Source: Niabella yanshanensis
GTDB taxonomy: Bacteria; Bacteroidota; Bacteroidia; Chitinophagales; Chitinophagaceae
Assembly: GCF_034424215.1 (NCBI RefSeq)
Contig: NZ_CP139960.1
Location: 1,550,001-1,614,000 of the forward strand
Length of the DNA: 64,000 bases
Direction: 5' to 3'
Shown: piece by piece, positions 1 to 64,000 of the stretch
How positions within the stretch are numbered: position 1 is the first letter of the stretch
Layout of the letters: each line of letters begins with the position of its first letter
The notes under the pieces: model-generated
Told to the model about the DNA's origin: nothing
What the model saw: only the letters and a program-made list of their open reading frames with translations
The model's database searches: none
Program-made: the position numbers and the translations under genes

Positions 1-1
1 T

Positions 2-184
2 GAAAGCTTCTACCGTATTAAAGAAACCGCTAACCAATCAGGAACGGGTATCGGACTTGCCCTAAGCCGCACCCTGGCAGAGATGCACAACGGTCACCTT
101 ACACTCAATACTGATATAAAGGATGCTAATGTATTTGTGCTCAAACTACCTGTTGATCCTAAAAACGAAACCGCTTTTAAATGA
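2..184 (+). CDS. Sensor histidine kinase, C-terminal end (partial)
   Basis: The last 60 codons of a protein that enters from the left edge. The segment GTGIGLALSRTLAEMHNG is the G2 box of a GHKL/HATPase_c ATP-binding domain, so this is the end of a histidine kinase. It overlaps the next gene by four bases (ATGA), which implies translational coupling to the response regulator that follows. The sensory part lies outside the window, so the signal it senses cannot be stated. In many Bacteroidota glycan loci kinase and regulator are fused as one hybrid protein; here they are two overlapping genes. Confidence 0.85.
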   Translation, partial: ESFYRIKETANQSGTGIGLALSRTLAEMHNGHLTLNTDIKDANVFVLKLPVDPKNETAFK

Positions 185-951
185 TGAAACCTGTTATACT
201 TTTAGTTGAAGACAATAAGGAAATATTGGAATTTATAGAAGCTAATCTTATTGACCAATACGAGATAAAGAAAACAACCAACGGTAAAGAAGCCCTTGAT
301 ATACTTAGAACCGAACTCATTGATCTAATCGTAAGTGATGTAATGATGCCGGTTATGGATGGATTCGAATTTTGCCGCATCATAAAATCTGACCTGGAAC
401 TGAGTCACCTGCCCTGTATATTGCTTACGGCTAAAAATACACTGCAGGCGAGGCTTCAGGGATTGGAACTGGGAGCAGATGTATATATAGAAAAGCCTTT
501 TTCTCCCAAGCATCTTAAAATGCAGATAGCCAGCCTGCTGGCCAACCGGAACAAAATTAAAAACTACTTTGCCAACTCTCCCGCGGCACACCTGAAGACC
601 ATTGCATACACGAAAGCCGATGAACGTTTTCTTGAAACTGTAAATCAAATTATTGAAGAACATTTGCAGGAACAGGAACTGGACGTAGACCGGCTGGCCC
701 GCTATATGAATATGAGCCGTACTACATTCTACCGGAAAATAAATGCCATTTCAAATCTTACACCGAACGACCTGATTAATGTAACAAGGTTGAAAAAAGC
801 CGCTGCTTTAATGGGTGAAGGATTTAACATCAACGAAGCGTCGGACCTGGTAGGCTATAACTCGCCCAAAATCTTCAGTAAAAACTTTGAAAAACAGTTC
901 GGCATGATACCTTCAGAATATATACACGAACATTTAAAAGGTAAAAGGTAA
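181..951 (+). CDS. Response regulator, receiver plus AraC-type HTH
   Basis: A 256-residue two-component regulator. Residues 1-120 form a receiver domain with the acidic pair E10/D11, phospho-acceptor D53 (in VSDVMMPVMDG), T83 and K105 (EKPF). Residues about 150-254 form an AraC-type double helix-turn-helix ending in the usual FSKNFEKQFGMIPSEYI signature. It starts at ATGA over the stop of the kinase gene. The same domain order is found at the C-terminus of hybrid two-component systems that control polysaccharide loci. The neighbouring hydrolase genes are therefore its probable targets, but that is inference; it converges on the GH2 gene. Confidence 0.92.
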   Translation: MMKPVILLVEDNKEILEFIEANLIDQYEIKKTTNGKEALDILRTELIDLIVSDVMMPVMDGFEFCRIIKSDLELSHLPCILLTAKNTLQARLQGLELGADVYIEKPFSPKHLKMQIASLLANRNKIKNYFANSPAAHLKTIAYTKADERFLETVNQIIEEHLQEQELDVDRLARYMNMSRTTFYRKINAISNLTPNDLINVTRLKKAAALMGEGFNINEASDLVGYNSPKIFSKNFEKQFGMIPSEYIHEHLKGKR

Positions 952-1020
952 TTAAACCGGACGGTGTTGCCTGCGCGCTGTTACTATTGTCTTTTCTCTC
1001 GTCTATTCTCGAATACTTTT

Positions 1021-3744
1021 TTATTTAAAAGAAACAGAAAGCTTTTTTTGTTCCTTATAGCCATATTGTTTGAGCAAAACGTCGGCTCCATTTGCCAGCT
1101 GGCCCGCAGTTGCTTCAATAGTCACCTGTTTTCTCTCCCCCGGCATTAACGTAAAATAATTATCAGACATTATAACAGGTAGAATCCGGGCTTTTGTTTT
1201 CCTGTCCACCAGCCTGATCCGGTTTCCGAAAGCAATTGTTTTTGAATGATTAGTGATCATCACAGTCAGCCGTCCGCTATCAGCAGCCGCCCGTCTCTCC
1301 TTTATTTCCAATGACATATTTGCTGACGGTAAATCATTTAGCGCTGTATAATCAAGTTCTTTTAATCCATTACGCCAATAAAAGTTATCAGCCAGTACAT
1401 TGCCCTTTCGATCCTTCAATTCCAATTTAATAAAATGCAGTGGGGAAAGGCGATCCAGGCTATTACTGCCAATGCGTGCATTATCCAAATTCAATGTAAA
1501 TGCCTCTTTGATATTACCCGCGGCTATATTCACATTTGCCACACTGGCATAGCCGGGTAAAGCTTTGCCATGTATATTATAAATAGTAGCAGTAGCGGTA
1601 AGATCCTTTATTTCTGATAACGTACTATTGATCACTTTTACCGCGTTATTGGCAGCATTCCATTGAATATGCACGGGTTCACAGGCTTTTTTGGCGCCCC
1701 AGTAAGCTCCTGTTGCATCGTAATAATAGTCGTAAGTCTGCCATACAAAAGAAGGGTATGCAGACTGGCTCATCCATATAATCAGCCCGGCAGCATCATT
1801 CCACATTTTATCGTTCCAGGCTTCATACATACCTTTCATCACTTCAATATTAAGGTACTGGGCCTTTTCACAAAACGCTTCCAGGCTTTGGGAGACACCA
1901 AACTGCGTATCAACCGATGCCTTATATTTTACGGGGTTAGCATTGGATGCCTCTTTTCCAAAAAAATGCCGGTTCCAAACCGTTGAGTCGGCATTTTTCA
2001 AGGCTTCATCCGAGGGTAACGGCCACCACTGATTTGCGGGAATAAATTGCTTTACACTTTCAAAATTCGGAAAGGTCGCCATTCCTATTTCGGAACGCAT
2101 ACCATATCCATGGTCGGTACCATAAGGATAGGCTGGTTTATTCCATGCAAGGTTACTGCCCGAGGTTTCGAAATGATGGCGAGGCGGCTGGTTGCCCCAC
2201 CAACCGCTACCAGACAACCCGTCCTGGTTGGAACTTGACTTATACATCCTGTCATTATGATCTTCCTGTGCTACAATAGCCCTAAGCCTGTCGTCCAGAG
2301 CGGGCTTGGGATGCGTTTCGTTGGCGCCGCACCACAGGGCAATACTTGGATGATTGCGCAAGCGCCTTACTTTATCCACCGCATTCGCAATAAAATCGCC
2401 ATCGCTGGCTACATCATTATAAGCTACATACAGCCAGAAGTCCTCCCACACCATGATTCCATACTTGTCGCAATACTCATAAAATTCATCATCAGTTACG
2501 CAACCAGTCCATGTCCTGATGATATTATAGTTCATGTCTTTATGCAGCTTTATTTTAGTCTCATATTCCTTTCCGTGACACCGCAATAAATATTCGCTCA
2601 TACCCCAGTTACCGCCTTTCAAATAGATTTTACGGCCATTAACCAGGAAATTCATCACCGGCCATCCTTTTTTATTTTTTACAAACTGGTACTCATATTT
2701 CCTGATGCCAAACGTAATTTCCCTGGTATCAGACACAACATTATCCGCGCTGCAGGTGAGTGTGCAGGTATATAAATTGGGATCGCCATAACCATTAGGC
2801 CACCATAATTTCGGATGATGCACAATCAGTTGTTCAAAATCTGCCTTATTAAACCGGATCGTGGACACCGATTGGGCGGGCACTCTTATCTTTTTAGAAA
2901 AAGTTATGTTGCCGGGATTAACAGTACCGGAAACGGTTACTTCTTTTTCGGTCATGGCGGTGTTTCTTATAGCCGATGACAGGAACAGGTAAGCATATTC
3001 ATCTGACTCTAACTGCGACCTCACCCAGGGATCCTCCATCACCACATCGCCGGTAATCTCAAGATATGCATTTCCGGTAATACCGGCCAGCCTGCCGGGC
3101 ACATAGGGCATCCAATCCCATCCGGCAGCAGCGAGATAAGTAGGACTTGCCGTTACACCAAAACCCTCTTTTGCGGTCCTGGTCTTTTTTTGATCGGCAT
3201 CCGTGATCAAAACAGCTACGGCATTGATACCCTCCTGATTCACAATTCCGGTTATGTCATATTTTGTCCGAAGCATGTGCCCGCTTACATCTTTTGTGGA
3301 GTGTGCGGTACCGGACAGCTTGACACCGTTGCAATAAAAGTCTGCATATCGATTGGTATTATCAAAATGAAGCCAAACACGCTGCCCCTGGTGATAAGAG
3401 GCCGGTAATTTAAATTCTGCCCGGTACCAGAAAGGCCGGTTAAAAAGAGATTCATCAACCTGGTAAATATTATCACTGTAATCAGGATTGGACACATGAC
3501 CGGCATTGACATAAGCAGTAAAGACAGTACCTGGAACCACGCCGGCTATATAATTTCGGAATGAGGCCCCGGGCGTTGATATTTTTTGCCCGTCAATACC
3601 TACTTCCGAAAGCGGTTTAATTTGCCAGGCAACCTTGTTATCGCTATTCAATGATATTTTTTCCTGCGCCCATGTGTGTTGGGATACCGCCAACAGCACC
3701 ATCGCCAACAAAACTCTTAGCATCATTTTTAGGTTTTGGATCAT
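1021..3744 (-). CDS. Glycoside hydrolase family 2, exo-glucosaminidase/endo-beta-mannosidase-like
   Basis: A 907-residue exported GH2 protein. A signal peptide covers residues about 1-26 (ending HTWAQ). The jelly-roll sugar-binding domain runs to about 230, the immunoglobulin-like domain to about 345, and the TIM barrel to about 700, followed by C-terminal beta domains. The acid/base is E476 in WCGANE and the likely nucleophile is E552 in SEIGM. The stretch YYYDATGAYWGAKKACEPVHIQW resembles exo-beta-D-glucosaminidases and mannosylglycoprotein endo-beta-mannosidases rather than beta-galactosidases. It is divergent from the GH38-like gene across a 100-bp spacer, so the two probably share a control region. 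Substrate is not proven; beta-linked GlcN or Man next to N-glycan-type structures is the best guess. Confidence 0.85.
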   Translation of the reverse strand: MIQNLKMMLRVLLAMVLLAVSQHTWAQEKISLNSDNKVAWQIKPLSEVGIDGQKISTPGASFRNYIAGVVPGTVFTAYVNAGHVSNPDYSDNIYQVDESLFNRPFWYRAEFKLPASYHQGQRVWLHFDNTNRYADFYCNGVKLSGTAHSTKDVSGHMLRTKYDITGIVNQEGINAVAVLITDADQKKTRTAKEGFGVTASPTYLAAAGWDWMPYVPGRLAGITGNAYLEITGDVVMEDPWVRSQLESDEYAYLFLSSAIRNTAMTEKEVTVSGTVNPGNITFSKKIRVPAQSVSTIRFNKADFEQLIVHHPKLWWPNGYGDPNLYTCTLTCSADNVVSDTREITFGIRKYEYQFVKNKKGWPVMNFLVNGRKIYLKGGNWGMSEYLLRCHGKEYETKIKLHKDMNYNIIRTWTGCVTDDEFYEYCDKYGIMVWEDFWLYVAYNDVASDGDFIANAVDKVRRLRNHPSIALWCGANETHPKPALDDRLRAIVAQEDHNDRMYKSSSNQDGLSGSGWWGNQPPRHHFETSGSNLAWNKPAYPYGTDHGYGMRSEIGMATFPNFESVKQFIPANQWWPLPSDEALKNADSTVWNRHFFGKEASNANPVKYKASVDTQFGVSQSLEAFCEKAQYLNIEVMKGMYEAWNDKMWNDAAGLIIWMSQSAYPSFVWQTYDYYYDATGAYWGAKKACEPVHIQWNAANNAVKVINSTLSEIKDLTATATIYNIHGKALPGYASVANVNIAAGNIKEAFTLNLDNARIGSNSLDRLSPLHFIKLELKDRKGNVLADNFYWRNGLKELDYTALNDLPSANMSLEIKERRAAADSGRLTVMITNHSKTIAFGNRIRLVDRKTKARILPVIMSDNYFTLMPGERKQVTIEATAGQLANGADVLLKQYGYKEQKKLSVSFK

Positions 3745-3845
3745 AGTACCTTTTTAAAAACTTTACCTCAATACATATGGAGGAAAACATTGCAAAAAGT
3801 TACTTTAGAGGGAGATTTTAGCAATTTGTATTCAAATTATTTTGT

Positions 3846-6404
3846 GTGAGACTTTTTTTGTCGTGTGTGATCATTTGTATTAGCTGCTGCGCGAAAGCGC
3901 AACCCCATAATGCTACCACTAATTATTTCGTGGATGGGTACCATGGCGGCATGTATGGCCATTATCCTTTATGGGTAACCCGCTTTATCGCAGATCATAT
4001 GGAGCAGCGTAAGGACTGGAAACTAAATTTAGAAATAGAGCCGGACACCTGGGACCTGGTAGCGCTAAAAGACCCGGTAAATTATCAGCGTCTCAAAACC
4101 CTGATCAATGATTCGACGCATGAAGCTGTAGCAGAATATGTAAACCCAACTTACGCCCAAAGCTATTTGTTTAACAGCTCCGTTGAAAGCACTATCCGGC
4201 AATTTCAATATGGGATGGAAAAATTAAAACAACATTTTCCACTCATACGCTTTACCACTTATTCTTCTGAGGAACCCTGCTTTACGTCGGCCCTGCCTCA
4301 AATATTGCAGTCGCTGGGCATCAGCAACGCTTCATTAAAAAACCCTAACACCTGCTGGGGCGGCTACGTTAGGGCTTATGGCGGTCAACTATTGAATTGG
4401 GTGGGCCCTGATGGATCATCCGTGAAAACAGTACCCAGGTATAGCTCGGAATCTCTGGTAGATGGATCCACATGGCAAACTATAGCCTGGAATCACTCCG
4501 AACAATATCTTAATTCGGCGCGTCAGCAGGGCATAGAGTATCCCGTTGGCATGTGTCTTCAGGATGCCGGCTGGAAGAATGGCCCCTGGCTGAATCATCA
4601 GAAATCGGCCGCGACCGCATATACAACCTGGCGTAGTTACTTTAACCTTTTGAACAGCGCAACAAATATTGAGAATTGGCGGCTTAGCCAGGAAGATATA
4701 AAAGTGAGCCTGGTTTGGGGTGCTCAAATTCTTCAACGCATAGCACAGCAGGTACGCGTTGCTGAAAATAAAATAAAAATAGCCGAGAAAACTGCTGCCC
4801 TTGCCCGCTTTTACCGCGGAACTCCCTATCCTAAAGCATTACTGGACAGCGCATGGAAAAATATTTTATTGGCTCAACACCATGACTGCTGGATTGTTCC
4901 GTACAACAAATTGAACAAAAAGACCTGGGCTGAAAATGTAGCAGATTGGACAACAAAAGCCGACCAGATCTCGGATAGCCTTACACAACAATCTTTAAGG
5001 CGCTTAGCACCGGTCTCCTCTTCCGGAAGCCATCAAACAATAACAGTTTATAATCCCACTTCAGTTAGCAGGGACGAAGTGGTTTCATTTAAAATGTCTC
5101 CCTCAACAGAACAGTTTGTTACCGTTGAGTACGAAGGTAAGAAAATCCCCAGCCAGGTGATAAAGTATCAGAACCCTGGGAATATACTGCTCTTTAAAGC
5201 AAAAGTACCTGCATTGGGAAGCAGTATCTACACCCTGGTGCCCGGCACAAAAACAAATACGGCCGGTGACGCATCCATTGCCCGCGATAAAGATGGTGAT
5301 TACATTTTAAAAACGGATTTATACGAGCTGATTGTAGATTCAAAACGTGGTAATATCAGGCAGCTTACAGCCAAAGCGCTCAATAACAAAAACTTTATAG
5401 CACCGGGTGAAGATAATTTCAATACCCTTCGCGGTTTTTTTTACAAAAACAATAAGTTCAGTTATAGTTTCGAGGAGTGCCCGAAAATAACTATCCTCCA
5501 AAACGGTCCCCTGCAAATTAAATTATTGATCGAAGGAAAGATCAATAATAACCGGTACAGCCAGACGCTGCAGCTTCAAAATGGCGAAAAAAGAATCGAC
5601 CTTAATCTTTGTATCGACTATGAAAAAGAAACAGGAATTGGCGATGGCTTTAAGCAGGGCGGAGGCTACAAGGCCGAAGACTATCGCAAAGCATTCTATA
5701 ACGATACCAGCAAACTGCTGGTACGCTTCCCTTTCAACTTGCACAACCAACGAGTTTACAAAGATGCGCCGCTGGACGTGACTGAAAGTGAGCTGGACAA
5801 CACCTTTTACAACAGGTGGGACAAAATAAAGAACAATGTTCTGTTCAATTGGGTAGATATCACTGACGCTGAAAAAAAATATGGCATCGCATTATTGTCT
5901 GATCATGTAACCAGTTATTCGCATGGCGCCCATTTTCCCTTATCACTTACCGTGCAATATGCCGGTGTTGGCCTATGGGGCCGAAATTACACTACGCCGC
6001 ATACAACCAGTATACGGTATGCTTTGATCCCACATTCCGGCGACTGGCAGAAGGCTAACCTCAATACAGAAACACTGCTATGGAATGAGCCATTAATTAC
6101 CAGCAAAAATGCCCCCTCGAAACCTTCAGACCCCTTTGTCCACCGTATGGATCCAGGCCTGGAAATAAGTGCTATGTATTATAAAAACGACGACTTGTAT
6201 ATCAGGGTGATGAACACAGGATCAACGGGTATCCATCATAAGGTATCTTTTAACATCAGCGCAGACAAACTGCATTTTGTTGAGCTGGATGACAGGATCG
6301 TAAAATCAATACAGCCCGATTCCGGCAAACGGATCAGCTTTAATTGTGATATTCCCCTGTTTGGTTTTAAAACAATAAAGATGACGCATGCAAAACCCTT
6401 TTAA
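3846..6404 (+). CDS. GH38-like (alpha-mannosidase fold) exported protein
   Basis: An 852-residue protein with a signal peptide (cleavage near CAKAQ, residue 19). Start is GTG; an in-frame stop lies 24 bp upstream. The N-terminal part resembles the GH38 barrel. The usual first motif (HNDxGW-like) is replaced by GYHGGMYGHYP at 31-41, and the nucleophile motif (DPFG-like) by SEEPCF at 141-146. HHD at 345-347 matches the GH38 middle-domain motif, and beta-sandwich domains fill the C-terminal half. It belongs to a glycan-active GH38-related group, but the altered catalytic motifs mean that alpha-mannosidase activity should not be assumed. It overlaps or nearly abuts the GH78-like gene, so the two are one transcription unit. 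Confidence 0.75.
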   Translation: MRLFLSCVIICISCCAKAQPHNATTNYFVDGYHGGMYGHYPLWVTRFIADHMEQRKDWKLNLEIEPDTWDLVALKDPVNYQRLKTLINDSTHEAVAEYVNPTYAQSYLFNSSVESTIRQFQYGMEKLKQHFPLIRFTTYSSEEPCFTSALPQILQSLGISNASLKNPNTCWGGYVRAYGGQLLNWVGPDGSSVKTVPRYSSESLVDGSTWQTIAWNHSEQYLNSARQQGIEYPVGMCLQDAGWKNGPWLNHQKSAATAYTTWRSYFNLLNSATNIENWRLSQEDIKVSLVWGAQILQRIAQQVRVAENKIKIAEKTAALARFYRGTPYPKALLDSAWKNILLAQHHDCWIVPYNKLNKKTWAENVADWTTKADQISDSLTQQSLRRLAPVSSSGSHQTITVYNPTSVSRDEVVSFKMSPSTEQFVTVEYEGKKIPSQVIKYQNPGNILLFKAKVPALGSSIYTLVPGTKTNTAGDASIARDKDGDYILKTDLYELIVDSKRGNIRQLTAKALNNKNFIAPGEDNFNTLRGFFYKNNKFSYSFEECPKITILQNGPLQIKLLIEGKINNNRYSQTLQLQNGEKRIDLNLCIDYEKETGIGDGFKQGGGYKAEDYRKAFYNDTSKLLVRFPFNLHNQRVYKDAPLDVTESELDNTFYNRWDKIKNNVLFNWVDITDAEKKYGIALLSDHVTSYSHGAHFPLSLTVQYAGVGLWGRNYTTPHTTSIRYALIPHSGDWQKANLNTETLLWNEPLITSKNAPSKPSDPFVHRMDPGLEISAMYYKNDDLYIRVMNTGSTGIHHKVSFNISADKLHFVELDDRIVKSIQPDSGKRISFNCDIPLFGFKTIKMTHAKPF

Positions 6405-6414
6405 AGCTATTACA

Positions 6415-8781
6415 ATGATGTGCAAATACATTTTGGCAACAACCCTCATTTTATTTTTTTCGTCTAACAATAGCTATTCTTCCACCCCACCTGAGCGATT
6501 TGAGTGGAATGCGAAATGGATCGCATGCAGCGCCGACGAGGGCCTGCAATATGGAGCTTACTATTTTCGTAAAAAAATAAACCTGCAGGCAAAACCCACA
6601 TCATTTATTGTAAATCTGTCAGCAGATAACCAGTATAAACTATATGTAAACGATTCGCTCGTATCTGTGGGACCGGCCAGGGGCAATTTAAATAACTGGT
6701 ATTACGAAACGGTAGATTTATCCCCCTATCTTAAAGCAGGCGACAACCAGGTGGCCGCATTGGTGTACAACGAAGCACAATACCGTCCGGAAGCCCAAAT
6801 AACATTGCGCACGGCTTTTATACTACAGGGCAACAGCACCAAAGAAGATATTCTAAACACCAATGAAAGCTGGAAATGCATCAGGGACGATGCATTCAAG
6901 CCTATTCCCGGCTTTTATTTCGCTGCAAGCAAAGGTCAGTTGGTAGATATGAATAAAACGATTGCAGGATGGGAAACCACCGGGCTGGATGATCGTAGAT
7001 GGCCGGCAGCCGCAGTGCTTTTTGATGGCAAATTAAAAGGCATGTCCGACGGATTTGCGTGGAGCCTGACTGCTTCAATTATTCCAGCCAGAGAAAGGCA
7101 CCATGAAAGGATCGCTTTGCTTAGAAGCGTTGAGGGCATGAAAACTTCCAGTAACTTTCCATCTATAAAATCAGACCAGGTAGTTCCAGCCAATACGACA
7201 GCCGTTTTATTGCTCGACCAGTCTTACCTTACGAATGCATTCCTGACCTTACAATTTAGCGGTGGAAAAAATGCGGGTATCTCCATCAGCTATGCTGAAT
7301 CGTTATTTGATGATATCGATAAGTTCGGTATGCGCAAAAGCAACAGGAATGAAATAGATGGGAAGGACTTCTCCGGACGAAAGGACAGTATTATTTCGAA
7401 TGGCAATAGCGGGCAAATATTCACACCGTTTAATTTCAGAACCTACCGATATATCAGGCTATTAATTAAAACCGGTGACGATCCCCTTGTAATCAATGAT
7501 ATTTATGGCTTATACACGGCTTACCCCTTTAAGCAAAATGCAAGGTTTGTCAGTAATAGCGATACATTACAGCAAATACTGGACATTGGATGGCGAACCT
7601 GCCGTTTAAATGCCTACGACACTTATACCGATTGCCCTTATTACGAACAACTGCAATACATAGGCGACACCAGGATACAGGCGATGATATCGTACTACTA
7701 TAGCGGAGACGACCGGCTGGCAAAGCACGCCTTAAACCTTATCGATAATTCGCGGTTGCCGGAAGGCATTACCCAAAGCAGATATCCAACACATGGCACC
7801 CAAATCATCTCCACTTTCTCACTGTGGTATATCGGTATGTTACACGATTTCTGGTATTATCGCAATGATCCAAAGTTTGTTCAGCAAAAACTGATGGGGG
7901 TAAGAGCCATATTACATTTTTTTGAAAATTACCAGAATGCGGACGGCTCGTTGCAGCATACACCCTACTGGACTTTTGTAGATTGGGCCAACGGCGCAGA
8001 CTGGTTTGTGGGCGCTCCCCCAAAAGGAAAAGACGGCAGCTCTTCTATTATCGACCTGCAGCTTCTTTGGGCTTATCAGTGGGCGATGGAAATGGAACAA
8101 CAACTGGGGGTTTCCTACTATGCCAGCTTCTACCGCCAAAAAGCGGAACAGCTAAAAGCAACTATTAAAACTAAATACTGGGACGCCACTAAAATGCTAT
8201 TTGCAGACACCCCGGACAAAACAAGATTTTCGCAACATGCAAATACCCTGGCCATTCTTACCGGTACAGCAAATGAAAAAGACTACGAAAACATATCCCG
8301 TCAACTACTCAGTAACACCGCACTTACCCAATGCACGATTTACTTCAAATATTATCTGCACATGGCTTTGGTAAAATCAGGTAAAGGAAATGGATATCTG
8401 GACTGGCTCGACGTTTGGCGCGACAACATAAAAATGGGCCTCACTACCTGGGCTGAGATCTCCGACCTATACACTTCCCGGTCTGACTGCCATGCCTGGG
8501 GAAGTAGCCCCAATATTGAGTTCTTCAGAACCGTCCTGGGCATCGACAGTGACGCGCCGGGATTTCAAAAAATTAAAATAGTGCCTCACCTGGGCAACCT
8601 TACCAATGTTAGTGGCGAAATCCCGCATCCTGCTGGAAAGATAAAAGCTTCCTATCAGTTAAAGAGCAAACAATGGACTATAGCGGTTACCATTCCACCT
8701 GGCATCAAAGGCCGGTTCGTGTGGGGCGGAAAAAGCTATCCGCTCACAAAAGAAACCACCCATTTAAGACTGATTAAGTAA
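6415..8781 (+). CDS. GH78-like alpha-L-rhamnosidase
   Basis: About 788 residues from ATG 6415 (MMCKYILATT, a good signal peptide). An upstream ATG at 6388 would add nine residues and overlap the GH38-like gene. The N-terminal part (about 40-230) has the beta-sandwich pattern of rhamnosidase accessory domains (ADNQYKLYVNDSLVSVGPARG). An (alpha/alpha)6 barrel starts near residue 390, with TDCPYYEQLQYIGDTR equivalent to the DCPxRxE..GD active-site stretch of GH78. The RE of classical enzymes is YE here, so specificity may differ. It is exported, probably periplasmic, and co-transcribed with the GH38-like gene. Likely role: removal of terminal alpha-L-rhamnose or a related deoxysugar from a complex glycan. 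Confidence 0.8.
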   Translation: MMCKYILATTLILFFSSNNSYSSTPPERFEWNAKWIACSADEGLQYGAYYFRKKINLQAKPTSFIVNLSADNQYKLYVNDSLVSVGPARGNLNNWYYETVDLSPYLKAGDNQVAALVYNEAQYRPEAQITLRTAFILQGNSTKEDILNTNESWKCIRDDAFKPIPGFYFAASKGQLVDMNKTIAGWETTGLDDRRWPAAAVLFDGKLKGMSDGFAWSLTASIIPARERHHERIALLRSVEGMKTSSNFPSIKSDQVVPANTTAVLLLDQSYLTNAFLTLQFSGGKNAGISISYAESLFDDIDKFGMRKSNRNEIDGKDFSGRKDSIISNGNSGQIFTPFNFRTYRYIRLLIKTGDDPLVINDIYGLYTAYPFKQNARFVSNSDTLQQILDIGWRTCRLNAYDTYTDCPYYEQLQYIGDTRIQAMISYYYSGDDRLAKHALNLIDNSRLPEGITQSRYPTHGTQIISTFSLWYIGMLHDFWYYRNDPKFVQQKLMGVRAILHFFENYQNADGSLQHTPYWTFVDWANGADWFVGAPPKGKDGSSSIIDLQLLWAYQWAMEMEQQLGVSYYASFYRQKAEQLKATIKTKYWDATKMLFADTPDKTRFSQHANTLAILTGTANEKDYENISRQLLSNTALTQCTIYFKYYLHMALVKSGKGNGYLDWLDVWRDNIKMGLTTWAEISDLYTSRSDCHAWGSSPNIEFFRTVLGIDSDAPGFQKIKIVPHLGNLTNVSGEIPHPAGKIKASYQLKSKQWTIAVTIPPGIKGRFVWGGKSYPLTKETTHLRLIK

Positions 8782-9397
8782 TCAGCCCGATAGATTTTGT
8801 TATATAGCGAATAGCAGGGACCGGGCAGCTTTTGATATCTTATCAGTGTAAACCTAAAGAACGTTCATCCGGTTAAAATTCTTAAAGGCCCGTGAGGTGG
8901 CGGTTATCTTTTCGTTTATGATTTTTACATACCCGTCATCATACGCCAGAATGTTTTCTTTAAACTCATGAGTAGGTATATAGCGTGCACCTGTTGCTTG
9001 TTTTTTCAATTATTAATTCTGCTTGCTTGACTTTGATACTTGCGAGGGCTCCTTATTATGTTGCTGCTCTAAAGCTATTTTTTGGCTTAGCGTACAAATA
9101 ACTGGTGAATGGGACATGTTTCAGCCCGTATATGTTATCCAAATAAGATACAAAATCTTTACGCAGAGATAATAGCCGGCTGTATGTCATCGCACGGGTA
9201 TCAGACATCCAAAGAAATCTTTGATCTTTAAATATTCTATCGTGCCCCAAACGGGACAAAATCAGTTATACACTTCGCCTATCATTATGGCAAAGGCGGC
9301 ACCTAAACCCAATTGGGGATCAAATATTACATGACAAAATGTGTCAAACGTATCGCAATCTTTAAGGGAACGGAGTACTATGCTCCTTTTTCAAGTG
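8782..9397. other. Gene-poor tract with decayed coding fragments
   Basis: No intact gene is visible in these 616 bp. On the minus strand, 8870-9000 reads without a stop as a fragment containing EFKENILAYDDGYVKIINEK. Positions 9056-9340 hold two further minus-strand fragments in different frames (one reads DPQLGLGAAFAIMIGEVYN before a stop). None is long enough to assign to a family. Together with the TolC-like pseudogene that follows, this looks like an eroded gene cluster rather than functional spacer. Confidence 0.5.
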
Positions 9398-9737
9398 CAG
9401 CACGAAGGCGCCAGTGCGGAATACTTTGCGCAACTTGAAAACCTGGAAGCGCTAAAGACCCGCATTATTGTACAAGTTGCTCAGCCTACTATAACCTCAT
9501 TAGTTTGGCTGAGCAACTCAATATTGCCCGTCAAAAATTGCGCTTAGCGATAGCACTTTGACCATGTTGCGACTGCAATTTAATGCGGGGCAAATCAATT
9601 CGCTTGCTGTAGAACAGGCAGAAGCACAAAAAAGACTGCCGAGCTGATTCTACCACTTTACAAGACAAAACATTACGGTTCAGGAAAGTGCGTTGAGCAT
9701 CTTATGCGGTAGCTACCCCGCTGTGCTTGAACAATAA
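9398..9737 (+). pseudogene. TolC/OprM-family outer-membrane efflux protein remnant
   Basis: A C-terminal fragment of a TolC-family outer-membrane channel broken into at least four frames. In order, the frames read AEYFAQLENLEALKTRI, then (after a one-base loss near 9485) AYYNLISLAEQLNIARQKLRL, then STLTMLRLQFNAGQINSLAV, then TAELILPL, then NITVQESALSILCGSYPAVL before TAA at 9735. The heptad-like LxxLxx pattern and the QAYYNLISLAEQL block are typical of RND efflux outer-membrane lipoproteins. The 5' two thirds of the gene is missing. No inner-membrane or adaptor subunit is seen beside it. Confidence 0.7.
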
Positions 9738-9915
9738 AAAATACGTATTGAAGCTAATGAAGGGACCGCCTCAAAAAAAAATAATTGTAAAAAGGACAAA
9801 AAATAATTTTTTAGGTTAATTTTAGGGAGTTCCTTGCTCATTGCATTTACATTATAAAGTGCATCGTGAGCAGATTAGATTGCTTATAATAATTTGTCGC
9901 CAATTCCAAATACTG

Positions 9916-10464
9916 ATGACGCATATTAATACGATTGATGCATTAAAAGCAAGCGATGAAGTAGTATTCGGTGAACTTTTTCGCGATTATAACTTCAGGG
10001 TGTACTCCTACATTTTATCTAAAACTAATTCTCCTTATATAGCAGAGGAAGCTACCCAACTTACTTTTATAAAGTTGTGGGAACACAGAGATAGCTTACA
10101 GGAACAGCTTCCGTTATCGGGGCAAATATTTCGCATAGCTAAAACCACCTGTATCGATCTTTTAAGAAAGGAATCTGTCCGGCTGCGGCATTTGGCAAAG
10201 CAGAAATCTGGCGTCAAGCCAGGAGATGCAATGGATGTATTACATGAAAAAGAATTGCAGAATAAGTTGGATGTAGCTGTAAAGCAAATGCCACCGGTGA
10301 GAAGACTGATTTTTAACTTAAGCCGTTTTGAAGCCAAATCACATAAAGAAATCGCCTATATGCTTTCATTATCTGTGAGAACAGTTGAAAGTCATATTCA
10401 TTTAGCTCTTAAGCAGTTAACTAATTTATTTTTCGCACTGCTAGCCCTATTGTTCCTTTTTTAA
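9916..10464 (+). CDS. ECF RNA polymerase sigma factor, FecI/Bacteroidota type
   Basis: A sigma-70 ECF protein of 182 residues from ATG 9916 (MTHINTIDAL). An upstream TTG at 9841 would add 25 residues that do not look like the family. Region 2 is at about 20-85 (FGELFRDYNFRVYSYIL..AEEATQLTFIKLWEHRD). Region 4 is at about 125-170 (MPPVRRLIFNLSRFEAKSHKEIAYMLSLSVRTVESHI). It is followed by a FecR gene and a SusC/SusD pair, the standard layout of a sigma/anti-sigma unit that turns on a TonB-dependent glycan importer when substrate binds. Confidence 0.93.
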   Translation: MTHINTIDALKASDEVVFGELFRDYNFRVYSYILSKTNSPYIAEEATQLTFIKLWEHRDSLQEQLPLSGQIFRIAKTTCIDLLRKESVRLRHLAKQKSGVKPGDAMDVLHEKELQNKLDVAVKQMPPVRRLIFNLSRFEAKSHKEIAYMLSLSVRTVESHIHLALKQLTNLFFALLALLFLF

Positions 10465-10582
10465 AAAATATTTTCCACCGCACTAAGTGTTTGCTTAATT
10501 TCAAACGTATTCATTATTGTTCATCTCAATCATCATTTTATAATAATTGCCAGTAATTATTCCGAAATGACACGCTGTTAAA

Positions 10583-11644
10583 ATGATAACGCAGGATTTA
10601 ATCAAAAAGTTTTTCAGGCAGGAGTGTACACCAGAGGAACGCGATGCTGTATTGAAATATTTTGAGACCAATCCTGAGGCGTTTGACGGTTATTGGGATG
10701 AGCAGGAATGGGAACATCTTGAGGGGCTGAAGGAAAGAGATGCAAGGCTTACAGAGAAGATGTTTTCAAAGGTGAGCAGGCGTACTACCAGGAAAAAGAG
10801 TTTGCTCTTACTGAAGAATGCTGGTATTGCTGCATCTGTTTTGTTGCTGCTATTGGTTGGTGGATCGATACTTTATAACACCCGTAATGATAGCAATGTA
10901 GTGTCAATGCGCGGGCAATCAGCGGCAATGTCTGGCAGGTGGCTGCAACGTGAGAATACCGGTAATACGCCGTTGGATATTTTGCTGGACGACGGATCTT
11001 TAGTCATTGTGAAGCCTGGTGGGTGTATCAGTTATCATCAACCGTTTGATAAAAATGGAGAAAGGGTAATTTGCCTGGAAGGAGAAGCATTGTTTAAAGT
11101 GGCAAAAGATAAGAACAGGCCTTTTCGGGTCTTTTCAGATGCATTGGTTACAACAGCGTTGGGTACATCCTTTACTATAAAAGCAATTGCTGGCAAAGAA
11201 TTGATCACGGTTGCGTTACATGAAGGACGCGTTGTGGTGAAACCATCACGCATGCTCAAGGCAGGTTGGGAAAAGGACTTCTTTTTGCTGCCGGGGGATC
11301 AACTGCTTTATAATAAAACCTTGGAGACTGCAATCTTACAGGTAGGCAAAAAGGTTCGCCACCTTGCAATAACAACAGCTGTTGAGAAGCGGGATGCGGC
11401 TTCCGAAGTAGTAAAGCCCGATTGGTATAAGTTTGACGGAATGCCGCTCAAAAAAGTAATTGAACAATTAGAAGTTTATTATGGAGTTGACATACGATAT
11501 GCTTCACCAGATATGGAAGATAAATACTTTACCATACGGATTGATAAACATGACTCCATTGAAAATGTCCTAAACGATATAGCACTGCTGAACGATTTTA
11601 TTTTAACAAAGAAAAACGGCGTTTATTTTCTACTAAAAAAATAG
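10583..11644 (+). CDS. FecR-family anti-sigma factor
   Basis: A 353-residue single-pass membrane protein. A cytoplasmic N-terminal anti-sigma region (1-72) is followed by one transmembrane helix (about 79-98), a periplasmic FecR domain (about 125-225, with LDDGSLVIVKPGG and GEALFKVAKDKNRPFRV), and a C-terminal DUF4974-type domain (about 275-350, KFDGMPLKKVIEQLEVYYGVDI). It probably holds the upstream ECF sigma factor inactive until the N-terminal extension of the SusC partner signals across the periplasm. The spacer to the sigma gene is 118 bp. Confidence 0.93.
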   Translation: MITQDLIKKFFRQECTPEERDAVLKYFETNPEAFDGYWDEQEWEHLEGLKERDARLTEKMFSKVSRRTTRKKSLLLLKNAGIAASVLLLLLVGGSILYNTRNDSNVVSMRGQSAAMSGRWLQRENTGNTPLDILLDDGSLVIVKPGGCISYHQPFDKNGERVICLEGEALFKVAKDKNRPFRVFSDALVTTALGTSFTIKAIAGKELITVALHEGRVVVKPSRMLKAGWEKDFFLLPGDQLLYNKTLETAILQVGKKVRHLAITTAVEKRDAASEVVKPDWYKFDGMPLKKVIEQLEVYYGVDIRYASPDMEDKYFTIRIDKHDSIENVLNDIALLNDFILTKKNGVYFLLKK

Positions 11645-11740
11645 TATAAGCCTTTAAAAATTTACTTCGTAATAGTTAAATCATTGTGTACCGCACAGTG
11701 ACAGGTATCTTATTATATCATCTTAAACGAAAAGCTGCAC

Positions 11741-14700
11741 ATGAACACAAAATTGTTATTGGGGCCATATTTCTTATGCACATTATTTATCTTTCTTTTT
11801 ATCCCGATGTTGGTCGGTGCCCAGGACGGTAGAACTGATGTCCGGGGCGTTGTTAGGTCGGAGGGCGGCGACTTACTGAGAGGTGTCACCGTTGTTATTA
11901 AAAATGCCAGGGCCGATTTTACAGTTTCAACCCAAACAGATAGCCTGGGAATTTTTCGCTTCTCTCAATTACCTGCCGGCGAGGGGTACAGTTTTTCTAT
12001 TTCTTCCGTGGGTTTTGAGCCGCAGGAGCTAACCGGGTACCAGCTTAAAGCTAACGCTAACTTTACACTCTCAATTAAACTGAAAGAAACCGGGCAGTCG
12101 CTCAACGAGGTGGTAGTGATTGGTTATGGTACCCAGCGTAAAGGCGATATTACCAGTTCTGTGGCTTCAGTTAAGGCTGAAGATTTTATCAAAGGCGCGG
12201 TAAAAGATGCCGGACAGCTGATCCAGGGTAAAGTAGCTGGCTTAACGGTGATAAATCCCAGCGGTGATCCAACCGGTTCTACGCAATTGATTTTGAGAGG
12301 CCAGTCTACTTTAATGGGGGTTAATCAAAATCCTTTGGTATTAATAGATGGTGTTCCGGGAGATCTGAGAATGATAACACCGCAGGATATAGAATCAGTT
12401 GATGTGCTAAAAGACGGATCCGCAGCCGCTATTTACGGAACGCGCGGTACAAATGGTGTTATATTTATTACTACGAAACGGGCGGGAGCTAATAACCGTA
12501 CATCCGTAGAGTACAGTACATACGCGGGGATTCAAAAAATTGCACGCCAGCTGACTATGTCAACGGCTGCCGATATGCGCGCGCAGATCGAATCGGGGCA
12601 ACGTAAGAATGAGCTTATTGATCAGGGCGCAGCTACAGACTGGCTGAAAGAAATTACCCGTACTCCGGTGATTCAGGACCATAATCTTACTATTAGAGGT
12701 GGTAACGGTGTGACCAACTACCTGGCAAGTTTAAACTATGACAATGCCCAGGGTTTGTTTCTTAAATCTTTCAATCAAATATTTTCAGGAAGATTTGATA
12801 TCAATCATAGCATGTTTGATAACAAATTAAAATTGAACGTTAACGCTTTTAGCTCATCAAGGCGTTTGAATGGCTTCAATTCAAATATTTACCGGCAGGC
12901 TTTGATGCAAAACCCCACGGCCCCGTTAAAAAATGAAGATGGTACCTGGTTTCAGGAGTTGACAAAGTTCGATTATCAAAGTCCTGTGTCGGATATTATG
13001 GAGTCAGATGGGGAAACCAGTGAGTCATTATCAAGGTATAATGGTACCATTTCATTTTTGCCGGTAAAAGGATTGAAATTTTCAGCCCTGTTTTCTTACT
13101 CAAAATGGATGCAGAAATATGGATATGCAGAAACCAAGCAGCATGCCTCCACCCTGAGAGATGGCCGCAACGGATATGCGAACGATGGCGGGGCTCAGTC
13201 TATTGACCGGTTGACAGAATTGACAGGCGAGTATACGAAGTCGTTTAACCGGCATAACCTTACGGCTCTTGCCGGTTATAGTTACCAGGAAAACGATTAT
13301 ACCAATCACTACATGGAAAATTGGGATTTTCCCACAGATATTTTTAGCTGGCATAATATCGGTCTGGGCAGAGCTATCAGCAGTGGCGAGTTTGTTGGCT
13401 TGATCCGTAATTACAAAACGGAAACCAATTTGGTAGGTTTTTTTGGTAGGCTATCCTATAATTACGACCAGAGATACTTGTTGATGGCAAGTTTGCGGAG
13501 AGAAAAGGCAAGCCAGTTATGGGGCACGCGTAATCCATGGGGGGTGTTTCCTGCAGTTTCAGCAGGTTGGAGAATCAGCCGCGAAAAGTTCATGCAAAAT
13601 CAGAATGTCTTCGATGATCTTAAATTAAGAGTGGGGTATGGAGTTACCGGTTCACAACCATCCGACCTTTTTCGAGGTGTAGCATTGCTGGGCTACAGCG
13701 GTTTTGTATTGTCTGATGGCAAGTGGGTGCAAACAATTATTCCCACGCAAAATGCTAATCCGGATTTAAAATGGGAAGAAAAAAGGGAAACAAATATTGG
13801 CCTTGATTTTAGTATGTTAAAGGGCCGGTTGTCCGGCAGTATAGACTTGTACAACCGCCAGATACATAATTTGCTTTATTTGTTTGAAGTACCCAGCCCT
13901 CCTAATCTATATAACAGAACGCTTGCCAACGTAGGTACACTCGAAAATAAAGGGTTGGAAGTGCTGGTCAATTTTACCCCGGTGATGCGCAAAAACTTTC
14001 AATGGAATTCAATGGTTAACTTCTCCACGAATTCTAACAAGCTTAAAAGTCTTTCCAATGACTTGTATCGAACATCAACCGACTACCTGCGTGTAGGCGC
14101 TATTTTCCCTCCCATCCAAACTTTTTCGCATTTGTTAAGAGTAGGAGGATCTGTTGGCGATTTCTATGGCTATAAGGTGGTCGATATTGGTAATGATCCT
14201 GCAGATGCTGCAAATTATGGTCAATGGATATATGAAGGACGGGATGGAACTCCGGTAAAATATGCCGATTTTGCTCATGCCTTTGAAGATAAAAAAGTGA
14301 TCGGTAATGGCTTGCCCCGCTACTATCTCACCTGGAATAACAACCTGCAATATAAAAGCTGGGATCTGGGAATAACACAAAGAGGCGCTTTCAAATTTCA
14401 GGTAGCTAACCTTCAGCGTATGATGTTTGAGAATCCCACACAGGCACAATATAATTTGCTAAAGAATGCTTACGACCCGGTTTATGGTAAAGCAGTATTG
14501 AAGTCGCCAGTTGAGTTCAATAGTTATTATATAGAAAACGGAGACTTCTGGAAGATTGACAACATAACCCTGGGATACAGTATAAAAACAGATAAAATCA
14601 AATACATTAAATCAGCAAGAATATATATAGCTACGCTCAACACATTCATCATTACAGGCTATAAAGGTATTGACCCGGAAGTGAGCCTGCGAAATGGTAC

Positions 14701-14821
14701 TTCATCAGCCCAGTCCGGTGTATTGCAGGTTCCCACCTCTGGCCTCGATCCGGGTATGGACTCACCGTATAAGTATCCAACTACCAGAACATTCAGTATA
14801 GGCTTAAACGTTAACTTTTAA
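11741..14821 (+). CDS. SusC/RagA-family TonB-dependent outer-membrane transporter
   Basis: 1026 residues. A signal peptide (to about VGAQD, residue 29) precedes a carboxypeptidase-regulatory-like beta domain at about 33-115, then the SusC plug signature LNEVVVIGYGTQRKGDITSSV near 125-145, and a 22-strand barrel ending in an aromatic residue (GLNVNF). It imports oligosaccharides bound by the SusD partner, using TonB/ExbBD energy. No clear separate signalling (STN) domain is visible between the signal peptide and the carboxypeptidase-like domain, although a FecR gene lies upstream; how the signal reaches FecR is therefore not obvious. Confidence 0.95.
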   Translation: MNTKLLLGPYFLCTLFIFLFIPMLVGAQDGRTDVRGVVRSEGGDLLRGVTVVIKNARADFTVSTQTDSLGIFRFSQLPAGEGYSFSISSVGFEPQELTGYQLKANANFTLSIKLKETGQSLNEVVVIGYGTQRKGDITSSVASVKAEDFIKGAVKDAGQLIQGKVAGLTVINPSGDPTGSTQLILRGQSTLMGVNQNPLVLIDGVPGDLRMITPQDIESVDVLKDGSAAAIYGTRGTNGVIFITTKRAGANNRTSVEYSTYAGIQKIARQLTMSTAADMRAQIESGQRKNELIDQGAATDWLKEITRTPVIQDHNLTIRGGNGVTNYLASLNYDNAQGLFLKSFNQIFSGRFDINHSMFDNKLKLNVNAFSSSRRLNGFNSNIYRQALMQNPTAPLKNEDGTWFQELTKFDYQSPVSDIMESDGETSESLSRYNGTISFLPVKGLKFSALFSYSKWMQKYGYAETKQHASTLRDGRNGYANDGGAQSIDRLTELTGEYTKSFNRHNLTALAGYSYQENDYTNHYMENWDFPTDIFSWHNIGLGRAISSGEFVGLIRNYKTETNLVGFFGRLSYNYDQRYLLMASLRREKASQLWGTRNPWGVFPAVSAGWRISREKFMQNQNVFDDLKLRVGYGVTGSQPSDLFRGVALLGYSGFVLSDGKWVQTIIPTQNANPDLKWEEKRETNIGLDFSMLKGRLSGSIDLYNRQIHNLLYLFEVPSPPNLYNRTLANVGTLENKGLEVLVNFTPVMRKNFQWNSMVNFSTNSNKLKSLSNDLYRTSTDYLRVGAIFPPIQTFSHLLRVGGSVGDFYGYKVVDIGNDPADAANYGQWIYEGRDGTPVKYADFAHAFEDKKVIGNGLPRYYLTWNNNLQYKSWDLGITQRGAFKFQVANLQRMMFENPTQAQYNLLKNAYDPVYGKAVLKSPVEFNSYYIENGDFWKIDNITLGYSIKTDKIKYIKSARIYIATLNTFIITGYKGIDPEVSLRNGTSSAQSGVLQVPTSGLDPGMDSPYKYPTTRTFSIGLNVNF

Positions 14822-14832
14822 CTGTAATAAAA

Positions 14833-16482
14833 ATGAAAAAGAAATATTTCAATATAAAGTTTTGGATTTCGTGTACCCTTATTTCCCTGTCAATTTTCTC
14901 TGCATGTACTAAGTTAAAGGATACCTCATACAGCCAGATCATTTCAGGGGGCTTTTCACCTACAGCGTCAGATATAAGCGCGCTGGCCGGTGCAGCCTAC
15001 GTAGATTGGCGTGGTTTACTTTTGCAATGGAATACCGTGTACAGGGCACAGGAGGTTTCGGCCGATCAGATGCTGACTCCTGCGCGGCCAAATGGTTGGG
15101 TAGACGGTGGTGTTTACCGCCGGATACATGAACATAAGTGGACTACCGAGGATGATATTGTTGTAAACGTTTGGACCAGGGCTTATCAGGGTATTACCAA
15201 TTGCAATCGCATTATCTACCAGGTCCAGTCCAGTGCAATTCCTGTTGCTCCTAAAGACACCAGTTCTTTGGTGGCAGAGTTGAAGCTGTTGCGTGCATCT
15301 TATTACTGGATGCTATGCGACATGTATGGTAATGTTCCGATAGTTGACAGGTTTGATGTACCTGCAGGTTATTTACCGCAGCAGAATACAAGACGGGAGG
15401 TTTACAATTTTATTGTAAATGATCTGCTGGCCAACATACCTAAAGTAACTGACGAAGTAAGCGCTAAAACGTATGGCAAGTTTAATAAATGGGCAGGTCT
15501 TACATTACTTGCAAAAATGTATTTGAATGCTCAGGTTTATAGTGGTACTCCTGAGTGGGAGAAGTGTAAAGCAGTATGTGATACTATTATCAATTTTGCT
15601 ACAACCAGTGGAAAGATTACTTTAGAAGCCAGCCAGAAAAGTGTTTTTGCTACAGAAAACGAGAATTCGAGGGAGATAATATTTGCGCTACCCTTCGATT
15701 CAAAGTATGTAAATGAGTGGAATTCATTCGATGTACATATGCAAACGCTGCAGCCGCAAAATCAAAAAACATACAATCTGCAATCCTCTCCCTGGGGGGG
15801 CGTTTGCGCGGTTCCTCAATTTATCAGCACCTTCGATCCACAGGATAGCAGGCTTACAGAGAATTATATATTCGGACAGCAATTTTCAGCGGCAGGCGAC
15901 AGCCTTTTTGGCTCGATGGGGGCTTTTGTAGGTAAGCCACTGGCGTATCGTAATTATGTAGCCGGAGTTGACCAGTCAGAGGAGGTAGATGGTTATCGTC
16001 TCGGTAAGTTTGAAATAGCCATGGGAGCTACTAATCGACTAAGTAACGACTGGCCGCTTTTAAGATATGCCGACGTACTGATGATGAAGGCCGAATGCTT
16101 ATTGCGTACCGGCGATGCCCCTGGTGCTGCAACGTTAGTAACACAGGTGAGGCAAAGAGCATTCCGTTCCAATGCGGCCAAGGCTGTTGTAACCGGCGCG
16201 CAGTTGCTGCTGGGAAGCGGTTACGATTACGGTTTAAGAAACCATTTGACATCAACCCAGGAAGGTGGCGCAGATGTTCAGTATGGACGTTTTCTTGATG
16301 AGCTGGCCTGGGAGTTCAATCAGGAGGCGCGGCGAAGAACCGATCTGATTCGGTTTGGTGTTTTTACAAGAAAGTCATGGCTATCTCACTCTCCCAATGG
16401 AGATTATCGCGCCCTGTTTCCCATTCCGAAAACAGAGATTGACAAAAATGCTAATCTGAAGCAAAATCCGGGCTATAACTAA
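14833..16482 (+). CDS. SusD/RagB-family surface glycan-binding lipoprotein
   Basis: 549 residues. A lipoprotein signal ends at C25 (SIFSAC). The TPR-like helices and the C-terminal block (ELAWEFNQEARRRTDLIRFGVF..FPIPKTEIDKNANLKQNPGY) are the SusD/RagB hallmark. It sits 11 bp after the SusC gene and is certainly co-transcribed with it. It should form the lid of the SusC barrel and capture the glycan. No hydrolase gene follows, so the degradative enzymes for this pair must be elsewhere; the GH2/GH38/GH78 genes at 1-8.8 kb are candidates. Confidence 0.94.
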   Translation: MKKKYFNIKFWISCTLISLSIFSACTKLKDTSYSQIISGGFSPTASDISALAGAAYVDWRGLLLQWNTVYRAQEVSADQMLTPARPNGWVDGGVYRRIHEHKWTTEDDIVVNVWTRAYQGITNCNRIIYQVQSSAIPVAPKDTSSLVAELKLLRASYYWMLCDMYGNVPIVDRFDVPAGYLPQQNTRREVYNFIVNDLLANIPKVTDEVSAKTYGKFNKWAGLTLLAKMYLNAQVYSGTPEWEKCKAVCDTIINFATTSGKITLEASQKSVFATENENSREIIFALPFDSKYVNEWNSFDVHMQTLQPQNQKTYNLQSSPWGGVCAVPQFISTFDPQDSRLTENYIFGQQFSAAGDSLFGSMGAFVGKPLAYRNYVAGVDQSEEVDGYRLGKFEIAMGATNRLSNDWPLLRYADVLMMKAECLLRTGDAPGAATLVTQVRQRAFRSNAAKAVVTGAQLLLGSGYDYGLRNHLTSTQEGGADVQYGRFLDELAWEFNQEARRRTDLIRFGVFTRKSWLSHSPNGDYRALFPIPKTEIDKNANLKQNPGYN

Positions 16483-16873
16483 AGCATTTTTATTTAAATG
16501 GATTTTCTGGTGCCGATTTTCCATGATAAATATGGGTTGCGTGACATCGTTTGGAAATAGTAAAAATAAATAGTTGAATGTATGGTATTTCATCTATGAT
16601 AAAAACGCAGATAGAATTATCGCCGGCATGCGGGATCTCACAGGATAAGTACCCATGTTCCGCTTTGGGCCTGAAAAAATTAAGCAGCAAGGTCTGTGCT
16701 GGCAGATTTCTTACGGAACCGTTTGTCAAAACGCAGAAAAAGGATGAGCCAAATGAACCGGAAAAAAATGAAAAAATGAACGCAAACATTTGCTAAGTTC
16801 TCAAACCTGCTTTCATTCAGCATTGAAGGCAACCCCTATGATTTGAACAAGTAAAAATCGGACACACCTAAAA
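16483..16873. other. Intergenic stretch, no supported gene
   Basis: Roughly 390 bp between the SusD gene and the tRNA-Leu terminator. Open frames exist on both strands (for example 16490-16789 minus and 16578-16796 plus), but they overlap each other, lack family resemblance and show no start context. I see no tRNA, repeat array or promoter box that I would defend. Confidence 0.5.
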
Positions 16874-16912
16874 TAAAAAAGCCTTGTAAATCAAATGATT
16901 ACAAGGCTTTCT
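16874..16912 (-). terminator. Rho-independent terminator of tRNA-Leu
   Basis: A hairpin with arms AAGCCTTGTAA and TTACAAGGCTT around an 8-nt loop. On the minus strand the stem is followed by a run of T (the A-run at 16876-16880 on the plus strand). It lies two bases past the 3' end of tRNA-Leu. Confidence 0.85.
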
Positions 16913-16914
16913 GG

Positions 16915-17000
16915 TGCCCCAGGCGGGACTTGAACCCGCACGGACATTGCTGCCCACAGGATTTTAAGTCCTGCGTGTCTACCAATTCCACCACCAGGGC
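16915..17000 (-). tRNA. tRNA-Leu (anticodon TAA)
   Basis: 86 nt. The acceptor stem GCCCTGG pairs with CTGGGGC (two G-U pairs) with discriminator A. The anticodon stem CAGGA/TCCTG has loop CTTAAAA, giving anticodon TAA. A long variable arm (GGGCAGCAATGTCC) is typical of class II tRNA-Leu, and the T loop is TTCAAGT. CCA is encoded directly after the discriminator. Confidence 0.95.
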
Positions 17001-17104
17001 AATGTTTAAAGAACTACTCCTACAATATCAGATTTTATAGGATTTTTACGCCTCGTGTTACCTCCCGAAGCTTCGGGACCACCACCAGGGCTGACGGAAT
17101 TCGT

Positions 17105-17136
17105 CAAAAAAAGTCCTCCCTTTCGAGAGGACTTTT
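17105..17136 (-). terminator. Rho-independent terminator after tRNA-Gly
   Basis: Arms AGTCCTC and GAGGACT surround a short loop; on the minus strand a run of seven T follows the stem. It directly follows the 3' end of tRNA-Gly, which suggests that tRNA-Leu beyond it is read by partial read-through or has its own start. Confidence 0.75.
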
Positions 17137-17139
17137 CAG

Positions 17140-17212
<73 letters not shown>

Positions 17213-17260
17213 TTATAAAGAACTTTTTGTTTTTGTGTTACTGTATTTCGTAACGGGATG

Positions 17261-17290
17261 CAAAAATAAGAGGTTTGTTTTAAATAACAA
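17261..17290 (-). promoter_or_regulatory. Bacteroidota-type promoter of the tRNA-Gly unit
   Basis: On the minus strand TTG (17288-17290), 19 bp, then TATTTTTG (17261-17268). This matches the TTG...TAnnTTTG consensus of the Bacteroidota primary sigma factor and predicts a start about 40 nt before the tRNA. Confidence 0.65.
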
Positions 17291-17304
17291 AATAATTTCA
17301 AAAA

Positions 17305-17544
17305 TTATTTGTATTTCGGAGTATACAAAGTACTCTCCTGAATTTGCACTTTTGGTTTCTCAAATTTCTTGGTGTACAGCCTGTAGCAACCACCCCAGGT
17401 CATTAAAAAAAAGCAGGCAATACTCAGGTAAAAGATATATGCAGAAGCTCTAACCCAGCTTTGGCCAAAGTCTTTCTTTTCATAATTCTGTAAACTCTCC
17501 TGATACTCCTGTTCCTTTAACTTTTCTACATCAAACGGTTCCAT
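17305..17544 (-). CDS. Small single-pass membrane protein, unknown function
   Basis: 79 residues. A charged, probably cytoplasmic N-terminal helix (MEPFDVEKLKEQEYQESLQN) is followed by one hydrophobic segment at about 33-53 (ASAYIFYLSIACFFLMTWGG) and a basic tail. I do not recognise a family. It has a good promoter box just upstream on the minus strand and stands alone between the tRNA unit and the GT2 gene. Confidence 0.65.
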   Translation of the reverse strand: MEPFDVEKLKEQEYQESLQNYEKKDFGQSWVRASAYIFYLSIACFFLMTWGGCYRLYTKKFEKPKVQIQESTLYTPKYK

Positions 17545-17564
17545 GTAATTATAATGTTGTGGTG

Positions 17565-17596
17565 CAAAAATAAAGGAAACAACCTAAAATAAACAA
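17565..17596 (-). promoter_or_regulatory. Promoter of the 79-residue membrane protein gene
   Basis: Minus-strand TTG (17594-17596), 21 bp, TATTTTTG (17565-17572); the ATG lies about 20 nt downstream. Confidence 0.6.
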
Positions 17597-17612
17597 GCAT
17601 TTACTTCATTTT

Positions 17613-18650
17613 TTAAAGGTCACTATTATTGTCCTTCACTATTTCTGAAAACTTATTCTTACCTCCTGCAAAGTGAGCCCAAATGACAGATTTGCGAAGA
17701 TAACCGTCAAGCGCTGCCTTCCTGTTTTTAGGAAACACACTTTTTTTCCGATCGGCTATTATCCATTTCGCAAAAGAAAGATGCGCACTGAATACCGCTA
17801 CAAAGTATCCCCCATCCCCTTTCAGCAAACTTTTAAATGCAGATACCGCATCCAGAAAAAACCGGGCCAGCAAAACATACCCCTTTCGATATCCATACAT
17901 GTTCTTATAGATCATGATATTGTTATTACGAAAGTTCAAATAGGTTTTTAAAGAATTACCTTTAGGTAAAGTGCCCCCTCCTACATGATACACTACGGCG
18001 GCAGGACAGCTGTAAATCCGGTATCCGAGTAACTGTATTCGCCAGCAAAGGTCAATTTCTTCCTGGTGTGCGAAAAAATAATTATCAAATCCGCCTGATT
18101 CGCGAAAGACGTGAGCACGTATCAGCAAAGCAGCCCCCGAGGCCCAGAATATTGGTACACTGGTATCATATTGCCCCTGGTCTTCCTCCGAAACATCAAA
18201 AACACGCCCCATTGCAAAAGGGTAACCATAATGATCCAGCCATCCTCCTGCAGCACCTGCATATTCAAAAAACCGGGGATGATGATACGACAGGAGTTTG
18301 GGCTGGCAGGCAGCCAGCTGTTGATCCTGCTCCAAAAGATCCACCATCGGCTCTATCCATCCAGGCGTAACCTTTACATCCGAATTCAATAACAAATAGT
18401 AATCAGCTTCCACCTGCTGTAACGCCAGGTTATACCCTTTTGCAAATCCGTAATTTTCGGCAAGCCGGATAATTTCTATTGAAGGATAGGCTTGCTGCAA
18501 AAAACTCAGTGAATCATCAGTTGAACTATTATCAGCAACGATGATCCGGAAATTTTCATAGGTAGACAACAGTAAGTGAGGCAGGAACTCCTCCAGGTAC
18601 TTCTTACCGTTCCAATTCAAAATAACTATTGCTACTGATGAATGTTGCAT
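17613..18650 (-). CDS. Family 2 glycosyltransferase (rhamnosyltransferase-like)
   Basis: A 345-residue GT-A enzyme. The N-terminal VAIVILNWNGKKYLEEFLPHLL and VADNSSTDDSL segments bind the nucleotide sugar. LLLNSDVKVTPGW (about 92-104) holds the metal-binding region, and a later block FWASGAALLIRAHVFRESGGFDNYFFAHQEEIDLCWRIQ is typical of GT2 rhamnosyl/galactofuranosyl transferases. A hydrophobic C-terminal region suggests membrane association. Likely role in cell-surface polysaccharide or LPS assembly; donor and acceptor are not evident. TATTTTTG on the minus strand at 18662-18669 may be its promoter. Confidence 0.88.
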   Translation of the reverse strand: MQHSSVAIVILNWNGKKYLEEFLPHLLLSTYENFRIIVADNSSTDDSLSFLQQAYPSIEIIRLAENYGFAKGYNLALQQVEADYYLLLNSDVKVTPGWIEPMVDLLEQDQQLAACQPKLLSYHHPRFFEYAGAAGGWLDHYGYPFAMGRVFDVSEEDQGQYDTSVPIFWASGAALLIRAHVFRESGGFDNYFFAHQEEIDLCWRIQLLGYRIYSCPAAVVYHVGGGTLPKGNSLKTYLNFRNNNIMIYKNMYGYRKGYVLLARFFLDAVSAFKSLLKGDGGYFVAVFSAHLSFAKWIIADRKKSVFPKNRKAALDGYLRKSVIWAHFAGGKNKFSEIVKDNNSDL

Positions 18651-18682
18651 GCTGTGGGCCGCAAAAATAGGAACTTGTGAAC

Positions 18683-18919
18683 TTACTTAGGTTGTAGTGC
18701 ATTTTTCTTGTTAAAAAACAAATGGTATAATTGAATCAGTGCTATTAGTCCGTTACTGATAATAATAGGCCATTTTAACCCAAGCAGCACCCCATAGACC
18801 ACAAATACCAGGCATGCAAAAAAGTTAATCGTACGTATAAAGCGCACATTTCGGGGTAAAAAAGAAATAACCAAAAATACCGTAGCGAGGTACCCAACAA
18901 TTTCGACAGTATGGTTCAT
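18683..18919 (-). CDS. Small three-helix membrane protein, YgjV/PQ-loop-like
   Basis: 78 residues with three hydrophobic segments (about 6-21, 29-47, 50-68). The pattern GYLATVFLVISFLPRN..RTINFFACLVFVVYGVLLGLKWPIIISNGLIALIQLYHL resembles the bacterial inner-membrane YgjV group and half-size PQ-loop transporters. A sugar-transport role cannot be claimed. It is upstream of the GT2 gene on the same strand with a 32-bp gap, so co-transcription is possible. Confidence 0.65.
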   Translation of the reverse strand: MNHTVEIVGYLATVFLVISFLPRNVRFIRTINFFACLVFVVYGVLLGLKWPIIISNGLIALIQLYHLFFNKKNALQPK

Positions 18920-18965
18920 AAACCAAGAGTTTAGGTTTTATAGCCCAACTTAAAACAAGTTATAC

Positions 18966-18973
18966 TAATTTTG
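18966..18973 (+). promoter_or_regulatory. Candidate -7 box for the SPOR protein gene
   Basis: TAATTTTG fits TAnnTTTG and lies 53 bp before the ATG at 19027. No clear TTG is found at the expected upstream distance. Confidence 0.4.
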
Positions 18974-19026
18974 CGGGCAACGTTTTATTGAAAAAACTAA
19001 TCTAAGAAAAATAAATAGATTTAGTC

Positions 19027-19458
19027 ATGAAAACTCTTTTAATCGTACCACTATTCTTCTTAAGCACCGGTTTGTTCGCTCAAATAACGGGCAGCGTAAA
19101 TGTTTACAAAGATCCGCGTATCGACATCCTGTTAAAAAAGCAGGCCGAAACCAATGATCTTTCTACCCGTAATACCTCTAAACGCCGCACGGCAAAGGGC
19201 TATCGGCTTCTAATAATAAGTAGTAATAACCGCGGTGAAGCATTAACAGCCCGCACCAAAATTCTCACCAATTTCCCTGAGCTAAAGGCCTATATGTGGT
19301 ATCAATCACCCTACTATAAAGTAAAAGCCGGCAATTTCACTTCGAGAAGTGAAGCAGAATCTTATCAGAGAAGAATGTCTTCAATGTTTCCTGGCAATAT
19401 ATTTATTATGAATGATACGGTTGAAGTAAAGCCAGAAGAAGCCGATGCCCAGGAATAA
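19027..19458 (+). CDS. Exported SPOR-domain protein
   Basis: 143 residues. The signal peptide ends near LFAQ (residue 19). A SPOR-like fold lies at about 57-130 (GYRLLIISSNNRGEALTARTKILTNFP..WYQSPYYKVKAGNFTSRSEAESYQRRM). SPOR domains bind septal peptidoglycan lacking stem peptides, so a periplasmic role near the division site is plausible. It is monocistronic between the divergent membrane gene and the MscS gene. Confidence 0.85.
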   Translation: MKTLLIVPLFFLSTGLFAQITGSVNVYKDPRIDILLKKQAETNDLSTRNTSKRRTAKGYRLLIISSNNRGEALTARTKILTNFPELKAYMWYQSPYYKVKAGNFTSRSEAESYQRRMSSMFPGNIFIMNDTVEVKPEEADAQE

Positions 19459-19582
19459 TCGGGAACCACTGTTTAATTTAGGCGGCACATGGTATACGGT
19501 AGCAAAAGTTCCGGAATATTGCTATCAAACATTTTTGCGAAACGCTTTAGCGCCTTCTGACTTTTAATGATCGTATGAAACT

Positions 19583-20446
19583 ATGAGTCAACAAGAAACA
19601 AAGACATCAAGACCTACGCCGTACTTTATCATTAAAATCATTATTTCTTTAATATTATTTGCGGTTAGTGTTTACATCCCTTCTTTACAGCAACACAAAT
19701 GGATCACACAGCTGATCAACGGCGCATGGACCTTTCTTATTCCCAGTACTGCCGTATCTGTCCTTCGGTTTATTTTGATTTCCTTTTACAATAGAAGGCA
19801 TGCTAAAAAAACAGTCAGAGGAAATTTTGTCTTGGGCATCAGCCAGCTCACAGCTATATTGAATGTTGCCTTTTTCCTGTTGGCTTTCATGGTGGGCCTC
19901 GGCATTAATCCGGTTGAGTTTTTAACCAGCATGACCATCGTGGCTATGGCGATAGCGGTTACCTTCCGCGATTATATAACTAATATGATCAGTGGCTTGC
20001 TCATCATGTTTTCAGAGCAGCTTTCTATTGGCGACCGTATCAGAATAGGCAACGAAAAAGGCAGAGTGGAAGACATTACTTTATCCAATATCGTATTAAA
20101 AAATGAAGACGATGATATTGTTATGGTCCCCAATAATTTCTTTTATAACCAGTCTATCACCAACTTATCCGTTCACCGGTCTAAATTTTTCTATGTAAAG
20201 TTTGAGTTGCCTCTGACTGTGGCCCATCATTCGGATGAGCTGGAAACTGATCTGCAGGAATTACTTCGAACACATCCGGGGCTTGAAAAAGAAAATGAAG
20301 TAAAGCTCTCGGTAGAACAGATAGGAAAAGACTTTGTGAAGTTTAAAATGGAATTGATAGCCATTAATAACAGCGACCGGTTACACCGCCAGATAGAAAA
20401 CGATGCTTTGAAAAGAATACTTCTTTTCAAATACAAATATGCCTAG
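19583..20446 (+). CDS. Small-conductance mechanosensitive channel (MscS family)
   Basis: 287 residues. Transmembrane helices lie at about 16-33, 45-65 and 83-107. The pore helix and hinge region MTIVAMAIAVTFRDYITNMISGLLIMFSEQLSIGDRIRIGNEKGRVEDITLSNIVLKNEDDDIVMVPNNFF is the MscS core and upper beta domain. It releases osmolytes on hypo-osmotic shock from the inner membrane. Length is that of a minimal MscS. Confidence 0.93.
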   Translation: MSQQETKTSRPTPYFIIKIIISLILFAVSVYIPSLQQHKWITQLINGAWTFLIPSTAVSVLRFILISFYNRRHAKKTVRGNFVLGISQLTAILNVAFFLLAFMVGLGINPVEFLTSMTIVAMAIAVTFRDYITNMISGLLIMFSEQLSIGDRIRIGNEKGRVEDITLSNIVLKNEDDDIVMVPNNFFYNQSITNLSVHRSKFFYVKFELPLTVAHHSDELETDLQELLRTHPGLEKENEVKLSVEQIGKDFVKFKMELIAINNSDRLHRQIENDALKRILLFKYKYA

Positions 20447-20527
20447 ACTTCCTGCCGGCTCACTTTATCACCCTTCATTTTAACACCCCGGGTAACAGCT
20501 ATATTAAACAAACATTAAATTTTTCTG

Positions 20528-20535
20528 TACGTTTG
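20528..20535 (+). promoter_or_regulatory. -7 box TACGTTTG for the M20 hydrolase gene
   Basis: An exact TAnnTTTG match ending four bases before the ATG at 20540, which would make the transcript almost leaderless. No TTG is seen at the usual upstream distance. Confidence 0.45.
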
Positions 20536-20539
20536 CGAC

Positions 20540-21718
20540 ATGGTTGAAAAAATACAATCGCTGGCGAAACAGTATGCTCCTGAATTCATACAGGTAAGAC
20601 GCCACCTGCATGCGAATCCGGAACTAAGTTACCAGGAGTTTAAAACGGCCGAATTTGTAAAGAGCCAGTTAGCTGCTTTAGCCATTCCCTTCGAAACCAA
20701 AGCACAAACCGGTGTGATAGGATGGATCAAAGGCAGGAATCCTGATAAAAAACTAATTGCGCTGAGAGCTGATATGGATGCGCTCCCGATATTGGAAGCT
20801 AATGAGGTTTCTTATAAATCACTGGATGAAGGGGTAATGCATGCCTGTGGTCATGATGTGCACACCACCTGTCTTTTGGGGGCAGCGAAAATATTAAGTG
20901 AGCTAAAAGATGAGTGGGAAGGTACTGTAAAACTGATTTTCCAACCTGGGGAAGAAAAAAACCCAGGAGGCGCCAGCCTGCTTATCAAAGAAGGTGTGTT
21001 AGAAAACCCCAGGCCTGATGCAATATTAGGATTACATGTTCATCCCGGTTTAGCTACGGGCAAAGTAAGCTTTAGAGCCGGCAAGGTGATGGCCAGTGCC
21101 GACGAGCTATATTTTACCGTCAAAGGAAAAGGAGGGCACGCCGCTGCTCCGCAATCAGCAGTCGATCCTATCCTGATCGCCTCTCATTTGGTAATAGCAT
21201 TGCAACAGGTGATCAGCCGCAGAAAAAATCCCTTGAATCCATCGGTATTGTCAATAACTGCGTTTAATGCCGGTACAACCACTAATGTCATTCCGGGTGA
21301 AGTGAAGCTGATGGGCACTTTCAGGGCTATGGATGAAGACTGGCGTTTTGAAGCGCACGAAATAATAAGAACTATTTCGCACAACCTCGTTACAGCAATG
21401 GGTGGTGAGCTGGACCTGCATATTGACGTGGGTTATCCGAATGTATTTAATAACGAGGCTTTAACAACGAAAGCCAAACAAAAGGCCATTGACTTTTTAG
21501 GAACTCATTATGTAGAGGAGACTGAAATAAGAATGGGTGCAGAAGATTTCGGCTATTATACACAAAAAATTCCAGGCTGCTTTTATCGCCTGGGTGTGAT
21601 GAGTGATCCTGCTAACATCAGGAATGTACACACTCCTACTTTCGATATCAATGAAAACGCCATTGAAACGGGCATGGGCATGATGGCCTGGCTGGCTGTG
21701 TCAGTTGACAAATATTAG
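20540..21718 (+). CDS. M20 family amidohydrolase (N-acyl amino acid / hippurate hydrolase type)
   Basis: 392 residues. Metal-site motifs: RADMDALPI (about 76-84), HACGHDVHTT (about 102-111), GEEKNPGG (about 143-150) and GAEDFGYY near the C-terminus. The lid/dimerisation domain starts near GKGGHAAAPQSAVDPI. The family removes acyl groups from N-acylated amino acids in the cytoplasm, using one or two divalent metals. No signal peptide is present. Confidence 0.92.
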   Translation: MVEKIQSLAKQYAPEFIQVRRHLHANPELSYQEFKTAEFVKSQLAALAIPFETKAQTGVIGWIKGRNPDKKLIALRADMDALPILEANEVSYKSLDEGVMHACGHDVHTTCLLGAAKILSELKDEWEGTVKLIFQPGEEKNPGGASLLIKEGVLENPRPDAILGLHVHPGLATGKVSFRAGKVMASADELYFTVKGKGGHAAAPQSAVDPILIASHLVIALQQVISRRKNPLNPSVLSITAFNAGTTTNVIPGEVKLMGTFRAMDEDWRFEAHEIIRTISHNLVTAMGGELDLHIDVGYPNVFNNEALTTKAKQKAIDFLGTHYVEETEIRMGAEDFGYYTQKIPGCFYRLGVMSDPANIRNVHTPTFDINENAIETGMGMMAWLAVSVDKY

Positions 21719-21762
21719 CCAACCTTTTGAAAAATTTAAGCATCTGGTATAAAAGGACAAAA

Positions 21763-22038
21763 ATGAAAAATTTATTATTGGTTGTACTATTTTCGACGGC
21801 GAGTTTTGTTACGCAAGCACAAACGGGTAAGGATTCTGGTAAAAGTGCCAGGGATTTTATTATAGAGAATGAGAATGGAAGAACCACTCGTCCGAATATA
21901 GTAAACCCTGAAGTAAAAAAATTAATGCCCCAGAATGATTCCGTTGTATTAGCTAATCAAAAAACAGAGAAAGCCAAAAATTGCTGCAATGGTTCCTGTT
22001 GCAAAAAAAAGAAGTCCAGGAAAAAAAATATGCGCTAA
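21763..22038 (+). CDS. Small exported protein with Cys/Lys-rich tail, unknown
   Basis: 91 residues from ATG 21763; an upstream TTG at 21727 would prefix an ill-fitting dozen residues. The signal peptide is MKNLLLVVLFSTASFVTQAQ. The C-terminus NCCNGSCCKKKKSRKKNMR has two CC pairs and a basic run, suggesting metal or nucleic-acid binding, but I know of no matching family. Its stop overlaps the stop of the converging S41 gene by four bases. It lies 44 bp after the M20 gene and may be co-transcribed. Confidence 0.65.
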   Translation: MKNLLLVVLFSTASFVTQAQTGKDSGKSARDFIIENENGRTTRPNIVNPEVKKLMPQNDSVVLANQKTEKAKNCCNGSCCKKKKSRKKNMR

Positions 22039-23528
22039 TCACCTCTGCCTGGGAATAGCATATTATCCTTTAAATTTTGCTTGCGTAAGCGCTCTATAGG
22101 CCTTAAGCTTTGAACAGAGCGAACAGTAGTTTGCGACTCGGATTTAGCAGCAACCATTCCCCCATCAATCAATGTAATTGCGGCCGCAGTACAATCTTCG
22201 GTAATATCTCCCCAGTTTTTATCAACGCCATCATATACTTTATAATCAGGGGTAAAGCCATTGTAAGAAACCGAATCATTTACACTATTGCGTGTCATAA
22301 AAGACACTGTCCAAAAAGTAACTTTCTTGAATAAATCTATCGGGAAAAAACCAACAGGTTTTCCGCGTGTATTTTTATCACCGATAATAACAAGGTTGCT
22401 TCCTAATACCGGTTTCAAACTATTAATAAATAATTCACTTGATGAAGCAGTCATACTGCTCACTATAACATAAACTTTGGGTATGTTCAGTGAGGTCGAT
22501 GTATTAAAATTAACCGTGAGGTACTGATTCCCCGTAAGTGAGAATTGCGATACAGAAGGATATCTGGTTTTTAACACATTAAAATTACCCGCCTGCAAAT
22601 TACTATTATAATAATACTTATACATAATACTACCATTCGCCGAATTGGGTGCAATATGATTGGTTAAATAATCCTGTGTTTGAGTATAGCCGCCATTATT
22701 ACAGCGCATGTCTATAATAATAGAAGATACCGACTGATTTTTAAATGATTGAAATACTCCATCCAGCTCAGACTGACTGTCTGATAGCTTGTCAAAGTTT
22801 TTATATACCAAATAACCCGCTTTTCTACCGCCGGGAGTTGATAAAACTGTTGAGTATAAAACTGATTTGATTGTATGAGAATTATCGCTAATAGTAATTT
22901 TTAAAGTATCTCCGTTAGCTTTTACAAATTGTGCCTCAACAGATTTTAATGTTTCATATGCAAACATATTATTTAGGATATCGATGGAGGCCTGCGTGTA
23001 CCCCAAAGTTGTACCATTTACCTTTGCTAATTTCATACCACGTAGCACGCCTTTCTGCCCTGCATCGGAATTAGGGTAAACATAATTCACATACCATCCT
23101 GAAAAATCGGCCGGACGATAAGATGGCGTAACCGATCTGTTATTCCATGCATCTTTTACATCAAATCCGTAACCGGTTTCTGTGGCAGCCGAACTTATGT
23201 CGCCCCCACTATAGGCTTCAGCATAGCTGTACTTTTTTTGCTGATCGTATGTATTATAAGTACGGATGGTTGCCATAACTGACTCTGCCGTTTTCAATGG
23301 GTCACCCGTAGTAACATACTGCCTTGGATTAAAAGCATCGTACGTTACCGGCCCAATCTTATCTTGCCAGTAATACATCTCCTTGGAAAATAAAAAAATG
23401 GAATCTGCAATCAATTGTTCTGTTGTAGCAACAGGTCCTGTTGGTGTAGGATCAGGATCAGGTTTAACCGGATCTTTCTTACAGGAAAAGATGCTAATCG
23501 CAATAAAACACACCATCAATATCCTCAT
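22035..23528 (-). CDS. S41 family C-terminal processing peptidase, lipoprotein
   Basis: About 497 residues from the ATG at 23528 (MRILMVCFIAISIFSCKKD), which gives a clean lipoprotein signal; ATG 23546 would add six residues. A proline/aspartate linker is followed by an N-terminal helical domain, a PDZ-like segment (GWYVNYVYPNSDAGQKGVLRGMKLAKVNG), and the tail-specific protease core (IIIDMRCNNGGY and VIVSSMTASSSELFINSLKP). The serine in TASSSE is the probable nucleophile. It is probably a surface or periplasmic peptidase anchored in a membrane. The operon partner is unclear. Confidence 0.88.
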   Translation of the reverse strand: MRILMVCFIAISIFSCKKDPVKPDPDPTPTGPVATTEQLIADSIFLFSKEMYYWQDKIGPVTYDAFNPRQYVTTGDPLKTAESVMATIRTYNTYDQQKKYSYAEAYSGGDISSAATETGYGFDVKDAWNNRSVTPSYRPADFSGWYVNYVYPNSDAGQKGVLRGMKLAKVNGTTLGYTQASIDILNNMFAYETLKSVEAQFVKANGDTLKITISDNSHTIKSVLYSTVLSTPGGRKAGYLVYKNFDKLSDSQSELDGVFQSFKNQSVSSIIIDMRCNNGGYTQTQDYLTNHIAPNSANGSIMYKYYYNSNLQAGNFNVLKTRYPSVSQFSLTGNQYLTVNFNTSTSLNIPKVYVIVSSMTASSSELFINSLKPVLGSNLVIIGDKNTRGKPVGFFPIDLFKKVTFWTVSFMTRNSVNDSVSYNGFTPDYKVYDGVDKNWGDITEDCTAAAITLIDGGMVAAKSESQTTVRSVQSLRPIERLRKQNLKDNMLFPGRGD

Positions 23529-23645
23529 ATATGAATTTATAAACATAAAATTAACTCTTCCTTTGCACTGAGAAATATTTTTATCTTTTATTTATGAGTC
23601 TCGGCTTTTGGCAAAAACGCTATTTTAGCGATCTATTTAGGTTAT

Positions 23646-24632
23646 ATGAGACACAAAGAAGAAATATTATCAATACGAAAAGCTAAAAATCAACCCAATA
23701 TCCTGGTTATAGGAGACATCATGGCCGATCGCTACATATGGGGATCTGCCAGCCGCATCTCACCGGAAGCGCCTGTGCCGGTGGTGAATGTGAAAAATGA
23801 AACCGTTACATTGGGAGGGGCAGCCAACGTTGTCCAGAACCTTTTCAAGCTCAATGCGAAAGTGTCCATCTGCGGCATAATGGGCGATGACCCCATTGCT
23901 TCAACGGTATTAGATCTTTTGAAAAGCGGAAAAATTGATGCATCTGGTATTGTTGCAGATAAGTCAAGACCCACCACCTTAAAAACGCGTATCATGGCCG
24001 GCAATCACCAATTGTTACGTGTAGACAGGGAAACAACTGCCGATATCCAGGAAAACATCGAAACAAAGTTACTCAATAAGATAAAGGCAAAACTCAGGCA
24101 TACCGACATAGTATTACTTTCTGATTACAATAAAGGCTTACTTAGCTACAGTTTCACGCAAAAGTTATTAACGCTCTGCCAGACCAATGGTAAAAAAGTA
24201 ATGGTGGATCCCAAGGGCCTGCATTATGAAAAATATACGGGTGCCTGGTTAATCAAACCTAACAAAAGAGAACTGGCCGAGGCCACCGTTACAGAAAAAA
24301 TTGAGACGAATGAGCAACTGATTAAAGCAGCACGTAAGCTTATTGCAAAAACCAAATCACAATACCTGGTAGTAACCCGCTCAGAAGAAGGCTTATCGCT
24401 GATTTCAAAAAAATCGCATGAGGATTTCCCCGTTAAAGCCAGGGAAGTATTTGATGTTACCGGCGCGGGTGACACTGTTTTTGCATCTTTGGGATATTTT
24501 GTAGCTTGCGGGCTGGACCTGGCCACTGCTTGTGAACTCGCCAATTATGCAGCAGCCATCGCTGTAAGTAAGGTAGGTAGCGTTGCGGTAACTATTGATG
24601 AAATACTATCTTTAATCAATGAGCATGAATAA
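23646..24632 (+). CDS. hldE1 / rfaE1: D-glycero-beta-D-manno-heptose-7-phosphate kinase
   Basis: A 328-residue PfkB/ribokinase-fold kinase. GDIMADRYIWGSASRISPEAPVPV near the N-terminus and VTGAGDTVFASL with catalytic D276 are characteristic of the HldE kinase half. It phosphorylates heptose-7-P at C1 in the ADP-heptose route to LPS inner core. The next gene encodes the adenylyltransferase half and overlaps this one by 14 bp, so the bifunctional HldE of enterobacteria is split into two coupled genes here. Confidence 0.92.
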   Translation: MRHKEEILSIRKAKNQPNILVIGDIMADRYIWGSASRISPEAPVPVVNVKNETVTLGGAANVVQNLFKLNAKVSICGIMGDDPIASTVLDLLKSGKIDASGIVADKSRPTTLKTRIMAGNHQLLRVDRETTADIQENIETKLLNKIKAKLRHTDIVLLSDYNKGLLSYSFTQKLLTLCQTNGKKVMVDPKGLHYEKYTGAWLIKPNKRELAEATVTEKIETNEQLIKAARKLIAKTKSQYLVVTRSEEGLSLISKKSHEDFPVKAREVFDVTGAGDTVFASLGYFVACGLDLATACELANYAAAIAVSKVGSVAVTIDEILSLINEHE

Positions 24633-25122
24633 TCCTGTCGAAGCTGCTGTTGAAAGTAAAATTCTTTCCCTGGAAGATGCTGTGTCTTTACGAAAACAAT
24701 GGAAAGAAGATAAACAAAAAGTTGTTTTCACAAATGGTGTTTTTGACATCCTGCATGCTGGTCATGTAAAGTCACTCACCAATGCAAGGGCTAACGGCGA
24801 TAAGTTAATCATCGGCTTAAATGCGGATGCTTCGGTAAAAAGACTGAAAGGCGATGCGCGACCTATCATCAGTGAACGCGACAGGGCGATACTTTTAGCT
24901 GGACTACAGTTTGTAGACCTGGTAGTTTTGTTTCCTGATGATACTCCTCTTAAACTGATTGAGGCTTTATTACCTGATGTACTGGTAAAATCGGCAGACT
25001 ACAACGTGGAGACTATTGTTGGAGCTAAAGAAGTAATAGCGAATGGCGGCGAAGTAAAGATCATGCCTTTTGTGCAGGGATTATCAACCACTGCTATTAT
25101 TACTAAAATAAAGAACGAATAA
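24619..25122 (+). CDS. hldE2 / rfaE2: D-glycero-beta-D-manno-heptose 1-phosphate adenylyltransferase
   Basis: A 167-residue cytidylyltransferase-fold enzyme. FTNGVFDILHAGHVKSL carries the HxGH motif (H46, H49), and GLNADASVKRLKG and a late PFVQGLSTTAIITKI give the rest of the nucleotide site. It makes ADP-heptose from heptose-1-P. Translational coupling to the kinase is shown by the overlap at 24619-24632. Confidence 0.93.
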   Translation: MSMNNPVEAAVESKILSLEDAVSLRKQWKEDKQKVVFTNGVFDILHAGHVKSLTNARANGDKLIIGLNADASVKRLKGDARPIISERDRAILLAGLQFVDLVVLFPDDTPLKLIEALLPDVLVKSADYNVETIVGAKEVIANGGEVKIMPFVQGLSTTAIITKIKNE

Positions 25123-25175
25123 GTATTAGCATCAAGTATCGGTATCTAATATCTAAATACTAATATCTATATCCT

Positions 25176-26153
25176 TTGTCATCTCCCCTTAAAATACTGG
25201 TCATCCGCTTTAGCTCACTAGGCGATGTGATTTACACCACTCCTGTAGTACGTTGTTTAAAACAGCAATTACCCGGGGCTGAGGTTCACTTTATCACGAA
25301 GCCACAATTCAAATATATTTATGAGGACAACCCCTACCTCGATAAACTATTATTATTAAAAGAAAAGCTGAACGATACTATAGCTGAAATCAAAGCTCAA
25401 AACTACGATTGTATTATAGACCTGCATAGTAATTTAAGAACAAGTATCATCAAGCTTAGAACAGGTATCAAATCGTATACCTACAACAAGCAAACCATAC
25501 GTAAATGGCTTAGTCTTAAATTAAGAAAGCAACTAGTTCCACCAGTACACCTGGTAGACCGGTATTTGAAAGCTGTGGTTCCTTTGGGTATTGTCAACGA
25601 TAATAAGCCAATCGATTATTTTGTAAAAAACAATTATGATATTGCCACCCTTTTGCCCGCTACGCATCATAACGGTTATATAGGGTTTATTATCGGAGCC
25701 GCACATTTTACCAAGCGTATGCCGAATGAGAAGATCATCTCGATATGCAGGCAATTGAATCGTCCTATCGTATTGCTGGGAGGAAATGATGTAAAAGGAA
25801 ACGGATCAATGATTGCAGCCGCTGTCGGCCCCAACGTATATAATGCCTGTGGCGTAACAAGTCTCGACGAATCGGTTTTCCTGGTGTCAAAGGCGGAATC
25901 AATCATTGGTTTCGATACAGGACTCACCCATATTGCAGAAGCATTTAATAAACCCATTGCCTCTATCTGGGGGAGTACGGTTCCTGAACTGCTGGGCGTT
26001 CAGCCCTATAAGGTAGATAACGTACTTATTTCAGGCGTTAATCTTAGTTGCCGGCCCTGTTCGAAGTATGGCCTGGCCCAATGCCCGCTCCATCATTTTA
26101 AATGCATGAACGACATCAACGAAAAAGAAATAGTTGATTTTTGCAACGGATAG
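25176..26153 (+). CDS. Family 9 glycosyltransferase (ADP-heptose:LPS heptosyltransferase type)
   Basis: A 325-residue GT-B enzyme of the WaaC/WaaF family. KILVIRFSSLGDVIYTTPVVRCLKQQLP at the N-terminus and a C-terminal donor site (FDTGLTHIAEAFNKPIASIWGSTVPELLGVQPY) are diagnostic. Start is TTG 25176 (MSSPLKILVIR); no ATG fits. It follows the two ADP-heptose genes by 53 bp and would transfer the sugar they make. The four-cysteine stretch CRPCSKYGLAQCPLHHFKC near the C-terminus is common in the family. Confidence 0.9.
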   Translation: MSSPLKILVIRFSSLGDVIYTTPVVRCLKQQLPGAEVHFITKPQFKYIYEDNPYLDKLLLLKEKLNDTIAEIKAQNYDCIIDLHSNLRTSIIKLRTGIKSYTYNKQTIRKWLSLKLRKQLVPPVHLVDRYLKAVVPLGIVNDNKPIDYFVKNNYDIATLLPATHHNGYIGFIIGAAHFTKRMPNEKIISICRQLNRPIVLLGGNDVKGNGSMIAAAVGPNVYNACGVTSLDESVFLVSKAESIIGFDTGLTHIAEAFNKPIASIWGSTVPELLGVQPYKVDNVLISGVNLSCRPCSKYGLAQCPLHHFKCMNDINEKEIVDFCNG

Positions 26154-26224
26154 GTGCCTGATTCTGGATGCAGGATACTGGATGTTAACATAGTGTATCA
26201 AGCATCGCCTATCCAGCGGCTAAT

Positions 26225-27460
26225 CTACGCTTCTTCGTAGTTCAGATCTTTATGAAAGGTTTCTTTAGAGGTAAGCACCGCGATAGTGCATACAGCAAAA
26301 ACAATTATACAGGTATAAATTCCTCCGTTTATATAACCCACGCCGGGTAAGCTTCTCAGGAACTGGAATAACATCAGCATCAACGGTACCGTTCCTCTTA
26401 CCATATTGGGAATGGTAGTAGCTGCAGTTGCACGAAGATTGGTGCCGAATTGCTCGGCGCCAATGGTCACAAAAATGGCCCAGAATCCCGATCCAAAGCC
26501 TAAGGCAGCACATAAGAAATACATTAAAGAAGCGCTGCCATTCCATTGAAGCGTAAAATACAAAACCATACACAAAGCAGTAATGGCATAAAAAACATAT
26601 AATGCTTTTTTGCGGCTTTTCATCCACTGACTTACCAGCCCTATGGTTACATCACCTACGGCCAAACCCGCATAGGCAAACATAATAGATTTACCCGGGT
26701 CTATCTCCCCGGTGATTCCAAACTCCTTGGCGAACTCCTTACTAAAAGTAACGAGAATACCAATTACCAGCCAGGTAGGAACGCCAATCAAAATGCTCTG
26801 TATATAACGTGTCAGTCTTTCGCGGCTGTTCAATAACATAAAGATCCTGCCGCGTTTCACATCCTTCGCTTTCATTTTCTGGAACATTCCAGATTCCAGT
26901 ACAGAAACTCTAAGTAACAACAGGGCCAGACCTAATCCGCCACCTATAAAATAGCAGGTTCGCCAATGAAAATTCTCTTTTATAAAGAATGCTACCACCG
27001 CCCCTGTTATACCAAAGCCTGCAACAATGGAAGTGGCTATTCCTCTTTTTTCTTTGGGTAATAGTTCGGCAACCAATGTTATGCCCGCACCCAATTCTCC
27101 CGCCAGACCAATACCCGCCACAAACCGGATCCATTTATATTGTTCTACGGTCTGTACAAAACCATTGGCAATATTTCCCAGTGAATACAACAATATCGAT
27201 CCAAACAATACACTCGATCTTCCTTTTTTATCACCGATGATACCCCACACTATACCTCCCAGCATTAATCCAAACATTTGCCAGGAAAGAATGCTTTCAC
27301 CATCTGTGGTAATCTGATCGGGCGTTAAGCCCATCTCTTTTAAACTGGGAATACGTATAATACCAAAAAGCAACAGATCATATATATCTACAAAATAGCC
27401 TAATGCGGCTACTACAACAGTTAGGTTAAAAATCGAGACGGGTTTATTACCGGGCTGCAT
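26225..27460 (-). CDS. Major facilitator superfamily transporter (metabolite:H+ symporter-like)
   Basis: 411 residues with about twelve hydrophobic helices. WGIIGDKKGRSSVLFGS (loop 2-3) and the loop-4/5 segment WIRFVAGIGLAGELGAGITLVAELLPKEKRGIATSIVAGFG are the MFS/sugar-and-metabolite-symporter signatures. Inner-membrane uptake of an organic acid or sugar is likely. It is monocistronic, with AroQ upstream on the same strand 115 bp away, and nothing in its context fixes the substrate. Confidence 0.88.
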   Translation of the reverse strand: MQPGNKPVSIFNLTVVVAALGYFVDIYDLLLFGIIRIPSLKEMGLTPDQITTDGESILSWQMFGLMLGGIVWGIIGDKKGRSSVLFGSILLYSLGNIANGFVQTVEQYKWIRFVAGIGLAGELGAGITLVAELLPKEKRGIATSIVAGFGITGAVVAFFIKENFHWRTCYFIGGGLGLALLLLRVSVLESGMFQKMKAKDVKRGRIFMLLNSRERLTRYIQSILIGVPTWLVIGILVTFSKEFAKEFGITGEIDPGKSIMFAYAGLAVGDVTIGLVSQWMKSRKKALYVFYAITALCMVLYFTLQWNGSASLMYFLCAALGFGSGFWAIFVTIGAEQFGTNLRATAATTIPNMVRGTVPLMLMLFQFLRSLPGVGYINGGIYTCIIVFAVCTIAVLTSKETFHKDLNYEEA

Positions 27461-27575
27461 CGTTTGTTAGTTTGTTTTATCCGCAATTTATGAAAGGGCA
27501 TAATACCCTTAAACTATAATGCCTGGCTATTTCAGGATAGTTATTCATTTGAAGCTCTCCTCCATCTGCCAGCTA

Positions 27576-27998
27576 TCAACTCCTGTTAATAAAATACTCA
27601 ATTGCCAGCCTGTAGCCATCCAACCCTAAGCCACAAATAGTACCTGCGGCTTTGGCGCTTACATGAGATAATTTCCTAAAATCTTCCCTGGCATGCACGT
27701 TACTGATATGAACTTCCACTACCGGTGTTTTAATAGCCGCAATACAATCTCCGATTGCCACCGAAGTATGCGTATAGGCTGCGGGATTCAACACAATACC
27801 ATCAGCTTCATTTCCAAATCGCTGAAGCGCATTAACCAACTCCCCTTCCACATTGCTTTGAAAGTACTGAATTGTCAAATCCGGGAAACGGGCTCTCATC
27901 GCTTCCAAAAATGAATCAAATCCTTGTGAGCCATAAATACCTGGCTCTCTCTGTCCCAGCAGGTTTAAATTAGGGCCATTTATAATTGCGATCTTCAT
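27576..27998 (-). CDS. aroQ: Type II 3-dehydroquinate dehydratase
   Basis: 140 residues, the normal length of the type II enzyme. Motifs: IINGPNLNLLGQREPGIYG (active-site Arg/Tyr loop), VLNPAAYTHTSVAIGDC, and EVHISNVHAREDFR with the catalytic His. It dehydrates 3-dehydroquinate to 3-dehydroshikimate in the shikimate pathway, in the cytoplasm as a dodecamer. Confidence 0.95.
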   Translation of the reverse strand: MKIAIINGPNLNLLGQREPGIYGSQGFDSFLEAMRARFPDLTIQYFQSNVEGELVNALQRFGNEADGIVLNPAAYTHTSVAIGDCIAAIKTPVVEVHISNVHAREDFRKLSHVSAKAAGTICGLGLDGYRLAIEYFINRS

Positions 27999-28087
27999 CT
28001 AAAAGCTGTTTGTTTTATTTATGAAACGAACAAGCTAATATAGATCAATTGTTCGAAGTATATCAAAATGGTTAAAAATAAGAATGG

Positions 28088-29002
28088 TTATAGCCGCACA
28101 GACTGGTAAGCCCCCGGCGTAATACCTTCGATTTTCTTAAAAAGACGTACAAAATAATTAACATCATTAAAACCACACTGTAGACTCACCTCGCCAATAC
28201 TGTTGTTTTTATCAGTCAGTAATTGTTTTGCAAGGCGAATGCGTTCCTGGTTGATATATTCCAAAGGCGTAATACCTAACTGCTCTTTGAACCATTTAAA
28301 AAAATGATTTCTGCCCAGGTAGGCTTTGCGACTCAACAGGTCTACAGATATTTTAGAACTTAAATGCTGCTGTATGTAATTAAGTACGTAATGCAGCCGG
28401 CTGCTGTTCGAGTGAGACAGGCTTTCTGCCGAGGCTACTTTCAGGTGCTGGCTTTGCATCAGCCGTATCAGCAATTCCTTCAGGTTCAGGTCTGCGTATA
28501 CATTTTTTGCCAGGTCATCACTGCAACAAATGCGTATCAGCTTGTTCAATGATGAAGCGATCTCGTTGTTATTCCGAAAATGATAATGATCAAATGTCAG
28601 CTTCCAGGAACCAGCTTCGCTGGTGTTATTGTAATGGTGATTTAAGTACTGAACGGTTTCAGCTATGTAGCCTCCATCCAATGTCAATGCAATACACTGG
28701 CTCGGATTCAGCTCTGAAGCCTCAGGGAAATCGATCAGCATTTCCTCCCTGGCATTAGCTATAACTGTTTCTCCGGGTAAATAATCAAATGATGGTTTAT
28801 TGGGTAGATGCATTACTTTTTTACCCGCGATCATACTGGTGATCACCACATCATTAAAAGTAAGCGGTACCTGGTAAGCGGTTTCATAGGATTCAAAAAT
28901 ATTAAGCTCACAACCGTTCAGGTTGTAGATACGCCTGTTCTCAACGAGTGTTTGCAACTCTTTGTGTTGCGTAAAAGCGATTTTATTTAAATGATGTACC
29001 AT
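28088..29002 (-). CDS. AraC-family transcriptional regulator
   Basis: About 304 residues from ATG 29002 (MVHHLNKIAFTQHKEL); the frame is open to 29086 but the added residues look poor. An N-terminal sensing domain of about 180 residues precedes a C-terminal AraC double HTH (LSRKAYLGRNHFFKWFKEQLGITPLEYINQERIRLAKQLL..IGEVSLQCGFNDVNYFVRLFKKIEGITPGAYQ). It is divergent from an aldehyde dehydrogenase gene across 174 bp, the layout seen for regulators of aldehyde or alcohol oxidation, so that gene is its probable target. Confidence 0.9.
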   Translation of the reverse strand: MVHHLNKIAFTQHKELQTLVENRRIYNLNGCELNIFESYETAYQVPLTFNDVVITSMIAGKKVMHLPNKPSFDYLPGETVIANAREEMLIDFPEASELNPSQCIALTLDGGYIAETVQYLNHHYNNTSEAGSWKLTFDHYHFRNNNEIASSLNKLIRICCSDDLAKNVYADLNLKELLIRLMQSQHLKVASAESLSHSNSSRLHYVLNYIQQHLSSKISVDLLSRKAYLGRNHFFKWFKEQLGITPLEYINQERIRLAKQLLTDKNNSIGEVSLQCGFNDVNYFVRLFKKIEGITPGAYQSVRL

Positions 29003-29175
29003 TGGGCATAAAGCAATCCTGCCAGTTAAGTTAAGAAATTTTATCGCTTTCAAACCATAAAAAAAATTTAAATTATTGAGGTACAATTGTGCTACAAATA
29101 AATACGATTATCACCGGTACTTGATCATAATAATTGAACCTTAGAGCATTATTTAACGATAAAAATTCTTGAAAT

Positions 29176-30711
29176 ATGAGCACTACAACTGCCGCAGCGC
29201 CTACGGTCTCTAACCCGGCCGCCCGGCCCCAATTTAAAGATCGCTATGAACACTATATCGGTGGCGAATGGGTAGCACCCAGCAGCGGTGAATATTTCGA
29301 CAACATCTCTCCTATTGATGGCAAAGTGTTTACACAGGCAGCGCGCGGTAATGCGGAAGACATTAGCAAAGCAATTGAAGCGGCGCAGGAAGCTTTTAAA
29401 ACCTGGAGCAAAACCGGCGCCGGAACCCGGAGTAATATTTTATTAAAAATCGCACAGACTATTGAGGATAACCTTGAATACCTGGCAACCGTAGAAACCA
29501 TAGACAATGGTAAGGCCATCCGGGAAACACGTGCAGCAGATTTACCTCTGGTGGTGGATCATTTCCGGTATTTTGCAGGTGTCATCCGGAGCGAAGAAGG
29601 AACTATCAGCGAACATGACGAAACTACCGTGAGTATCAACCTGCATGAACCTATCGGCGTGGTAGGACAAATCATTCCCTGGAATTTCCCTTTACTGATG
29701 GGCGCCTGGAAAATTGCGCCCGCGTTGGCTGCCGGCTGTTGTGTAGTTGTAAAACCGGCTGAGCAAACGCCAACCAGCATTATGTGCCTGATGGAGTTAA
29801 TTGGCGACTTATTGCCCAAGGGCGTACTTAATATTGTTACAGGCTTTGGCGTGGAGGCCGGAAAACCTTTGGCACAGTCCCCTCACGTACAAAAAGTGGC
29901 CTTCACAGGTGAAACTACTACCGGCCGCCTGATCATGCAATATGCATCGGAAAACTTAATTCCTGTTACGATGGAACTGGGAGGTAAAAGCCCCAATATA
30001 TTCTTCGAATCTGTAGCCGATGCCGATGACGAGTTCTTTGATAAAGCAATTGAGGGTGCTGTGATGTTTGCCTTAAACCAGGGTGAAGTATGTACCTGTC
30101 CCAGTCGTATTCTCGTTCATGAAAATATTTACGAGAAATTCATGGATCGTGTGGTTCAACGAACAAAGGCTATCAAGCTGGGCAATCCCCTGGACGGATC
30201 TACCATGATGGGTGCTCAGGCTTCCGAAGATCAATACAATAAAATTCTCAATTACCTCGATATCGGCAAACAGGAAGGTGCCATTGCTTTAACCGGCGGG
30301 GAAGCATTCCATCAAAACAGCGGACTGGAACATGGATACTATATTCAGCCGACCATCTTTAAGGGTCATAATAAGATGCGTATTTTCCAGGAAGAAATTT
30401 TTGGCCCGGTTACCTGCGTTACCACTTTTAAAACCACAGAAGAAGCGATCGCCATTGCTAATGATACGTTGTACGGATTAGGCGCTGGTGTCTGGACCAG
30501 GGATGCGCATGAGTTGTACCAGGTACCCCGTGCGATACAGGCTGGCCGGGTTTGGGTAAACTGTTATCACGCTTACCCTGCTCACGCTCCTTTTGGAGGT
30601 TATAAAAAATCCGGCTTTGGCCGGGAGACACATAAAATGATGCTCAATCACTACCGCCAAACCAAAAACATGTTGATATCTTACGCTAAGCAGAAGTTAG
30701 GTTTCTTTTAA
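29176..30711 (+). CDS. NAD(P)-dependent aldehyde dehydrogenase
   Basis: 511 residues of the ALDH superfamily, close in pattern to the AldB/ExaC acetaldehyde dehydrogenases. Catalytic residues: N170 (PWNFP), E267 (MELGGKSPN), C306 ([11 protein letters not shown]), with the NAD-binding stretch FTGETTTGR at 243-251. It oxidises short aldehydes to acids in the cytoplasm. A DUF779 gene follows and an AraC regulator diverges upstream; this trio recurs in many bacteria and points to inducible aldehyde detoxification or alcohol use. Confidence 0.95.
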
Positions 30712-30729
30712 AACGTTTAGAGGTTCGCA

Positions 30730-30763
30730 GGCCGTGCTGCCCTGTGCAGTGCGGCCATTTTTT
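30730..30763 (+). terminator. Hairpin with T-run between ALDH and DUF779 genes
   Basis: A stem GGCCG..CTGC / GCAG..CGGCC with two internal mismatches is followed by six T. It may attenuate rather than end transcription, since the next gene starts 17 bp later. Confidence 0.6.
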
Positions 30764-30780
30764 CGTTTAAATGTACGACT

Positions 30781-31143
30781 ATGATCGCAAGAGTTTTAAT
30801 CACACCGGAAGCTGAAGCAGTAGTAGAAAAACTGAGGGCGCAACATGGGCCGTTGATTTTTCATCAGAGTGGTGGCTGCTGCGATGGCAGTCAGCCGATG
30901 TGTTTTGCTTCAGATGATTTCAAATTAGGTAATATCGATATTTGTTTGGGCGAAGTCGCCGGTTGTAAATTTTATATGGCTGCTGATCAATTCGAATACT
31001 GGAAACATACCCAGCTGGTATTGGACATTACCCAAGGTCGTGGCAGCAGCTTTTCGCTGGAAATACCGCTGGGCCTGCGCTTCCTGATTCGTTCAAGAAT
31101 TTTTACAGAAGCAGAATTGGAAGAACTGGCCCAACAGGAATAA
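30781..31143 (+). CDS. DUF779 protein, aldehyde dehydrogenase companion
   Basis: 120 residues. The family signature FHQSGGCCDGSQPMC (about 27-41) has three cysteines in a row of possible metal ligands, followed by GCKFYMAADQFEYWKHTQLVLDI and GRGSSFSLEIPLGLRFLIRSR. The family occurs mainly next to aldehyde dehydrogenases; its biochemical role is not established. It ends 5 bp before the stop of a converging gene. Confidence 0.88.
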   Translation: MIARVLITPEAEAVVEKLRAQHGPLIFHQSGGCCDGSQPMCFASDDFKLGNIDICLGEVAGCKFYMAADQFEYWKHTQLVLDITQGRGSSFSLEIPLGLRFLIRSRIFTEAELEELAQQE

Positions 31144-31148
31144 GGAGC

Positions 31149-31583
31149 CTAGGCCTCCCTTACCCCTAAAAACAATACTGGTTTTAAGAAACCCATCATA
31201 TCCCAAAACCAGCGATTGCTGTCATGAGCACTATCCCCGCAATCAATATGACAGGCATTTAGAGAAAACTTTCTGAATATCTTTAGATCTGCCACCTTTC
31301 TTAGCTGCAATAAAACTCTATAGGCATAAGCATGCCCCAGCACTTCAATAATCAGGGAGTTAATCGGTACTTTTAGTGATACTCCAAAATGCTGTTCATG
31401 CAAGTCCAGCACTTGCCGGCAAAGTTTTTCTACATTCCCGAAACTGGCTTTCATCGCCTCCATCAATTCAAAATTGCAGACCAGGTGAACTGAATATTGC
31501 TTCAGATTCACCTTTATACAATAACCACTAATATCAACCCGGGTATCCAATAACAAATAATTAAGACGACTAAAATACGGCAT
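31149..31583 (-). CDS. Hypothetical protein, unknown
   Basis: 144 residues without signal peptide or membrane segment. It is rich in Leu/Ile with two Cys-His patches near the C-terminus (LNACHIDCGDSAHDSNRWFWDMMG). I do not recognise a family. It lies back to back with recN, 38 bp apart, and converges on the DUF779 gene. Confidence 0.5.
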   Translation of the reverse strand: MPYFSRLNYLLLDTRVDISGYCIKVNLKQYSVHLVCNFELMEAMKASFGNVEKLCRQVLDLHEQHFGVSLKVPINSLIIEVLGHAYAYRVLLQLRKVADLKIFRKFSLNACHIDCGDSAHDSNRWFWDMMGFLKPVLFLGVREA

Positions 31584-31588
31584 CTTGT

Positions 31589-31617
31589 TTGGGAAATGTG
31601 CTTATCCATTAAATTTG
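31589..31617 (+). promoter_or_regulatory. recN promoter, leaderless start
   Basis: TTG (31589-31591), 18 bp, TAAATTTG (31610-31617), an exact Bacteroidota consensus. The predicted transcription start coincides with the GTG at 31622, so the recN mRNA is probably leaderless. Confidence 0.65.
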
Positions 31618-31621
31618 CCCC

Positions 31622-33298
31622 GTGCTGCAACATTTATCTATACAGAATTACGCTATTATCGATATGCTGGAAATTGATTTTTCCCGCGGGATGAATATTA
31701 TAACCGGTGAAACAGGTGCCGGAAAATCGATCATTATCGGAGCTTTAAATCTCATACTGGGCGAACGTGCCGATATTTCTTCTTTAGTAAACAAAGAAAA
31801 AAAGTGTGTGATCGAGGGGCATTTCCAGGCGGAAGGCAATGAGCTGGTAAAACATTTTTTGGCTGAAAATGACCTGGACGACCCAACCCAGCTTGTAGTA
31901 AGACGTGAAATAGCACCCAATGGCAAGAGCAGGGCGTTCATCAATGACACTCCCGTTAATCTTTCTCAATTACAAAGCCTAAGTGAGTTACTGGTGGATT
32001 TGCACCAGCAATTTGACACCTTATCCATTGGTGACAATAACTTCCAGGTAAATGTGGTAGATGCACTGGCGGATACGCATGAAGTGCTGACCGATTATAA
32101 GAAATCCTTCCGGCTTTGGAAACAAACAGAAAAAGACCTGGCGCTCCTGCAACAGCAACAACTCCAGTTTGAAAAAGAAAGCGATTATAACCGCTTTCAG
32201 TATGATGAACTGGCGGCCCTGAATTTGAAAGAAAATGAGCTGGAAACTATTGAAGCCGAACTCAAAATACTTTCCAATGCAGAGGGTATTAAAAATACAC
32301 TGAACCGGGTTTGTGGCGAGCTGACTGAAGGTGAACAACCTATTACGCAACAGCTGAAAAGTCTTTCCAATTTATTGAATAGTTATACCGGCTTTCATAA
32401 AGATCTGCCGGAGATCAATAAGCGGCTTCAAAGCGCCCAGATCGAACTGAGCGATATTGCGGATGAACTTGAACGCCTGAATGATCATATCAACTACGAC
32501 GGGGAAAAGATCGAAGAATTGAATGAACGCATGTCAGCTGGTTATAAGTTGCAAAAAAAACACGGCGTTCAGTCTACCAATGAATTATTAACAATTCAAA
32601 AAGAACTGGAAGAAAAACTGGACGCCGTTCTTAACATCGCTGGAAATATAGCATCGCTGGAAGCCCAGGTGGCTAATCATCAGAAAAAAGTACTGGCATT
32701 GGGTGAAAAAATATCGCAGGCCCGTAAAAAACAGGTACCTGCTTTCGAGAAAAGTGTGAATCAGTCGCTGGTGCAGGTAGGCATGCCTAATGCCCGGTTA
32801 CAGGTTTCTGTATTGCCACAGGTTCCTGCTAATAATGGCGTTGACGCTATTGAATTTTTATTTGACGCCAACCTGCCTACCGGACAGGCAGGTAAAAGCG
32901 GGCAGTTTAAGCCGGTTAACAAAGTAGCCAGTGGCGGGGAATTAAGCAGGCTGATGCTTTGTGTAAAAAGCCTGGTGGCCGAAAAAATGGATCTGCCTAC
33001 GTTGATATTCGATGAAATAGATAGCGGCATTTCGGGCGAGGCCGCCAAACAGGTGGGCATTATCATGAAAACCCTGGCGGCCAACAGGCAGGTAATTTGC
33101 ATTACGCACCAGCCGCAGATTGCCGGAAAAGCAGACGCCCATTTCTTTGTTTACAAGGAGCTGTCTGGCGAAAAGGTAAAAACCAATATCAGGCAGCTAG
33201 GTACCGACGAGCGCATTACAGCAATTGCCCGTATGTTAAGTGGAGAAAAGCCAACGGCGGCGGCGCTGGAAAACGCAAGGGAGATGGTTCAAAATTAA
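31622..33298 (+). CDS. recN: DNA repair ATPase RecN
   Basis: A 558-residue SMC-like protein. Walker A is GETGAGKS (29-36). Two coiled-coil arms lie at about 150-365, followed by the ABC signature VASGGELSRLML and Walker B LIFDEIDSGIS. It acts in double-strand-break repair, tethering DNA ends. Start is GTG 31622, supported by the promoter just upstream. Residues 418-424 (LPTGQAG) are an in-frame insertion encoded by a 21-bp palindromic repeat, just before the signature; the frame remains open and the protein is otherwise complete. Confidence 0.95.
   Translation: MLQHLSIQNYAIIDMLEIDFSRGMNIITGETGAGKSIIIGALNLILGERADISSLVNKEKKCVIEGHFQAEGNELVKHFLAENDLDDPTQLVVRREIAPNGKSRAFINDTPVNLSQLQSLSELLVDLHQQFDTLSIGDNNFQVNVVDALADTHEVLTDYKKSFRLWKQTEKDLALLQQQQLQFEKESDYNRFQYDELAALNLKENELETIEAELKILSNAEGIKNTLNRVCGELTEGEQPITQQLKSLSNLLNSYTGFHKDLPEINKRLQSAQIELSDIADELERLNDHINYDGEKIEELNERMSAGYKLQKKHGVQSTNELLTIQKELEEKLDAVLNIAGNIASLEAQVANHQKKVLALGEKISQARKKQVPAFEKSVNQSLVQVGMPNARLQVSVLPQVPANNGVDAIEFLFDANLPTGQAGKSGQFKPVNKVASGGELSRLMLCVKSLVAEKMDLPTLIFDEIDSGISGEAAKQVGIIMKTLAANRQVICITHQPQIAGKADAHFFVYKELSGEKVKTNIRQLGTDERITAIARMLSGEKPTAAALENAREMVQN
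32871..32893. repeat. Palindromic repeat inserted in recN
   Basis: Perfect 8-bp arms ACCTGCCT and AGGCAGGT flank a 7-nt centre (ACCGGAC). It encodes LPTGQAG, which is absent from the usual RecN sequence between the beta strand FLFDAN and KVASGGELS, so it looks like a small mobile or expanding palindrome tolerated in a loop. Confidence 0.65.
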
Positions 33299-33309
33299 AA
33301 TATTCGCCA

Positions 33310-33525
33310 ATGGCAGGACTAAAGCTTACGCTGATTTTATGCGTTATACCGATCATGTTGATCGGCGGCATTTACACCTACCGTTTTTTAAACAATAAAC
33401 TCACCTCCAGTTCAAGTACTTTTGGCCTGATCTTTTATGCCCTCGCCTTGTTTTGCGCTATAGCGGCTATATATGGCGGAGGTTTAACAGTAATAGCCTT
33501 GCTTTACGATTATCTTTCGATATAA
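33310..33525 (+). CDS. Small two-helix membrane protein, unknown
   Basis: 71 residues from ATG 33310 (MAGLKLTLILCVIPIML). Two hydrophobic helices (about 4-22 and 36-62) are separated by a polar loop (TYRFLNNKLTSSSS). No family recognised. It starts 11 bp after the recN stop and is probably co-transcribed with recN and the PAP2 gene. Confidence 0.7.
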   Translation: MAGLKLTLILCVIPIMLIGGIYTYRFLNNKLTSSSSTFGLIFYALALFCAIAAIYGGGLTVIALLYDYLSI

Positions 33526-33545
33526 TCTACCTCTAAATAACAAAC

Positions 33546-34379
33546 GTGATTCGCTCAACACGGTTCCTATTCAGCTGTTCTCTCTTCATACTCCTTTACG
33601 GGAGCTCGTCTATACATGCTCAAACCTTACCACAAGACAGTTTAATTCAACAATCTATAGTGAAAGACAGCCTTCCACCGGCTCGTCACCAACTGGAGAG
33701 GTTAAATAAAGATTTTATTGTAACCGGTATAAAAGACGGGGCAGCTATTGCTGCAAGCCCTTTGCGCTGGCAGAAAAAAGACTGGATAAAATTCTCTGCT
33801 TTAGCGGGCAGTGCCGGTGGACTGATGCTTCTGGATAAAGAGATTAAAAGTGTGCTCCAGCATAATCAAAATAACTTTACCACCAGCATGGCCCGGGGAG
33901 TAGAACCTGTGGGCAACATATATGGGCTGTTTGTCTTTCCTGCCATTTACGTTACAGGTCTGGCCATAAAAAATCCTCATGTTGAAAGTATAGGATTACG
34001 GGGTAGCAAGGCTATGGCCATTTCATCTATTATCTGTTTTGCCGGTAAAAATCTGATCCGGAGACAAAGGCCCGATGCCTCAACAACGCCTTTTAACTAT
34101 GCGCCACCGTTTTCTAAAGTCAAATACAACTCTTTTCCGTCGGCACATTCAAGCATAGCTTTTACACTGGCTACGGCATTGGCCATGGAGTTCCCTGATA
34201 AAAAATGGGTTGCGCCGGTGGCCTATTCCATTGCTTCCCTAACCGCTTTATCCCGTGTGTACGATAACCGGCATTGGGCCAGCGATATTATAGTGGGTGC
34301 GGCTTTGGGGCATTTTGTAACCAAAGCGGTGTATAACAGGGGACAAAAAAAACACCGGCCAGCCAAAACATTCATGTAA
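33546..34379 (+). CDS. PAP2-family membrane phosphatase, exported
   Basis: 277 residues from GTG 33546. A signal peptide ends near IHAQ. The three acid-phosphatase motifs are present: K168-x6-R175-P176 (KNLIRRQRP), PSAH (198-201) and SR-x5-H-x3-D (SRVYDNRHWASD, 236-247). This class dephosphorylates lipid phosphates such as undecaprenyl-PP, lipid A or phosphatidate on the periplasmic side. The N-terminal 75 residues, rich in Ser/Gln/Pro, are an extension seen in Bacteroidota members. Confidence 0.9.
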   Translation: MIRSTRFLFSCSLFILLYGSSSIHAQTLPQDSLIQQSIVKDSLPPARHQLERLNKDFIVTGIKDGAAIAASPLRWQKKDWIKFSALAGSAGGLMLLDKEIKSVLQHNQNNFTTSMARGVEPVGNIYGLFVFPAIYVTGLAIKNPHVESIGLRGSKAMAISSIICFAGKNLIRRQRPDASTTPFNYAPPFSKVKYNSFPSAHSSIAFTLATALAMEFPDKKWVAPVAYSIASLTALSRVYDNRHWASDIIVGAALGHFVTKAVYNRGQKKHRPAKTFM

Positions 34380-34521
34380 TCCCGTTAATCTTCAGGTCTG
34401 GTTTATTGCGCGCTACTACTATTGAGTTTCTTATTCTCTTTTATTCAAGCTTACAGAACCCATCTATATATTACTTACAAATCAAAAATCATTCTTACAT
34501 TTACCCTCTAATTTTTATCTA

Positions 34522-35340
34522 ATGGCTTATAATCTTTTAAAAGGAAAGAAGGGAATTATATTTGGTGCGCTGGACGAAAAATCCATTGCCTGGAAAACAG
34601 CCCAAAAATGCTACGCTGAAGGAGCAGAAATCGTATTAACGAATGCGCCGGTAGCGCTTCGCATGGGTGCTATTAATCAACTGGCTGCTGAATGTGGCAA
34701 TGCGCCTGTTATTGGTGCCGATGTTACCAGTTTGGATGATCTAAAAAACCTGATCGAAAAATCGATGGAACATTTTGGCGGAAAGATCGATTTTATTCTT
34801 CACTCTGTAGGCATGGGCCTTAACGTACGTAAAGGCAAACATTATACAGAGATGAATTATGAATGGAATCAGAAAACCTTCGACATTTCTTCTATGAGCC
34901 TGCATAAAGTATTGAGAACAGCCTGGGAACTGGATGCCTTAAGCGAGCATGCCAGTGTAATTGCATTGACTTATATAGCTGCACAGCGTGTATTTCCTGA
35001 TTATAATGAGATGGCGGATGCCAAAGCCCTGCTGGAAAGCGTAACCAGGATGTTTGGTTATTACTATGGAGAAAAAAATAAGGTACGGGTGAATACCATT
35101 TCCCAATCTCCTACTCCAACTACCGCAGGAAGTGGTGTTAAAGGTTTCGACAGCTTTATTAACTACGCTGAAAAAATGAGCCCTTTAGGCAATGCTCCTG
35201 CTGAGGCATGCGCAGACTATATTGCGGTAATGTTCAGCGACCTGACTAAATATGTTACGATGCAAAACCTTTTCCACGACGGAGGTTTCAGCTTTACCGG
35301 TGTAACACCTAAGGTACTGGAAGCAATGGGTGGTGAATAG
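34522..35340 (+). CDS. fabI: Enoyl-[acyl-carrier-protein] reductase [NADH]
   Basis: A 272-residue SDR-fold FabI. The N-terminal GIIFGALDEKSIAWKTAQ is the FabI cofactor loop. The catalytic pair Y161-x6-K168 (PDYNEMADAKA) and the upstream Y151 fit the family, and HSVGMGL corresponds to the usual HSI(A/G) segment. It performs the last reduction step of fatty acid elongation in the cytoplasm. Confidence 0.95.
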   Translation: MAYNLLKGKKGIIFGALDEKSIAWKTAQKCYAEGAEIVLTNAPVALRMGAINQLAAECGNAPVIGADVTSLDDLKNLIEKSMEHFGGKIDFILHSVGMGLNVRKGKHYTEMNYEWNQKTFDISSMSLHKVLRTAWELDALSEHASVIALTYIAAQRVFPDYNEMADAKALLESVTRMFGYYYGEKNKVRVNTISQSPTPTTAGSGVKGFDSFINYAEKMSPLGNAPAEACADYIAVMFSDLTKYVTMQNLFHDGGFSFTGVTPKVLEAMGGE

Positions 35341-35363
35341 GCTTAATTTATTCCGAAAATATA

Positions 35364-35396
35364 ATAAGGCCGCGATTCAAAACCGCGGCCTTATTT
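35364..35396 (+). terminator. Terminator after fabI
   Basis: A perfect 10-bp stem TAAGGCCGCG / CGCGGCCTTA with a 9-nt loop, then TTT. It lies between fabI and the converging protease gene and can serve both strands. Confidence 0.8.
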
Positions 35397-35417
35397 ATGT
35401 CATCGAAAAACCATAAT

Positions 35418-35795
35418 TCAGATCAACTGTAGTTTTGCAACTTTAGGGTCAACTTCCACTATATCATCCTCAAAGTTGAGTTTGATACGCCATTTCTGAA
35501 GCGTAGCGGCACCAATGATAGCTTCTTCACCAAGGTTGGGTACTACCAGGAACTCATCTGACAACAGTACACCATTGATATAAAAATCGAGTCTAACCGC
35601 ATATTTAACCTCTATAAAAAGCCCTTCACTGGCTGTGGCCAGTTTCCTCACGCGCCCGAGCGGCTCTAATACTGCAATATCTTCAATATTATCCGGATTA
35701 ACACAGGAAAGATTAGCGCCGCTGTCAAACAAAGTATATAAATGCTTTTCGCCTTTGGAGCCTGCATAAAGGAATGGAAGTTTTAAAATAGACAT
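35418..35795 (-). CDS. Retropepsin-like aspartic protease domain protein
   Basis: 125 residues, a single clan-AA fold: catalytic FDSGANLSCV (Asp about 24), a flap region (ATASEGLFIEVKYAVRLDF), and the second hydrophobic-glycine motif EEAIIGAATLQKWRIKLNFEDD. A single-domain protein would have to dimerise to be active. It is downstream of the L-fuconate-type genes but has its own TAACTTTG box (35809-35816, minus), so functional linkage is uncertain. Confidence 0.82.
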   Translation of the reverse strand: MSILKLPFLYAGSKGEKHLYTLFDSGANLSCVNPDNIEDIAVLEPLGRVRKLATASEGLFIEVKYAVRLDFYINGVLLSDEFLVVPNLGEEAIIGAATLQKWRIKLNFEDDIVEVDPKVAKLQLI

Positions 35796-35820
35796 AGGTT
35801 TGTTTCTCCAAAGTTATGAC

Positions 35821-36654
35821 TTATAAATTGTAAAACTTTGTAGCATTTCCTCCATAAAAAGCGGCTTTTTCACTTTCCGTAAAAGAAGCAAAATAGGCAT
35901 CTACAATCCCTTTCATCTTTTTATAAGATCCGGCTACCAGGCAAACCGGCCAGTCGCTTCCATACATAATGCGCTTAGCGCCAAAAGCCTCCACCACCGT
36001 ATCCAGGTAAGGTGTAAAGTCTTGTGGTTTCCATCTTGTCCAGTCAGCCTCCGTAACCATACCACTGATCTTACAATATACATTAGGCAGTTCGGCTACT
36101 GCCTGTATATCTTGCTGCCAGCCATCTACCGTACCTGCTTTTACATACGGCTTTGCAATATGATCGATTACAAACCGCTGATCAGGAAAAGCTGCTGCCA
36201 GCTTGCGGGCGTACTTTAGCTGGTCGGGGAATATCAAAATATCGTAAGTATAATCGTATTTGTGTAAGAGACTGATACCATTCATAAACCTCTTCTTCAG
36301 CATCAGGGCCCTGTCCTTTTCCCCCTGCAATACATGACGGAAGCCTTTCAGTTTCTTATAATAGCAGTAATGGGCGAGCTTGTCTTCTATATTTTTTGCC
36401 TGCAGATCTACCCATCCTACTACACCTTTCACAAAGTTGTTTTGTATAGCATTAGCAAGCTGAAAAAGATTCTCTACTTCAGACTGATCACTTTGCACTA
36501 CCACACATCCATCCAAACCATTTTCCACCAATACCGGCTTCAGATCTTTGGGTAAAAAGTCCCTTTGTATCTTTTTCATCGATTCATCGATCCAGCTATC
36601 CCTTACCGGATCAAATATCCAGAAATGCTGATGTGCATCTATTCTTAAAGCCAT
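35821..36654 (-). CDS. Amidohydrolase 2 family, L-fuconolactonase-like
   Basis: A 277-residue TIM-barrel metal hydrolase. RIDAHQHFWIFDP at the N-terminus gives the HxH metal site, and FVIDHIAKPYVK and MYGSDWPVCL complete the barrel. The sequence pattern is that of L-fuconolactone / rhamnono-lactone hydrolases rather than decarboxylases. With the two genes upstream it completes a lactonase step of oxidative L-fucose breakdown. Confidence 0.85.
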   Translation of the reverse strand: MALRIDAHQHFWIFDPVRDSWIDESMKKIQRDFLPKDLKPVLVENGLDGCVVVQSDQSEVENLFQLANAIQNNFVKGVVGWVDLQAKNIEDKLAHYCYYKKLKGFRHVLQGEKDRALMLKKRFMNGISLLHKYDYTYDILIFPDQLKYARKLAAAFPDQRFVIDHIAKPYVKAGTVDGWQQDIQAVAELPNVYCKISGMVTEADWTRWKPQDFTPYLDTVVEAFGAKRIMYGSDWPVCLVAGSYKKMKGIVDAYFASFTESEKAAFYGGNATKFYNL

Positions 36655-36680
36655 AACTATTGTTTAAACGACCAAAAATA

Positions 36681-36721
36681 ACAGAGGACCGTCAACTAAA
36701 TCACAGTCAACCGTCCTCTGT
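36681..36721. terminator. Hairpin between the lactonase and FAH-family genes
   Basis: Arms ACAGAGGAC (36681-36689) and GTCCTCTGT (36713-36721) pair perfectly, with further partial pairing inside. T-runs are poor, so it may be a processing or attenuating hairpin in the minus-strand operon rather than a strong terminator. Confidence 0.45.
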
Positions 36722-36739
36722 CATCTTTACTTCATAATA

Positions 36740-37594
36740 TTATTTACTCCACGCTACGCAGGTCTGGCTGGATGTTCCGAGGCCATCAATACCTAATTCA
36801 ATTACGTCACCAGGTTTCAAATAGATCGAAGGATTAAAACCCATGCCCACGCCAGCCGGAGTTCCGGTAGATATTACATCTCCTGGTAACAGAGTCATAA
36901 ACTGACTTACGTAGGAAATAATATGTGGCAATTTAAAAATGAAATTGGCCGTAGTCCCGTCCTGCATGGTTTGTCCGTTTACTTTTAGCCAAAGGCGCAG
37001 GTTATCCGGATCCGCGATCTCGTCTTTGGTAGCCAGAAACGGGCCTAAAGGTGCAAAGGTATCGCAGCCCTTACCCTTATCCCAGGTACCACCCCGCTCT
37101 AACTGGAACGCGCGCTCGCTCACGTCATTGTGCAACACATAACCAGCAACGTAGTCCATTGCATCAGCCTCTTCCACATAACTGGCTTTCTTGCCAATTA
37201 CTACGGCCAGTTCTACTTCCCAGTCTGTTTTTAAAGAATCCCGAGGTATTATAATATTGTCATTCGGACCTGATAACGAAGTGGATGATTTCATAAAGAT
37301 AACCGGCTCCGTAGGTACAGTAGCACCCGTTTCTTTTGCATGATCGGCATAGTTTAAACCGATGCACAATATCTTGGAAGGACGTGCTACAGGGCTGTCC
37401 AAACGCTCCTCCTCACTGATCGTTACCAGGCTACTTTTATTATCCTGTATATATTGGGCCAGGCGTGCCAAACCATCGGTTTCAAAAAATTGTTCATTAT
37501 AATCCTCTCCAAAACCTGAGGTATCATATTTCACATCATCTATAATAACACCGGTGTTAATACTGCCCGGTTGGCCATAACGTATTAGTTTCAT
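36740..37594 (-). CDS. Fumarylacetoacetate hydrolase family, 2,4-diketo-3-deoxy-L-fuconate hydrolase-like
   Basis: 284 residues. The FAH fold is shown by ILCIGLNYADHAKETG, the metal ligands in DWEVELAVVIGKKA (E-x-E), HNDVSERAFQLERGGTWDKGKGCDTFAPLGP and LLPGDVISTGTPAGVGMG. Members act as C-C hydrolases or decarboxylases on diketo acids. Next to a lactonase and an SDR, hydrolysis of 2,4-diketo-3-deoxy-L-fuconate to pyruvate and L-lactate is the most economical assignment. Confidence 0.88.
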   Translation of the reverse strand: MKLIRYGQPGSINTGVIIDDVKYDTSGFGEDYNEQFFETDGLARLAQYIQDNKSSLVTISEEERLDSPVARPSKILCIGLNYADHAKETGATVPTEPVIFMKSSTSLSGPNDNIIIPRDSLKTDWEVELAVVIGKKASYVEEADAMDYVAGYVLHNDVSERAFQLERGGTWDKGKGCDTFAPLGPFLATKDEIADPDNLRLWLKVNGQTMQDGTTANFIFKLPHIISYVSQFMTLLPGDVISTGTPAGVGMGFNPSIYLKPGDVIELGIDGLGTSSQTCVAWSK

Positions 37595-37615
37595 TTTGTA
37601 ATTTAAAATTTATTA

Positions 37616-38380
37616 TTAATTATTCAGCTTGATAAACCCTCCATCAATAGGATAATCGCTACCCGTAATAAAAGATGCTTCATCGCTGCACAGGTACAAA
37701 ATAAGGGCGGCAATTTCCTCAGGCTTTGCCATACGGCCGATGGGCTGGGTTTGAGAAAGCTTCTCAAACATTTCGGCTTCTTTACCCGGGTAATTTTTTG
37801 CCAGGAAGCCATCTACAAATGGTGTATGCACCCGCGCCGGAGAGATACAGTTACAACGGATATTATCTTTTACATAGTCTTTCGCTGCAGATAAAGTCAT
37901 AGCCAATACAGCTCCCTTGCTCATGCTATAAGCAAACCGGTCCGGAATACCCACGCTGGATGCTATAGATGCCAGGTTCACAATAACCCCTCCGCCGTTT
38001 TCCTTCATCAACGGAATTGAGGCGTATAAACTATTATACACACCCTTTACGTTTACCGCAAATACCCGGTCAAAATCCTCAGCGGCGGTTGTTTCAACTT
38101 TACCAATATGAGAAACGCCCGCACTGTTTACGAGAATATCAAAAGCCCCTACCGAAGCATAAGCCGTCAACACTTCTTCCTGGCTGGCCACATTTACCGG
38201 TAATGCTGTGGCTTTCCCCCCGGCGGATTCAATTTCGTGAACGGTTGCCGCTGCGGCCTCTTTATTGAGATCAGCCACAAAAACATGCGCACCAGCTCTG
38301 CCAAACACAAGACATACTGCTTTACCGATACCGCTGCCACCGCCTGTAACGATGGCCTTTTTATTGTCTAACTTAAACAT
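37616..38380 (-). CDS. Short-chain dehydrogenase/reductase, L-fucose-pathway type
   Basis: 254 residues of classical SDR: TGGGSGIG (12-19), NNAG-equivalent NSAG (85-88), S138, and Y151-x3-K155 (YSMSKG). D37 after the second strand favours NAD. Its position 21 bp before the FAH-family gene suggests 2-keto-3-deoxy-L-fuconate dehydrogenase or L-fucose dehydrogenase; sequence alone cannot separate them. It is the first gene of the minus-strand operon. Confidence 0.85.
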   Translation of the reverse strand: MFKLDNKKAIVTGGGSGIGKAVCLVFGRAGAHVFVADLNKEAAAATVHEIESAGGKATALPVNVASQEEVLTAYASVGAFDILVNSAGVSHIGKVETTAAEDFDRVFAVNVKGVYNSLYASIPLMKENGGGVIVNLASIASSVGIPDRFAYSMSKGAVLAMTLSAAKDYVKDNIRCNCISPARVHTPFVDGFLAKNYPGKEAEMFEKLSQTQPIGRMAKPEEIAALILYLCSDEASFITGSDYPIDGGFIKLNN

Positions 38381-38468
38381 TTAATGATTTTTAAAATGGG
38401 CATCAATATACTACTTAATTGATTATCGTCTATTGATTTCGGTCCAATCGCATTCGCTATCCCAAATC

Positions 38469-38501
38469 AAAATGGGCCCGCACAAAGTACGGACCCATTT
38501 T
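38469..38501 (-). terminator. Terminator after grpE-dnaJ
   Basis: Arms AAAATGGGcCCG (38469-38480) and CGGaCCCATTTT (38490-38501), one bulge, loop CACAAAGTA. Only a short T-run follows on the minus strand. Confidence 0.65.
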
Positions 38502-38519
38502 GATAAAAAGATGGAAATA

Positions 38520-39692
38520 TTAACTAAACAAATCTTTTATTTTATCGAAAAAGCCTTTTTCTGTCTTTTCCGGTTGAGGTTTTAAATTAGGAGAGTCTGA
38601 AAGTCCTTCTAAAGCCGCCTTTTCTTCGTCGCTGAGGTTTTGAGGCGTCCAGACACTAACATGTATTAACTGGTCACCTTTTTCATAGTTTGAATGTACA
38701 TTGGGAAAACCTTTGCCTTTTAACCGGAAAATCTTACCACTTTGTGTACCCGGGGGTATTTTTATCTTAGCCCTGCCGTCAATTGTCGGCACTTCGGCAT
38801 TCGTGCCAAACACCGCATCTGTAAACGACACATACAATTCATAAACCACGTTTAGCCCTTCCCGTTGCAATTCTGTATGTGTTTCCTCTTCAATTAAAAC
38901 AATAAGATCTCCGGCAGCGCCACCGCGCTCGCCCGCATTTCCTTTTCCGCCAATACTTAATTGCATGCCTGCCTGCACGCCTGGTGGCACATCAATGGTG
39001 ATCGTTTCCTCACCGTAGACCCTTCCGGCCCCTTTACAATTAGAGCATTTGGATGTTATGGTAGTTCCTTCTCCGTTACAATCAGGACAGGTGGTAACGG
39101 TTTGCATCTGCCCCAGGAAAGTATTCTGCACTTTCCTCACCTGGCCACTACCCTGGCAGGTACGGCAGGTTTGAACGCTTCCTTTATCTTTAGCGCCATC
39201 ACCGCCACAGGTAGTACAGGAAGTGTATTTTTTTACTTTAATGTTTTTAGTAACCCCTTTCGCTATTTCTTCATAATTCAGCTTCAATTTCACACGGAGA
39301 TTACTTCCCCGTATACCACGCGCCCTGGCGCCACCGCCCCTGGCCCGTCCCCCGCCGCCAAAGAAGCTTCCAAAAATATCATCACCGAACACATCTCCAA
39401 ACTGGCTGAATATATCTTCCATATTCATACCGCCGCCACCGCCAAAACCGCCACCACGACCAGCTCCACTTAAGCCAGCATGCCCAAACCGATCATACTG
39501 CGCCTTCTTTTCTGAATCGCTTAGCACCTCGTAAGCTTCGGCCGCTTCTTTAAACTTTTCTTCTGCGGCTTTATCTCCCGGATTCCTGTCGGGGTGAAAT
39601 TGCATCGCTACCTTACGATAAGCCTTTTTGATCTCCTCCGCAGTTGCTGTTTTGGACACGCCTAATATCTCGTAAAAATCTCTTTTTGACAT
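38520..39692 (-). CDS. dnaJ: Chaperone protein DnaJ
   Basis: 390 residues. The J domain at 1-70 has HPD, followed by a Gly/Phe-rich linker to about 130 (very Gly-rich, with [12 protein letters not shown]). Four zinc-finger repeats CxxCxGxG are present ([32 protein letters not shown]), then the C-terminal substrate-binding domains. It stimulates DnaK ATPase. It is downstream of grpE by 80 bp; dnaK itself is not in the window. Confidence 0.97.
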
Positions 39693-39772
39693 CTAGTATT
39701 TTTTGAAAACATTCAATTTGAAAACCTGAAAAATCATAGGCGGCAATCAATTCGTCCCTTCAAACTTTCAAA

Positions 39773-40324
39773 TTATTTACCTACCACTACTTTGGCATGA
39801 CGAATAATCTTATCATTCAGGTAATACCCTTTACTTATTTCATCCACTATCTTCCCCTGCAAATCCTCGGTAGGCGCGGGAATTTCTGTAATAGCTTCAT
39901 GTAATTCCGGGTCAAAAGCAACACCTTTTGCCTCCATTGCCTTTAATCCCTTTGATTGTAAAATATTTTTCAGCTTGTTAAAAATCAGGCTCACCCCCTG
40001 CTTCAAATGCGCATCACTGGACTCTTCTACCTCTTTCGATGCACGATCTACATCATCTAACACATCTAATAAATCTGTAATAATATCTTTTCCCGCAGTT
40101 TGAAATAACTCTATACGTTCTTTTGCGGTTCTTTTCCGGAAGTTGTCAAACTCAGCAGCAAGGCGCAAATACTTGTCCTTACTCTCATTTAATTCAGCCT
40201 CTAAAGCGTTCAACTGGGTTTCTTCAATGGGGTCGTTCAGGTGCTCTGTACCACTTACATTTTCGTCAGCATTAATGTTTAAACCATCCTGCTCTGTAAA
40301 ATTATCATTGTTTTGATTCATCAT
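39773..40324 (-). CDS. grpE: Nucleotide exchange factor GrpE
   Basis: 183 residues. An acidic disordered N-terminus (1-30) is followed by a long coiled coil (about 35-90, ELNESKDKYLRLAAEFDNFRKRTAKER) and the beta-wing (GVAFDPELHEAITEIP..IVDEISKGYYLNDKIIRHAKVVV). It releases ADP from DnaK. Two adjacent ATG codons are possible starts. Confidence 0.96.
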   Translation of the reverse strand: MMNQNNDNFTEQDGLNINADENVSGTEHLNDPIEETQLNALEAELNESKDKYLRLAAEFDNFRKRTAKERIELFQTAGKDIITDLLDVLDDVDRASKEVEESSDAHLKQGVSLIFNKLKNILQSKGLKAMEAKGVAFDPELHEAITEIPAPTEDLQGKIVDEISKGYYLNDKIIRHAKVVVGK

Positions 40325-40339
40325 ATTCTAATTTGTTGG

Positions 40340-40369
40340 CAAAACTAAGCATGACAATAATATTGCCAA
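40340..40369 (-). promoter_or_regulatory. Promoter of grpE-dnaJ
   Basis: Minus strand TTG (40367-40369), 19 bp, TAGTTTTG (40340-40347). Transcription would start a few bases upstream of the ATG at 40324. No heat-shock inverted repeat (CIRCE) is visible. Confidence 0.6.
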
Positions 40370-40480
40370 TGAAAAAAAGTAGACAAAATGTCGGTCATTC
40401 CATAAAAAACAGGCGTTAAAAATAAACTTCCTGCATTTTTTATAGTCATTTACTTTATTTTCATGTACTTATTTATCTGT

Positions 40481-42865
40481 ATGAAAAAAATCCTGCTTTC
40501 TCTACTGCTTTTGGCAACCACCTGTTCGCTAACCTCCGCTCAAACCCTTGAAAATAAGCTGGCTGCATGGACAAAAACCAATCCCGTAGAAAAATTGTAT
40601 CTACACCTGGACCGGGAGAGTTACTTCGCCGGGCAAACCATTTGGTTAAAAGGCTATTTTATGACCGGGCTTATACCATCCGGACAAAGCTCTTCCTTGT
40701 ACGTAGAACTAATCAACAGCGATAACGATATTGTATTAAGAAACATTTTTCCAGTTTATTATGGAACAACAATCGGAGGACAAATAGATATTCCCGAAAG
40801 CCTGGTGGCAGGTACCTATCAGATAAGAGCTTATTCCTCCATAATGCTCAACCAGCCCGGATTTGTGTTTCACAAACGGGTTTCCATATGGGGAAAAGAA
40901 GACAAAAAGAAAAACAACGATGAACCAAAGGGTAAATCTCAGCTACTCTTCTTCCCTGAAGGCGGTAACATGGTTAAAGGATTATTGAATATTGTTGCCT
41001 TCAAAGCCATCGACAAATATGGAATGCCATTATCGGTGGAAGGAGAAATCAAAAGCGAAACCGGCGAATTAGTAACCAGCTTTAAAAGCCAGCATGACGG
41101 CATGGGTAGCTTTCCTATTATTCCACTGCCGGCAGGCAGCTATTTTGCCACATTGAAAGGTTCTGAAGAGAAGTATCCGCTACCACCATCTACTGATAAC
41201 GGAATCTCATTCAGTGTCAGAAATACAGCAAAAGGCAAGCAGTTCCGTATTCAATATAATAGCACTGACGAAGCGTTTAAACCCGCCTATTTGGTGGGAC
41301 AAATGGAAAACCAGGTGCTCTTTAAACACCCGATTGGCGGAGACAAAAAAGAGATAACAGGAGTTATTCCTACCGCGGATTTCTACTCAGGTATTTTACA
41401 CTTAACTGTATTCAATAAAGACGAAATGCCCCTTGCCGAACGCCTTACTTTTATTAATAATAAAGATTACGTACTACCCGCAACGCTCAAAATCGACACT
41501 TTAAATATTGAAGCAAGAAAAAGAAACAGGTTCTCAATTGCACTTACGGACACTATTATCGGTAACTTTTCAGTATCGGTAACCGATGCAGACAGTGAAA
41601 CAGAGCCCTTCCGATCACAAACCATTTATTCCTGGTTTTTGCTTAACAGCGACTTGCGCGGATATATCCATAATCCGGCTTACTATTTTAGCAGCAATGC
41701 TGATTCTACACATGCTGCCTTAGACCTGGTAATGATGACCCATGGCTGGACCCGGTTCAAATGGACAGATGTGGCCCAGAATAAATTGGCGCCGGCTAAA
41801 TATAAGGACGCCGGATACATTAGCTTAAGTGGCCAGATTGTATTAGAAGGTACCAAAAAACCTTTGGCCAACAGGGACGTTATCATGATGCGCTCAGCTG
41901 TTGATACAACCGTTGCGAAACGGGGCACCACTACATTACTACAAACGGATTCAATGGGCCGTTTCAAACTGGATTCTTTGTTCTTTACGGAAAAAAATAA
42001 AATACTTTTTTCTGAAGTAAGGGGTAATAAGAGCAAGTTTATCAGGGTAAAGCTGGATGCCGATTCGCTAAACAGGAGATTTGGAATTGAGCCGGTACTC
42101 ATGCCCCAGGACAGCAGCGCCATTATTAAAAACAACGCTATTGTAAACGCTTATGATGACTATGTAAAAGCCCAGGGGCTGTTACTGGAGAATGTAGTTG
42201 TAAAGGTTAGACAAAAATCAGAGGTGGAGAAGCTGGACGAGCAATATGCCAGTGGTTTGTTCTCAGGTGGAATTAACAGCCGAACCATTGACCTGAGAAA
42301 TGAAGTTTTTGGGGGCGATATCTTCCAATACCTGCAGGGACGGGTTGCAGGTCTTACCGTTAGTGGTACTCCGGGCAATTATGTATTAAATTACCGCGGT
42401 GGTGGATTGGGGGGAGGGAATGTGGCTTTATTCCTGGATGAGATGCCGACTGATGCCACGATGATTGAAGGTATACCTGTTGCAGAACTGGCATTTATTA
42501 AGCTTATGCCTAACACTGTTGCAACGGCCGGTGGTGGCACAGCGCTCGCTATCTACCGCAAGAAAGGCGCTGACCTCAGGGCAGCAATGGAATCGCCCAC
42601 AGATATCGTAAATTATAATGGGTACACCGTTATGAAAGAATTTTATAATCCTGATTATGACAAGCAACCTGATAATAGCAAAGCGGATAAAAGGATGACA
42701 CTGAACTGGAATCCGGCTATTTTTTTAGCGGAAGTCAATCCAACCATTCCGGTTATATTTTACAATAATGACCAAACCAGGCGTTTTAAAATAGTTGCCG
42801 AAGGCGTTACCAACGACGGCCGTATGCTGATGATTGAGAAGATCATTGAGCCAGGTGCTAACTAA
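40481..42865 (+). CDS. Large exported MG2-like/TonB-plug-like protein, copy A
   Basis: About 794 residues from ATG 40481 (MKKILLSLLLLATTC). A signal peptide precedes a macroglobulin-like (MG2) domain at about 25-140 (EKLYLHLDRESYFAGQTIWLKGYFM), several beta-sandwich segments, and a carboxypeptidase-regulatory-like segment (ISLSGQIVLEGTKKPLANRDV). A plug-like block follows near 590-690 (EVFGGDIFQYLQGRVAGLTVSGTPG..VALFLDEMPTDATMIEGIPVAELAFIKLMPN). The beta-barrel of a TonB receptor is absent. It is a tandem paralogue of the next gene. Function unknown; a role at the outer membrane with TonB-dependent partners is inferred. Confidence 0.8.
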   Translation: MKKILLSLLLLATTCSLTSAQTLENKLAAWTKTNPVEKLYLHLDRESYFAGQTIWLKGYFMTGLIPSGQSSSLYVELINSDNDIVLRNIFPVYYGTTIGGQIDIPESLVAGTYQIRAYSSIMLNQPGFVFHKRVSIWGKEDKKKNNDEPKGKSQLLFFPEGGNMVKGLLNIVAFKAIDKYGMPLSVEGEIKSETGELVTSFKSQHDGMGSFPIIPLPAGSYFATLKGSEEKYPLPPSTDNGISFSVRNTAKGKQFRIQYNSTDEAFKPAYLVGQMENQVLFKHPIGGDKKEITGVIPTADFYSGILHLTVFNKDEMPLAERLTFINNKDYVLPATLKIDTLNIEARKRNRFSIALTDTIIGNFSVSVTDADSETEPFRSQTIYSWFLLNSDLRGYIHNPAYYFSSNADSTHAALDLVMMTHGWTRFKWTDVAQNKLAPAKYKDAGYISLSGQIVLEGTKKPLANRDVIMMRSAVDTTVAKRGTTTLLQTDSMGRFKLDSLFFTEKNKILFSEVRGNKSKFIRVKLDADSLNRRFGIEPVLMPQDSSAIIKNNAIVNAYDDYVKAQGLLLENVVVKVRQKSEVEKLDEQYASGLFSGGINSRTIDLRNEVFGGDIFQYLQGRVAGLTVSGTPGNYVLNYRGGGLGGGNVALFLDEMPTDATMIEGIPVAELAFIKLMPNTVATAGGGTALAIYRKKGADLRAAMESPTDIVNYNGYTVMKEFYNPDYDKQPDNSKADKRMTLNWNPAIFLAEVNPTIPVIFYNNDQTRRFKIVAEGVTNDGRMLMIEKIIEPGAN

Positions 42866-42965
42866 CTGCTGAGACATGTTTGTGCAAAGGCGCTGTTAAA
42901 TGCATCCTATAATAGTGAAGGGTAAAACACACTTCGCCATTTTTTTTGTAACTTAACAATGCCCG

Positions 42966-45299
42966 ATGAAGATTTATAAACAAATATTATCCGTTTTCTT
43001 CTTATTATCATTCCATGTTGCGCCGGCCCAGGAAAAAATACTGGAAGGCTGGCATCAGTCTACCCCTATTGAAAAGGTATACCTGCACATGGATAGAAAA
43101 GATTATTTCGCAGGACAAACCAGCTGGTTTAAAGGGTATTTTATTTCAGACTTCAAACCTTCTGCCCGTAATTCAACGCTTTTTGTTGAGCTGATCAACC
43201 GGGCTGGTGCAGTGATCAGCCAAAAAGTACTCCCGGTATTTAATGGCATTACTTACGGGCAGATTGATATACCCGATACATTGTCAACGGGAACCTACCA
43301 GGTAAGGGCCTATACTCCTTTAATGTTGAATCAGGAGAAAGTATTCCTCTACAATACTCCCATTCGTGTACATGGAAGAAACAACAAGCCTGAAGTTCCG
43401 TCAAAGAATACTCATGCACTGGCATTCTTTCCCGAGGGTGGCACTTTACTGGCCGGCGTGGAAAACAAGGTTGCTTTCAAAGCCACATCGGGCGAAGGTC
43501 TGCCGGAAAATATTACTGCCAGTATCGTAGATAATACGGGAGCAACCGTTACGCAGATTGAAAGTCTTCACGACGGCATGGGCGTGTTTAAGCTTAAACC
43601 AGCCGACGGCACAACCTACCAGGCCGTATGGAATGGAAAAGCATATCCGCTACCTGTTGCTTCAGGCAAGGGCATTGCCATACAGGTAGAAAACACGAGT
43701 AGCACTGTTAACTATTCTTATACTTCTTCCGGCGATGAAAGCTTTACACCTTCTTATATAATCGGGCAAATGCAGCACGAGGTGATGTTTAAACTACCAG
43801 TAAACAACAACCAGCCAGGCACTATTAACACATCGGCTCTTCATTCAGGTATTTTACAAATCACTTTTTTCAATAAAGACGGTATGCCATTAGCCGAACG
43901 TCTGGTCTTTGTTGATAATAAAGAGTATATTGTTAATGCTGTTCTTAATCCACAACAGATCAATACCAAAGTCCGGGGTAAAAATCATTATAGTATTGAT
44001 TTTAACGAACCGGTAAATGGCAATTTCTCTGTGTCGGTAACAGACGATGACTACAACGAACCTGGTCTCCGTAAAGAAAATATCATTTCCTCCCTTTTAT
44101 TAACCAGCGATATTCCGGGCTACGTACATCATCCAGCTTTTTATTTCAGCAGCGCTCCCCAGGCTAAAGAGGCATTGGACCTGGTGATGCTTACCAATGG
44201 CTGGCGACGCTTTAACTGGAAGGAACTCATCGGCAGCAAACCGCCCACTCCGGGCTACACAGACCCAGGGTATATATCTTTATCGGGCCAGGTAAATGTG
44301 CGCGGCTCTAAAAAGAATTTTGCGGATAGAGACCTGCTGGTTTGGGTGGCCACTTCTGATTCGGGGCGTGCACTTGAGTTGGTTAAGACGGATGCAGAGG
44401 GACGATTTAAAATGGACTCCGTTGTATTTTTTGATAAGGCTAAAATCCTTTTTAGCGATGTGATGGGCAATAAAAGTAAGTTCCTGACAGTAAAGTTGGA
44501 TACAGATTCGCTATACAGGACTTTTAATTTGCCCGCTTTACAGATGCCTCCTGCCATTAACACAGGCACCTCTTTATTAAATAATATGCAAGGAGCGTAT
44601 AGCTCTTATGCAAGAGGTGGTGGCGTGCTGCTGGATAACGTAAATATAGAAGGAAGAAGACTCACACTGGAGGAGTTGGAGAAAAAGTATGTGAGCGGAC
44701 TTTTCTCAGGAAACATAAATGCGCGAACGATTAATCTAACCGGGCAGTTCGTACCTCAGATCAATATATTTGAATGGCTGATTGGCCGTGTACCCAGCCT
44801 GGTGGTACAAAGAAATAGCCAGTTTTTTGATGGGTACCAGCTTTATTTGCGCCAGCAACCCGTACAGCTTTTCCTGGATGAAATGCAGATGCAGGATGCC
44901 AGCCTGATCTCTACTATTCCGCCGAATCAAATTGCGCTGATTAAGATCTATCCCCAGTTTATAGGAGCCCGGGGTAATGGAGCAGCCATCGCCATTTACA
45001 CCAAGCGTGGTGAGGATTTAAATGAAGAAATGGAAGCCTCGGGAGACATCGTGGACTATGATGGTTACAGCATCATTAAAGAATTCTACAGCCCTGACTA
45101 TTCCACCCCTCCGGATGTGGATTACCGGGACAACCGGCTTACCCTGGCCTGGCAACCTGAGGTAACAGTATCCTCCGATAAGAATGCGTCCATTCCCGTT
45201 CAATTTTACAATACCGATCGTACTAAAAAGTTTAAAGTGGTTGCAGAAGGCGTAACAAAAGAAGGCAAGCTTTTATGGGTAGAACAAACAGTTGAATAG
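42966..45299 (+). CDS. Large exported MG2-like/TonB-plug-like protein, copy B
   Basis: 777 residues. It has the same architecture and many of the same blocks as the preceding gene (EKVYLHMDRKDYFAGQTSWFKGYFI, the carboxypeptidase-like ISLSGQVNVRGSKKNFADRDL, and the plug-like NIFEWLIGRVPSLVVQ..QLFLDEMQMQDASLISTIPPNQIALIKIYPQ). A signal peptide ends near APAQ. The two genes are about 100 bp apart and clearly arose by duplication, then diverged across their whole length. No enzyme motif is visible. Confidence 0.8.
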   Translation: MKIYKQILSVFFLLSFHVAPAQEKILEGWHQSTPIEKVYLHMDRKDYFAGQTSWFKGYFISDFKPSARNSTLFVELINRAGAVISQKVLPVFNGITYGQIDIPDTLSTGTYQVRAYTPLMLNQEKVFLYNTPIRVHGRNNKPEVPSKNTHALAFFPEGGTLLAGVENKVAFKATSGEGLPENITASIVDNTGATVTQIESLHDGMGVFKLKPADGTTYQAVWNGKAYPLPVASGKGIAIQVENTSSTVNYSYTSSGDESFTPSYIIGQMQHEVMFKLPVNNNQPGTINTSALHSGILQITFFNKDGMPLAERLVFVDNKEYIVNAVLNPQQINTKVRGKNHYSIDFNEPVNGNFSVSVTDDDYNEPGLRKENIISSLLLTSDIPGYVHHPAFYFSSAPQAKEALDLVMLTNGWRRFNWKELIGSKPPTPGYTDPGYISLSGQVNVRGSKKNFADRDLLVWVATSDSGRALELVKTDAEGRFKMDSVVFFDKAKILFSDVMGNKSKFLTVKLDTDSLYRTFNLPALQMPPAINTGTSLLNNMQGAYSSYARGGGVLLDNVNIEGRRLTLEELEKKYVSGLFSGNINARTINLTGQFVPQINIFEWLIGRVPSLVVQRNSQFFDGYQLYLRQQPVQLFLDEMQMQDASLISTIPPNQIALIKIYPQFIGARGNGAAIAIYTKRGEDLNEEMEASGDIVDYDGYSIIKEFYSPDYSTPPDVDYRDNRLTLAWQPEVTVSSDKNASIPVQFYNTDRTKKFKVVAEGVTKEGKLLWVEQTVE

Positions 45300-45319
45300 T
45301 CCTTAAATATTTATTTTTG
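45292..45319 (+). promoter_or_regulatory. Promoter of the Nif3-like gene
   Basis: TTG (45292-45294), 17 bp, TATTTTTG (45312-45319), six bases before the ATG at 45326, so the message would be nearly leaderless. Confidence 0.55.
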
Positions 45320-45325
45320 CTGGCT

Positions 45326-46420
45326 ATGACAATTAAACAGATCATTTCTTATTTAGAATCAGTAGCACCTCTCACCTTGCAGGAAAGTTATGATAATGCA
45401 GGCCTGATTACCGGCGATGCCAACCGGGAATGCACCGGGGCCCTGTGCTGTCTTGACGCTGTTGAAGCTGTAGTAGATGAAGCGATCGAAAAAGGATGCA
45501 ATCTGATAATAGCGCATCACCCCATTATTTTTAGTGGCCTCAAGAAAATAACAGGTAAAAACTATGTTGAACGTACCATTCTCAAAGCCATAAAAAACGA
45601 CATTTCGATTTATGCAATTCATACTAACCTGGATAATGTATTGACCGGGGTAAACGGAAAAATTGCGGAAAAACTGGGCCTGAAAAACCTTTCCATCCTT
45701 GCACCCAAGGGAGGTCAGCTCAGCAAGCTATTCTTTTATGTACCTGCTTCTCACGCCGGTAATACTATGAATGCCTTATTTGAAGCGGGTGCCGGTTATA
45801 TCGGTAATTACAGCGAATGTAGTTTCCGTGTTAACGGGATTGGCACTTTCAAGCCTAATGAAGCGGCCAACCCTTTCAGTGGCGAACCAGGTAAAAGGCA
45901 TGAGGATGAAGAGGTGAAAATAGAAGTACTTTTCCCATCCTGGCTGGAAAGCCATATCCTATCGGCCCTCAAAGCCAACCACCCCTACGAGGAAGTGGCT
46001 TACGAGGTGATCGGCCTTAACAACAGGCACCAGGATATCGGTTCCGGCATCACCGGTGAATGGGAAATACCCTTAACAGAAACGGAGCTTTTACAAAAAC
46101 TAAAGCAAATTTTTAAGATTCCCGTAATCAGGCACACCGCATTTACGGGTAAAACTATCAAAAAGGTAAGTATTTGCGGTGGTTCAGGCATTTTCCTCCT
46201 GAAAAACGCAATCAATTATGGATCAGACGCTTATATAACCGGAGACATTAAATACCACGAATTTTTTGATGCGGACGGACACTTGCTGCTGGCAGACATT
46301 GGCCACTACGAAAGCGAGCAGTTTACGACAGATTTGCTGGCGAATCTTTTAGAGCAAAAATTCCCTAACTTTGCCGTCCTTAAAACAGGAGTAAATACAA
46401 ATCCTGTACAATACTTTTAA
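45326..46420 (+). CDS. Nif3-like dinuclear metal centre protein
   Basis: 364 residues from ATG 45326 (MTIKQIISYLESVAPL). Metal-ligand motifs: IIAHHPIIFSGLKKI (HH near 70), AIHTNLDN, and a C-terminal DADGHLLLADIGHYESEQ. The length includes the PII-like insertion typical of bacterial members, which form hexamers. Often annotated as GTP cyclohydrolase type 2-like, but that activity is not established for the family as a whole. The next gene encodes a Zn-ribbon protein 50 bp downstream, a common neighbour. Confidence 0.92.
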   Translation: MTIKQIISYLESVAPLTLQESYDNAGLITGDANRECTGALCCLDAVEAVVDEAIEKGCNLIIAHHPIIFSGLKKITGKNYVERTILKAIKNDISIYAIHTNLDNVLTGVNGKIAEKLGLKNLSILAPKGGQLSKLFFYVPASHAGNTMNALFEAGAGYIGNYSECSFRVNGIGTFKPNEAANPFSGEPGKRHEDEEVKIEVLFPSWLESHILSALKANHPYEEVAYEVIGLNNRHQDIGSGITGEWEIPLTETELLQKLKQIFKIPVIRHTAFTGKTIKKVSICGGSGIFLLKNAINYGSDAYITGDIKYHEFFDADGHLLLADIGHYESEQFTTDLLANLLEQKFPNFAVLKTGVNTNPVQYF

Positions 46421-46470
46421 AGTCTTAATTTGAAGGGTTAGGATTTTAGAAGAATTAATATTTTAAACAT

Positions 46471-47226
46471 ATGGCACAATTAAAAGAATTTTCCATTGAA
46501 GAAAAATTAGGTTCATTGATCAATTTGCAGAAAATAGACAGCAAGTTGGATGAAATTAAAATTTTAAAAGGCGAGCTACCTATGGAAGTAGCTGACCTCG
46601 AAGACGAGCTTCAGGGATTGCGTGCAAGACAAACCAGAATAGAAGAAGAAATTAATGGTGTAACTGAATTTATTGAAGAACGTAAAAATGCCATTAAAGA
46701 AAGTGAAACGCTGATCAAAAAATATGAAAAAGATAGCGAGAATGTAAAGAATAACCGTGAGTTTGAGGCTATTAACAAAGAAACTGAAATGCAACAGCTT
46801 GAAATTAAGCTGGCCGAAAAGCATATTAAAGATGCAAACGAAGAAATTGCAGATAAAGTAATTCTTTTAGACAAGGCTAAAAAGAATATTGCAACTAAAG
46901 AGGGCTCTTTGGAGTTGAAGAAATCAGAATTGGAAAAGATCATTTCTGCCAACGAAAAAGAAGAGAAAGAATTTGCAAAATTATCAGAAGAAGCCAAAAA
47001 AGAAGTTGAACCACGTTTATTAACGAGTTACGAAAAAATCCGCGGTAACTTCCGTAACGGTTTAGCCGTTGTACCGGTTGTGAGAGATGCCTGCGGTGGT
47101 TGCTTCTACTCTATCCCTCCTCAAAAGCAAAGTGAGATCAAGCAGCATAAGAAAATTATTGCTTGTGAAAACTGCGGCCGTATTCTGGTGGACGAAGAGC
47201 TACACAATAATATCGAAGTAAACTAA
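46471..47226 (+). CDS. Coiled-coil protein with C-terminal C4 zinc ribbon
   Basis: 251 residues. Long heptad coiled coil runs at about 15-185, and a C4 ribbon at about 200-245 (RDACGGCFYSIPP..IIACENCGRIL). It belongs to the widespread zf-RING_7/CdsZ-like group associated with nucleic-acid or translation functions. It is paired with the Nif3-like gene, as in many genomes, and followed by a strong terminator. Confidence 0.9.
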   Translation: MAQLKEFSIEEKLGSLINLQKIDSKLDEIKILKGELPMEVADLEDELQGLRARQTRIEEEINGVTEFIEERKNAIKESETLIKKYEKDSENVKNNREFEAINKETEMQQLEIKLAEKHIKDANEEIADKVILLDKAKKNIATKEGSLELKKSELEKIISANEKEEKEFAKLSEEAKKEVEPRLLTSYEKIRGNFRNGLAVVPVVRDACGGCFYSIPPQKQSEIKQHKKIIACENCGRILVDEELHNNIEVN

Positions 47227-47249
47227 AATATTTTTTCTTTTTTTTATTT

Positions 47250-47282
47250 CTCCAATCCCAAAAGGGTTGGAGTTTTTTTTTG
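47250..47282 (+). terminator. Terminator after the Zn-ribbon gene
   Basis: A stem CTCCAA.CCC / GGG.TTGGAG with loop AAAA, followed by a run of ten T. Confidence 0.9.
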
Positions 47283-47298
47283 CATTCACTGCATTAAA

Positions 47299-47324
47299 AA
47301 AGGACCTGCTTTCGCAAGTCCTTT
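47299..47324 (-). terminator. Terminator after the small lipoprotein gene
   Basis: Arms AAAGGAC and GTCCTTT with internal GC..GC pairing; the minus-strand stem is followed by a T-run (A-run at 47296-47300). It lies back to back with the preceding plus-strand terminator. Confidence 0.8.
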
Positions 47325-47343
47325 CTAAATAATATTCTCAATC

Positions 47344-47691
47344 TTATTTCTTTAACTCATCTTTTGCGGCATCCACACCTGCTTTGGCTGCGTCTTTGAT
47401 TTTCTGCGCTCCTTCCTTCAGCTTTTCTACACCTTCATTCGCTTTCTGCTTGGCAACATCACCCAACGCCTTCGTTCTTTCCTTTATTTTATAGGTGGCG
47501 CTATCTATATCAGCTTTTAATGAATCTCCTATGGAAGACAGGGCTGTATCTATTTCCCTCGAGCTATCCGTTACTGTTTTATCAATAAGATCCATAGAAT
47601 CCTCTTCTGCTTCTTTTGTAGTAGAAGCGGTTTCACAGGAAGCCAAAAATAAAATGCCGGTGCTCAACAGAATAAAAGATATTTTTTTCAT
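47344..47691 (-). CDS. Small lipoprotein with amphipathic helical repeats
   Basis: 115 residues. Lipobox FLASC at C19. The rest is Asp/Ser-rich then a Lys/Ala-rich amphipathic helix with 11-residue-like periodicity (KQKANEGVEKLKEGAQKIKDAAKAGVDAAKDELKK), similar in style to LEA-like or YtxH-type stress proteins. No enzymatic motif. Probably membrane-anchored in the periplasm. Confidence 0.72.
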   Translation of the reverse strand: MKKISFILLSTGILFLASCETASTTKEAEEDSMDLIDKTVTDSSREIDTALSSIGDSLKADIDSATYKIKERTKALGDVAKQKANEGVEKLKEGAQKIKDAAKAGVDAAKDELKK

Positions 47692-47747
47692 TTTCTTTTT
47701 TTAATAAATCCGAAAAAGAGCAAATGGTAACCTTAAAGAATTCTTAA

Positions 47748-49058
47748 TTATTTTTTTCTAAAGTATAACCTCACCGGCACACCGCTAAGATCAAAGTTCT
47801 TACGTAGCTGATTTTCCAGGTAATTACGGTAAGGCGTTTTAATATCATCAGGAAAATTACAGAAGAATGCGAATGAGGGAACAACGGTAGGTAACTGCGT
47901 TACAAATTTTATTTTAATGGCATGTCCGCGCACTACGGGTGCATGGTGCGCCTGTACAGCCTTCAGCATTACATCATTTAATTTGGAAGTAGGTACTTTA
48001 CGGCTGCGGTTCTCATACACTTCAAGCGCCGTCTCCATCGCCTTAAAAATACGTGTTTTCTCCAGGGCGGAAATAAATACTACCGGTACATCGCTAAACG
48101 GAGCCAGGCGCTTCTTTAATTCGTTTTCGTAGTCGCGGGCAGTATTGGTCTCCTTCGCAACCAGGTCCCATTTATTCACCAGCAACAAAACCCCTTTTCC
48201 CTTCCGTGCTGCCAAACTGAATATGTTCAGATCCTGTGCGGTAATACCTTTTTCTGCATCAATCAATAGCAAACATACATCAGCCTCATCTACAGCTTTA
48301 ATAGCCCGTATAACAGAATAAAACTCCAGGTCTTCATGCACCCTGGCTTTGCGGCGGATACCGGCCGTATCGATCAGGGTAAACTCTTTCTGGAATAGAT
48401 TGTAATGTGTATGAATGGTATCTCTTGTGGTGCCCGCAATATCACTTACAATTGTACGCTCCTGCCCCACCAAAGCATTTAACAAAGAAGACTTGCCTAC
48501 ATTAGGCTGCCCGATGATCGCAAATTTGGGAAGTTCATCTTTACCTTCTTCATCCTTCTTCTCCTCCGGGATCAAATCGGCTACAGCATCTAATAATTCA
48601 CCGGTACCGCTACCGCTGGCTGAGGCGATAAAATATACCTGTTCAAATCCCATGCTGTAGAACTCCGTGGCATCCAGCATACGATCATTGTTGTCTACTT
48701 TATTTACCGTTAAAAAAACAGGTTTGATGCTTTTACGCAATACATTAGCCATTTCTTCATCGAGGTGTGTAATGCCTGTGCCGGCATCTACCATAAATAC
48801 AATGGCATCCGCCTCTTCCACTGCAATCATTACCTGCTTAGCGATCTCTTTTTCAAATACATCCTCACTGCCATGCACAAAACCTCCCGTATCAATTACG
48901 TTAAAATTTTTACCATTCCAGTCGCTGATACCGTACTGCCTGTCGCGCGTAACACCACTTACGTCATCTACGATTGCTTTGCGCTGCTCCAGCAGGCGAT
49001 TAAACAATGTACTCTTTCCCACATTTGGTCTGCCGACTATGGCTAATGTAAAACCCAT
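47748..49058 (-). CDS. der: Ribosome assembly GTPase Der (EngA)
   Basis: 436 residues. Two GTPase domains in tandem: P-loops GRPNVGKSTLF (about 8-18) and GQPNVGKSSLL (about 182-192), with G3 DTGG and DTAG and G4 NKVD and NKWD. A C-terminal KH-like domain ends in PVRLYFRKK. It is required for 50S subunit maturation. The era gene lies upstream on the same strand. Confidence 0.97.
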   Translation of the reverse strand: MGFTLAIVGRPNVGKSTLFNRLLEQRKAIVDDVSGVTRDRQYGISDWNGKNFNVIDTGGFVHGSEDVFEKEIAKQVMIAVEEADAIVFMVDAGTGITHLDEEMANVLRKSIKPVFLTVNKVDNNDRMLDATEFYSMGFEQVYFIASASGSGTGELLDAVADLIPEEKKDEEGKDELPKFAIIGQPNVGKSSLLNALVGQERTIVSDIAGTTRDTIHTHYNLFQKEFTLIDTAGIRRKARVHEDLEFYSVIRAIKAVDEADVCLLLIDAEKGITAQDLNIFSLAARKGKGVLLLVNKWDLVAKETNTARDYENELKKRLAPFSDVPVVFISALEKTRIFKAMETALEVYENRSRKVPTSKLNDVMLKAVQAHHAPVVRGHAIKIKFVTQLPTVVPSFAFFCNFPDDIKTPYRNYLENQLRKNFDLSGVPVRLYFRKK

Positions 49059-49074
49059 TTTATTATTTTGTTTT

Positions 49075-49124
49075 ATTAATATATCGCCGCCCTGCGGCTA
49101 TTAATATATCGCTGCTACGCAGCT
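49075..49124. repeat. Tandem 25-bp hairpin repeat, two units
   Basis: Units 49075-49099 and 49100-49124 share their first 13 bases (ATTAATATATCGC). Each folds into a small hairpin: GCCGC-CCT-GCGGC in the first, GCTGC-TAC-GCAGC in the second. The differences in the arms are compensatory, so pairing is preserved. It sits between era and der on the minus strand. Confidence 0.65.
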
Positions 49125-49139
49125 TGCTTTTAAATTATG

Positions 49140-49171
49140 TGGAGGCGACCGGGATCAAACCGGTATCCAAA
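49140..49171 (-). other. Degenerate tmRNA/tRNA 3'-end-like fragment
   Basis: Read on the minus strand, ACCGG-TTTGATC-CCGGT is a T arm in which the invariant C of the T loop is T, followed by CGCCTCCACA, which resembles the acceptor end of Bacteroidota tmRNA. No anticodon arm and no matching 5' half are found within the 140 bp available before era. It is therefore a fragment, not an RNA gene. Confidence 0.4.
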
Positions 49172-49278
49172 CTTTTTCAGCTAACCGGCTTCCCTTCTCA
49201 CTACTCACCATTCACTCCTCATTCGCCATTCTCCACCCTATATCCTACTAGCTACTCGTCAAACCCTACTCGCTCGTC

Positions 49279-50151
49279 TCACTGCCCATACCCGTACTCT
49301 TTCAGATGCAGATCATTGTCTCTCCATTTAGGCTTTACTTTTACAAACAACTCCAAAAATACTTTTCTGCCCAAAAATGCTTCGATATCCAATCTTGCCG
49401 AAGTTCCCAGCTTTTTGATCATCGTTCCTTTCTCGCCGATCAGGATCATTTTCTGCGTTTCACGATGTACTATGATATCTGCTACAATTTTAGTAAGCGT
49501 TTCTTTTTCTTTAAACTCCCGTATTAAAACGGCAGTATGATACGGAATTTCATCATGTGCCTGTTCATATATCTTCTCCCGGATTAGTTCACTTACAAAG
49601 AATTTCTCGGGCAGATCGCTGATACTATCGTCTTCGTAAAAAGGTTGCCCCTCAGGCAATAGCTCCAATATGGGCTGCAGGAATTTTTTGTAATTAATAC
49701 CTGTTAAGGCCGATATTGCCACTGTCTTTTTTACATAAGACTTTGACGAAAAATAAGCTTCGGCTTCTGTTATACGCTCCTTATTGGTTCGATCAACTTT
49801 ATTCAATACCAATACGGCCGGCACTCTTAATTTTAAGGCGCTGAAAATAGCATCACATTCATCCCAGTTGTCATTAATATCAACGATCAGCAATGCCACA
49901 TCTGCATCTTCCAGGGCCCCCTTAACAGATTGCATCATTTTTTCGTGCAACTTGTATTCAGGCTTGATAATGCCTGGTGTATCGCTGAAAATGATCTGGT
50001 AATCTTTCTCATTAAGAATGGCTTTAATGCGATGCCGCGTGGTTTGTACCTTATGCGATACAATTGCCAGCTTCTCGCCCATGAGCGCATTGAGCAAAGT
50101 GCTTTTACCCGCATTGGGCCTTCCGAATATATTTACAAAACCTGATTTCAT
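49279..50151 (-). CDS. era: Ribosome-associated GTPase Era
   Basis: 290 residues. P-loop GRPNAGKSTLL (about 10-20), G3 DTPG, G4 NKVD, and a C-terminal type II KH domain (IVHRETQKMILIGEKGTMIKKLGTSARLDIEAFLGRKVFLELFVKVK). It binds the 3' end of 16S rRNA in 30S assembly. Together with der it forms a ribosome-biogenesis pair on the minus strand, separated by 220 bp of repeat-like spacer. TATTTTTG at 50295-50302 (minus) may be its promoter. Confidence 0.97.
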   Translation of the reverse strand: MKSGFVNIFGRPNAGKSTLLNALMGEKLAIVSHKVQTTRHRIKAILNEKDYQIIFSDTPGIIKPEYKLHEKMMQSVKGALEDADVALLIVDINDNWDECDAIFSALKLRVPAVLVLNKVDRTNKERITEAEAYFSSKSYVKKTVAISALTGINYKKFLQPILELLPEGQPFYEDDSISDLPEKFFVSELIREKIYEQAHDEIPYHTAVLIREFKEKETLTKIVADIIVHRETQKMILIGEKGTMIKKLGTSARLDIEAFLGRKVFLELFVKVKPKWRDNDLHLKEYGYGQ

Positions 50152-50318
50152 ATTATATCACGCTCCAAAGGAGTTCTTCGTACAAAGAACGCCAAGATTA
50201 AAAATACAATTCGCTCTCTACCAACAAACGATGACATTTATCCTTTTGCACAAGAATGCGACGCAATATTGATGATCCTTATTTATTGTTGGCGCAAAAA
50301 TACAAACCCTTACTTCAA

Positions 50319-50360
50319 CAAAAAAGCCGTTCACATTAAAGCGAACGGCTTTCTTTTTTA
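50319..50360 (-). terminator. Terminator of initiator tRNA
   Basis: Arms AAGCCGTTC and GAACGGCTT; the minus-strand stem is followed by a T-run (the A-run at 50320-50325). It lies two bases past the tRNA 3' end. Confidence 0.85.
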
Positions 50361-50361
50361 G

Positions 50362-50433
<72 letters not shown>

Positions 50434-50436
50434 CTG

Positions 50437-50466
50437 CAAATGTACGAGATATTTTTGACATAGCAA
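50437..50466 (-). promoter_or_regulatory. Promoter of initiator tRNA
   Basis: Minus strand TTG (50464-50466), 19 bp, TACATTTG (50437-50444), with the box ending three bases before the mature 5' end. An exact consensus pair. Confidence 0.7.
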
Positions 50467-50485
50467 ACGGTTTCCCAAATAAATT

Positions 50486-51415
50486 TTATTTAGCTGGTGT
50501 AATCGTGATATTTCTGAACTCGATCGGGCCATGATCGCCCTGGAAATAAAGCGGTCCGGGTTCACCCTCATTACTATCCAAAGCACCACCTGTTATACCC
50601 GGAATTTCCTGGTTGCTGATCACAGTTTTACCATTTGCAACAATCGTAACCATTCTTCCTATTAAAGTAATATCATAACTCTGCCACTCGCCAGGGCCTT
50701 TCGAGTTGATCTCACTTGGCGCTAAAAAGCCATAAACACCACTGTATAATACATTAGAAGGGTGTTCGCTTTTATCGTTGTCTAATATCTGCACTTCATA
50801 CCGGCCACGCAGGTATACACCGCTATTGCTTCCTTTCTGATACCTGAACTCTACATGCAGCTTAAAATCTTCAAACTTCTGATCAGAGATCAGGTTGGCT
50901 CCTGATTTAGGACTGGACAAGATGCCGTCTTTTACTATCCATTGATTCGCAGCTCCTACAGCCTTCCATCCCGTAAGGTCTTTACCGTTGAATAATTTTA
51001 CCGGCGTTCCCCAAACAGGCGCTTTTTCTCTTTTTAAATAAGGCGCCCTTACGCCCGTCCAGCTGTATTTTTTCCCATCAGGATACACCATCGTGCCTTT
51101 CAGGCTTCCACCGCTCAACTCACCTTCTACCACCAGGTCGTTATCCTCTGCCTGCCATTGGGGGGGTATGGCGAAAGAAAATTTACCATTTTCCAATTTT
51201 ACTTTTGAAACAGGGCGCGCACTGCCGTCGTCGCCAACAAAATATCCTACCAGGGTTTTCATACCTGATAGCTTTACTTCCAGCCACGATGGCTTGGCTT
51301 TACCATCTTTATCAAGGGTTATATCCCATCGGCCAATTAAATCGTCTGCATTCATAGCCCAAACATTTAATGAAACTAAACCGGCAATAGCAAAAGCAAC
51401 AACTTTTTTAAACAT
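50486..51415 (-). CDS. DUF1080 protein (3-keto-disaccharide hydrolase type), exported
   Basis: 309 residues. A signal peptide ends near NVWAMNA. A small N-terminal beta-barrel-like part (25-125, IGRWDITLDKDGKAKPSWLEVKL) precedes the DUF1080 lectin-like jelly roll at about 135-307 (LFNGKDLTGWKAVG..FKLHVEFRYQKGSNSGVYLRGRYEVQILDN). Characterised members hydrolyse 3-keto-glycosides; others only bind glycans. Periplasmic or surface location is inferred. Confidence 0.85.
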   Translation of the reverse strand: MFKKVVAFAIAGLVSLNVWAMNADDLIGRWDITLDKDGKAKPSWLEVKLSGMKTLVGYFVGDDGSARPVSKVKLENGKFSFAIPPQWQAEDNDLVVEGELSGGSLKGTMVYPDGKKYSWTGVRAPYLKREKAPVWGTPVKLFNGKDLTGWKAVGAANQWIVKDGILSSPKSGANLISDQKFEDFKLHVEFRYQKGSNSGVYLRGRYEVQILDNDKSEHPSNVLYSGVYGFLAPSEINSKGPGEWQSYDITLIGRMVTIVANGKTVISNQEIPGITGGALDSNEGEPGPLYFQGDHGPIEFRNITITPAK

Positions 51416-51569
51416 AAAAAAGGTTTAAGTTTTTTGAATCAATATATTTTTAGAGATGTGAATATAACAATAGTATCTTTATTAACCGGGAACAGCAGGA
51501 AAAAACTGGCAGATAAGGTTAATTCTGTTTCAGCCTCCGCCTCCTTTGTTTCGTGGCAAACAGAAAGTA

Positions 51570-52055
51570 ATGAAAGAAAAAACTTATCAATTCTCTTATA
51601 CGGTTGTAGAAGACAGTTCAGCTCTGGAGCAAAATGACGCTAACCTTTTAGAGGAGGCCCGCGCATTGACGTCTGTAGCTTATGCACCTTATTCCAGGTT
51701 TCATGTAGCCAGTGTAGCCCAATTGGCAAACGGGCAAATAGTAAAAGGTACCAACCAGGAAAATGCTTCTTTTCCTGTAGGTATTTGTGCAGAACGCAGC
51801 TTGCTGGCAGCTATAGGCACTTTATATCCTAACGAGATTATTGAAACCATGGCCATTACTTACCAGCCCCAGGAGGGAGAAAGTAACCGCCCCATCTCTC
51901 CCTGCGGCATGTGCAGGCAATCATTGGTGGAATATGAGAACAGGGTAAAACATCCTATCCGCCTGGTATTAGCCGGCTCGGAGGGTCCTGTTTATATTAT
52001 TGAAACGGCAAAAGATCTGCTGCCCTTCGCATTCAGCGAAGGTGATCTGAAGTAG
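51570..52055 (+). CDS. cdd: Cytidine deaminase
   Basis: About 161 residues from ATG 51570 (MKEKTYQFSYTVVED); an in-frame TTG at 51546 is less likely. Zinc-site motifs GICAERSLLAAIG (CAE) and SPCGMCRQSL (PCxxC) are intact, and TSVAYAPYSRFHVASVAQLANGQIVKGTNQENASFP is the substrate-binding region. It deaminates cytidine and deoxycytidine in pyrimidine salvage. Confidence 0.93.
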   Translation: MKEKTYQFSYTVVEDSSALEQNDANLLEEARALTSVAYAPYSRFHVASVAQLANGQIVKGTNQENASFPVGICAERSLLAAIGTLYPNEIIETMAITYQPQEGESNRPISPCGMCRQSLVEYENRVKHPIRLVLAGSEGPVYIIETAKDLLPFAFSEGDLK

Positions 52056-52061
52056 TATGTC

Positions 52062-52394
52062 TTAGTCTTTTCTTTGAGGACTAACAGCCCTGGCATCAGT
52101 TACGTTTTTTGTAAAATCTTCGATCACTATCTTACGGCCATCGCAGTTGTAGCCCTCCCCAGGTGGCATGGTATTACAGGCAGCACAAACAATATTCATA
52201 AAATATATTTCCTCCCCCTTGTAAATCCCTTTGGCTAAATAGTAACAAGGACCCATGGTCGGAATTTCGGTACAGGTGATCTGGTCTTTAAACTTAGCAA
52301 TCATTTTGGCATCGCAGTCCGACTCTACTTTATTATCAGATTTGGAGCAAGCAACTAAAAAGATGGCAATTAAAAGTACAACGGTCGTTCTCAT
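52062..52394 (-). CDS. Small cysteine-containing lipoprotein, unknown
   Basis: 110 residues. Lipobox FLVAC at C16. Six further cysteines (SDCDAK, ITCTEI, GPCYYL, VCAACN, YNCDG) suggest disulfides in a small extracytoplasmic domain. I recognise only a general Bacteroidota small-lipoprotein pattern. It converges on the cytidine deaminase gene with a 6-bp gap. Confidence 0.65.
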   Translation of the reverse strand: MRTTVVLLIAIFLVACSKSDNKVESDCDAKMIAKFKDQITCTEIPTMGPCYYLAKGIYKGEEIYFMNIVCAACNTMPPGEGYNCDGRKIVIEDFTKNVTDARAVSPQRKD

Positions 52395-52459
52395 ATATTA
52401 TAGTTTGTATAAGGTACAACGCGGATTGATATACAAGCGCAACACTTTTTGAAAAAAAA

Positions 52460-52816
52460 TCAATACTCTTTTTCTATCTCCACCCCTATTCGCCCCTGGA
52501 AGCTGGTAATAGGCATTTGCAGTTTGTACAGGCTCATCTTCAACTTCACCAATTCAGGAAACCGGCTTTTTATCTTTTCTGCCAGCTGGGAAAGAAAGGT
52601 TTCTAGCAATTCACGGGGATCAAGCATTTCTGCTTTAGCCAGCTCGTAAATTATCGCATAATTAATCGTTTGGTCTATTTCGGTTATAACGGGTTCGGTC
52701 GAAAAAAACGAAGCCGAAATATTCAGTTCAAACTCATTCCCCAATTTCTTTTCTTCTTCATACAAACCATGATGGGCAAAGAATTGTAATTTCTCCAGGT
52801 GTAAAGTAATCAACAT
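52460..52816 (-). CDS. folB: Dihydroneopterin aldolase
   Basis: 118 residues, normal for FolB. Motifs: LEKLQFFAHHGLYEEEKKLGNEFELNISA at the N-terminus, with the active-site Glu, TINYAIIYELAKAEM (Tyr), and a C-terminal lysine (LKMSLYKLQMP). It cleaves dihydroneopterin in folate synthesis as an octamer. Confidence 0.93.
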   Translation of the reverse strand: MLITLHLEKLQFFAHHGLYEEEKKLGNEFELNISASFFSTEPVITEIDQTINYAIIYELAKAEMLDPRELLETFLSQLAEKIKSRFPELVKLKMSLYKLQMPITSFQGRIGVEIEKEY

Positions 52817-52852
52817 TGTAATTGTTTAAGATTATTGCCATACCTAAATTAT

Positions 52853-52878
52853 AAAAAGTTCCCGGTTGGGAACTTTTT
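52853..52878 (-). terminator. Terminator between trxB and folB
   Basis: A perfect stem AAAAAGTTCCC / GGGAACTTTTT with a 4-nt loop and A/T flanks on both sides, usable in either direction. It lies downstream of trxB on the minus strand. Confidence 0.85.
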
Positions 52879-52903
52879 AATTATCATTCTATATTATTCC
52901 AAA

Positions 52904-53848
52904 TTATAGACCCTTCTCGCCCAAATATCTTTCTGCATCCAAAGCAGCCATACAACCACTACCCGCGGCAGTTACTGCCTGGCGATAGATCTTATCCTGC
53001 ACATCGCCTGCTGCAAATACCCCCTCGATGTTGGTCTTGGAGGTACCCGGAATTGTTTGAATGTAGCCCGTTTCGTCCATATCCAAAAAGCCCTTAAAGA
53101 TATCCGAGTTAGGCTGGTGACCAATAGCCACGAAGAACCCACCTACCGGTATCTCGCTCACTTCCTGGGTTTGATTATTGCGTACTTTTACTGCATTCAC
53201 TGTCTTCTCTCCTAATATCTCTTCCGTTTCGGTATTGAAGTGAATTTTGATATTAGGTGTGTTCAATACACGCTCCTGCATTACTTTGCTGGCGCGCATT
53301 TCATCTTTACGGATCAGCATGTGCACGTTGGTACATAATTTAGAAAGATATAAAGCCTCTTCTGCTGCTGTATCTCCGGCACCTACTATCGCTACATCTC
53401 TTCCTTTAAAGAAGAAACCATCACAAACCGCACAGGCACTTACCCCAAAGCCGTTGTATTTCTCTTCACTAGGTAAGCCCAACCATTTGGCCGAAGCCCC
53501 GGTAGAAATGATAACAGCATCTGCTTCTATCAGCTTCTCCTCATCAATCCATACTTTATGCGGGTGACCCGAAAAATCGACCTTGGTAGCTAATCCATAG
53601 CGGATATCAGCACCCATGCGCTTTGCCTGTTTTTCAAAATCTATCATCATCTCCGGCCCCTGTACACCTTCTGCGTAGCCGGGGTAATTTTCTACTTCTG
53701 TAGTGATCGTTAACTGACCACCGGGCTGAATCCCCTGGTATAAAACCGGTTTCAGGTTAGCACGTGCCGCATAAATAGCCGCTGTGTACCCCGCCGGTCC
53801 CGAACCTATAATTAAACAATGCACTCTTTCTATACTCTCGTCTGCCAT
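52904..53848 (-). CDS. trxB: Thioredoxin-disulfide reductase
   Basis: 314 residues. FAD-binding GSGPAGYTAAIYAARA (15-30); redox pair C139/C142 in SACAVCDG; NADPH-binding GAGDTAAEEALYLSKL; and a C-terminal FAD segment GVFAAGDVQDKIYRQAVTAAGSGCMAAL. It reduces thioredoxin with NADPH in the cytoplasm. TATTTTTG at 53872-53879 (minus) is a likely -7 box. Confidence 0.97.
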   Translation of the reverse strand: MADESIERVHCLIIGSGPAGYTAAIYAARANLKPVLYQGIQPGGQLTITTEVENYPGYAEGVQGPEMMIDFEKQAKRMGADIRYGLATKVDFSGHPHKVWIDEEKLIEADAVIISTGASAKWLGLPSEEKYNGFGVSACAVCDGFFFKGRDVAIVGAGDTAAEEALYLSKLCTNVHMLIRKDEMRASKVMQERVLNTPNIKIHFNTETEEILGEKTVNAVKVRNNQTQEVSEIPVGGFFVAIGHQPNSDIFKGFLDMDETGYIQTIPGTSKTNIEGVFAAGDVQDKIYRQAVTAAGSGCMAALDAERYLGEKGL

Positions 53849-53953
53849 ATATTTTTTGATTTGAATAAATACAAAAATAGAAGGAAAAGGTTTAGTATGG
53901 GCTATAGGGGCTCAAATTGATGCCCTATCGTTAACATCCGGTGTATAAGTTTT

Positions 53954-54814
53954 TTACGGGTGATTTTTTAATGCTCCTGAGATGTCTTCCAATAGCTTAT
54001 CGTAGCCTTTGCGGTCGGTAAAAACAGATGGGTTGTAAGCATCGCCTTCTTTTCGTTTGGAATGCAGCTGAAACTGGCTGGCGTGAGCAGCTACCCAAAG
54101 CTCAAACTGCAGCTCTTGCATAGCCTGAAGGGTGTATGCGTAATCTTCACGAATACGGGGATAGGCAGGAATCTTCGAAAAAGGTTTATCAGTGATAATG
54201 CTGGGTATATTTGCAATCAACACCTTATACAGCCGCTTTCCGTCAGCAACATCGAGTAAAAAACTGCAGGAACCTTCGGTATGCCCAGGGTGATGCAGCA
54301 AGGTAAGCCGGGTATTGCCCAACCGGATCACATCTTTATCTTTTAGCAATTTATCCGGGATAACCGGTTGAAAGCTCATCCCCAAATGCCCCATTTCATA
54401 ATCATTGGCGCCCCCGGCCTTACACACTTCAGCATCTGCTGCATCTACATAAAATTGAGCGCCAGTTTGTTTTTTAATAGCTGCCATTGCACCCAGGTGG
54501 TCGTAATGCGCCTGGTTGGTCAGTAATATTTTGATATCAGAAAATTTAAAGCCAAGCGTTTCAATGTTCTTCTTAATAAGACCGGCTGAGCTGGACAAAC
54601 CCGTGTTGATCAGTATATTTCCCTTATTGGTAACAATAAGATAAGAAGCCAGGTCATAAGTACCCACATAGTACAGGTTGCCCGCAATTCTAAAGGGCTT
54701 ATAAGGTTTCGCCCACTCCGGGTTGCCTGCAGGCTCATTCACTTTTTGAGACCAAGCAGATACTGAAACACACAATAACGCGCATACAATTGCTAATAGT
54801 AATATTCTTTTCAT
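53954..54814 (-). CDS. Subclass B3 metallo-beta-lactamase, GOB-like
   Basis: 286 residues. A signal peptide ends near VSAWSQ. The zinc motif reads Q101-A-H103-Y-D105-H106 (BBL positions 116-121), with H178 (HPGHTEGS, BBL 196) and H244 (AAHASQF, BBL 263). Glutamine rather than histidine at the first position is the distinctive feature of the GOB enzymes of Elizabethkingia. The remaining ligands and the pattern EWAKPYKPFRIAGNLYYVGTYDLASYLI are typical of B3 enzymes. It probably acts in the periplasm on beta-lactams. No mobile element adjoins it, so it is likely chromosomal and intrinsic. Confidence 0.87.
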   Translation of the reverse strand: MKRILLLAIVCALLCVSVSAWSQKVNEPAGNPEWAKPYKPFRIAGNLYYVGTYDLASYLIVTNKGNILINTGLSSSAGLIKKNIETLGFKFSDIKILLTNQAHYDHLGAMAAIKKQTGAQFYVDAADAEVCKAGGANDYEMGHLGMSFQPVIPDKLLKDKDVIRLGNTRLTLLHHPGHTEGSCSFLLDVADGKRLYKVLIANIPSIITDKPFSKIPAYPRIREDYAYTLQAMQELQFELWVAAHASQFQLHSKRKEGDAYNPSVFTDRKGYDKLLEDISGALKNHP

Positions 54815-54891
54815 AGTATCAAATAATCTTTATAATATATCGCTGATGCGAACTTATAAAAAAACGCGCTTTCGCCCGTTTCAAAAATGCT

Positions 54892-55008
54892 AACCGCAAA
54901 GAAGAACAGGACGCAGAGGATACGCAGAGATTTAATCTCATTCCTAAAACTAATGTCGGGGATTTATAATACCCAAACTCTGCGTGCGCTATCTCCGCTT
55001 CTCCGGTT
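54892..55008. repeat. Approximately 117-bp imperfect inverted-repeat element
   Basis: The left arm (54892-54930) begins AACCGCAAAGAAG and ends GATACGCAGAG. The right arm (54978-55008) is its rough reverse complement, starting CTCTGCGTGCGC and ending TTCTCCGGTT. The arm ends match well and the inner parts diverge. It fills most of the spacer between the beta-lactamase and oligopeptidase genes and carries no ORF. Confidence 0.5.
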
Positions 55009-55059
55009 CTCAGCGCCTGCCCGACTGATTACACCGTTCAGGCGGGGTTAATCTATACA

Positions 55060-57174
55060 TCAATCTTTATAATTCATTCCCAGGTTATACATCGTAAACG
55101 CCCATATATCCGCAGCTTCTTCAATTACCTTACTGGTAGGCTTACCCGCGCCATGTCCTGCATTCGTTTCAATACGGATCAACACCGGGTTTTCTCCTTT
55201 ATGATATTCCTGTAACCTGGCTGCGTACTTGAAAGAGTGCGCGGGTACTACACGATCATCATGATCACCGGTAGTAACAATGGTAGCCGGATAAGATACG
55301 CCTTTCTTTAAATTATGATACGGAGAGTATTTATACAAATAAGGGAAATACTGGGCAGAGTCTGCATTGCCATACTCTACCGCCCAGCCCCAGCCTACCG
55401 TAAATTTATGATAACGCAACATATCTAACACTCCTACCTGCGGAATAGCCACTTTAAACAGGTCAGGACGTTGGGTCATTACAGCACCGACCAGCAATCC
55501 ACCATTACTACCGCCCCGTACCGCTATCTTACTGCTGTTGGTGTATTTGTTTTTTACCAGGTATTCAGCAGCGCCAATAAAGTCATCAAACACATTTTGT
55601 TTTTTCAATAGCATACCCGCTTTATGCCATTCTTCGCCATATTCGTTACCACCCCTCAGGTTTACCACTACATAAATACCGCCCTGCTCTACAAAGAAAG
55701 CATTGCTTACACTAAAACCGGGCGTCATTGGTATATTGAAGCCTCCATAGCCATATAATAAAACAGGGTTATTGCCATCTTTCTTCAACCCTTTTTTGTA
55801 TGTCAAAAACATCGGCACTTTAGTACCATCCTTACTGGTAAAGAAAATCTGTTCGGTTACAATATCAGCGGTGCTCATATTGATCTCAGTTGTTTTGTAC
55901 AACTCCGATTTACCGCTTGCTATATCGTACTTATAAATAGACGGAGGTGTAGCGAAGGAAGAATAGCTATAATAAAATTCTTTATCTTCTTTCTCAGCGC
56001 CAAATCCTCCTGCAGAGCCAATTCCAGGCAATTTAATCTCCCTGATCTGCTTGCCGCTGTAATCATACTGATACACCCTGCTGGAAGCGTCTTTCAGGTA
56101 GTTGGTAAACAGGTTCCCACCGCCGGTACCTACACCCAGCAACACTTCTTTCTGCTCCGGTATAATGGTTTTCCAGTTTTCACGGGCAGGATTTTTAGGA
56201 TCCACTACCACTACCCTGAAATTGGGCGATTGATAATTGGTTTTAACCAACAGTTTATCGCCATCATTATCTACCACGTCCGATTCGGTGTCAAAACCTT
56301 TTACCAGCAAGCTAAAGCCTGTTTGAGCCGGATCTTTCAGGTCGCGGAACCAAAGTTCGCCGCCACTCGTGCCTTCAGAAATGCTCAGAATTAAAAAACG
56401 CTCGTCTTCTGTCAATCCACAGCCGAAATAACGTTTAGGATGCTCTTTATCTTCGTAAACCAGTTGATCTTCCGACTGCGCCGTACCCATTTTATGATAA
56501 TACACTTTCTGAAACTCGTTGGCCTTACTCAGTTTCGATTTTTCATCGGGCTTATCATAGGCACTGTAATAAAAACCCTCTTCTCCTTTCCAGGCAGCGC
56601 CGCCGAACTTGGTCCATTCAATTTTATCGCTCAGCAGTTTTTTGCTTTCTACGTCCATTAAAAATATCTCGGTCCAGTCGCTACCGGCTTTCGACAGGGA
56701 ATATGCCAGTAGTTTACCCGATTTGCTAAAAGACAATCCGCTTAATGCCACAATACCTTCTTTACTCAGGGTATTAGGATCCAGGAATACTTCAGGTTCA
56801 GCCTTCAGGTCTTTCGTACGATATAAAACCGACTGGTTCTGCAACCCGCTGTTTTTATAATAATAATACCAATCTCCTTTTTTAAAAGGGGCTCCCGATT
56901 TGGGATAGTTCCATAACTTTTCCAACCTGGCTTCTATTTTATCCCTGAAAGGGATTTTAGAAAGATAAGCGTCGGTTACTTTATTCTGCTCTACTACCCA
57001 TTTTTTGGTAGCATCGGCATTATCATCCTCCAGCCAGCGATAAGGGTCTTCTACTTTTGTTCCGAAATAGTCATCTGTAACTGTTTTCTTTTCAGTAACA
57101 GGGTACTGAATCTGTGCCTGCATTTCCATCGTTGTAAATATCGCAATAAGCGGTAAAAGCTGCTTCATATGCAT
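55060..57174 (-). CDS. Prolyl oligopeptidase family S9A serine peptidase
   Basis: 704 residues. A short N-terminal hydrophobic segment with MQAQ suggests export. A seven-bladed propeller at about 90-430 precedes the alpha/beta hydrolase domain with GGSNGGLLVGA (Ser), GDHDDRVVP (Asp) and NAGHGAG (His). YGGFNIPMTPGF and RGGNEYGEEWHKAG are diagnostic of prolyl oligopeptidase. It cleaves short peptides after proline, here probably in the periplasm. A TATTTTTG box at 57191-57198 (minus) precedes it. Confidence 0.95.
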   Translation of the reverse strand: MHMKQLLPLIAIFTTMEMQAQIQYPVTEKKTVTDDYFGTKVEDPYRWLEDDNADATKKWVVEQNKVTDAYLSKIPFRDKIEARLEKLWNYPKSGAPFKKGDWYYYYKNSGLQNQSVLYRTKDLKAEPEVFLDPNTLSKEGIVALSGLSFSKSGKLLAYSLSKAGSDWTEIFLMDVESKKLLSDKIEWTKFGGAAWKGEEGFYYSAYDKPDEKSKLSKANEFQKVYYHKMGTAQSEDQLVYEDKEHPKRYFGCGLTEDERFLILSISEGTSGGELWFRDLKDPAQTGFSLLVKGFDTESDVVDNDGDKLLVKTNYQSPNFRVVVVDPKNPARENWKTIIPEQKEVLLGVGTGGGNLFTNYLKDASSRVYQYDYSGKQIREIKLPGIGSAGGFGAEKEDKEFYYSYSSFATPPSIYKYDIASGKSELYKTTEINMSTADIVTEQIFFTSKDGTKVPMFLTYKKGLKKDGNNPVLLYGYGGFNIPMTPGFSVSNAFFVEQGGIYVVVNLRGGNEYGEEWHKAGMLLKKQNVFDDFIGAAEYLVKNKYTNSSKIAVRGGSNGGLLVGAVMTQRPDLFKVAIPQVGVLDMLRYHKFTVGWGWAVEYGNADSAQYFPYLYKYSPYHNLKKGVSYPATIVTTGDHDDRVVPAHSFKYAARLQEYHKGENPVLIRIETNAGHGAGKPTSKVIEEAADIWAFTMYNLGMNYKD

Positions 57175-57280
57175 TTGTTTAAAATATGTTCAAAAATATC
57201 TATTTAAAATTTATTTCTTTTACCGGTCATCAAAAATCAAATTCCCTTAAAGTGTTTTCTACACACAACGGGATTTTTAA

Positions 57281-57288
57281 TATATTTG
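57281..57288 (+). promoter_or_regulatory. -7 box TATATTTG for the phosphofructokinase gene
   Basis: An exact TAnnTTTG match. It overlaps the TTG at 57286 that would otherwise be a start codon, so it supports ATG 57313 as the true start. No clear TTG is seen at the upstream position. Confidence 0.5.
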
Positions 57289-57312
57289 AAGCTTACAATT
57301 ATAAAAACCAAT

Positions 57313-58533
57313 ATGCAACAAAGTATTTTAATTCTTGCTGCGGGAGGTCCCGCTCCCGGCATTAACAGTGTTATTAGCTCCGTATCCAAGATCTTTTTAA
57401 AAAGCGGATACAAAGTAATTGGCCTGCACGATGGTTATAAAAACCTTTTTACCGGAAAAGCATCTACTGTAGATATAGATTTTGAACTGGCTGACAGCGT
57501 GTTGACAAGAGGTGGTTCTGTATTAAGAATGAGCCGCTACAAACCTAAAAACGAAGAGTTTACACAGGATTTCTTTGTAAACAACAATGTAAAGTTGCTG
57601 GTTACCATTGGTGGTGACGATACTGCATCTACAGCCAACCGGATTTCCCTGTTTTTAACCGAGAACAAATTTCCTATTCAGAATATACATGTTCCTAAAA
57701 CAATTGACAACGATTTACCACTGCCCGATAACCAACCAACCTTTGGCTACCAGAGCGCTACCGAGGAAGGTGTAAGAATTACCAAAACCGTTTATGAAGA
57801 TGCTAAAACATCGGCTAACTGGTTTGTAGTATCTGCAATGGGTCGTGAAGCCGGTCACCTGGCCTTCAGCATTGGCAGCTCTTGTCATTTACCTATGATC
57901 GTAATGCCGGAAATGTTTACCAAAGCTACTTTGAACTTTGAGAACATTACCAAACTGATCGTTTCAGCTATTCTGAAAAGAAAGATCTTAGGCATTAACT
58001 ATGGCGTGGCTATTGTAAGTGAAGGTATTTTCCATTTTATGAGCGATGAGGTGATCAAAGAATCAGGCGTTCAGTTTACTTATGATGCGCATGGTCACCC
58101 TGAATTAGGTAACGTAAGTAAAGCTCATATCTACAACGTTTTACTGCAAAACAAGTTAAAAGAGCTGGGGCTGGATATTAAATGTCGTCCTGTAGAGTTA
58201 GGCTACGAGCTGCGTTGCTTACCTCCGGCTGCGTTCGATCTGCAATATTGCACCATGCTGGGAACCGGTGTTAAAAAACTATTTGACCAGGGATTGACCG
58301 GTTGCGTAGTAACCGTGAACAATAAAGGTGAAGTAAATCCGTTGTTCCTTAAAGATGTAACGGGTGAAAACGGTAAAGTAAAAACAAGGCTGGTAAATAT
58401 TGAAGATGCTAAGACCAAAATGGTGTTGGAAGATAATCTTCAGTATTTAACAGCAGAAGATGTTGAAGCGGCGAAGCAATTCGTAAGCAATCCTGAAGAG
58501 TTTGTATTTTCAACCATCTTAAACTGGAATTAA
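57313..58533 (+). CDS. 6-phosphofructokinase, pyrophosphate-dependent type
   Basis: About 406 residues from ATG 57313 (MQQSILILAAGGPAPGINSV). The phosphate-donor loop reads GGDDTAST and the catalytic loop PKTIDNDLP. In the PFK family, Asp at the second GGD(G/D) position and Lys in P(K)TIDND go with pyrophosphate rather than ATP, so PPi use is predicted. Substrate-binding MGREAGHLA and GYELRC are also present. It is followed by pyruvate kinase on the same strand after a hairpin. Confidence 0.87.
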   Translation: MQQSILILAAGGPAPGINSVISSVSKIFLKSGYKVIGLHDGYKNLFTGKASTVDIDFELADSVLTRGGSVLRMSRYKPKNEEFTQDFFVNNNVKLLVTIGGDDTASTANRISLFLTENKFPIQNIHVPKTIDNDLPLPDNQPTFGYQSATEEGVRITKTVYEDAKTSANWFVVSAMGREAGHLAFSIGSSCHLPMIVMPEMFTKATLNFENITKLIVSAILKRKILGINYGVAIVSEGIFHFMSDEVIKESGVQFTYDAHGHPELGNVSKAHIYNVLLQNKLKELGLDIKCRPVELGYELRCLPPAAFDLQYCTMLGTGVKKLFDQGLTGCVVTVNNKGEVNPLFLKDVTGENGKVKTRLVNIEDAKTKMVLEDNLQYLTAEDVEAAKQFVSNPEEFVFSTILNWN

Positions 58534-58546
58534 TTAAAATGTTGAT

Positions 58547-58575
58547 ATAAGAGCTGCAAGGTTTGCGGCTCTTAT
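58547..58575 (+). terminator. Hairpin after the phosphofructokinase gene
   Basis: A stem ATAAGAGC..GCAA / TTGC.GCTCTTAT with one bulge. Only four T follow shortly after, so it may allow some read-through into the pyruvate kinase gene. Confidence 0.6.
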
Positions 58576-58643
58576 GCTTTTAGAACGGTAGTTTAAAGCC
58601 CGGTTATATCAAAAAGATAAACAAACAACCACTCAAAAATATT

Positions 58644-60140
58644 ATGGCTAAAAAATTAGCAACTACAAAAAAAACAGCTACAAAAAAGATTGCAAAGCCC
58701 GACCAGACCTTTGCAAGAACTAAAATTGTAGCAACCGTAGGCCCTGCTTGTAACACATACGACAAATTATTAGCGCTGGTACATGCAGGTGTAAATGTAT
58801 TCAGGCTCAACTTCTCTCATGGTGCCCATGAAGAAAAGAAAGATATCATTGAATACATCCGCGAGATCAACCGCGTAGAAGGCACACATGTGGCTATATT
58901 AGGCGACTTACAAGGGCCTAAATTACGTGTAGGAGAAATTGAGGGTGGCGGCATGCCGGTAAGCCCTGGCGATAAATTTATTTTTACCAGCCAGAAGATC
59001 ATCGGTAATAAAGAAAAGCTGTACATCCATTATCCTAACTTTCATACAGATGTGAAAGTAGGTAACAAGATCATGATCGACGACGGAAAGCTGGAAGTGG
59101 TAGTAAAAAAGATACTGCCTAATAATGATGTACAGGTAGAAGTATTATTGGGTGGTTTTATCTCTTCCAAAAAAGGGGTTAACCTTCCTGACACCAAGAT
59201 ATCCTTACCTGCTTTAACGCCTAAGGACCTGGCCGATCTTGACTTTATCATTCAGCAGGAACTGGACTGGGTTGCATTGAGCTTTGTACGCCAGACAGAA
59301 GATATTAAGAAGCTGAGAAAGATACTGGATAAGAAGAAGAGCCGCAGCAAGATCATTGCTAAAATAGAAATGCCTGAAGCGATTCCTAATATCCGCGACA
59401 TCATTAATGCGTCGGATGCGATTATGATTGCACGTGGCGACCTGGGTGTTGAGCTTCCGGTTGAAAAAGTACCTTTGATCCAGAAAAATATCATTAAAAA
59501 ATGTATTCACCGTGCGAAGCCTGTAATTGTGGCTACGCAGATGATGGAAAGCATGATAGACCGTACCAAGCCCAACCGCAGCGAAATTACGGATGTGGCC
59601 AACGCGGTATTGGAAGGTGCTGACGCGGTGATGCTGAGCGGGGAGACCGCTACTGGTTTACACCCAACATTGGTGGTAGAAACCATGCGTAAGATCATTG
59701 TAGAGATTGAGCGTACGGAGTATAACTACGACCTGGATGAGGTATTGCAGCCTCAGCCGCACTCCCCTACCCTTACCAGCGATGCGGTATGTTATAATGC
59801 CTGCCACCTCGCAAAGGATGTAGCGGCTAATGCCCTTATAGGTATGACACAGAGCGGCTATACCGGCTTTATGCTCAGCAGCTATCGCCCTAAAGTGCCT
59901 TTATACGTATTCACCAAGCACCCCGGCCTTATTAACCAGATGAGCCTGGCATGGGGCGTACGCAGCTTCTTATACGATGATGATGAGCGTAGCCTGGATA
60001 CCATCTTCTCCGAGCAGATCGAAATTTTAAAAACCAATGGTTATTTAAAGAAAGGAGATATTGCGGTAAGTACCGGTAGTACGCCTGTACATTTAAAAAT
60101 ACCTACTAATACGATTAAGATCACTAAGATCGAACAATAA
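58644..60140 (+). CDS. pyk: Pyruvate kinase
   Basis: 498 residues. An unusual Lys/Thr-rich N-terminal extension of about 20 residues (MAKKLATTKKTATKKIAKP) precedes TKIVATVGPACNTYDKL. The (beta/alpha)8 barrel has FRLNFSHG, the active-site Lys in IIAKIEMPEAI and the signature MIARGDLGVELP. The lid B domain and a C-terminal allosteric domain complete the protein. It makes pyruvate and ATP from PEP. With the PPi-type phosphofructokinase next door it forms a small glycolytic cluster. Confidence 0.96.
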   Translation: MAKKLATTKKTATKKIAKPDQTFARTKIVATVGPACNTYDKLLALVHAGVNVFRLNFSHGAHEEKKDIIEYIREINRVEGTHVAILGDLQGPKLRVGEIEGGGMPVSPGDKFIFTSQKIIGNKEKLYIHYPNFHTDVKVGNKIMIDDGKLEVVVKKILPNNDVQVEVLLGGFISSKKGVNLPDTKISLPALTPKDLADLDFIIQQELDWVALSFVRQTEDIKKLRKILDKKKSRSKIIAKIEMPEAIPNIRDIINASDAIMIARGDLGVELPVEKVPLIQKNIIKKCIHRAKPVIVATQMMESMIDRTKPNRSEITDVANAVLEGADAVMLSGETATGLHPTLVVETMRKIIVEIERTEYNYDLDEVLQPQPHSPTLTSDAVCYNACHLAKDVAANALIGMTQSGYTGFMLSSYRPKVPLYVFTKHPGLINQMSLAWGVRSFLYDDDERSLDTIFSEQIEILKTNGYLKKGDIAVSTGSTPVHLKIPTNTIKITKIEQ

Positions 60141-60162
60141 TTGATTAGGTTTAGATAATTGA

Positions 60163-60190
60163 AACGCCGCCTGCGAGGGTGGCGTTTTTT
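60163..60190 (+). terminator. Terminator after pyruvate kinase
   Basis: A stem AACGCCgCC / GGtGGCGTT with a short loop followed by six T. Confidence 0.85.
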
Positions 60191-60202
60191 ATAACTGATG
60201 GG

Positions 60203-60323
60203 TTTGCCACGAATACACGAATGCTTCTTGCCTGTAAGAGCAAACGGGTATATATGAATCTATAATCGCTCGTAAAATTCGTCTTACTAATACCGGAGTA
60301 TTTATTCGTGCATTAGTGGCAAA
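60203..60323. repeat. Approximately 121-bp element with 20-bp inverted ends
   Basis: The left end (60203-60222, TTTGCCACGAATACACGAAT) and the reverse complement of the right end (60304-60323, TTTGCCACTAATGCACGAAT) agree at 18 of 20 positions. The interior has no defended ORF. It resembles a miniature inverted-repeat element. Confidence 0.6.
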
Positions 60324-60332
60324 AAAACTTTT

Positions 60333-60362
60333 GGCCTTTGTTGGTGTTTTTTCACCAACAGC
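60333..60362 (+). repeat. REP hairpin 1 (forward)
   Basis: Stem TGTTGGTG / CACCAACA around TTTTTT, preceded by GGCCT. It belongs to the family at 62.1-63.2 kb but lies upstream of the erythromycin-esterase gene. Confidence 0.75.
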
Positions 60363-60428
60363 AAATAGCATTCCATAGGAACAGGTATAGAACGACATCT
60401 CAATAACTAGCTATCCCGTCCCACCCTT

Positions 60429-60459
60429 CAGTTGTCAATCAAAAAGACACAACAACGGC
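60429..60459 (-). repeat. REP hairpin 1' (reverse, degenerate)
   Basis: Read on the minus strand, GCCGTTGTTGTGTC then TTTTTG, with the closing arm mutated (ATTGACAACTG). It pairs with hairpin 1 as an inverted couple about 70 bp apart. Confidence 0.65.
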
Positions 60460-60704
60460 AGTGCGTTGAACAGCAGAGGGAGAAGATAAATCTATAAGAA
60501 TTCTATATCAGAACCCCATTTGAAATCCCGCAGTAATAAGCTCATTCCAGCTAAAAATCTATCAACTTCTTCACCAACAAATGTACTAACCTGCCCCAAC
60601 ATTCTTTCACCCCATTATTCTGCCATTTCATCACATTTCATAATAGGAGCATGATACAAAGAATCACCTTTGTAAAAATCAGTTATTGTATTAAAACATA
60701 GCGT

Positions 60705-62060
60705 ATGCCCAATGTTCGCCACAAGATTACTCTTAAAGCTCTCTTGATTAAAAAGCTTATAGCAGCTTGCATCTTCCTGTTTTGGAATGTGCCCAGTTTT
60801 GCTCAGTCAACGGCAGACAGCTCAATTGGTAATAATGCATTTGTAAGCTGGGCCCACAAACATGCTTATCCTTTGCAGGCGAGCGATAAAGCTACGGATG
60901 ATAAAGACCTGTACCCTATAAAGCAAATGATTGGCGATGCCCGTGTGGTGGCTTTGGGAGAACCGGCCCATGGCTTTCACGAGCCACTTGCTTTTAGAAA
61001 CCGGCTCTTCAAATTTTTAGTGCAGCATTGCGGCTTTACCACCATTGCCATTGAGGGCGACCTGGCCCAATCGCGGCTTGCAGCAGATTATATTGCGGGC
61101 GGCAGAGGAACGGCCAAAGATGCAGCGGCGGCATTAAGTATTGGCGAGCCTGCAGCTGAAAATATAGAACTGCTGAACTGGATGCGGCAATACAACGCCG
61201 ATAGCGCCCATACCATAAAGCTCAGGTTCTATGGTATGGATATACAGATGATCGGCTTCCCGGGAGGTACCACCCCTAACCATGCTGCGCTGGACCATGT
61301 ACTGACTTACCTTCAAAATGTTGATGAGGGTGCGGCCCGTCGGGCCAACGTTGAACTGGCCTTCTATTTAACGCAGATGTCTGTGGCGAAGTATCCGGCA
61401 CTTTCTTTAAAGGACCAGAATGTCCTTACCATAATACTGGAAAATATACTAGCCCTGCTGGAACGCCAGCGAATGGTTTTTATTAACAGGAGTTCCAAAG
61501 ACGCTTATCAATGGGCGCACCGTAACGCCATTGCCGCATTGCAGCGGGACCGGATGATGCGCGTGATACCGCCGGATCAACCAGGTAAAATACCGCCCAA
61601 CGCATGGAAAGCCATGAACGCACGCGATGCTGCTATGGCCGATAATATTAATTGGATACTTCATAACGGGGCTAATGGTGGAAAGGTATTGGTGTTTGCA
61701 CATAATGCCCACGTAAAAAATGCGCCCACCACCGGTGGCGTATGGGATGCATTTGCACAGCCACCCAACAGTGCAGGCGAATACCTGAGGTCCATATTAG
61801 GCAACAATTTTTTTATCATAGGATCCAGCATTGCTCCGGAAACGACTACACTGCAGGCAAATAGTCTCGACAAAGCACTATTACAGGTAAACCGGCCGCG
61901 GTATATACTGGATTTGAGGGCGGCTGCACCTTCTCCGGAAGTTGCTCACTGGCTTTCGTTAAACCGGCCTATGCAGGCCAATAAAGTGAGCTTTTTTATG
62001 CTGCCCGTTAGTACGGCGTTTGATGCGTTACTATTTTTGGATAAAGATGATGGGAAGTGA
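60705..62060 (+). CDS. Erythromycin esterase family protein, exported
   Basis: 451 residues. A signal peptide ends near PSFAQS. The Ere-family active-site stretches are VVALGEPAHGFHEPLAFRNRLFKFL (GEPAHG at 85-90, catalytic His 89), FTTIAIEGDLAQSRLAADYI, and KVLVFAHNAHVKN (second His cluster). It is a metal-independent esterase fold; clinical members open macrolide lactones, but many chromosomal homologues act on other esters, and a signal peptide is atypical for EreA/B. The gene is flanked on both sides by REP-like hairpins. Confidence 0.85.
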   Translation: MPNVRHKITLKALLIKKLIAACIFLFWNVPSFAQSTADSSIGNNAFVSWAHKHAYPLQASDKATDDKDLYPIKQMIGDARVVALGEPAHGFHEPLAFRNRLFKFLVQHCGFTTIAIEGDLAQSRLAADYIAGGRGTAKDAAAALSIGEPAAENIELLNWMRQYNADSAHTIKLRFYGMDIQMIGFPGGTTPNHAALDHVLTYLQNVDEGAARRANVELAFYLTQMSVAKYPALSLKDQNVLTIILENILALLERQRMVFINRSSKDAYQWAHRNAIAALQRDRMMRVIPPDQPGKIPPNAWKAMNARDAAMADNINWILHNGANGGKVLVFAHNAHVKNAPTTGGVWDAFAQPPNSAGEYLRSILGNNFFIIGSSIAPETTTLQANSLDKALLQVNRPRYILDLRAAAPSPEVAHWLSLNRPMQANKVSFFMLPVSTAFDALLFLDKDDGK

Positions 62061-62091
62061 TAGCGTAATCCTATCAAGATTGTTGCCGTAT

Positions 62092-62120
62092 GGCCGCTGT
62101 TGGTGTTTTTCACCAACAGC
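62092..62120 (+). repeat. REP hairpin 2 (forward)
   Basis: GGCC head, then a perfect stem GCTGTTGGTG / CACCAACAGC around TTTTT; 32 bp after the esterase stop codon. Confidence 0.85.
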
Positions 62121-62180
62121 AAATATATACAACAACTGATTAGGGGCGGAATAGATCAATTAATTAAAACACGCATGCTC

Positions 62181-62211
62181 CAGTTGTTGGTCAAAAAGAC
62201 ACAACAACGGC
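62181..62211 (-). repeat. REP hairpin 2' (reverse)
   Basis: Minus strand: GCCGTTGTTGTGTC, loop TTTTT, closing arm GACCAACAACTG. Inverted partner of hairpin 2. Confidence 0.8.
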
Positions 62212-62214
62212 GAG

Positions 62215-62516
62215 GCACCAACCTGCCTTTGTCATTTTCGTCACTGTTGGTATTTTTAAACAACGGCAATATATTATTTAACAATAGCTGATACAAAAAC
62301 ACACACCCAACAATTAACTATCCGGCCGCCCTTCAGTTGTTGGTCAAAAGACACAACAACGGCAAGGCGCCAACCTGCCTTTGTCATTTTCGTCACTGTT
62401 GGTATTTTTCACCAACAGCAATATATTATTTAACAATAGCTGATTCAGAAATACTGCCTCAACATTCAGCTATGCTGCCGCGCTTCAGTTGTTGGTCAAA
62501 AAAAAACAACAATGGC
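62215..62516. repeat. Tandem BIME-like array, period about 152 bp
   Basis: Two near-identical units start at 62215 and 62367. Each contains CCAACCTGCCTTTGTC, a forward hairpin (62241-62267 degenerate; 62393-62419 good), AATATATTATTTAACAATAG, about 45 bp of diverged spacer, and a reverse hairpin (62334-62363; 62486-62516). The period is the same whether measured between forward or reverse hairpins, so whole pairs were duplicated. Confidence 0.8.
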
Positions 62517-62560
62517 AGCGAACGGATTTTGCTTCAACAACGCCTTCTTCCGTGTCCTTC

Positions 62561-62589
62561 GGCCGCTGTTGGTGTTTCTCACCAACAGC
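62561..62589 (+). repeat. REP hairpin 5 (forward), at the 3' side of the transposase gene
   Basis: GGCC head, stem GCTGTTGGTG / CACCAACAGC, loop TTTCT (one change from the array copies). It ends 15 bp before the transposase stop codon. Confidence 0.85.
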
Positions 62590-62603
62590 AAAATACCATC
62601 ATT

Positions 62604-63122
62604 TCAGTCTGCATGATGCGATAAAAAGCCCCAGTTATCCACTCCCGTTCTATAAAACTGTGCTGATGAATATAAATACTCTTCCGGATACTTACATAAG
62701 CCGGCGCGAACCGGATTGAAATGTATGTAGTCGAGTTTTTGCTGAAAAAAAATGTGACTTCTCAATTCAATACTTAAAGGATTACGCTCCCAAAACTGAT
62801 ACATCCTATCGGCTGCTCCTACAAAAAACGCTTGCAACATTTCCGGGTCGTGTTGTTGCATATGATATTTTATCTGCTGTGCTGTATACTTTAAAAAGTC
62901 TCTTTGTACATGGGTAGGATGAATAAGCGGCTGCATCTGCCATATAAGGTGTAGGTGATTGGGCATTATAACGAATGCATACAGCTTTATCCTTTTATTT
63001 TCGACGAGAAAGCGGAGACTACTTATTACTATTTCTTTATTCGCTACTGTTTTCAATAATGGCTTCCACTCCAAATTTGTAGCTGTAAAAAATTGTGGGT
63101 ATTCAGTGATTAGCGCAACCAT
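62604..63122 (-). CDS. REP-associated tyrosine transposase (RAYT), Y1/HUH family
   Basis: 172 residues, a normal length for the family. The HUH motif is MPNHLHLIW with H56 and H58. The C-terminal YIHFNPVRAGL..PEEYLYSSA block is the RAYT hallmark, and Y132 within it is the probable catalytic tyrosine. These enzymes nick and join single-stranded REP hairpins and are domesticated, usually single-copy relatives of IS200/IS605 transposases. The gene is bracketed by oppositely oriented REP hairpins at 62561-62589 and 63171-63197 and adjoins a REP array, which defines its probable substrate. Confidence 0.92.
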   Translation of the reverse strand: MVALITEYPQFFTATNLEWKPLLKTVANKEIVISSLRFLVENKRIKLYAFVIMPNHLHLIWQMQPLIHPTHVQRDFLKYTAQQIKYHMQQHDPEMLQAFFVGAADRMYQFWERNPLSIELRSHIFFQQKLDYIHFNPVRAGLCKYPEEYLYSSAQFYRTGVDNWGFLSHHAD

Positions 63123-63170
63123 GATATGAATATCTGATACCTAAAAATAAGCAAAATCGACCGTAAAAAT

Positions 63171-63197
63171 TTGTTGGTGAAAAACACCAACAACGGC
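63171..63197 (-). repeat. REP hairpin 6 (reverse), at the 5' side of the transposase gene
   Basis: Minus strand: GCCGTTGTTGGTG, loop TTTTT, CACCAACAA. It starts 48 bp upstream of the RAYT start codon and points opposite to hairpin 5, so the gene lies between an inverted pair. Confidence 0.85.
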
Positions 63198-63198
63198 A

Positions 63199-63348
63199 TC
63201 AATTTTCTTTTAAGAGATACTTGCTGCCGTCGTAGCCATCTTTATGAAAATAACACTTTTTCTCTTTTTTGATTCCAGCGACAAATGCTCTTATTCCATA
63301 TAGGAATAGAAGAATACCAATTATACAATAGATAATTAGCTCAATCAT
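63199..63348 (-). CDS. Possible 49-residue membrane peptide
   Basis: ATG at 63346-63348 (minus), stop at 63199-63201. It begins MIELIIYCIIGILLFLYGIR, a hydrophobic helix, and ends with a basic, Tyr-rich tail (KKEKKCYFHKDGYDGSKYLL). The protein-like composition and the hydrophobic N-terminus argue for a real gene, but no family is recognised. Its stop codon abuts REP hairpin 6. Confidence 0.45.
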   Translation of the reverse strand: MIELIIYCIIGILLFLYGIRAFVAGIKKEKKCYFHKDGYDGSKYLLKEN

Positions 63349-63404
63349 ATCTGAAAACGGTTGACACTATGTATCCTTTAACCAATTTAATCAATGTCTA
63401 TTTG

Positions 63405-63785
63405 TTACACTACTTTAAAAATATCAATAATTTCAGGATCCTGGTATAACGAATCACTATTATAAATGGTAGCGATATAATTTCGATCTTGCTGATCTTT
63501 AAAAGTTATAATATCCAGAAATTCTTTTATATCTGAACTTCTTGCGGGCAATTGAACATCATCCTTACGTTCTATATGGTCAATCTTTCCTGCTTCAATC
63601 AGCGCCACTATTTCGGGATACCTGTCCCTATCAAAAGCTATATATTGCACTTGCTGTAGACTATTGACCGAATCAATACCAAACTGGTTATCGCTAATAA
63701 TTCCTTGAATAACTTGTCTGTCATATATCGACATATAATTTGCATCCTCCAACATCTTATCCTTTTTGATCCTATTGTCAGGCAC
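63405..63785 (-). CDS. Hypothetical protein, unknown
   Basis: 126 residues, acidic, soluble, no signal peptide. An internal start at MLEDANYMSIYDRQVIQG (11th codon) is equally plausible. No family recognised; the composition (IVALIEAGKIDHIERKDDVQLPARSSDIKEFLDIITFKDQQD) looks like a small immunity or accessory protein but that is only an impression. AT-rich like its neighbours. Confidence 0.5.
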   Translation of the reverse strand: MPDNRIKKDKMLEDANYMSIYDRQVIQGIISDNQFGIDSVNSLQQVQYIAFDRDRYPEIVALIEAGKIDHIERKDDVQLPARSSDIKEFLDIITFKDQQDRNYIATIYNSDSLYQDPEIIDIFKVV

Positions 63786-63820
63786 TATTTTTATTTTTCA
63801 TCGATAGCAAGCAGCTTCTA

Positions 63821-63849
63821 TTGCCTTGCGAAAAGAAGCAACAACGGCA
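63821..63849 (-). repeat. REP-like hairpin 7 (reverse, diverged)
   Basis: Minus strand: TTGCCGTTGTTGC, a pyrimidine-rich loop TTCTTTTC, GCAAGGCAA. It keeps the GCCGTTGTTG head of the family while the stem has changed to GCCGTTGTTGC/GCAAGGCAA. Confidence 0.5.
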
Positions 63850-63876
63850 ACTCTCTAAATACTTGCTACGTAAAAA

Positions 63877-63996
63877 TCATTCAATCAACCTTATATCGGT
63901 CGCATAAGCAAGCAGGTTACTGCACGCCAGATACTTCTTACTATTTTTATCTAATATATAATATCCACAACTTTTTTCCATTTTTCTTCTAGGCAT
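63877..63996 (-). CDS. Short or partial ORF at right edge
   Basis: An open frame on the minus strand, ending in TGA at 63877 and open to the window edge, with an ATG at 63996 (39 codons, MPRRKMEKSCGYYILDKNSK). It could be the C-terminal end of a gene continuing to the right. No family recognised. Confidence 0.3.
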   Translation of the reverse strand: MPRRKMEKSCGYYILDKNSKKYLACSNLLAYATDIRLIE

Positions 63997-64000
63997 ATCT

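Follow-up and report, generated by a model that had tools for sequence, protein, structure and literature searches.

RAYTs and the REPs that they act on are best approached through the E. coli REPtron, in which the gene for TnpAREP (group 2, subclass 2.2) lies between inverted REPs and REP pairs form BIME-like arrays. Passages of PMC8266576 and PMC6006769 describe the GTAG head, guide-directed cutting and the co-evolution of RAYTs with their REPs, and state that mobility of tnpAREP is without evidence. The text of PMC6006769 gives W94, Q95, E100, H101 and R104 as the positions of E. coli TnpAREP that contact GTAG, and PMC8049555, in its passages on RAYTs, treats them as domesticated and without self-copying. 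Further arrangements appear in PMC3733652 (Di Nocera et al. 2013), whose text covers GTAG and CGTC families as well as TIRtrons, in which a RAYT-like gene (TIRYT) lies between terminal inverted repeats that recur elsewhere. From Bacteroidetes comes subclass 2.6 of Quentin et al. 2018, which is group 5 of Bertels. PMC6006769 describes its hairpins as "atypical secondary structures" without GT[AG]G and with copies elsewhere in the genome; the text of that paper, as distinct from its Table S1, names no head for them. Literature searches turned up neither a GCC head nor a RAYT described as mobile; Bertels 2017 and the supplementary tables lay outside these searches, and the head may be described there.

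The locus analyzed here is in Niabella yanshanensis, the genome of which is a single contig of 5.54 Mb. The window, a stretch of 64,000 nucleotides, corresponds to positions 1,550,001-1,614,000. A first-pass annotation of the window proposed a REPtron with a non-canonical head. The REPtron is real, and the interpretation given to it is partly supported by the comparisons below.

The RAYT gene and its protein

The gene occupies 62604-63122 on the minus strand and encodes a protein of 172 residues; it was defined by ORF call, family models, alignment and a structure model. The protein scores 88.8 bits against the NCBIfam model NF047646, "REP-associated tyrosine transposase" (cut-off 80), and 26.9 bits against Pfam Y1_Tnp (cut-off 23). 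The alignment places NHLH at residues 55-58, a tryptophan at W111, Tyr132 within YIHFNP and SS at 152-153, and so both the HuH motif and the class 2 tyrosine motif (Y---NP) are present. An AlphaFold2 model built with 38 relatives has a mean pLDDT of 94.3. Among 1166 Foldseek matches to it with E ≤ 10, the first is 4er8 (E 1.1e-9, TM 0.68/0.70), the structure of E. coli TnpAREP in complex with a REP; when PDB sequences were searched with a profile, 4er8 again came first, of two matches. By family model, motifs and TnpAREP fold the protein is a RAYT, and it shares with E. coli TnpAREP the HuH and Tyr motifs, the Y...NP signature and the fold. The genome has one close RAYT copy.

A simple IS200 element was rejected as an explanation of the gene. 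The IS200-type model NF033573 gives 22.2 bits, under its cut-off of 55, and the tyrosine motif is the class 2 Y...NP, not the Y...Q of IS200/IS605. The likenesses to IS200/IS605 are the presumed Y1/HUH chemistry, hairpin ends that carry a guide-like stretch on the 5' side of the foot, and the lack of any target duplication visible by eye at the ends compared.

The gene was compared with other RAYT loci in a screen of 160, with 80 from database records and 80 from genomes including its own; known duplicates were removed, others may remain, and a 161st locus (L207) gave no match. Tblastn scores against the window protein define group A (at least 146 bits, 61 loci), group B (110-146, 39 loci) and group C (below 110, 60 loci). 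On sequence, the window gene can be filed as a RAYT of a 2.6-like lineage. It shares with subclass 2.6 its occurrence in Bacteroidetes, the NH[LIV]H and SS motifs, and atypical hairpins without GTRG. In the text on that subclass the motifs are WQ and YIH[QN]NP, compared with WE and YIHFNP in the window protein, and the spacing from HuH to Y is 82 there and in group C but 74 in groups A and B, a difference to which the method of measuring may contribute. Group C fits subclass 2.6 better than the window protein does.

The alignment of 156 proteins also contains 15 that belong to a distant RAYT homologue in which one or both HuH histidines are replaced (NKLY, for example). Thirteen of the 15 come from Niabella genomes, and in most of those displayed the catalytic Tyr is L or F. 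The loci noted are L154, at 2744.9 kb of the N. yanshanensis contig, and L188-L190, L193-L195, L197, L198 and L203-L206. This homologue may be a RAYT derivative that is catalytically dead but has been retained.

Flanking hairpins and the REP array

The RAYT gene is bracketed by two hairpins in opposite orientation. The left REP, at 62562-62589 on the plus strand, has the head GCC at 62562-62564, a 10-nt arm at 62565-62574, the loop TTTCT and a second arm ending at 62589. The right REP, at 63170-63197 on the minus strand, has the head GCC at 63197-63195, a 10-nt arm and the loop TTTTT, with the first stem pair mismatched. A covariance model (CM) built from 36 Niabella REP copies matches them at 48.1 and 48.6 bits, respectively. 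The segments 62562-62587 and 63172-63197 form an inverted pair of 26 nt that is 92% complementary, and both heads point outward, away from the gene. Folded as single-stranded DNA the two hairpins have z-scores of -5.8 and -4.2, and for each of them none of 200 shuffles was as good. The whole cassette, to which no strand is assigned, spans 62562-63202 as judged by head-to-head similarity to the copy in Niabella defluvii. The right REP stands upstream of the RAYT gene and might shield it from read-through.

The pattern TGTTGGTG-N2-10-CACCAACA occurs four times in the window versus zero times in 100 shuffles, and six times in the whole genome versus zero for a reversed-pattern control. For the looser GTTGGT-N4-9-ACCAAC the genome count is 16, versus one for its control. 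With the NF047646 score, the 4er8 fold and the complementary inverted pair, the first-pass claim of a RAYT between its own inverted hairpins is borne out.

The nearby array that had been proposed is also real. Hairpins alternate in orientation from 62093 to 62516, adjoining the cassette. A plus-strand REP at 62093-62120, with its head GCC at 62093, and a minus-strand REP at 62184-62211, a TTGTTGTGTC variant with a bulge, form a head-outward pair, or REPIN. They are followed by a degenerate REP with the head GTC at 62244-62266 (plus), a REP at 62337-62364 (minus), one with the head GTC at 62396-62419 (plus) and a degenerate one at 62489-62516 (minus). An outlying REPIN consists of a GCC-headed REP at 60334-60361 (plus) and its partner at 60425-60464 (minus). 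Head-outward pairs are found both in the window and at 541-547 kb, which is the arrangement of REPINs and BIMEs, inverted pairs with a spacer that are dispersed outside genes. The E. coli REPtron differs in having GTAG in place of GCC and a stem bulge, which is missing from most aligned copies here.

Immediately upstream of the array, 60705-62060 encodes an erythromycin-esterase family protein (Pfam PF05139, 158.9 bits). The second cluster of REP pairs in the genome, at 539-547 kb (L008, L043), is of a slightly different subtype, and its pairs are interspersed with small genes; of the 7 kb used there as a query, most has no match in G012, another Niabella genome, or in G003, that of N. defluvii.

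Position and conservation of the GCC head

Hairpins near the screened genes were oriented by the pyrimidine content of the loop, with the head ignored. Those counted had loops of 3-7 nt, belonged to families of at least two copies and lay no more than 600 bp from the gene. Such families were found at 41 of 61 loci in group A, 30 of 39 in B and 13 of 60 in C, leaving 20, 9 and 47 loci with no family of at least two copies. In 51 of the 82 hairpins of group A, 27 of 65 in B and none of 25 in C, GCC directly abuts the foot of the 10-nt arm, starting at offset -3; since the loci are related, these are counts and not independent trials. At the 3' mirror position it occurs in 1/82, 1/65 and 0/25, and at any other offset in the 40 nt upstream in at most 6 (A), at most 4 (B) and fewer than 3 (C) hairpins. 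The other common heads of group B are TCC (12) and CCC (5). In group C the base at -1 of the stem is T in 21 of 25 hairpins and never C. With GCC absent and T at -1 in group C, the head follows the RAYT lineage.

Under the loop rule, 68 of 82 hairpins of group A and 51 of 65 of group B have their heads directed away from the gene, as do only 14 of 25 of group C. When hairpins were oriented by gene position alone the contrast was weaker, with GCC at the foot in 47 of 97 versus 12 at the mirror position (A) and in 24 of 68 versus 7 (B). The finding of a head that is not GTAG and that recurs across Bacteroidota RAYTs agrees with the first-pass annotation.

The proposed tetranucleotide GCCG fared differently. 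Its first three bases are shared, with GCC as the head in 24 of the 36 aligned Niabella copies, but the fourth is the first base of the stem and varies (G 20, T 7, A 6, C 3), so a fixed GCCG was rejected. Among 19 aligned copies from the N. yanshanensis genome the head is GCC in 15, GTC in 3 and GCT in 1; none has GT[AG]G. Judged from these alignments, the head is the trinucleotide GCC immediately 5' of the 10-nt arm, and it changes with the RAYT lineage.

The stem is conserved on the loop side, where it reads GTTGGTG or GTTGGTC in group A and GGTCTGTG, GGTTCGTG and others in group B, and this conservation extends across many Bacteroidota records and a few Ignavibacteria records. Stems as unlike as GTTGGTG, GGTCTGTG and GGTTCGTG have in common heads ending in CC. 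The counts cover short loops; relatives with loops of about 24-30 nt (G007, G016, G020, L064, L108) were inspected by eye, which showed GCC ahead of the stem in G020 and L108 and in parts of G016 and L064. In G007, which has a close RAYT and long-loop hairpins, GCC is not at the foot in the four family members found. The close RAYTs of G007, G020 and G016 (L014, L015 and L023) are flanked by hairpins with loops of about 24-25 nt rather than 4-5. The N. defluvii copy (L096) has one reversed loop, and the loop rule for that reason labels its head T.

Residue 116 and the head

All columns of an alignment of 156 RAYT proteins of at least 140 residues were screened against the head, and residue 116 was picked post hoc from this screen. 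A head was labelled at 84 loci. The loci used were those whose head was clearly C (59) or clearly T (15). The ten left out had no clear majority (L092, L106, L114, L022, L156, L180), a protein shorter than 140 residues (L094, L096) or an A head (L125, L167). Residue 116 is Leu at 59 of 59 C-head loci and other than Leu at 13 of 15 T-head loci. Unlabelled loci with F or Y at this position have single hairpins with heads ending in T (L081, L123) or A (L082, L105).

In an HMM alignment the segment W111-R121 aligns with W94-R104 of the E. coli protein, and L116 lies opposite W99. W111, E112, S117, I118 and R121 lie opposite the GTAG contacts W94, Q95, E100, H101 and R104; with S117 and I118 in their places, E100 and H101 are replaced in the window protein. 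A tree of 75 loci, from which residues 109-121 were excluded, has at least five changes of head and at least three of residue 116. All three non-Leu groups have non-C heads, and two groups with non-C heads keep Leu (L113/L161; L125). For a sign test there were too few pairs; the changes amount to about three independent ones, below significance. The association of residue 116 with the head is a lead, not a result.

REP number and the presence of the gene

With hits taken at E ≤ 1, the covariance model finds 29 REPs in the N. yanshanensis genome, 29 in G012, 37 in G003 and 31 in G001. Among the 22 N. yanshanensis hits listed, 11 lie at 1610.3-1614.2 kb, eight at 539-547 kb and three elsewhere, at 2786, 3380 and 4754 kb; these three were not used in building the model. 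The hairpins that flank the gene do recur elsewhere in the genome. Their number is low compared with IS200/IS605, and is below the more than 100 copies of REPINs and BIMEs both here (29) and in all 59 genomes compared, where the maximum pattern count is 95 (G019).

The first-pass annotation expected copy number to track the gene. Of 11 genomes with a close RAYT, 8 had at least ten CM hits, versus 4 of 48 without such a gene (59 genomes; Fisher 3e-5), the 11 including broken copies in G003 and G016 and scans of more than 40 genomes having been run with stricter filters. The plain pattern gave 6 of 11 versus 3 of 48 (Fisher 7e-4). The association is real but loose. Strict tracking was rejected: G001, G021, G035 and G026 have at least ten hits without a close RAYT, and the first three of these stand against it together with G017, which has strong CM hits and no RAYT match at 1e-5. 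REPs without a close RAYT could be due to loss of the gene, to contigs that are missing or to other RAYTs that act in trans.

The REPs of G021, G017, G035 and G001 (L155, L158, L215-L221, L225, L228), where no close RAYT was found, are GCC-headed and of the TTGGTG type. In the draft genome G021 several contigs end near such REPs.

Cassette ends and positions

The cassettes of N. yanshanensis and N. defluvii align over 651 columns at 74%, from the left head to just past the right head, and their flanks differ. In G012 the RAYT is 94% identical and at the same locus as in N. yanshanensis; in N. defluvii the cassette is at a different locus from both. The N. defluvii interval that matches the N. 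yanshanensis locus, after the erythromycin-esterase-family gene, holds two REPINs (by eye) and no RAYT match. Conversely, the N. yanshanensis counterpart of one flank of the N. defluvii RAYT has no RAYT. Neighboring stretches of the two genomes are 74-87% identical, with the esterase interval at 74%, so the 74% of the cassette is by itself uninformative on transfer; the idea that the RAYT is less conserved than its neighbors was dropped in view of the same range.

The neighborhoods of the RAYTs of N. defluvii and G012 (L149, L150) have small variable genes between REPs, and about 1.3 kb common to them (82%) is unmatched in the window or in L007. In the deposited N. defluvii sequence (L096) both the RAYT and the esterase-family gene are fragmented, possibly through sequencing errors.

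More than one cassette copy is present in some genomes. Two contigs of the MAG UWPOB_CHIT5 carry cassettes (L058 and L060) that are 88% identical over 647 bp, with common limits running from ACGCC-hairpin to hairpin-GGCGTAAA; blastn found no similarity between their flanks (E 1e-10, over 80 bp). L060 has an additional copy that is internally deleted and keeps both ends. In another MAG, L061 has the same limits and is 92% identical to L060. A Roseivirga record (L098) has two copies of 648 bp, 87% identical and limited at the heads; their starts are separated by 1180 bp, and they may stem from a local duplication. Among 19 genomes searched, two full-length near-identical copies were found in G059 and G076, one full and one partial copy in G060, further fragments in G066 and G067, and two full-length copies in G070. 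This evidence comes mainly from MAGs and from flanks of about 2.5 kb.

Inspection by eye of the cassette ends compared revealed no target duplication, and searches for empty sites gave no clean case: at 4754 kb a REP block is absent from G012 and N. defluvii, but its edges are blurred, and more than the cassette sets the G079 counterpart apart from the L060 locus. On plasmids no close RAYT was found, with matches in 5 of 72,556 records at identities of 29-36%. The sequences compared suggest that the cassette ends are the REPs and that the unit looks movable. The first-pass annotation had set its REPtron against a simple IS200 element with its own ends; one part of that description applies, in that the REPs coincide with the apparent cassette ends, but the gene is a RAYT. 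TIRtrons are similar in plan but differ from this locus in two respects: the inverted repeats here are headed hairpins, and near-identical cassettes lie in dissimilar flanks within one MAG.

Proposed mechanism and alternative explanations

We favor, at a probability of roughly 0.7, a RAYT-type Y1/HUH transposase cassette that is bounded by its own REP hairpins, with the REPINs and sometimes the gene unit being mobile. Each REP consists of a 3-nt head (GCC here), a 10-nt arm ending in GTTGGTG or GTTGGTC, a pyrimidine-rich loop of 3-5 nt and the complementary arm. By analogy with E. coli TnpAREP and IS608, the RAYT would bind one strand of the extruded hairpin and, with the head as guide, cut and rejoin single-stranded DNA nearby. 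Outward-facing REP pairs would be mobilized as small REPINs, and sometimes the pair around the gene would move in one piece with it. The same analogy underlies the proposed cutting, guide role and transposition. What the alignments show directly is the anatomy, the constant position of the head, the way in which the head depends on lineage, and the head-to-head limits in dissimilar flanks.

The strongest competitor, which we consider unlikely, is an ordinary immobile and domesticated RAYT that mobilizes REPINs in trans, the gene being inherited vertically or by recombination and its positions explained by rearrangement or loss. The single close copy in N. yanshanensis, the shared locus in G012 and the reported want of evidence for tnpAREP mobility are all as this explanation would have them, as is a cassette identity between N. 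yanshanensis and N. defluvii no lower than that of the adjoining esterase interval. It has to contend with the 88% identical cassettes of one MAG, which share head-to-head limits in dissimilar flanks, with the deletion derivative that keeps both ends, and with the different loci occupied in N. yanshanensis and G012 versus N. defluvii. A guide role for the head could also be dispensed with if GCC were simply part of a repeat inherited from one ancestor. Common descent does explain part of the pattern, given the related loci and the conserved loop-side stem GTTGGTG. We judge it improbable as the whole explanation: GCC stays while the first stem base, which lies between it and the conserved stem, varies; the 3' side has no such conservation (mirror 1/82); and the unlike stems noted above keep heads ending in CC.

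Finally, stable hairpins between genes might act in transcription termination or as structures at mRNA ends, with no relation to the transposase and only a chance position beside its gene. On the minus strand the right hairpin (63193-63171) matches a terminator pattern, with a T run after it, and 62000-63500 contains seven terminator-like matches versus 1.1 expected. A terminator role in addition to the REP role is possible. As a replacement for the REP role it is very improbable, as the left cassette hairpin is absent from the terminator list, no known RNA family reaches its Rfam gathering score in 60000-64000, and neither the fixed head offset, the families of at least two copies nor the change of head with RAYT lineage is in keeping with terminators.

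The mobile cassette bounded by its own REPs admits a bolder form, which we hold tentatively and at somewhat less than even odds. A Bacteroidota RAYT lineage may have kept autonomous mobility, with the gene and two REPs behaving like an IS, deletion derivatives becoming REPINs, and a 3-nt guide of the GCC/GCT type changing with residue 116 (L to H, F or Y).

Significance

The locus has a different and precisely placed head of three nucleotides, with REP stems that are conserved over much of a phylum. Such a lineage would make the choice of guide by RAYTs testable, and the link between head and residue 116 points to one position of the protein for specificity. Cassette ends that coincide in different flanks would make the question of domesticated versus mobile RAYTs testable as well. 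Were the bolder form true, the lineage would represent a living stage between IS200-type elements and domesticated RAYTs, one whose specificity code can be read.
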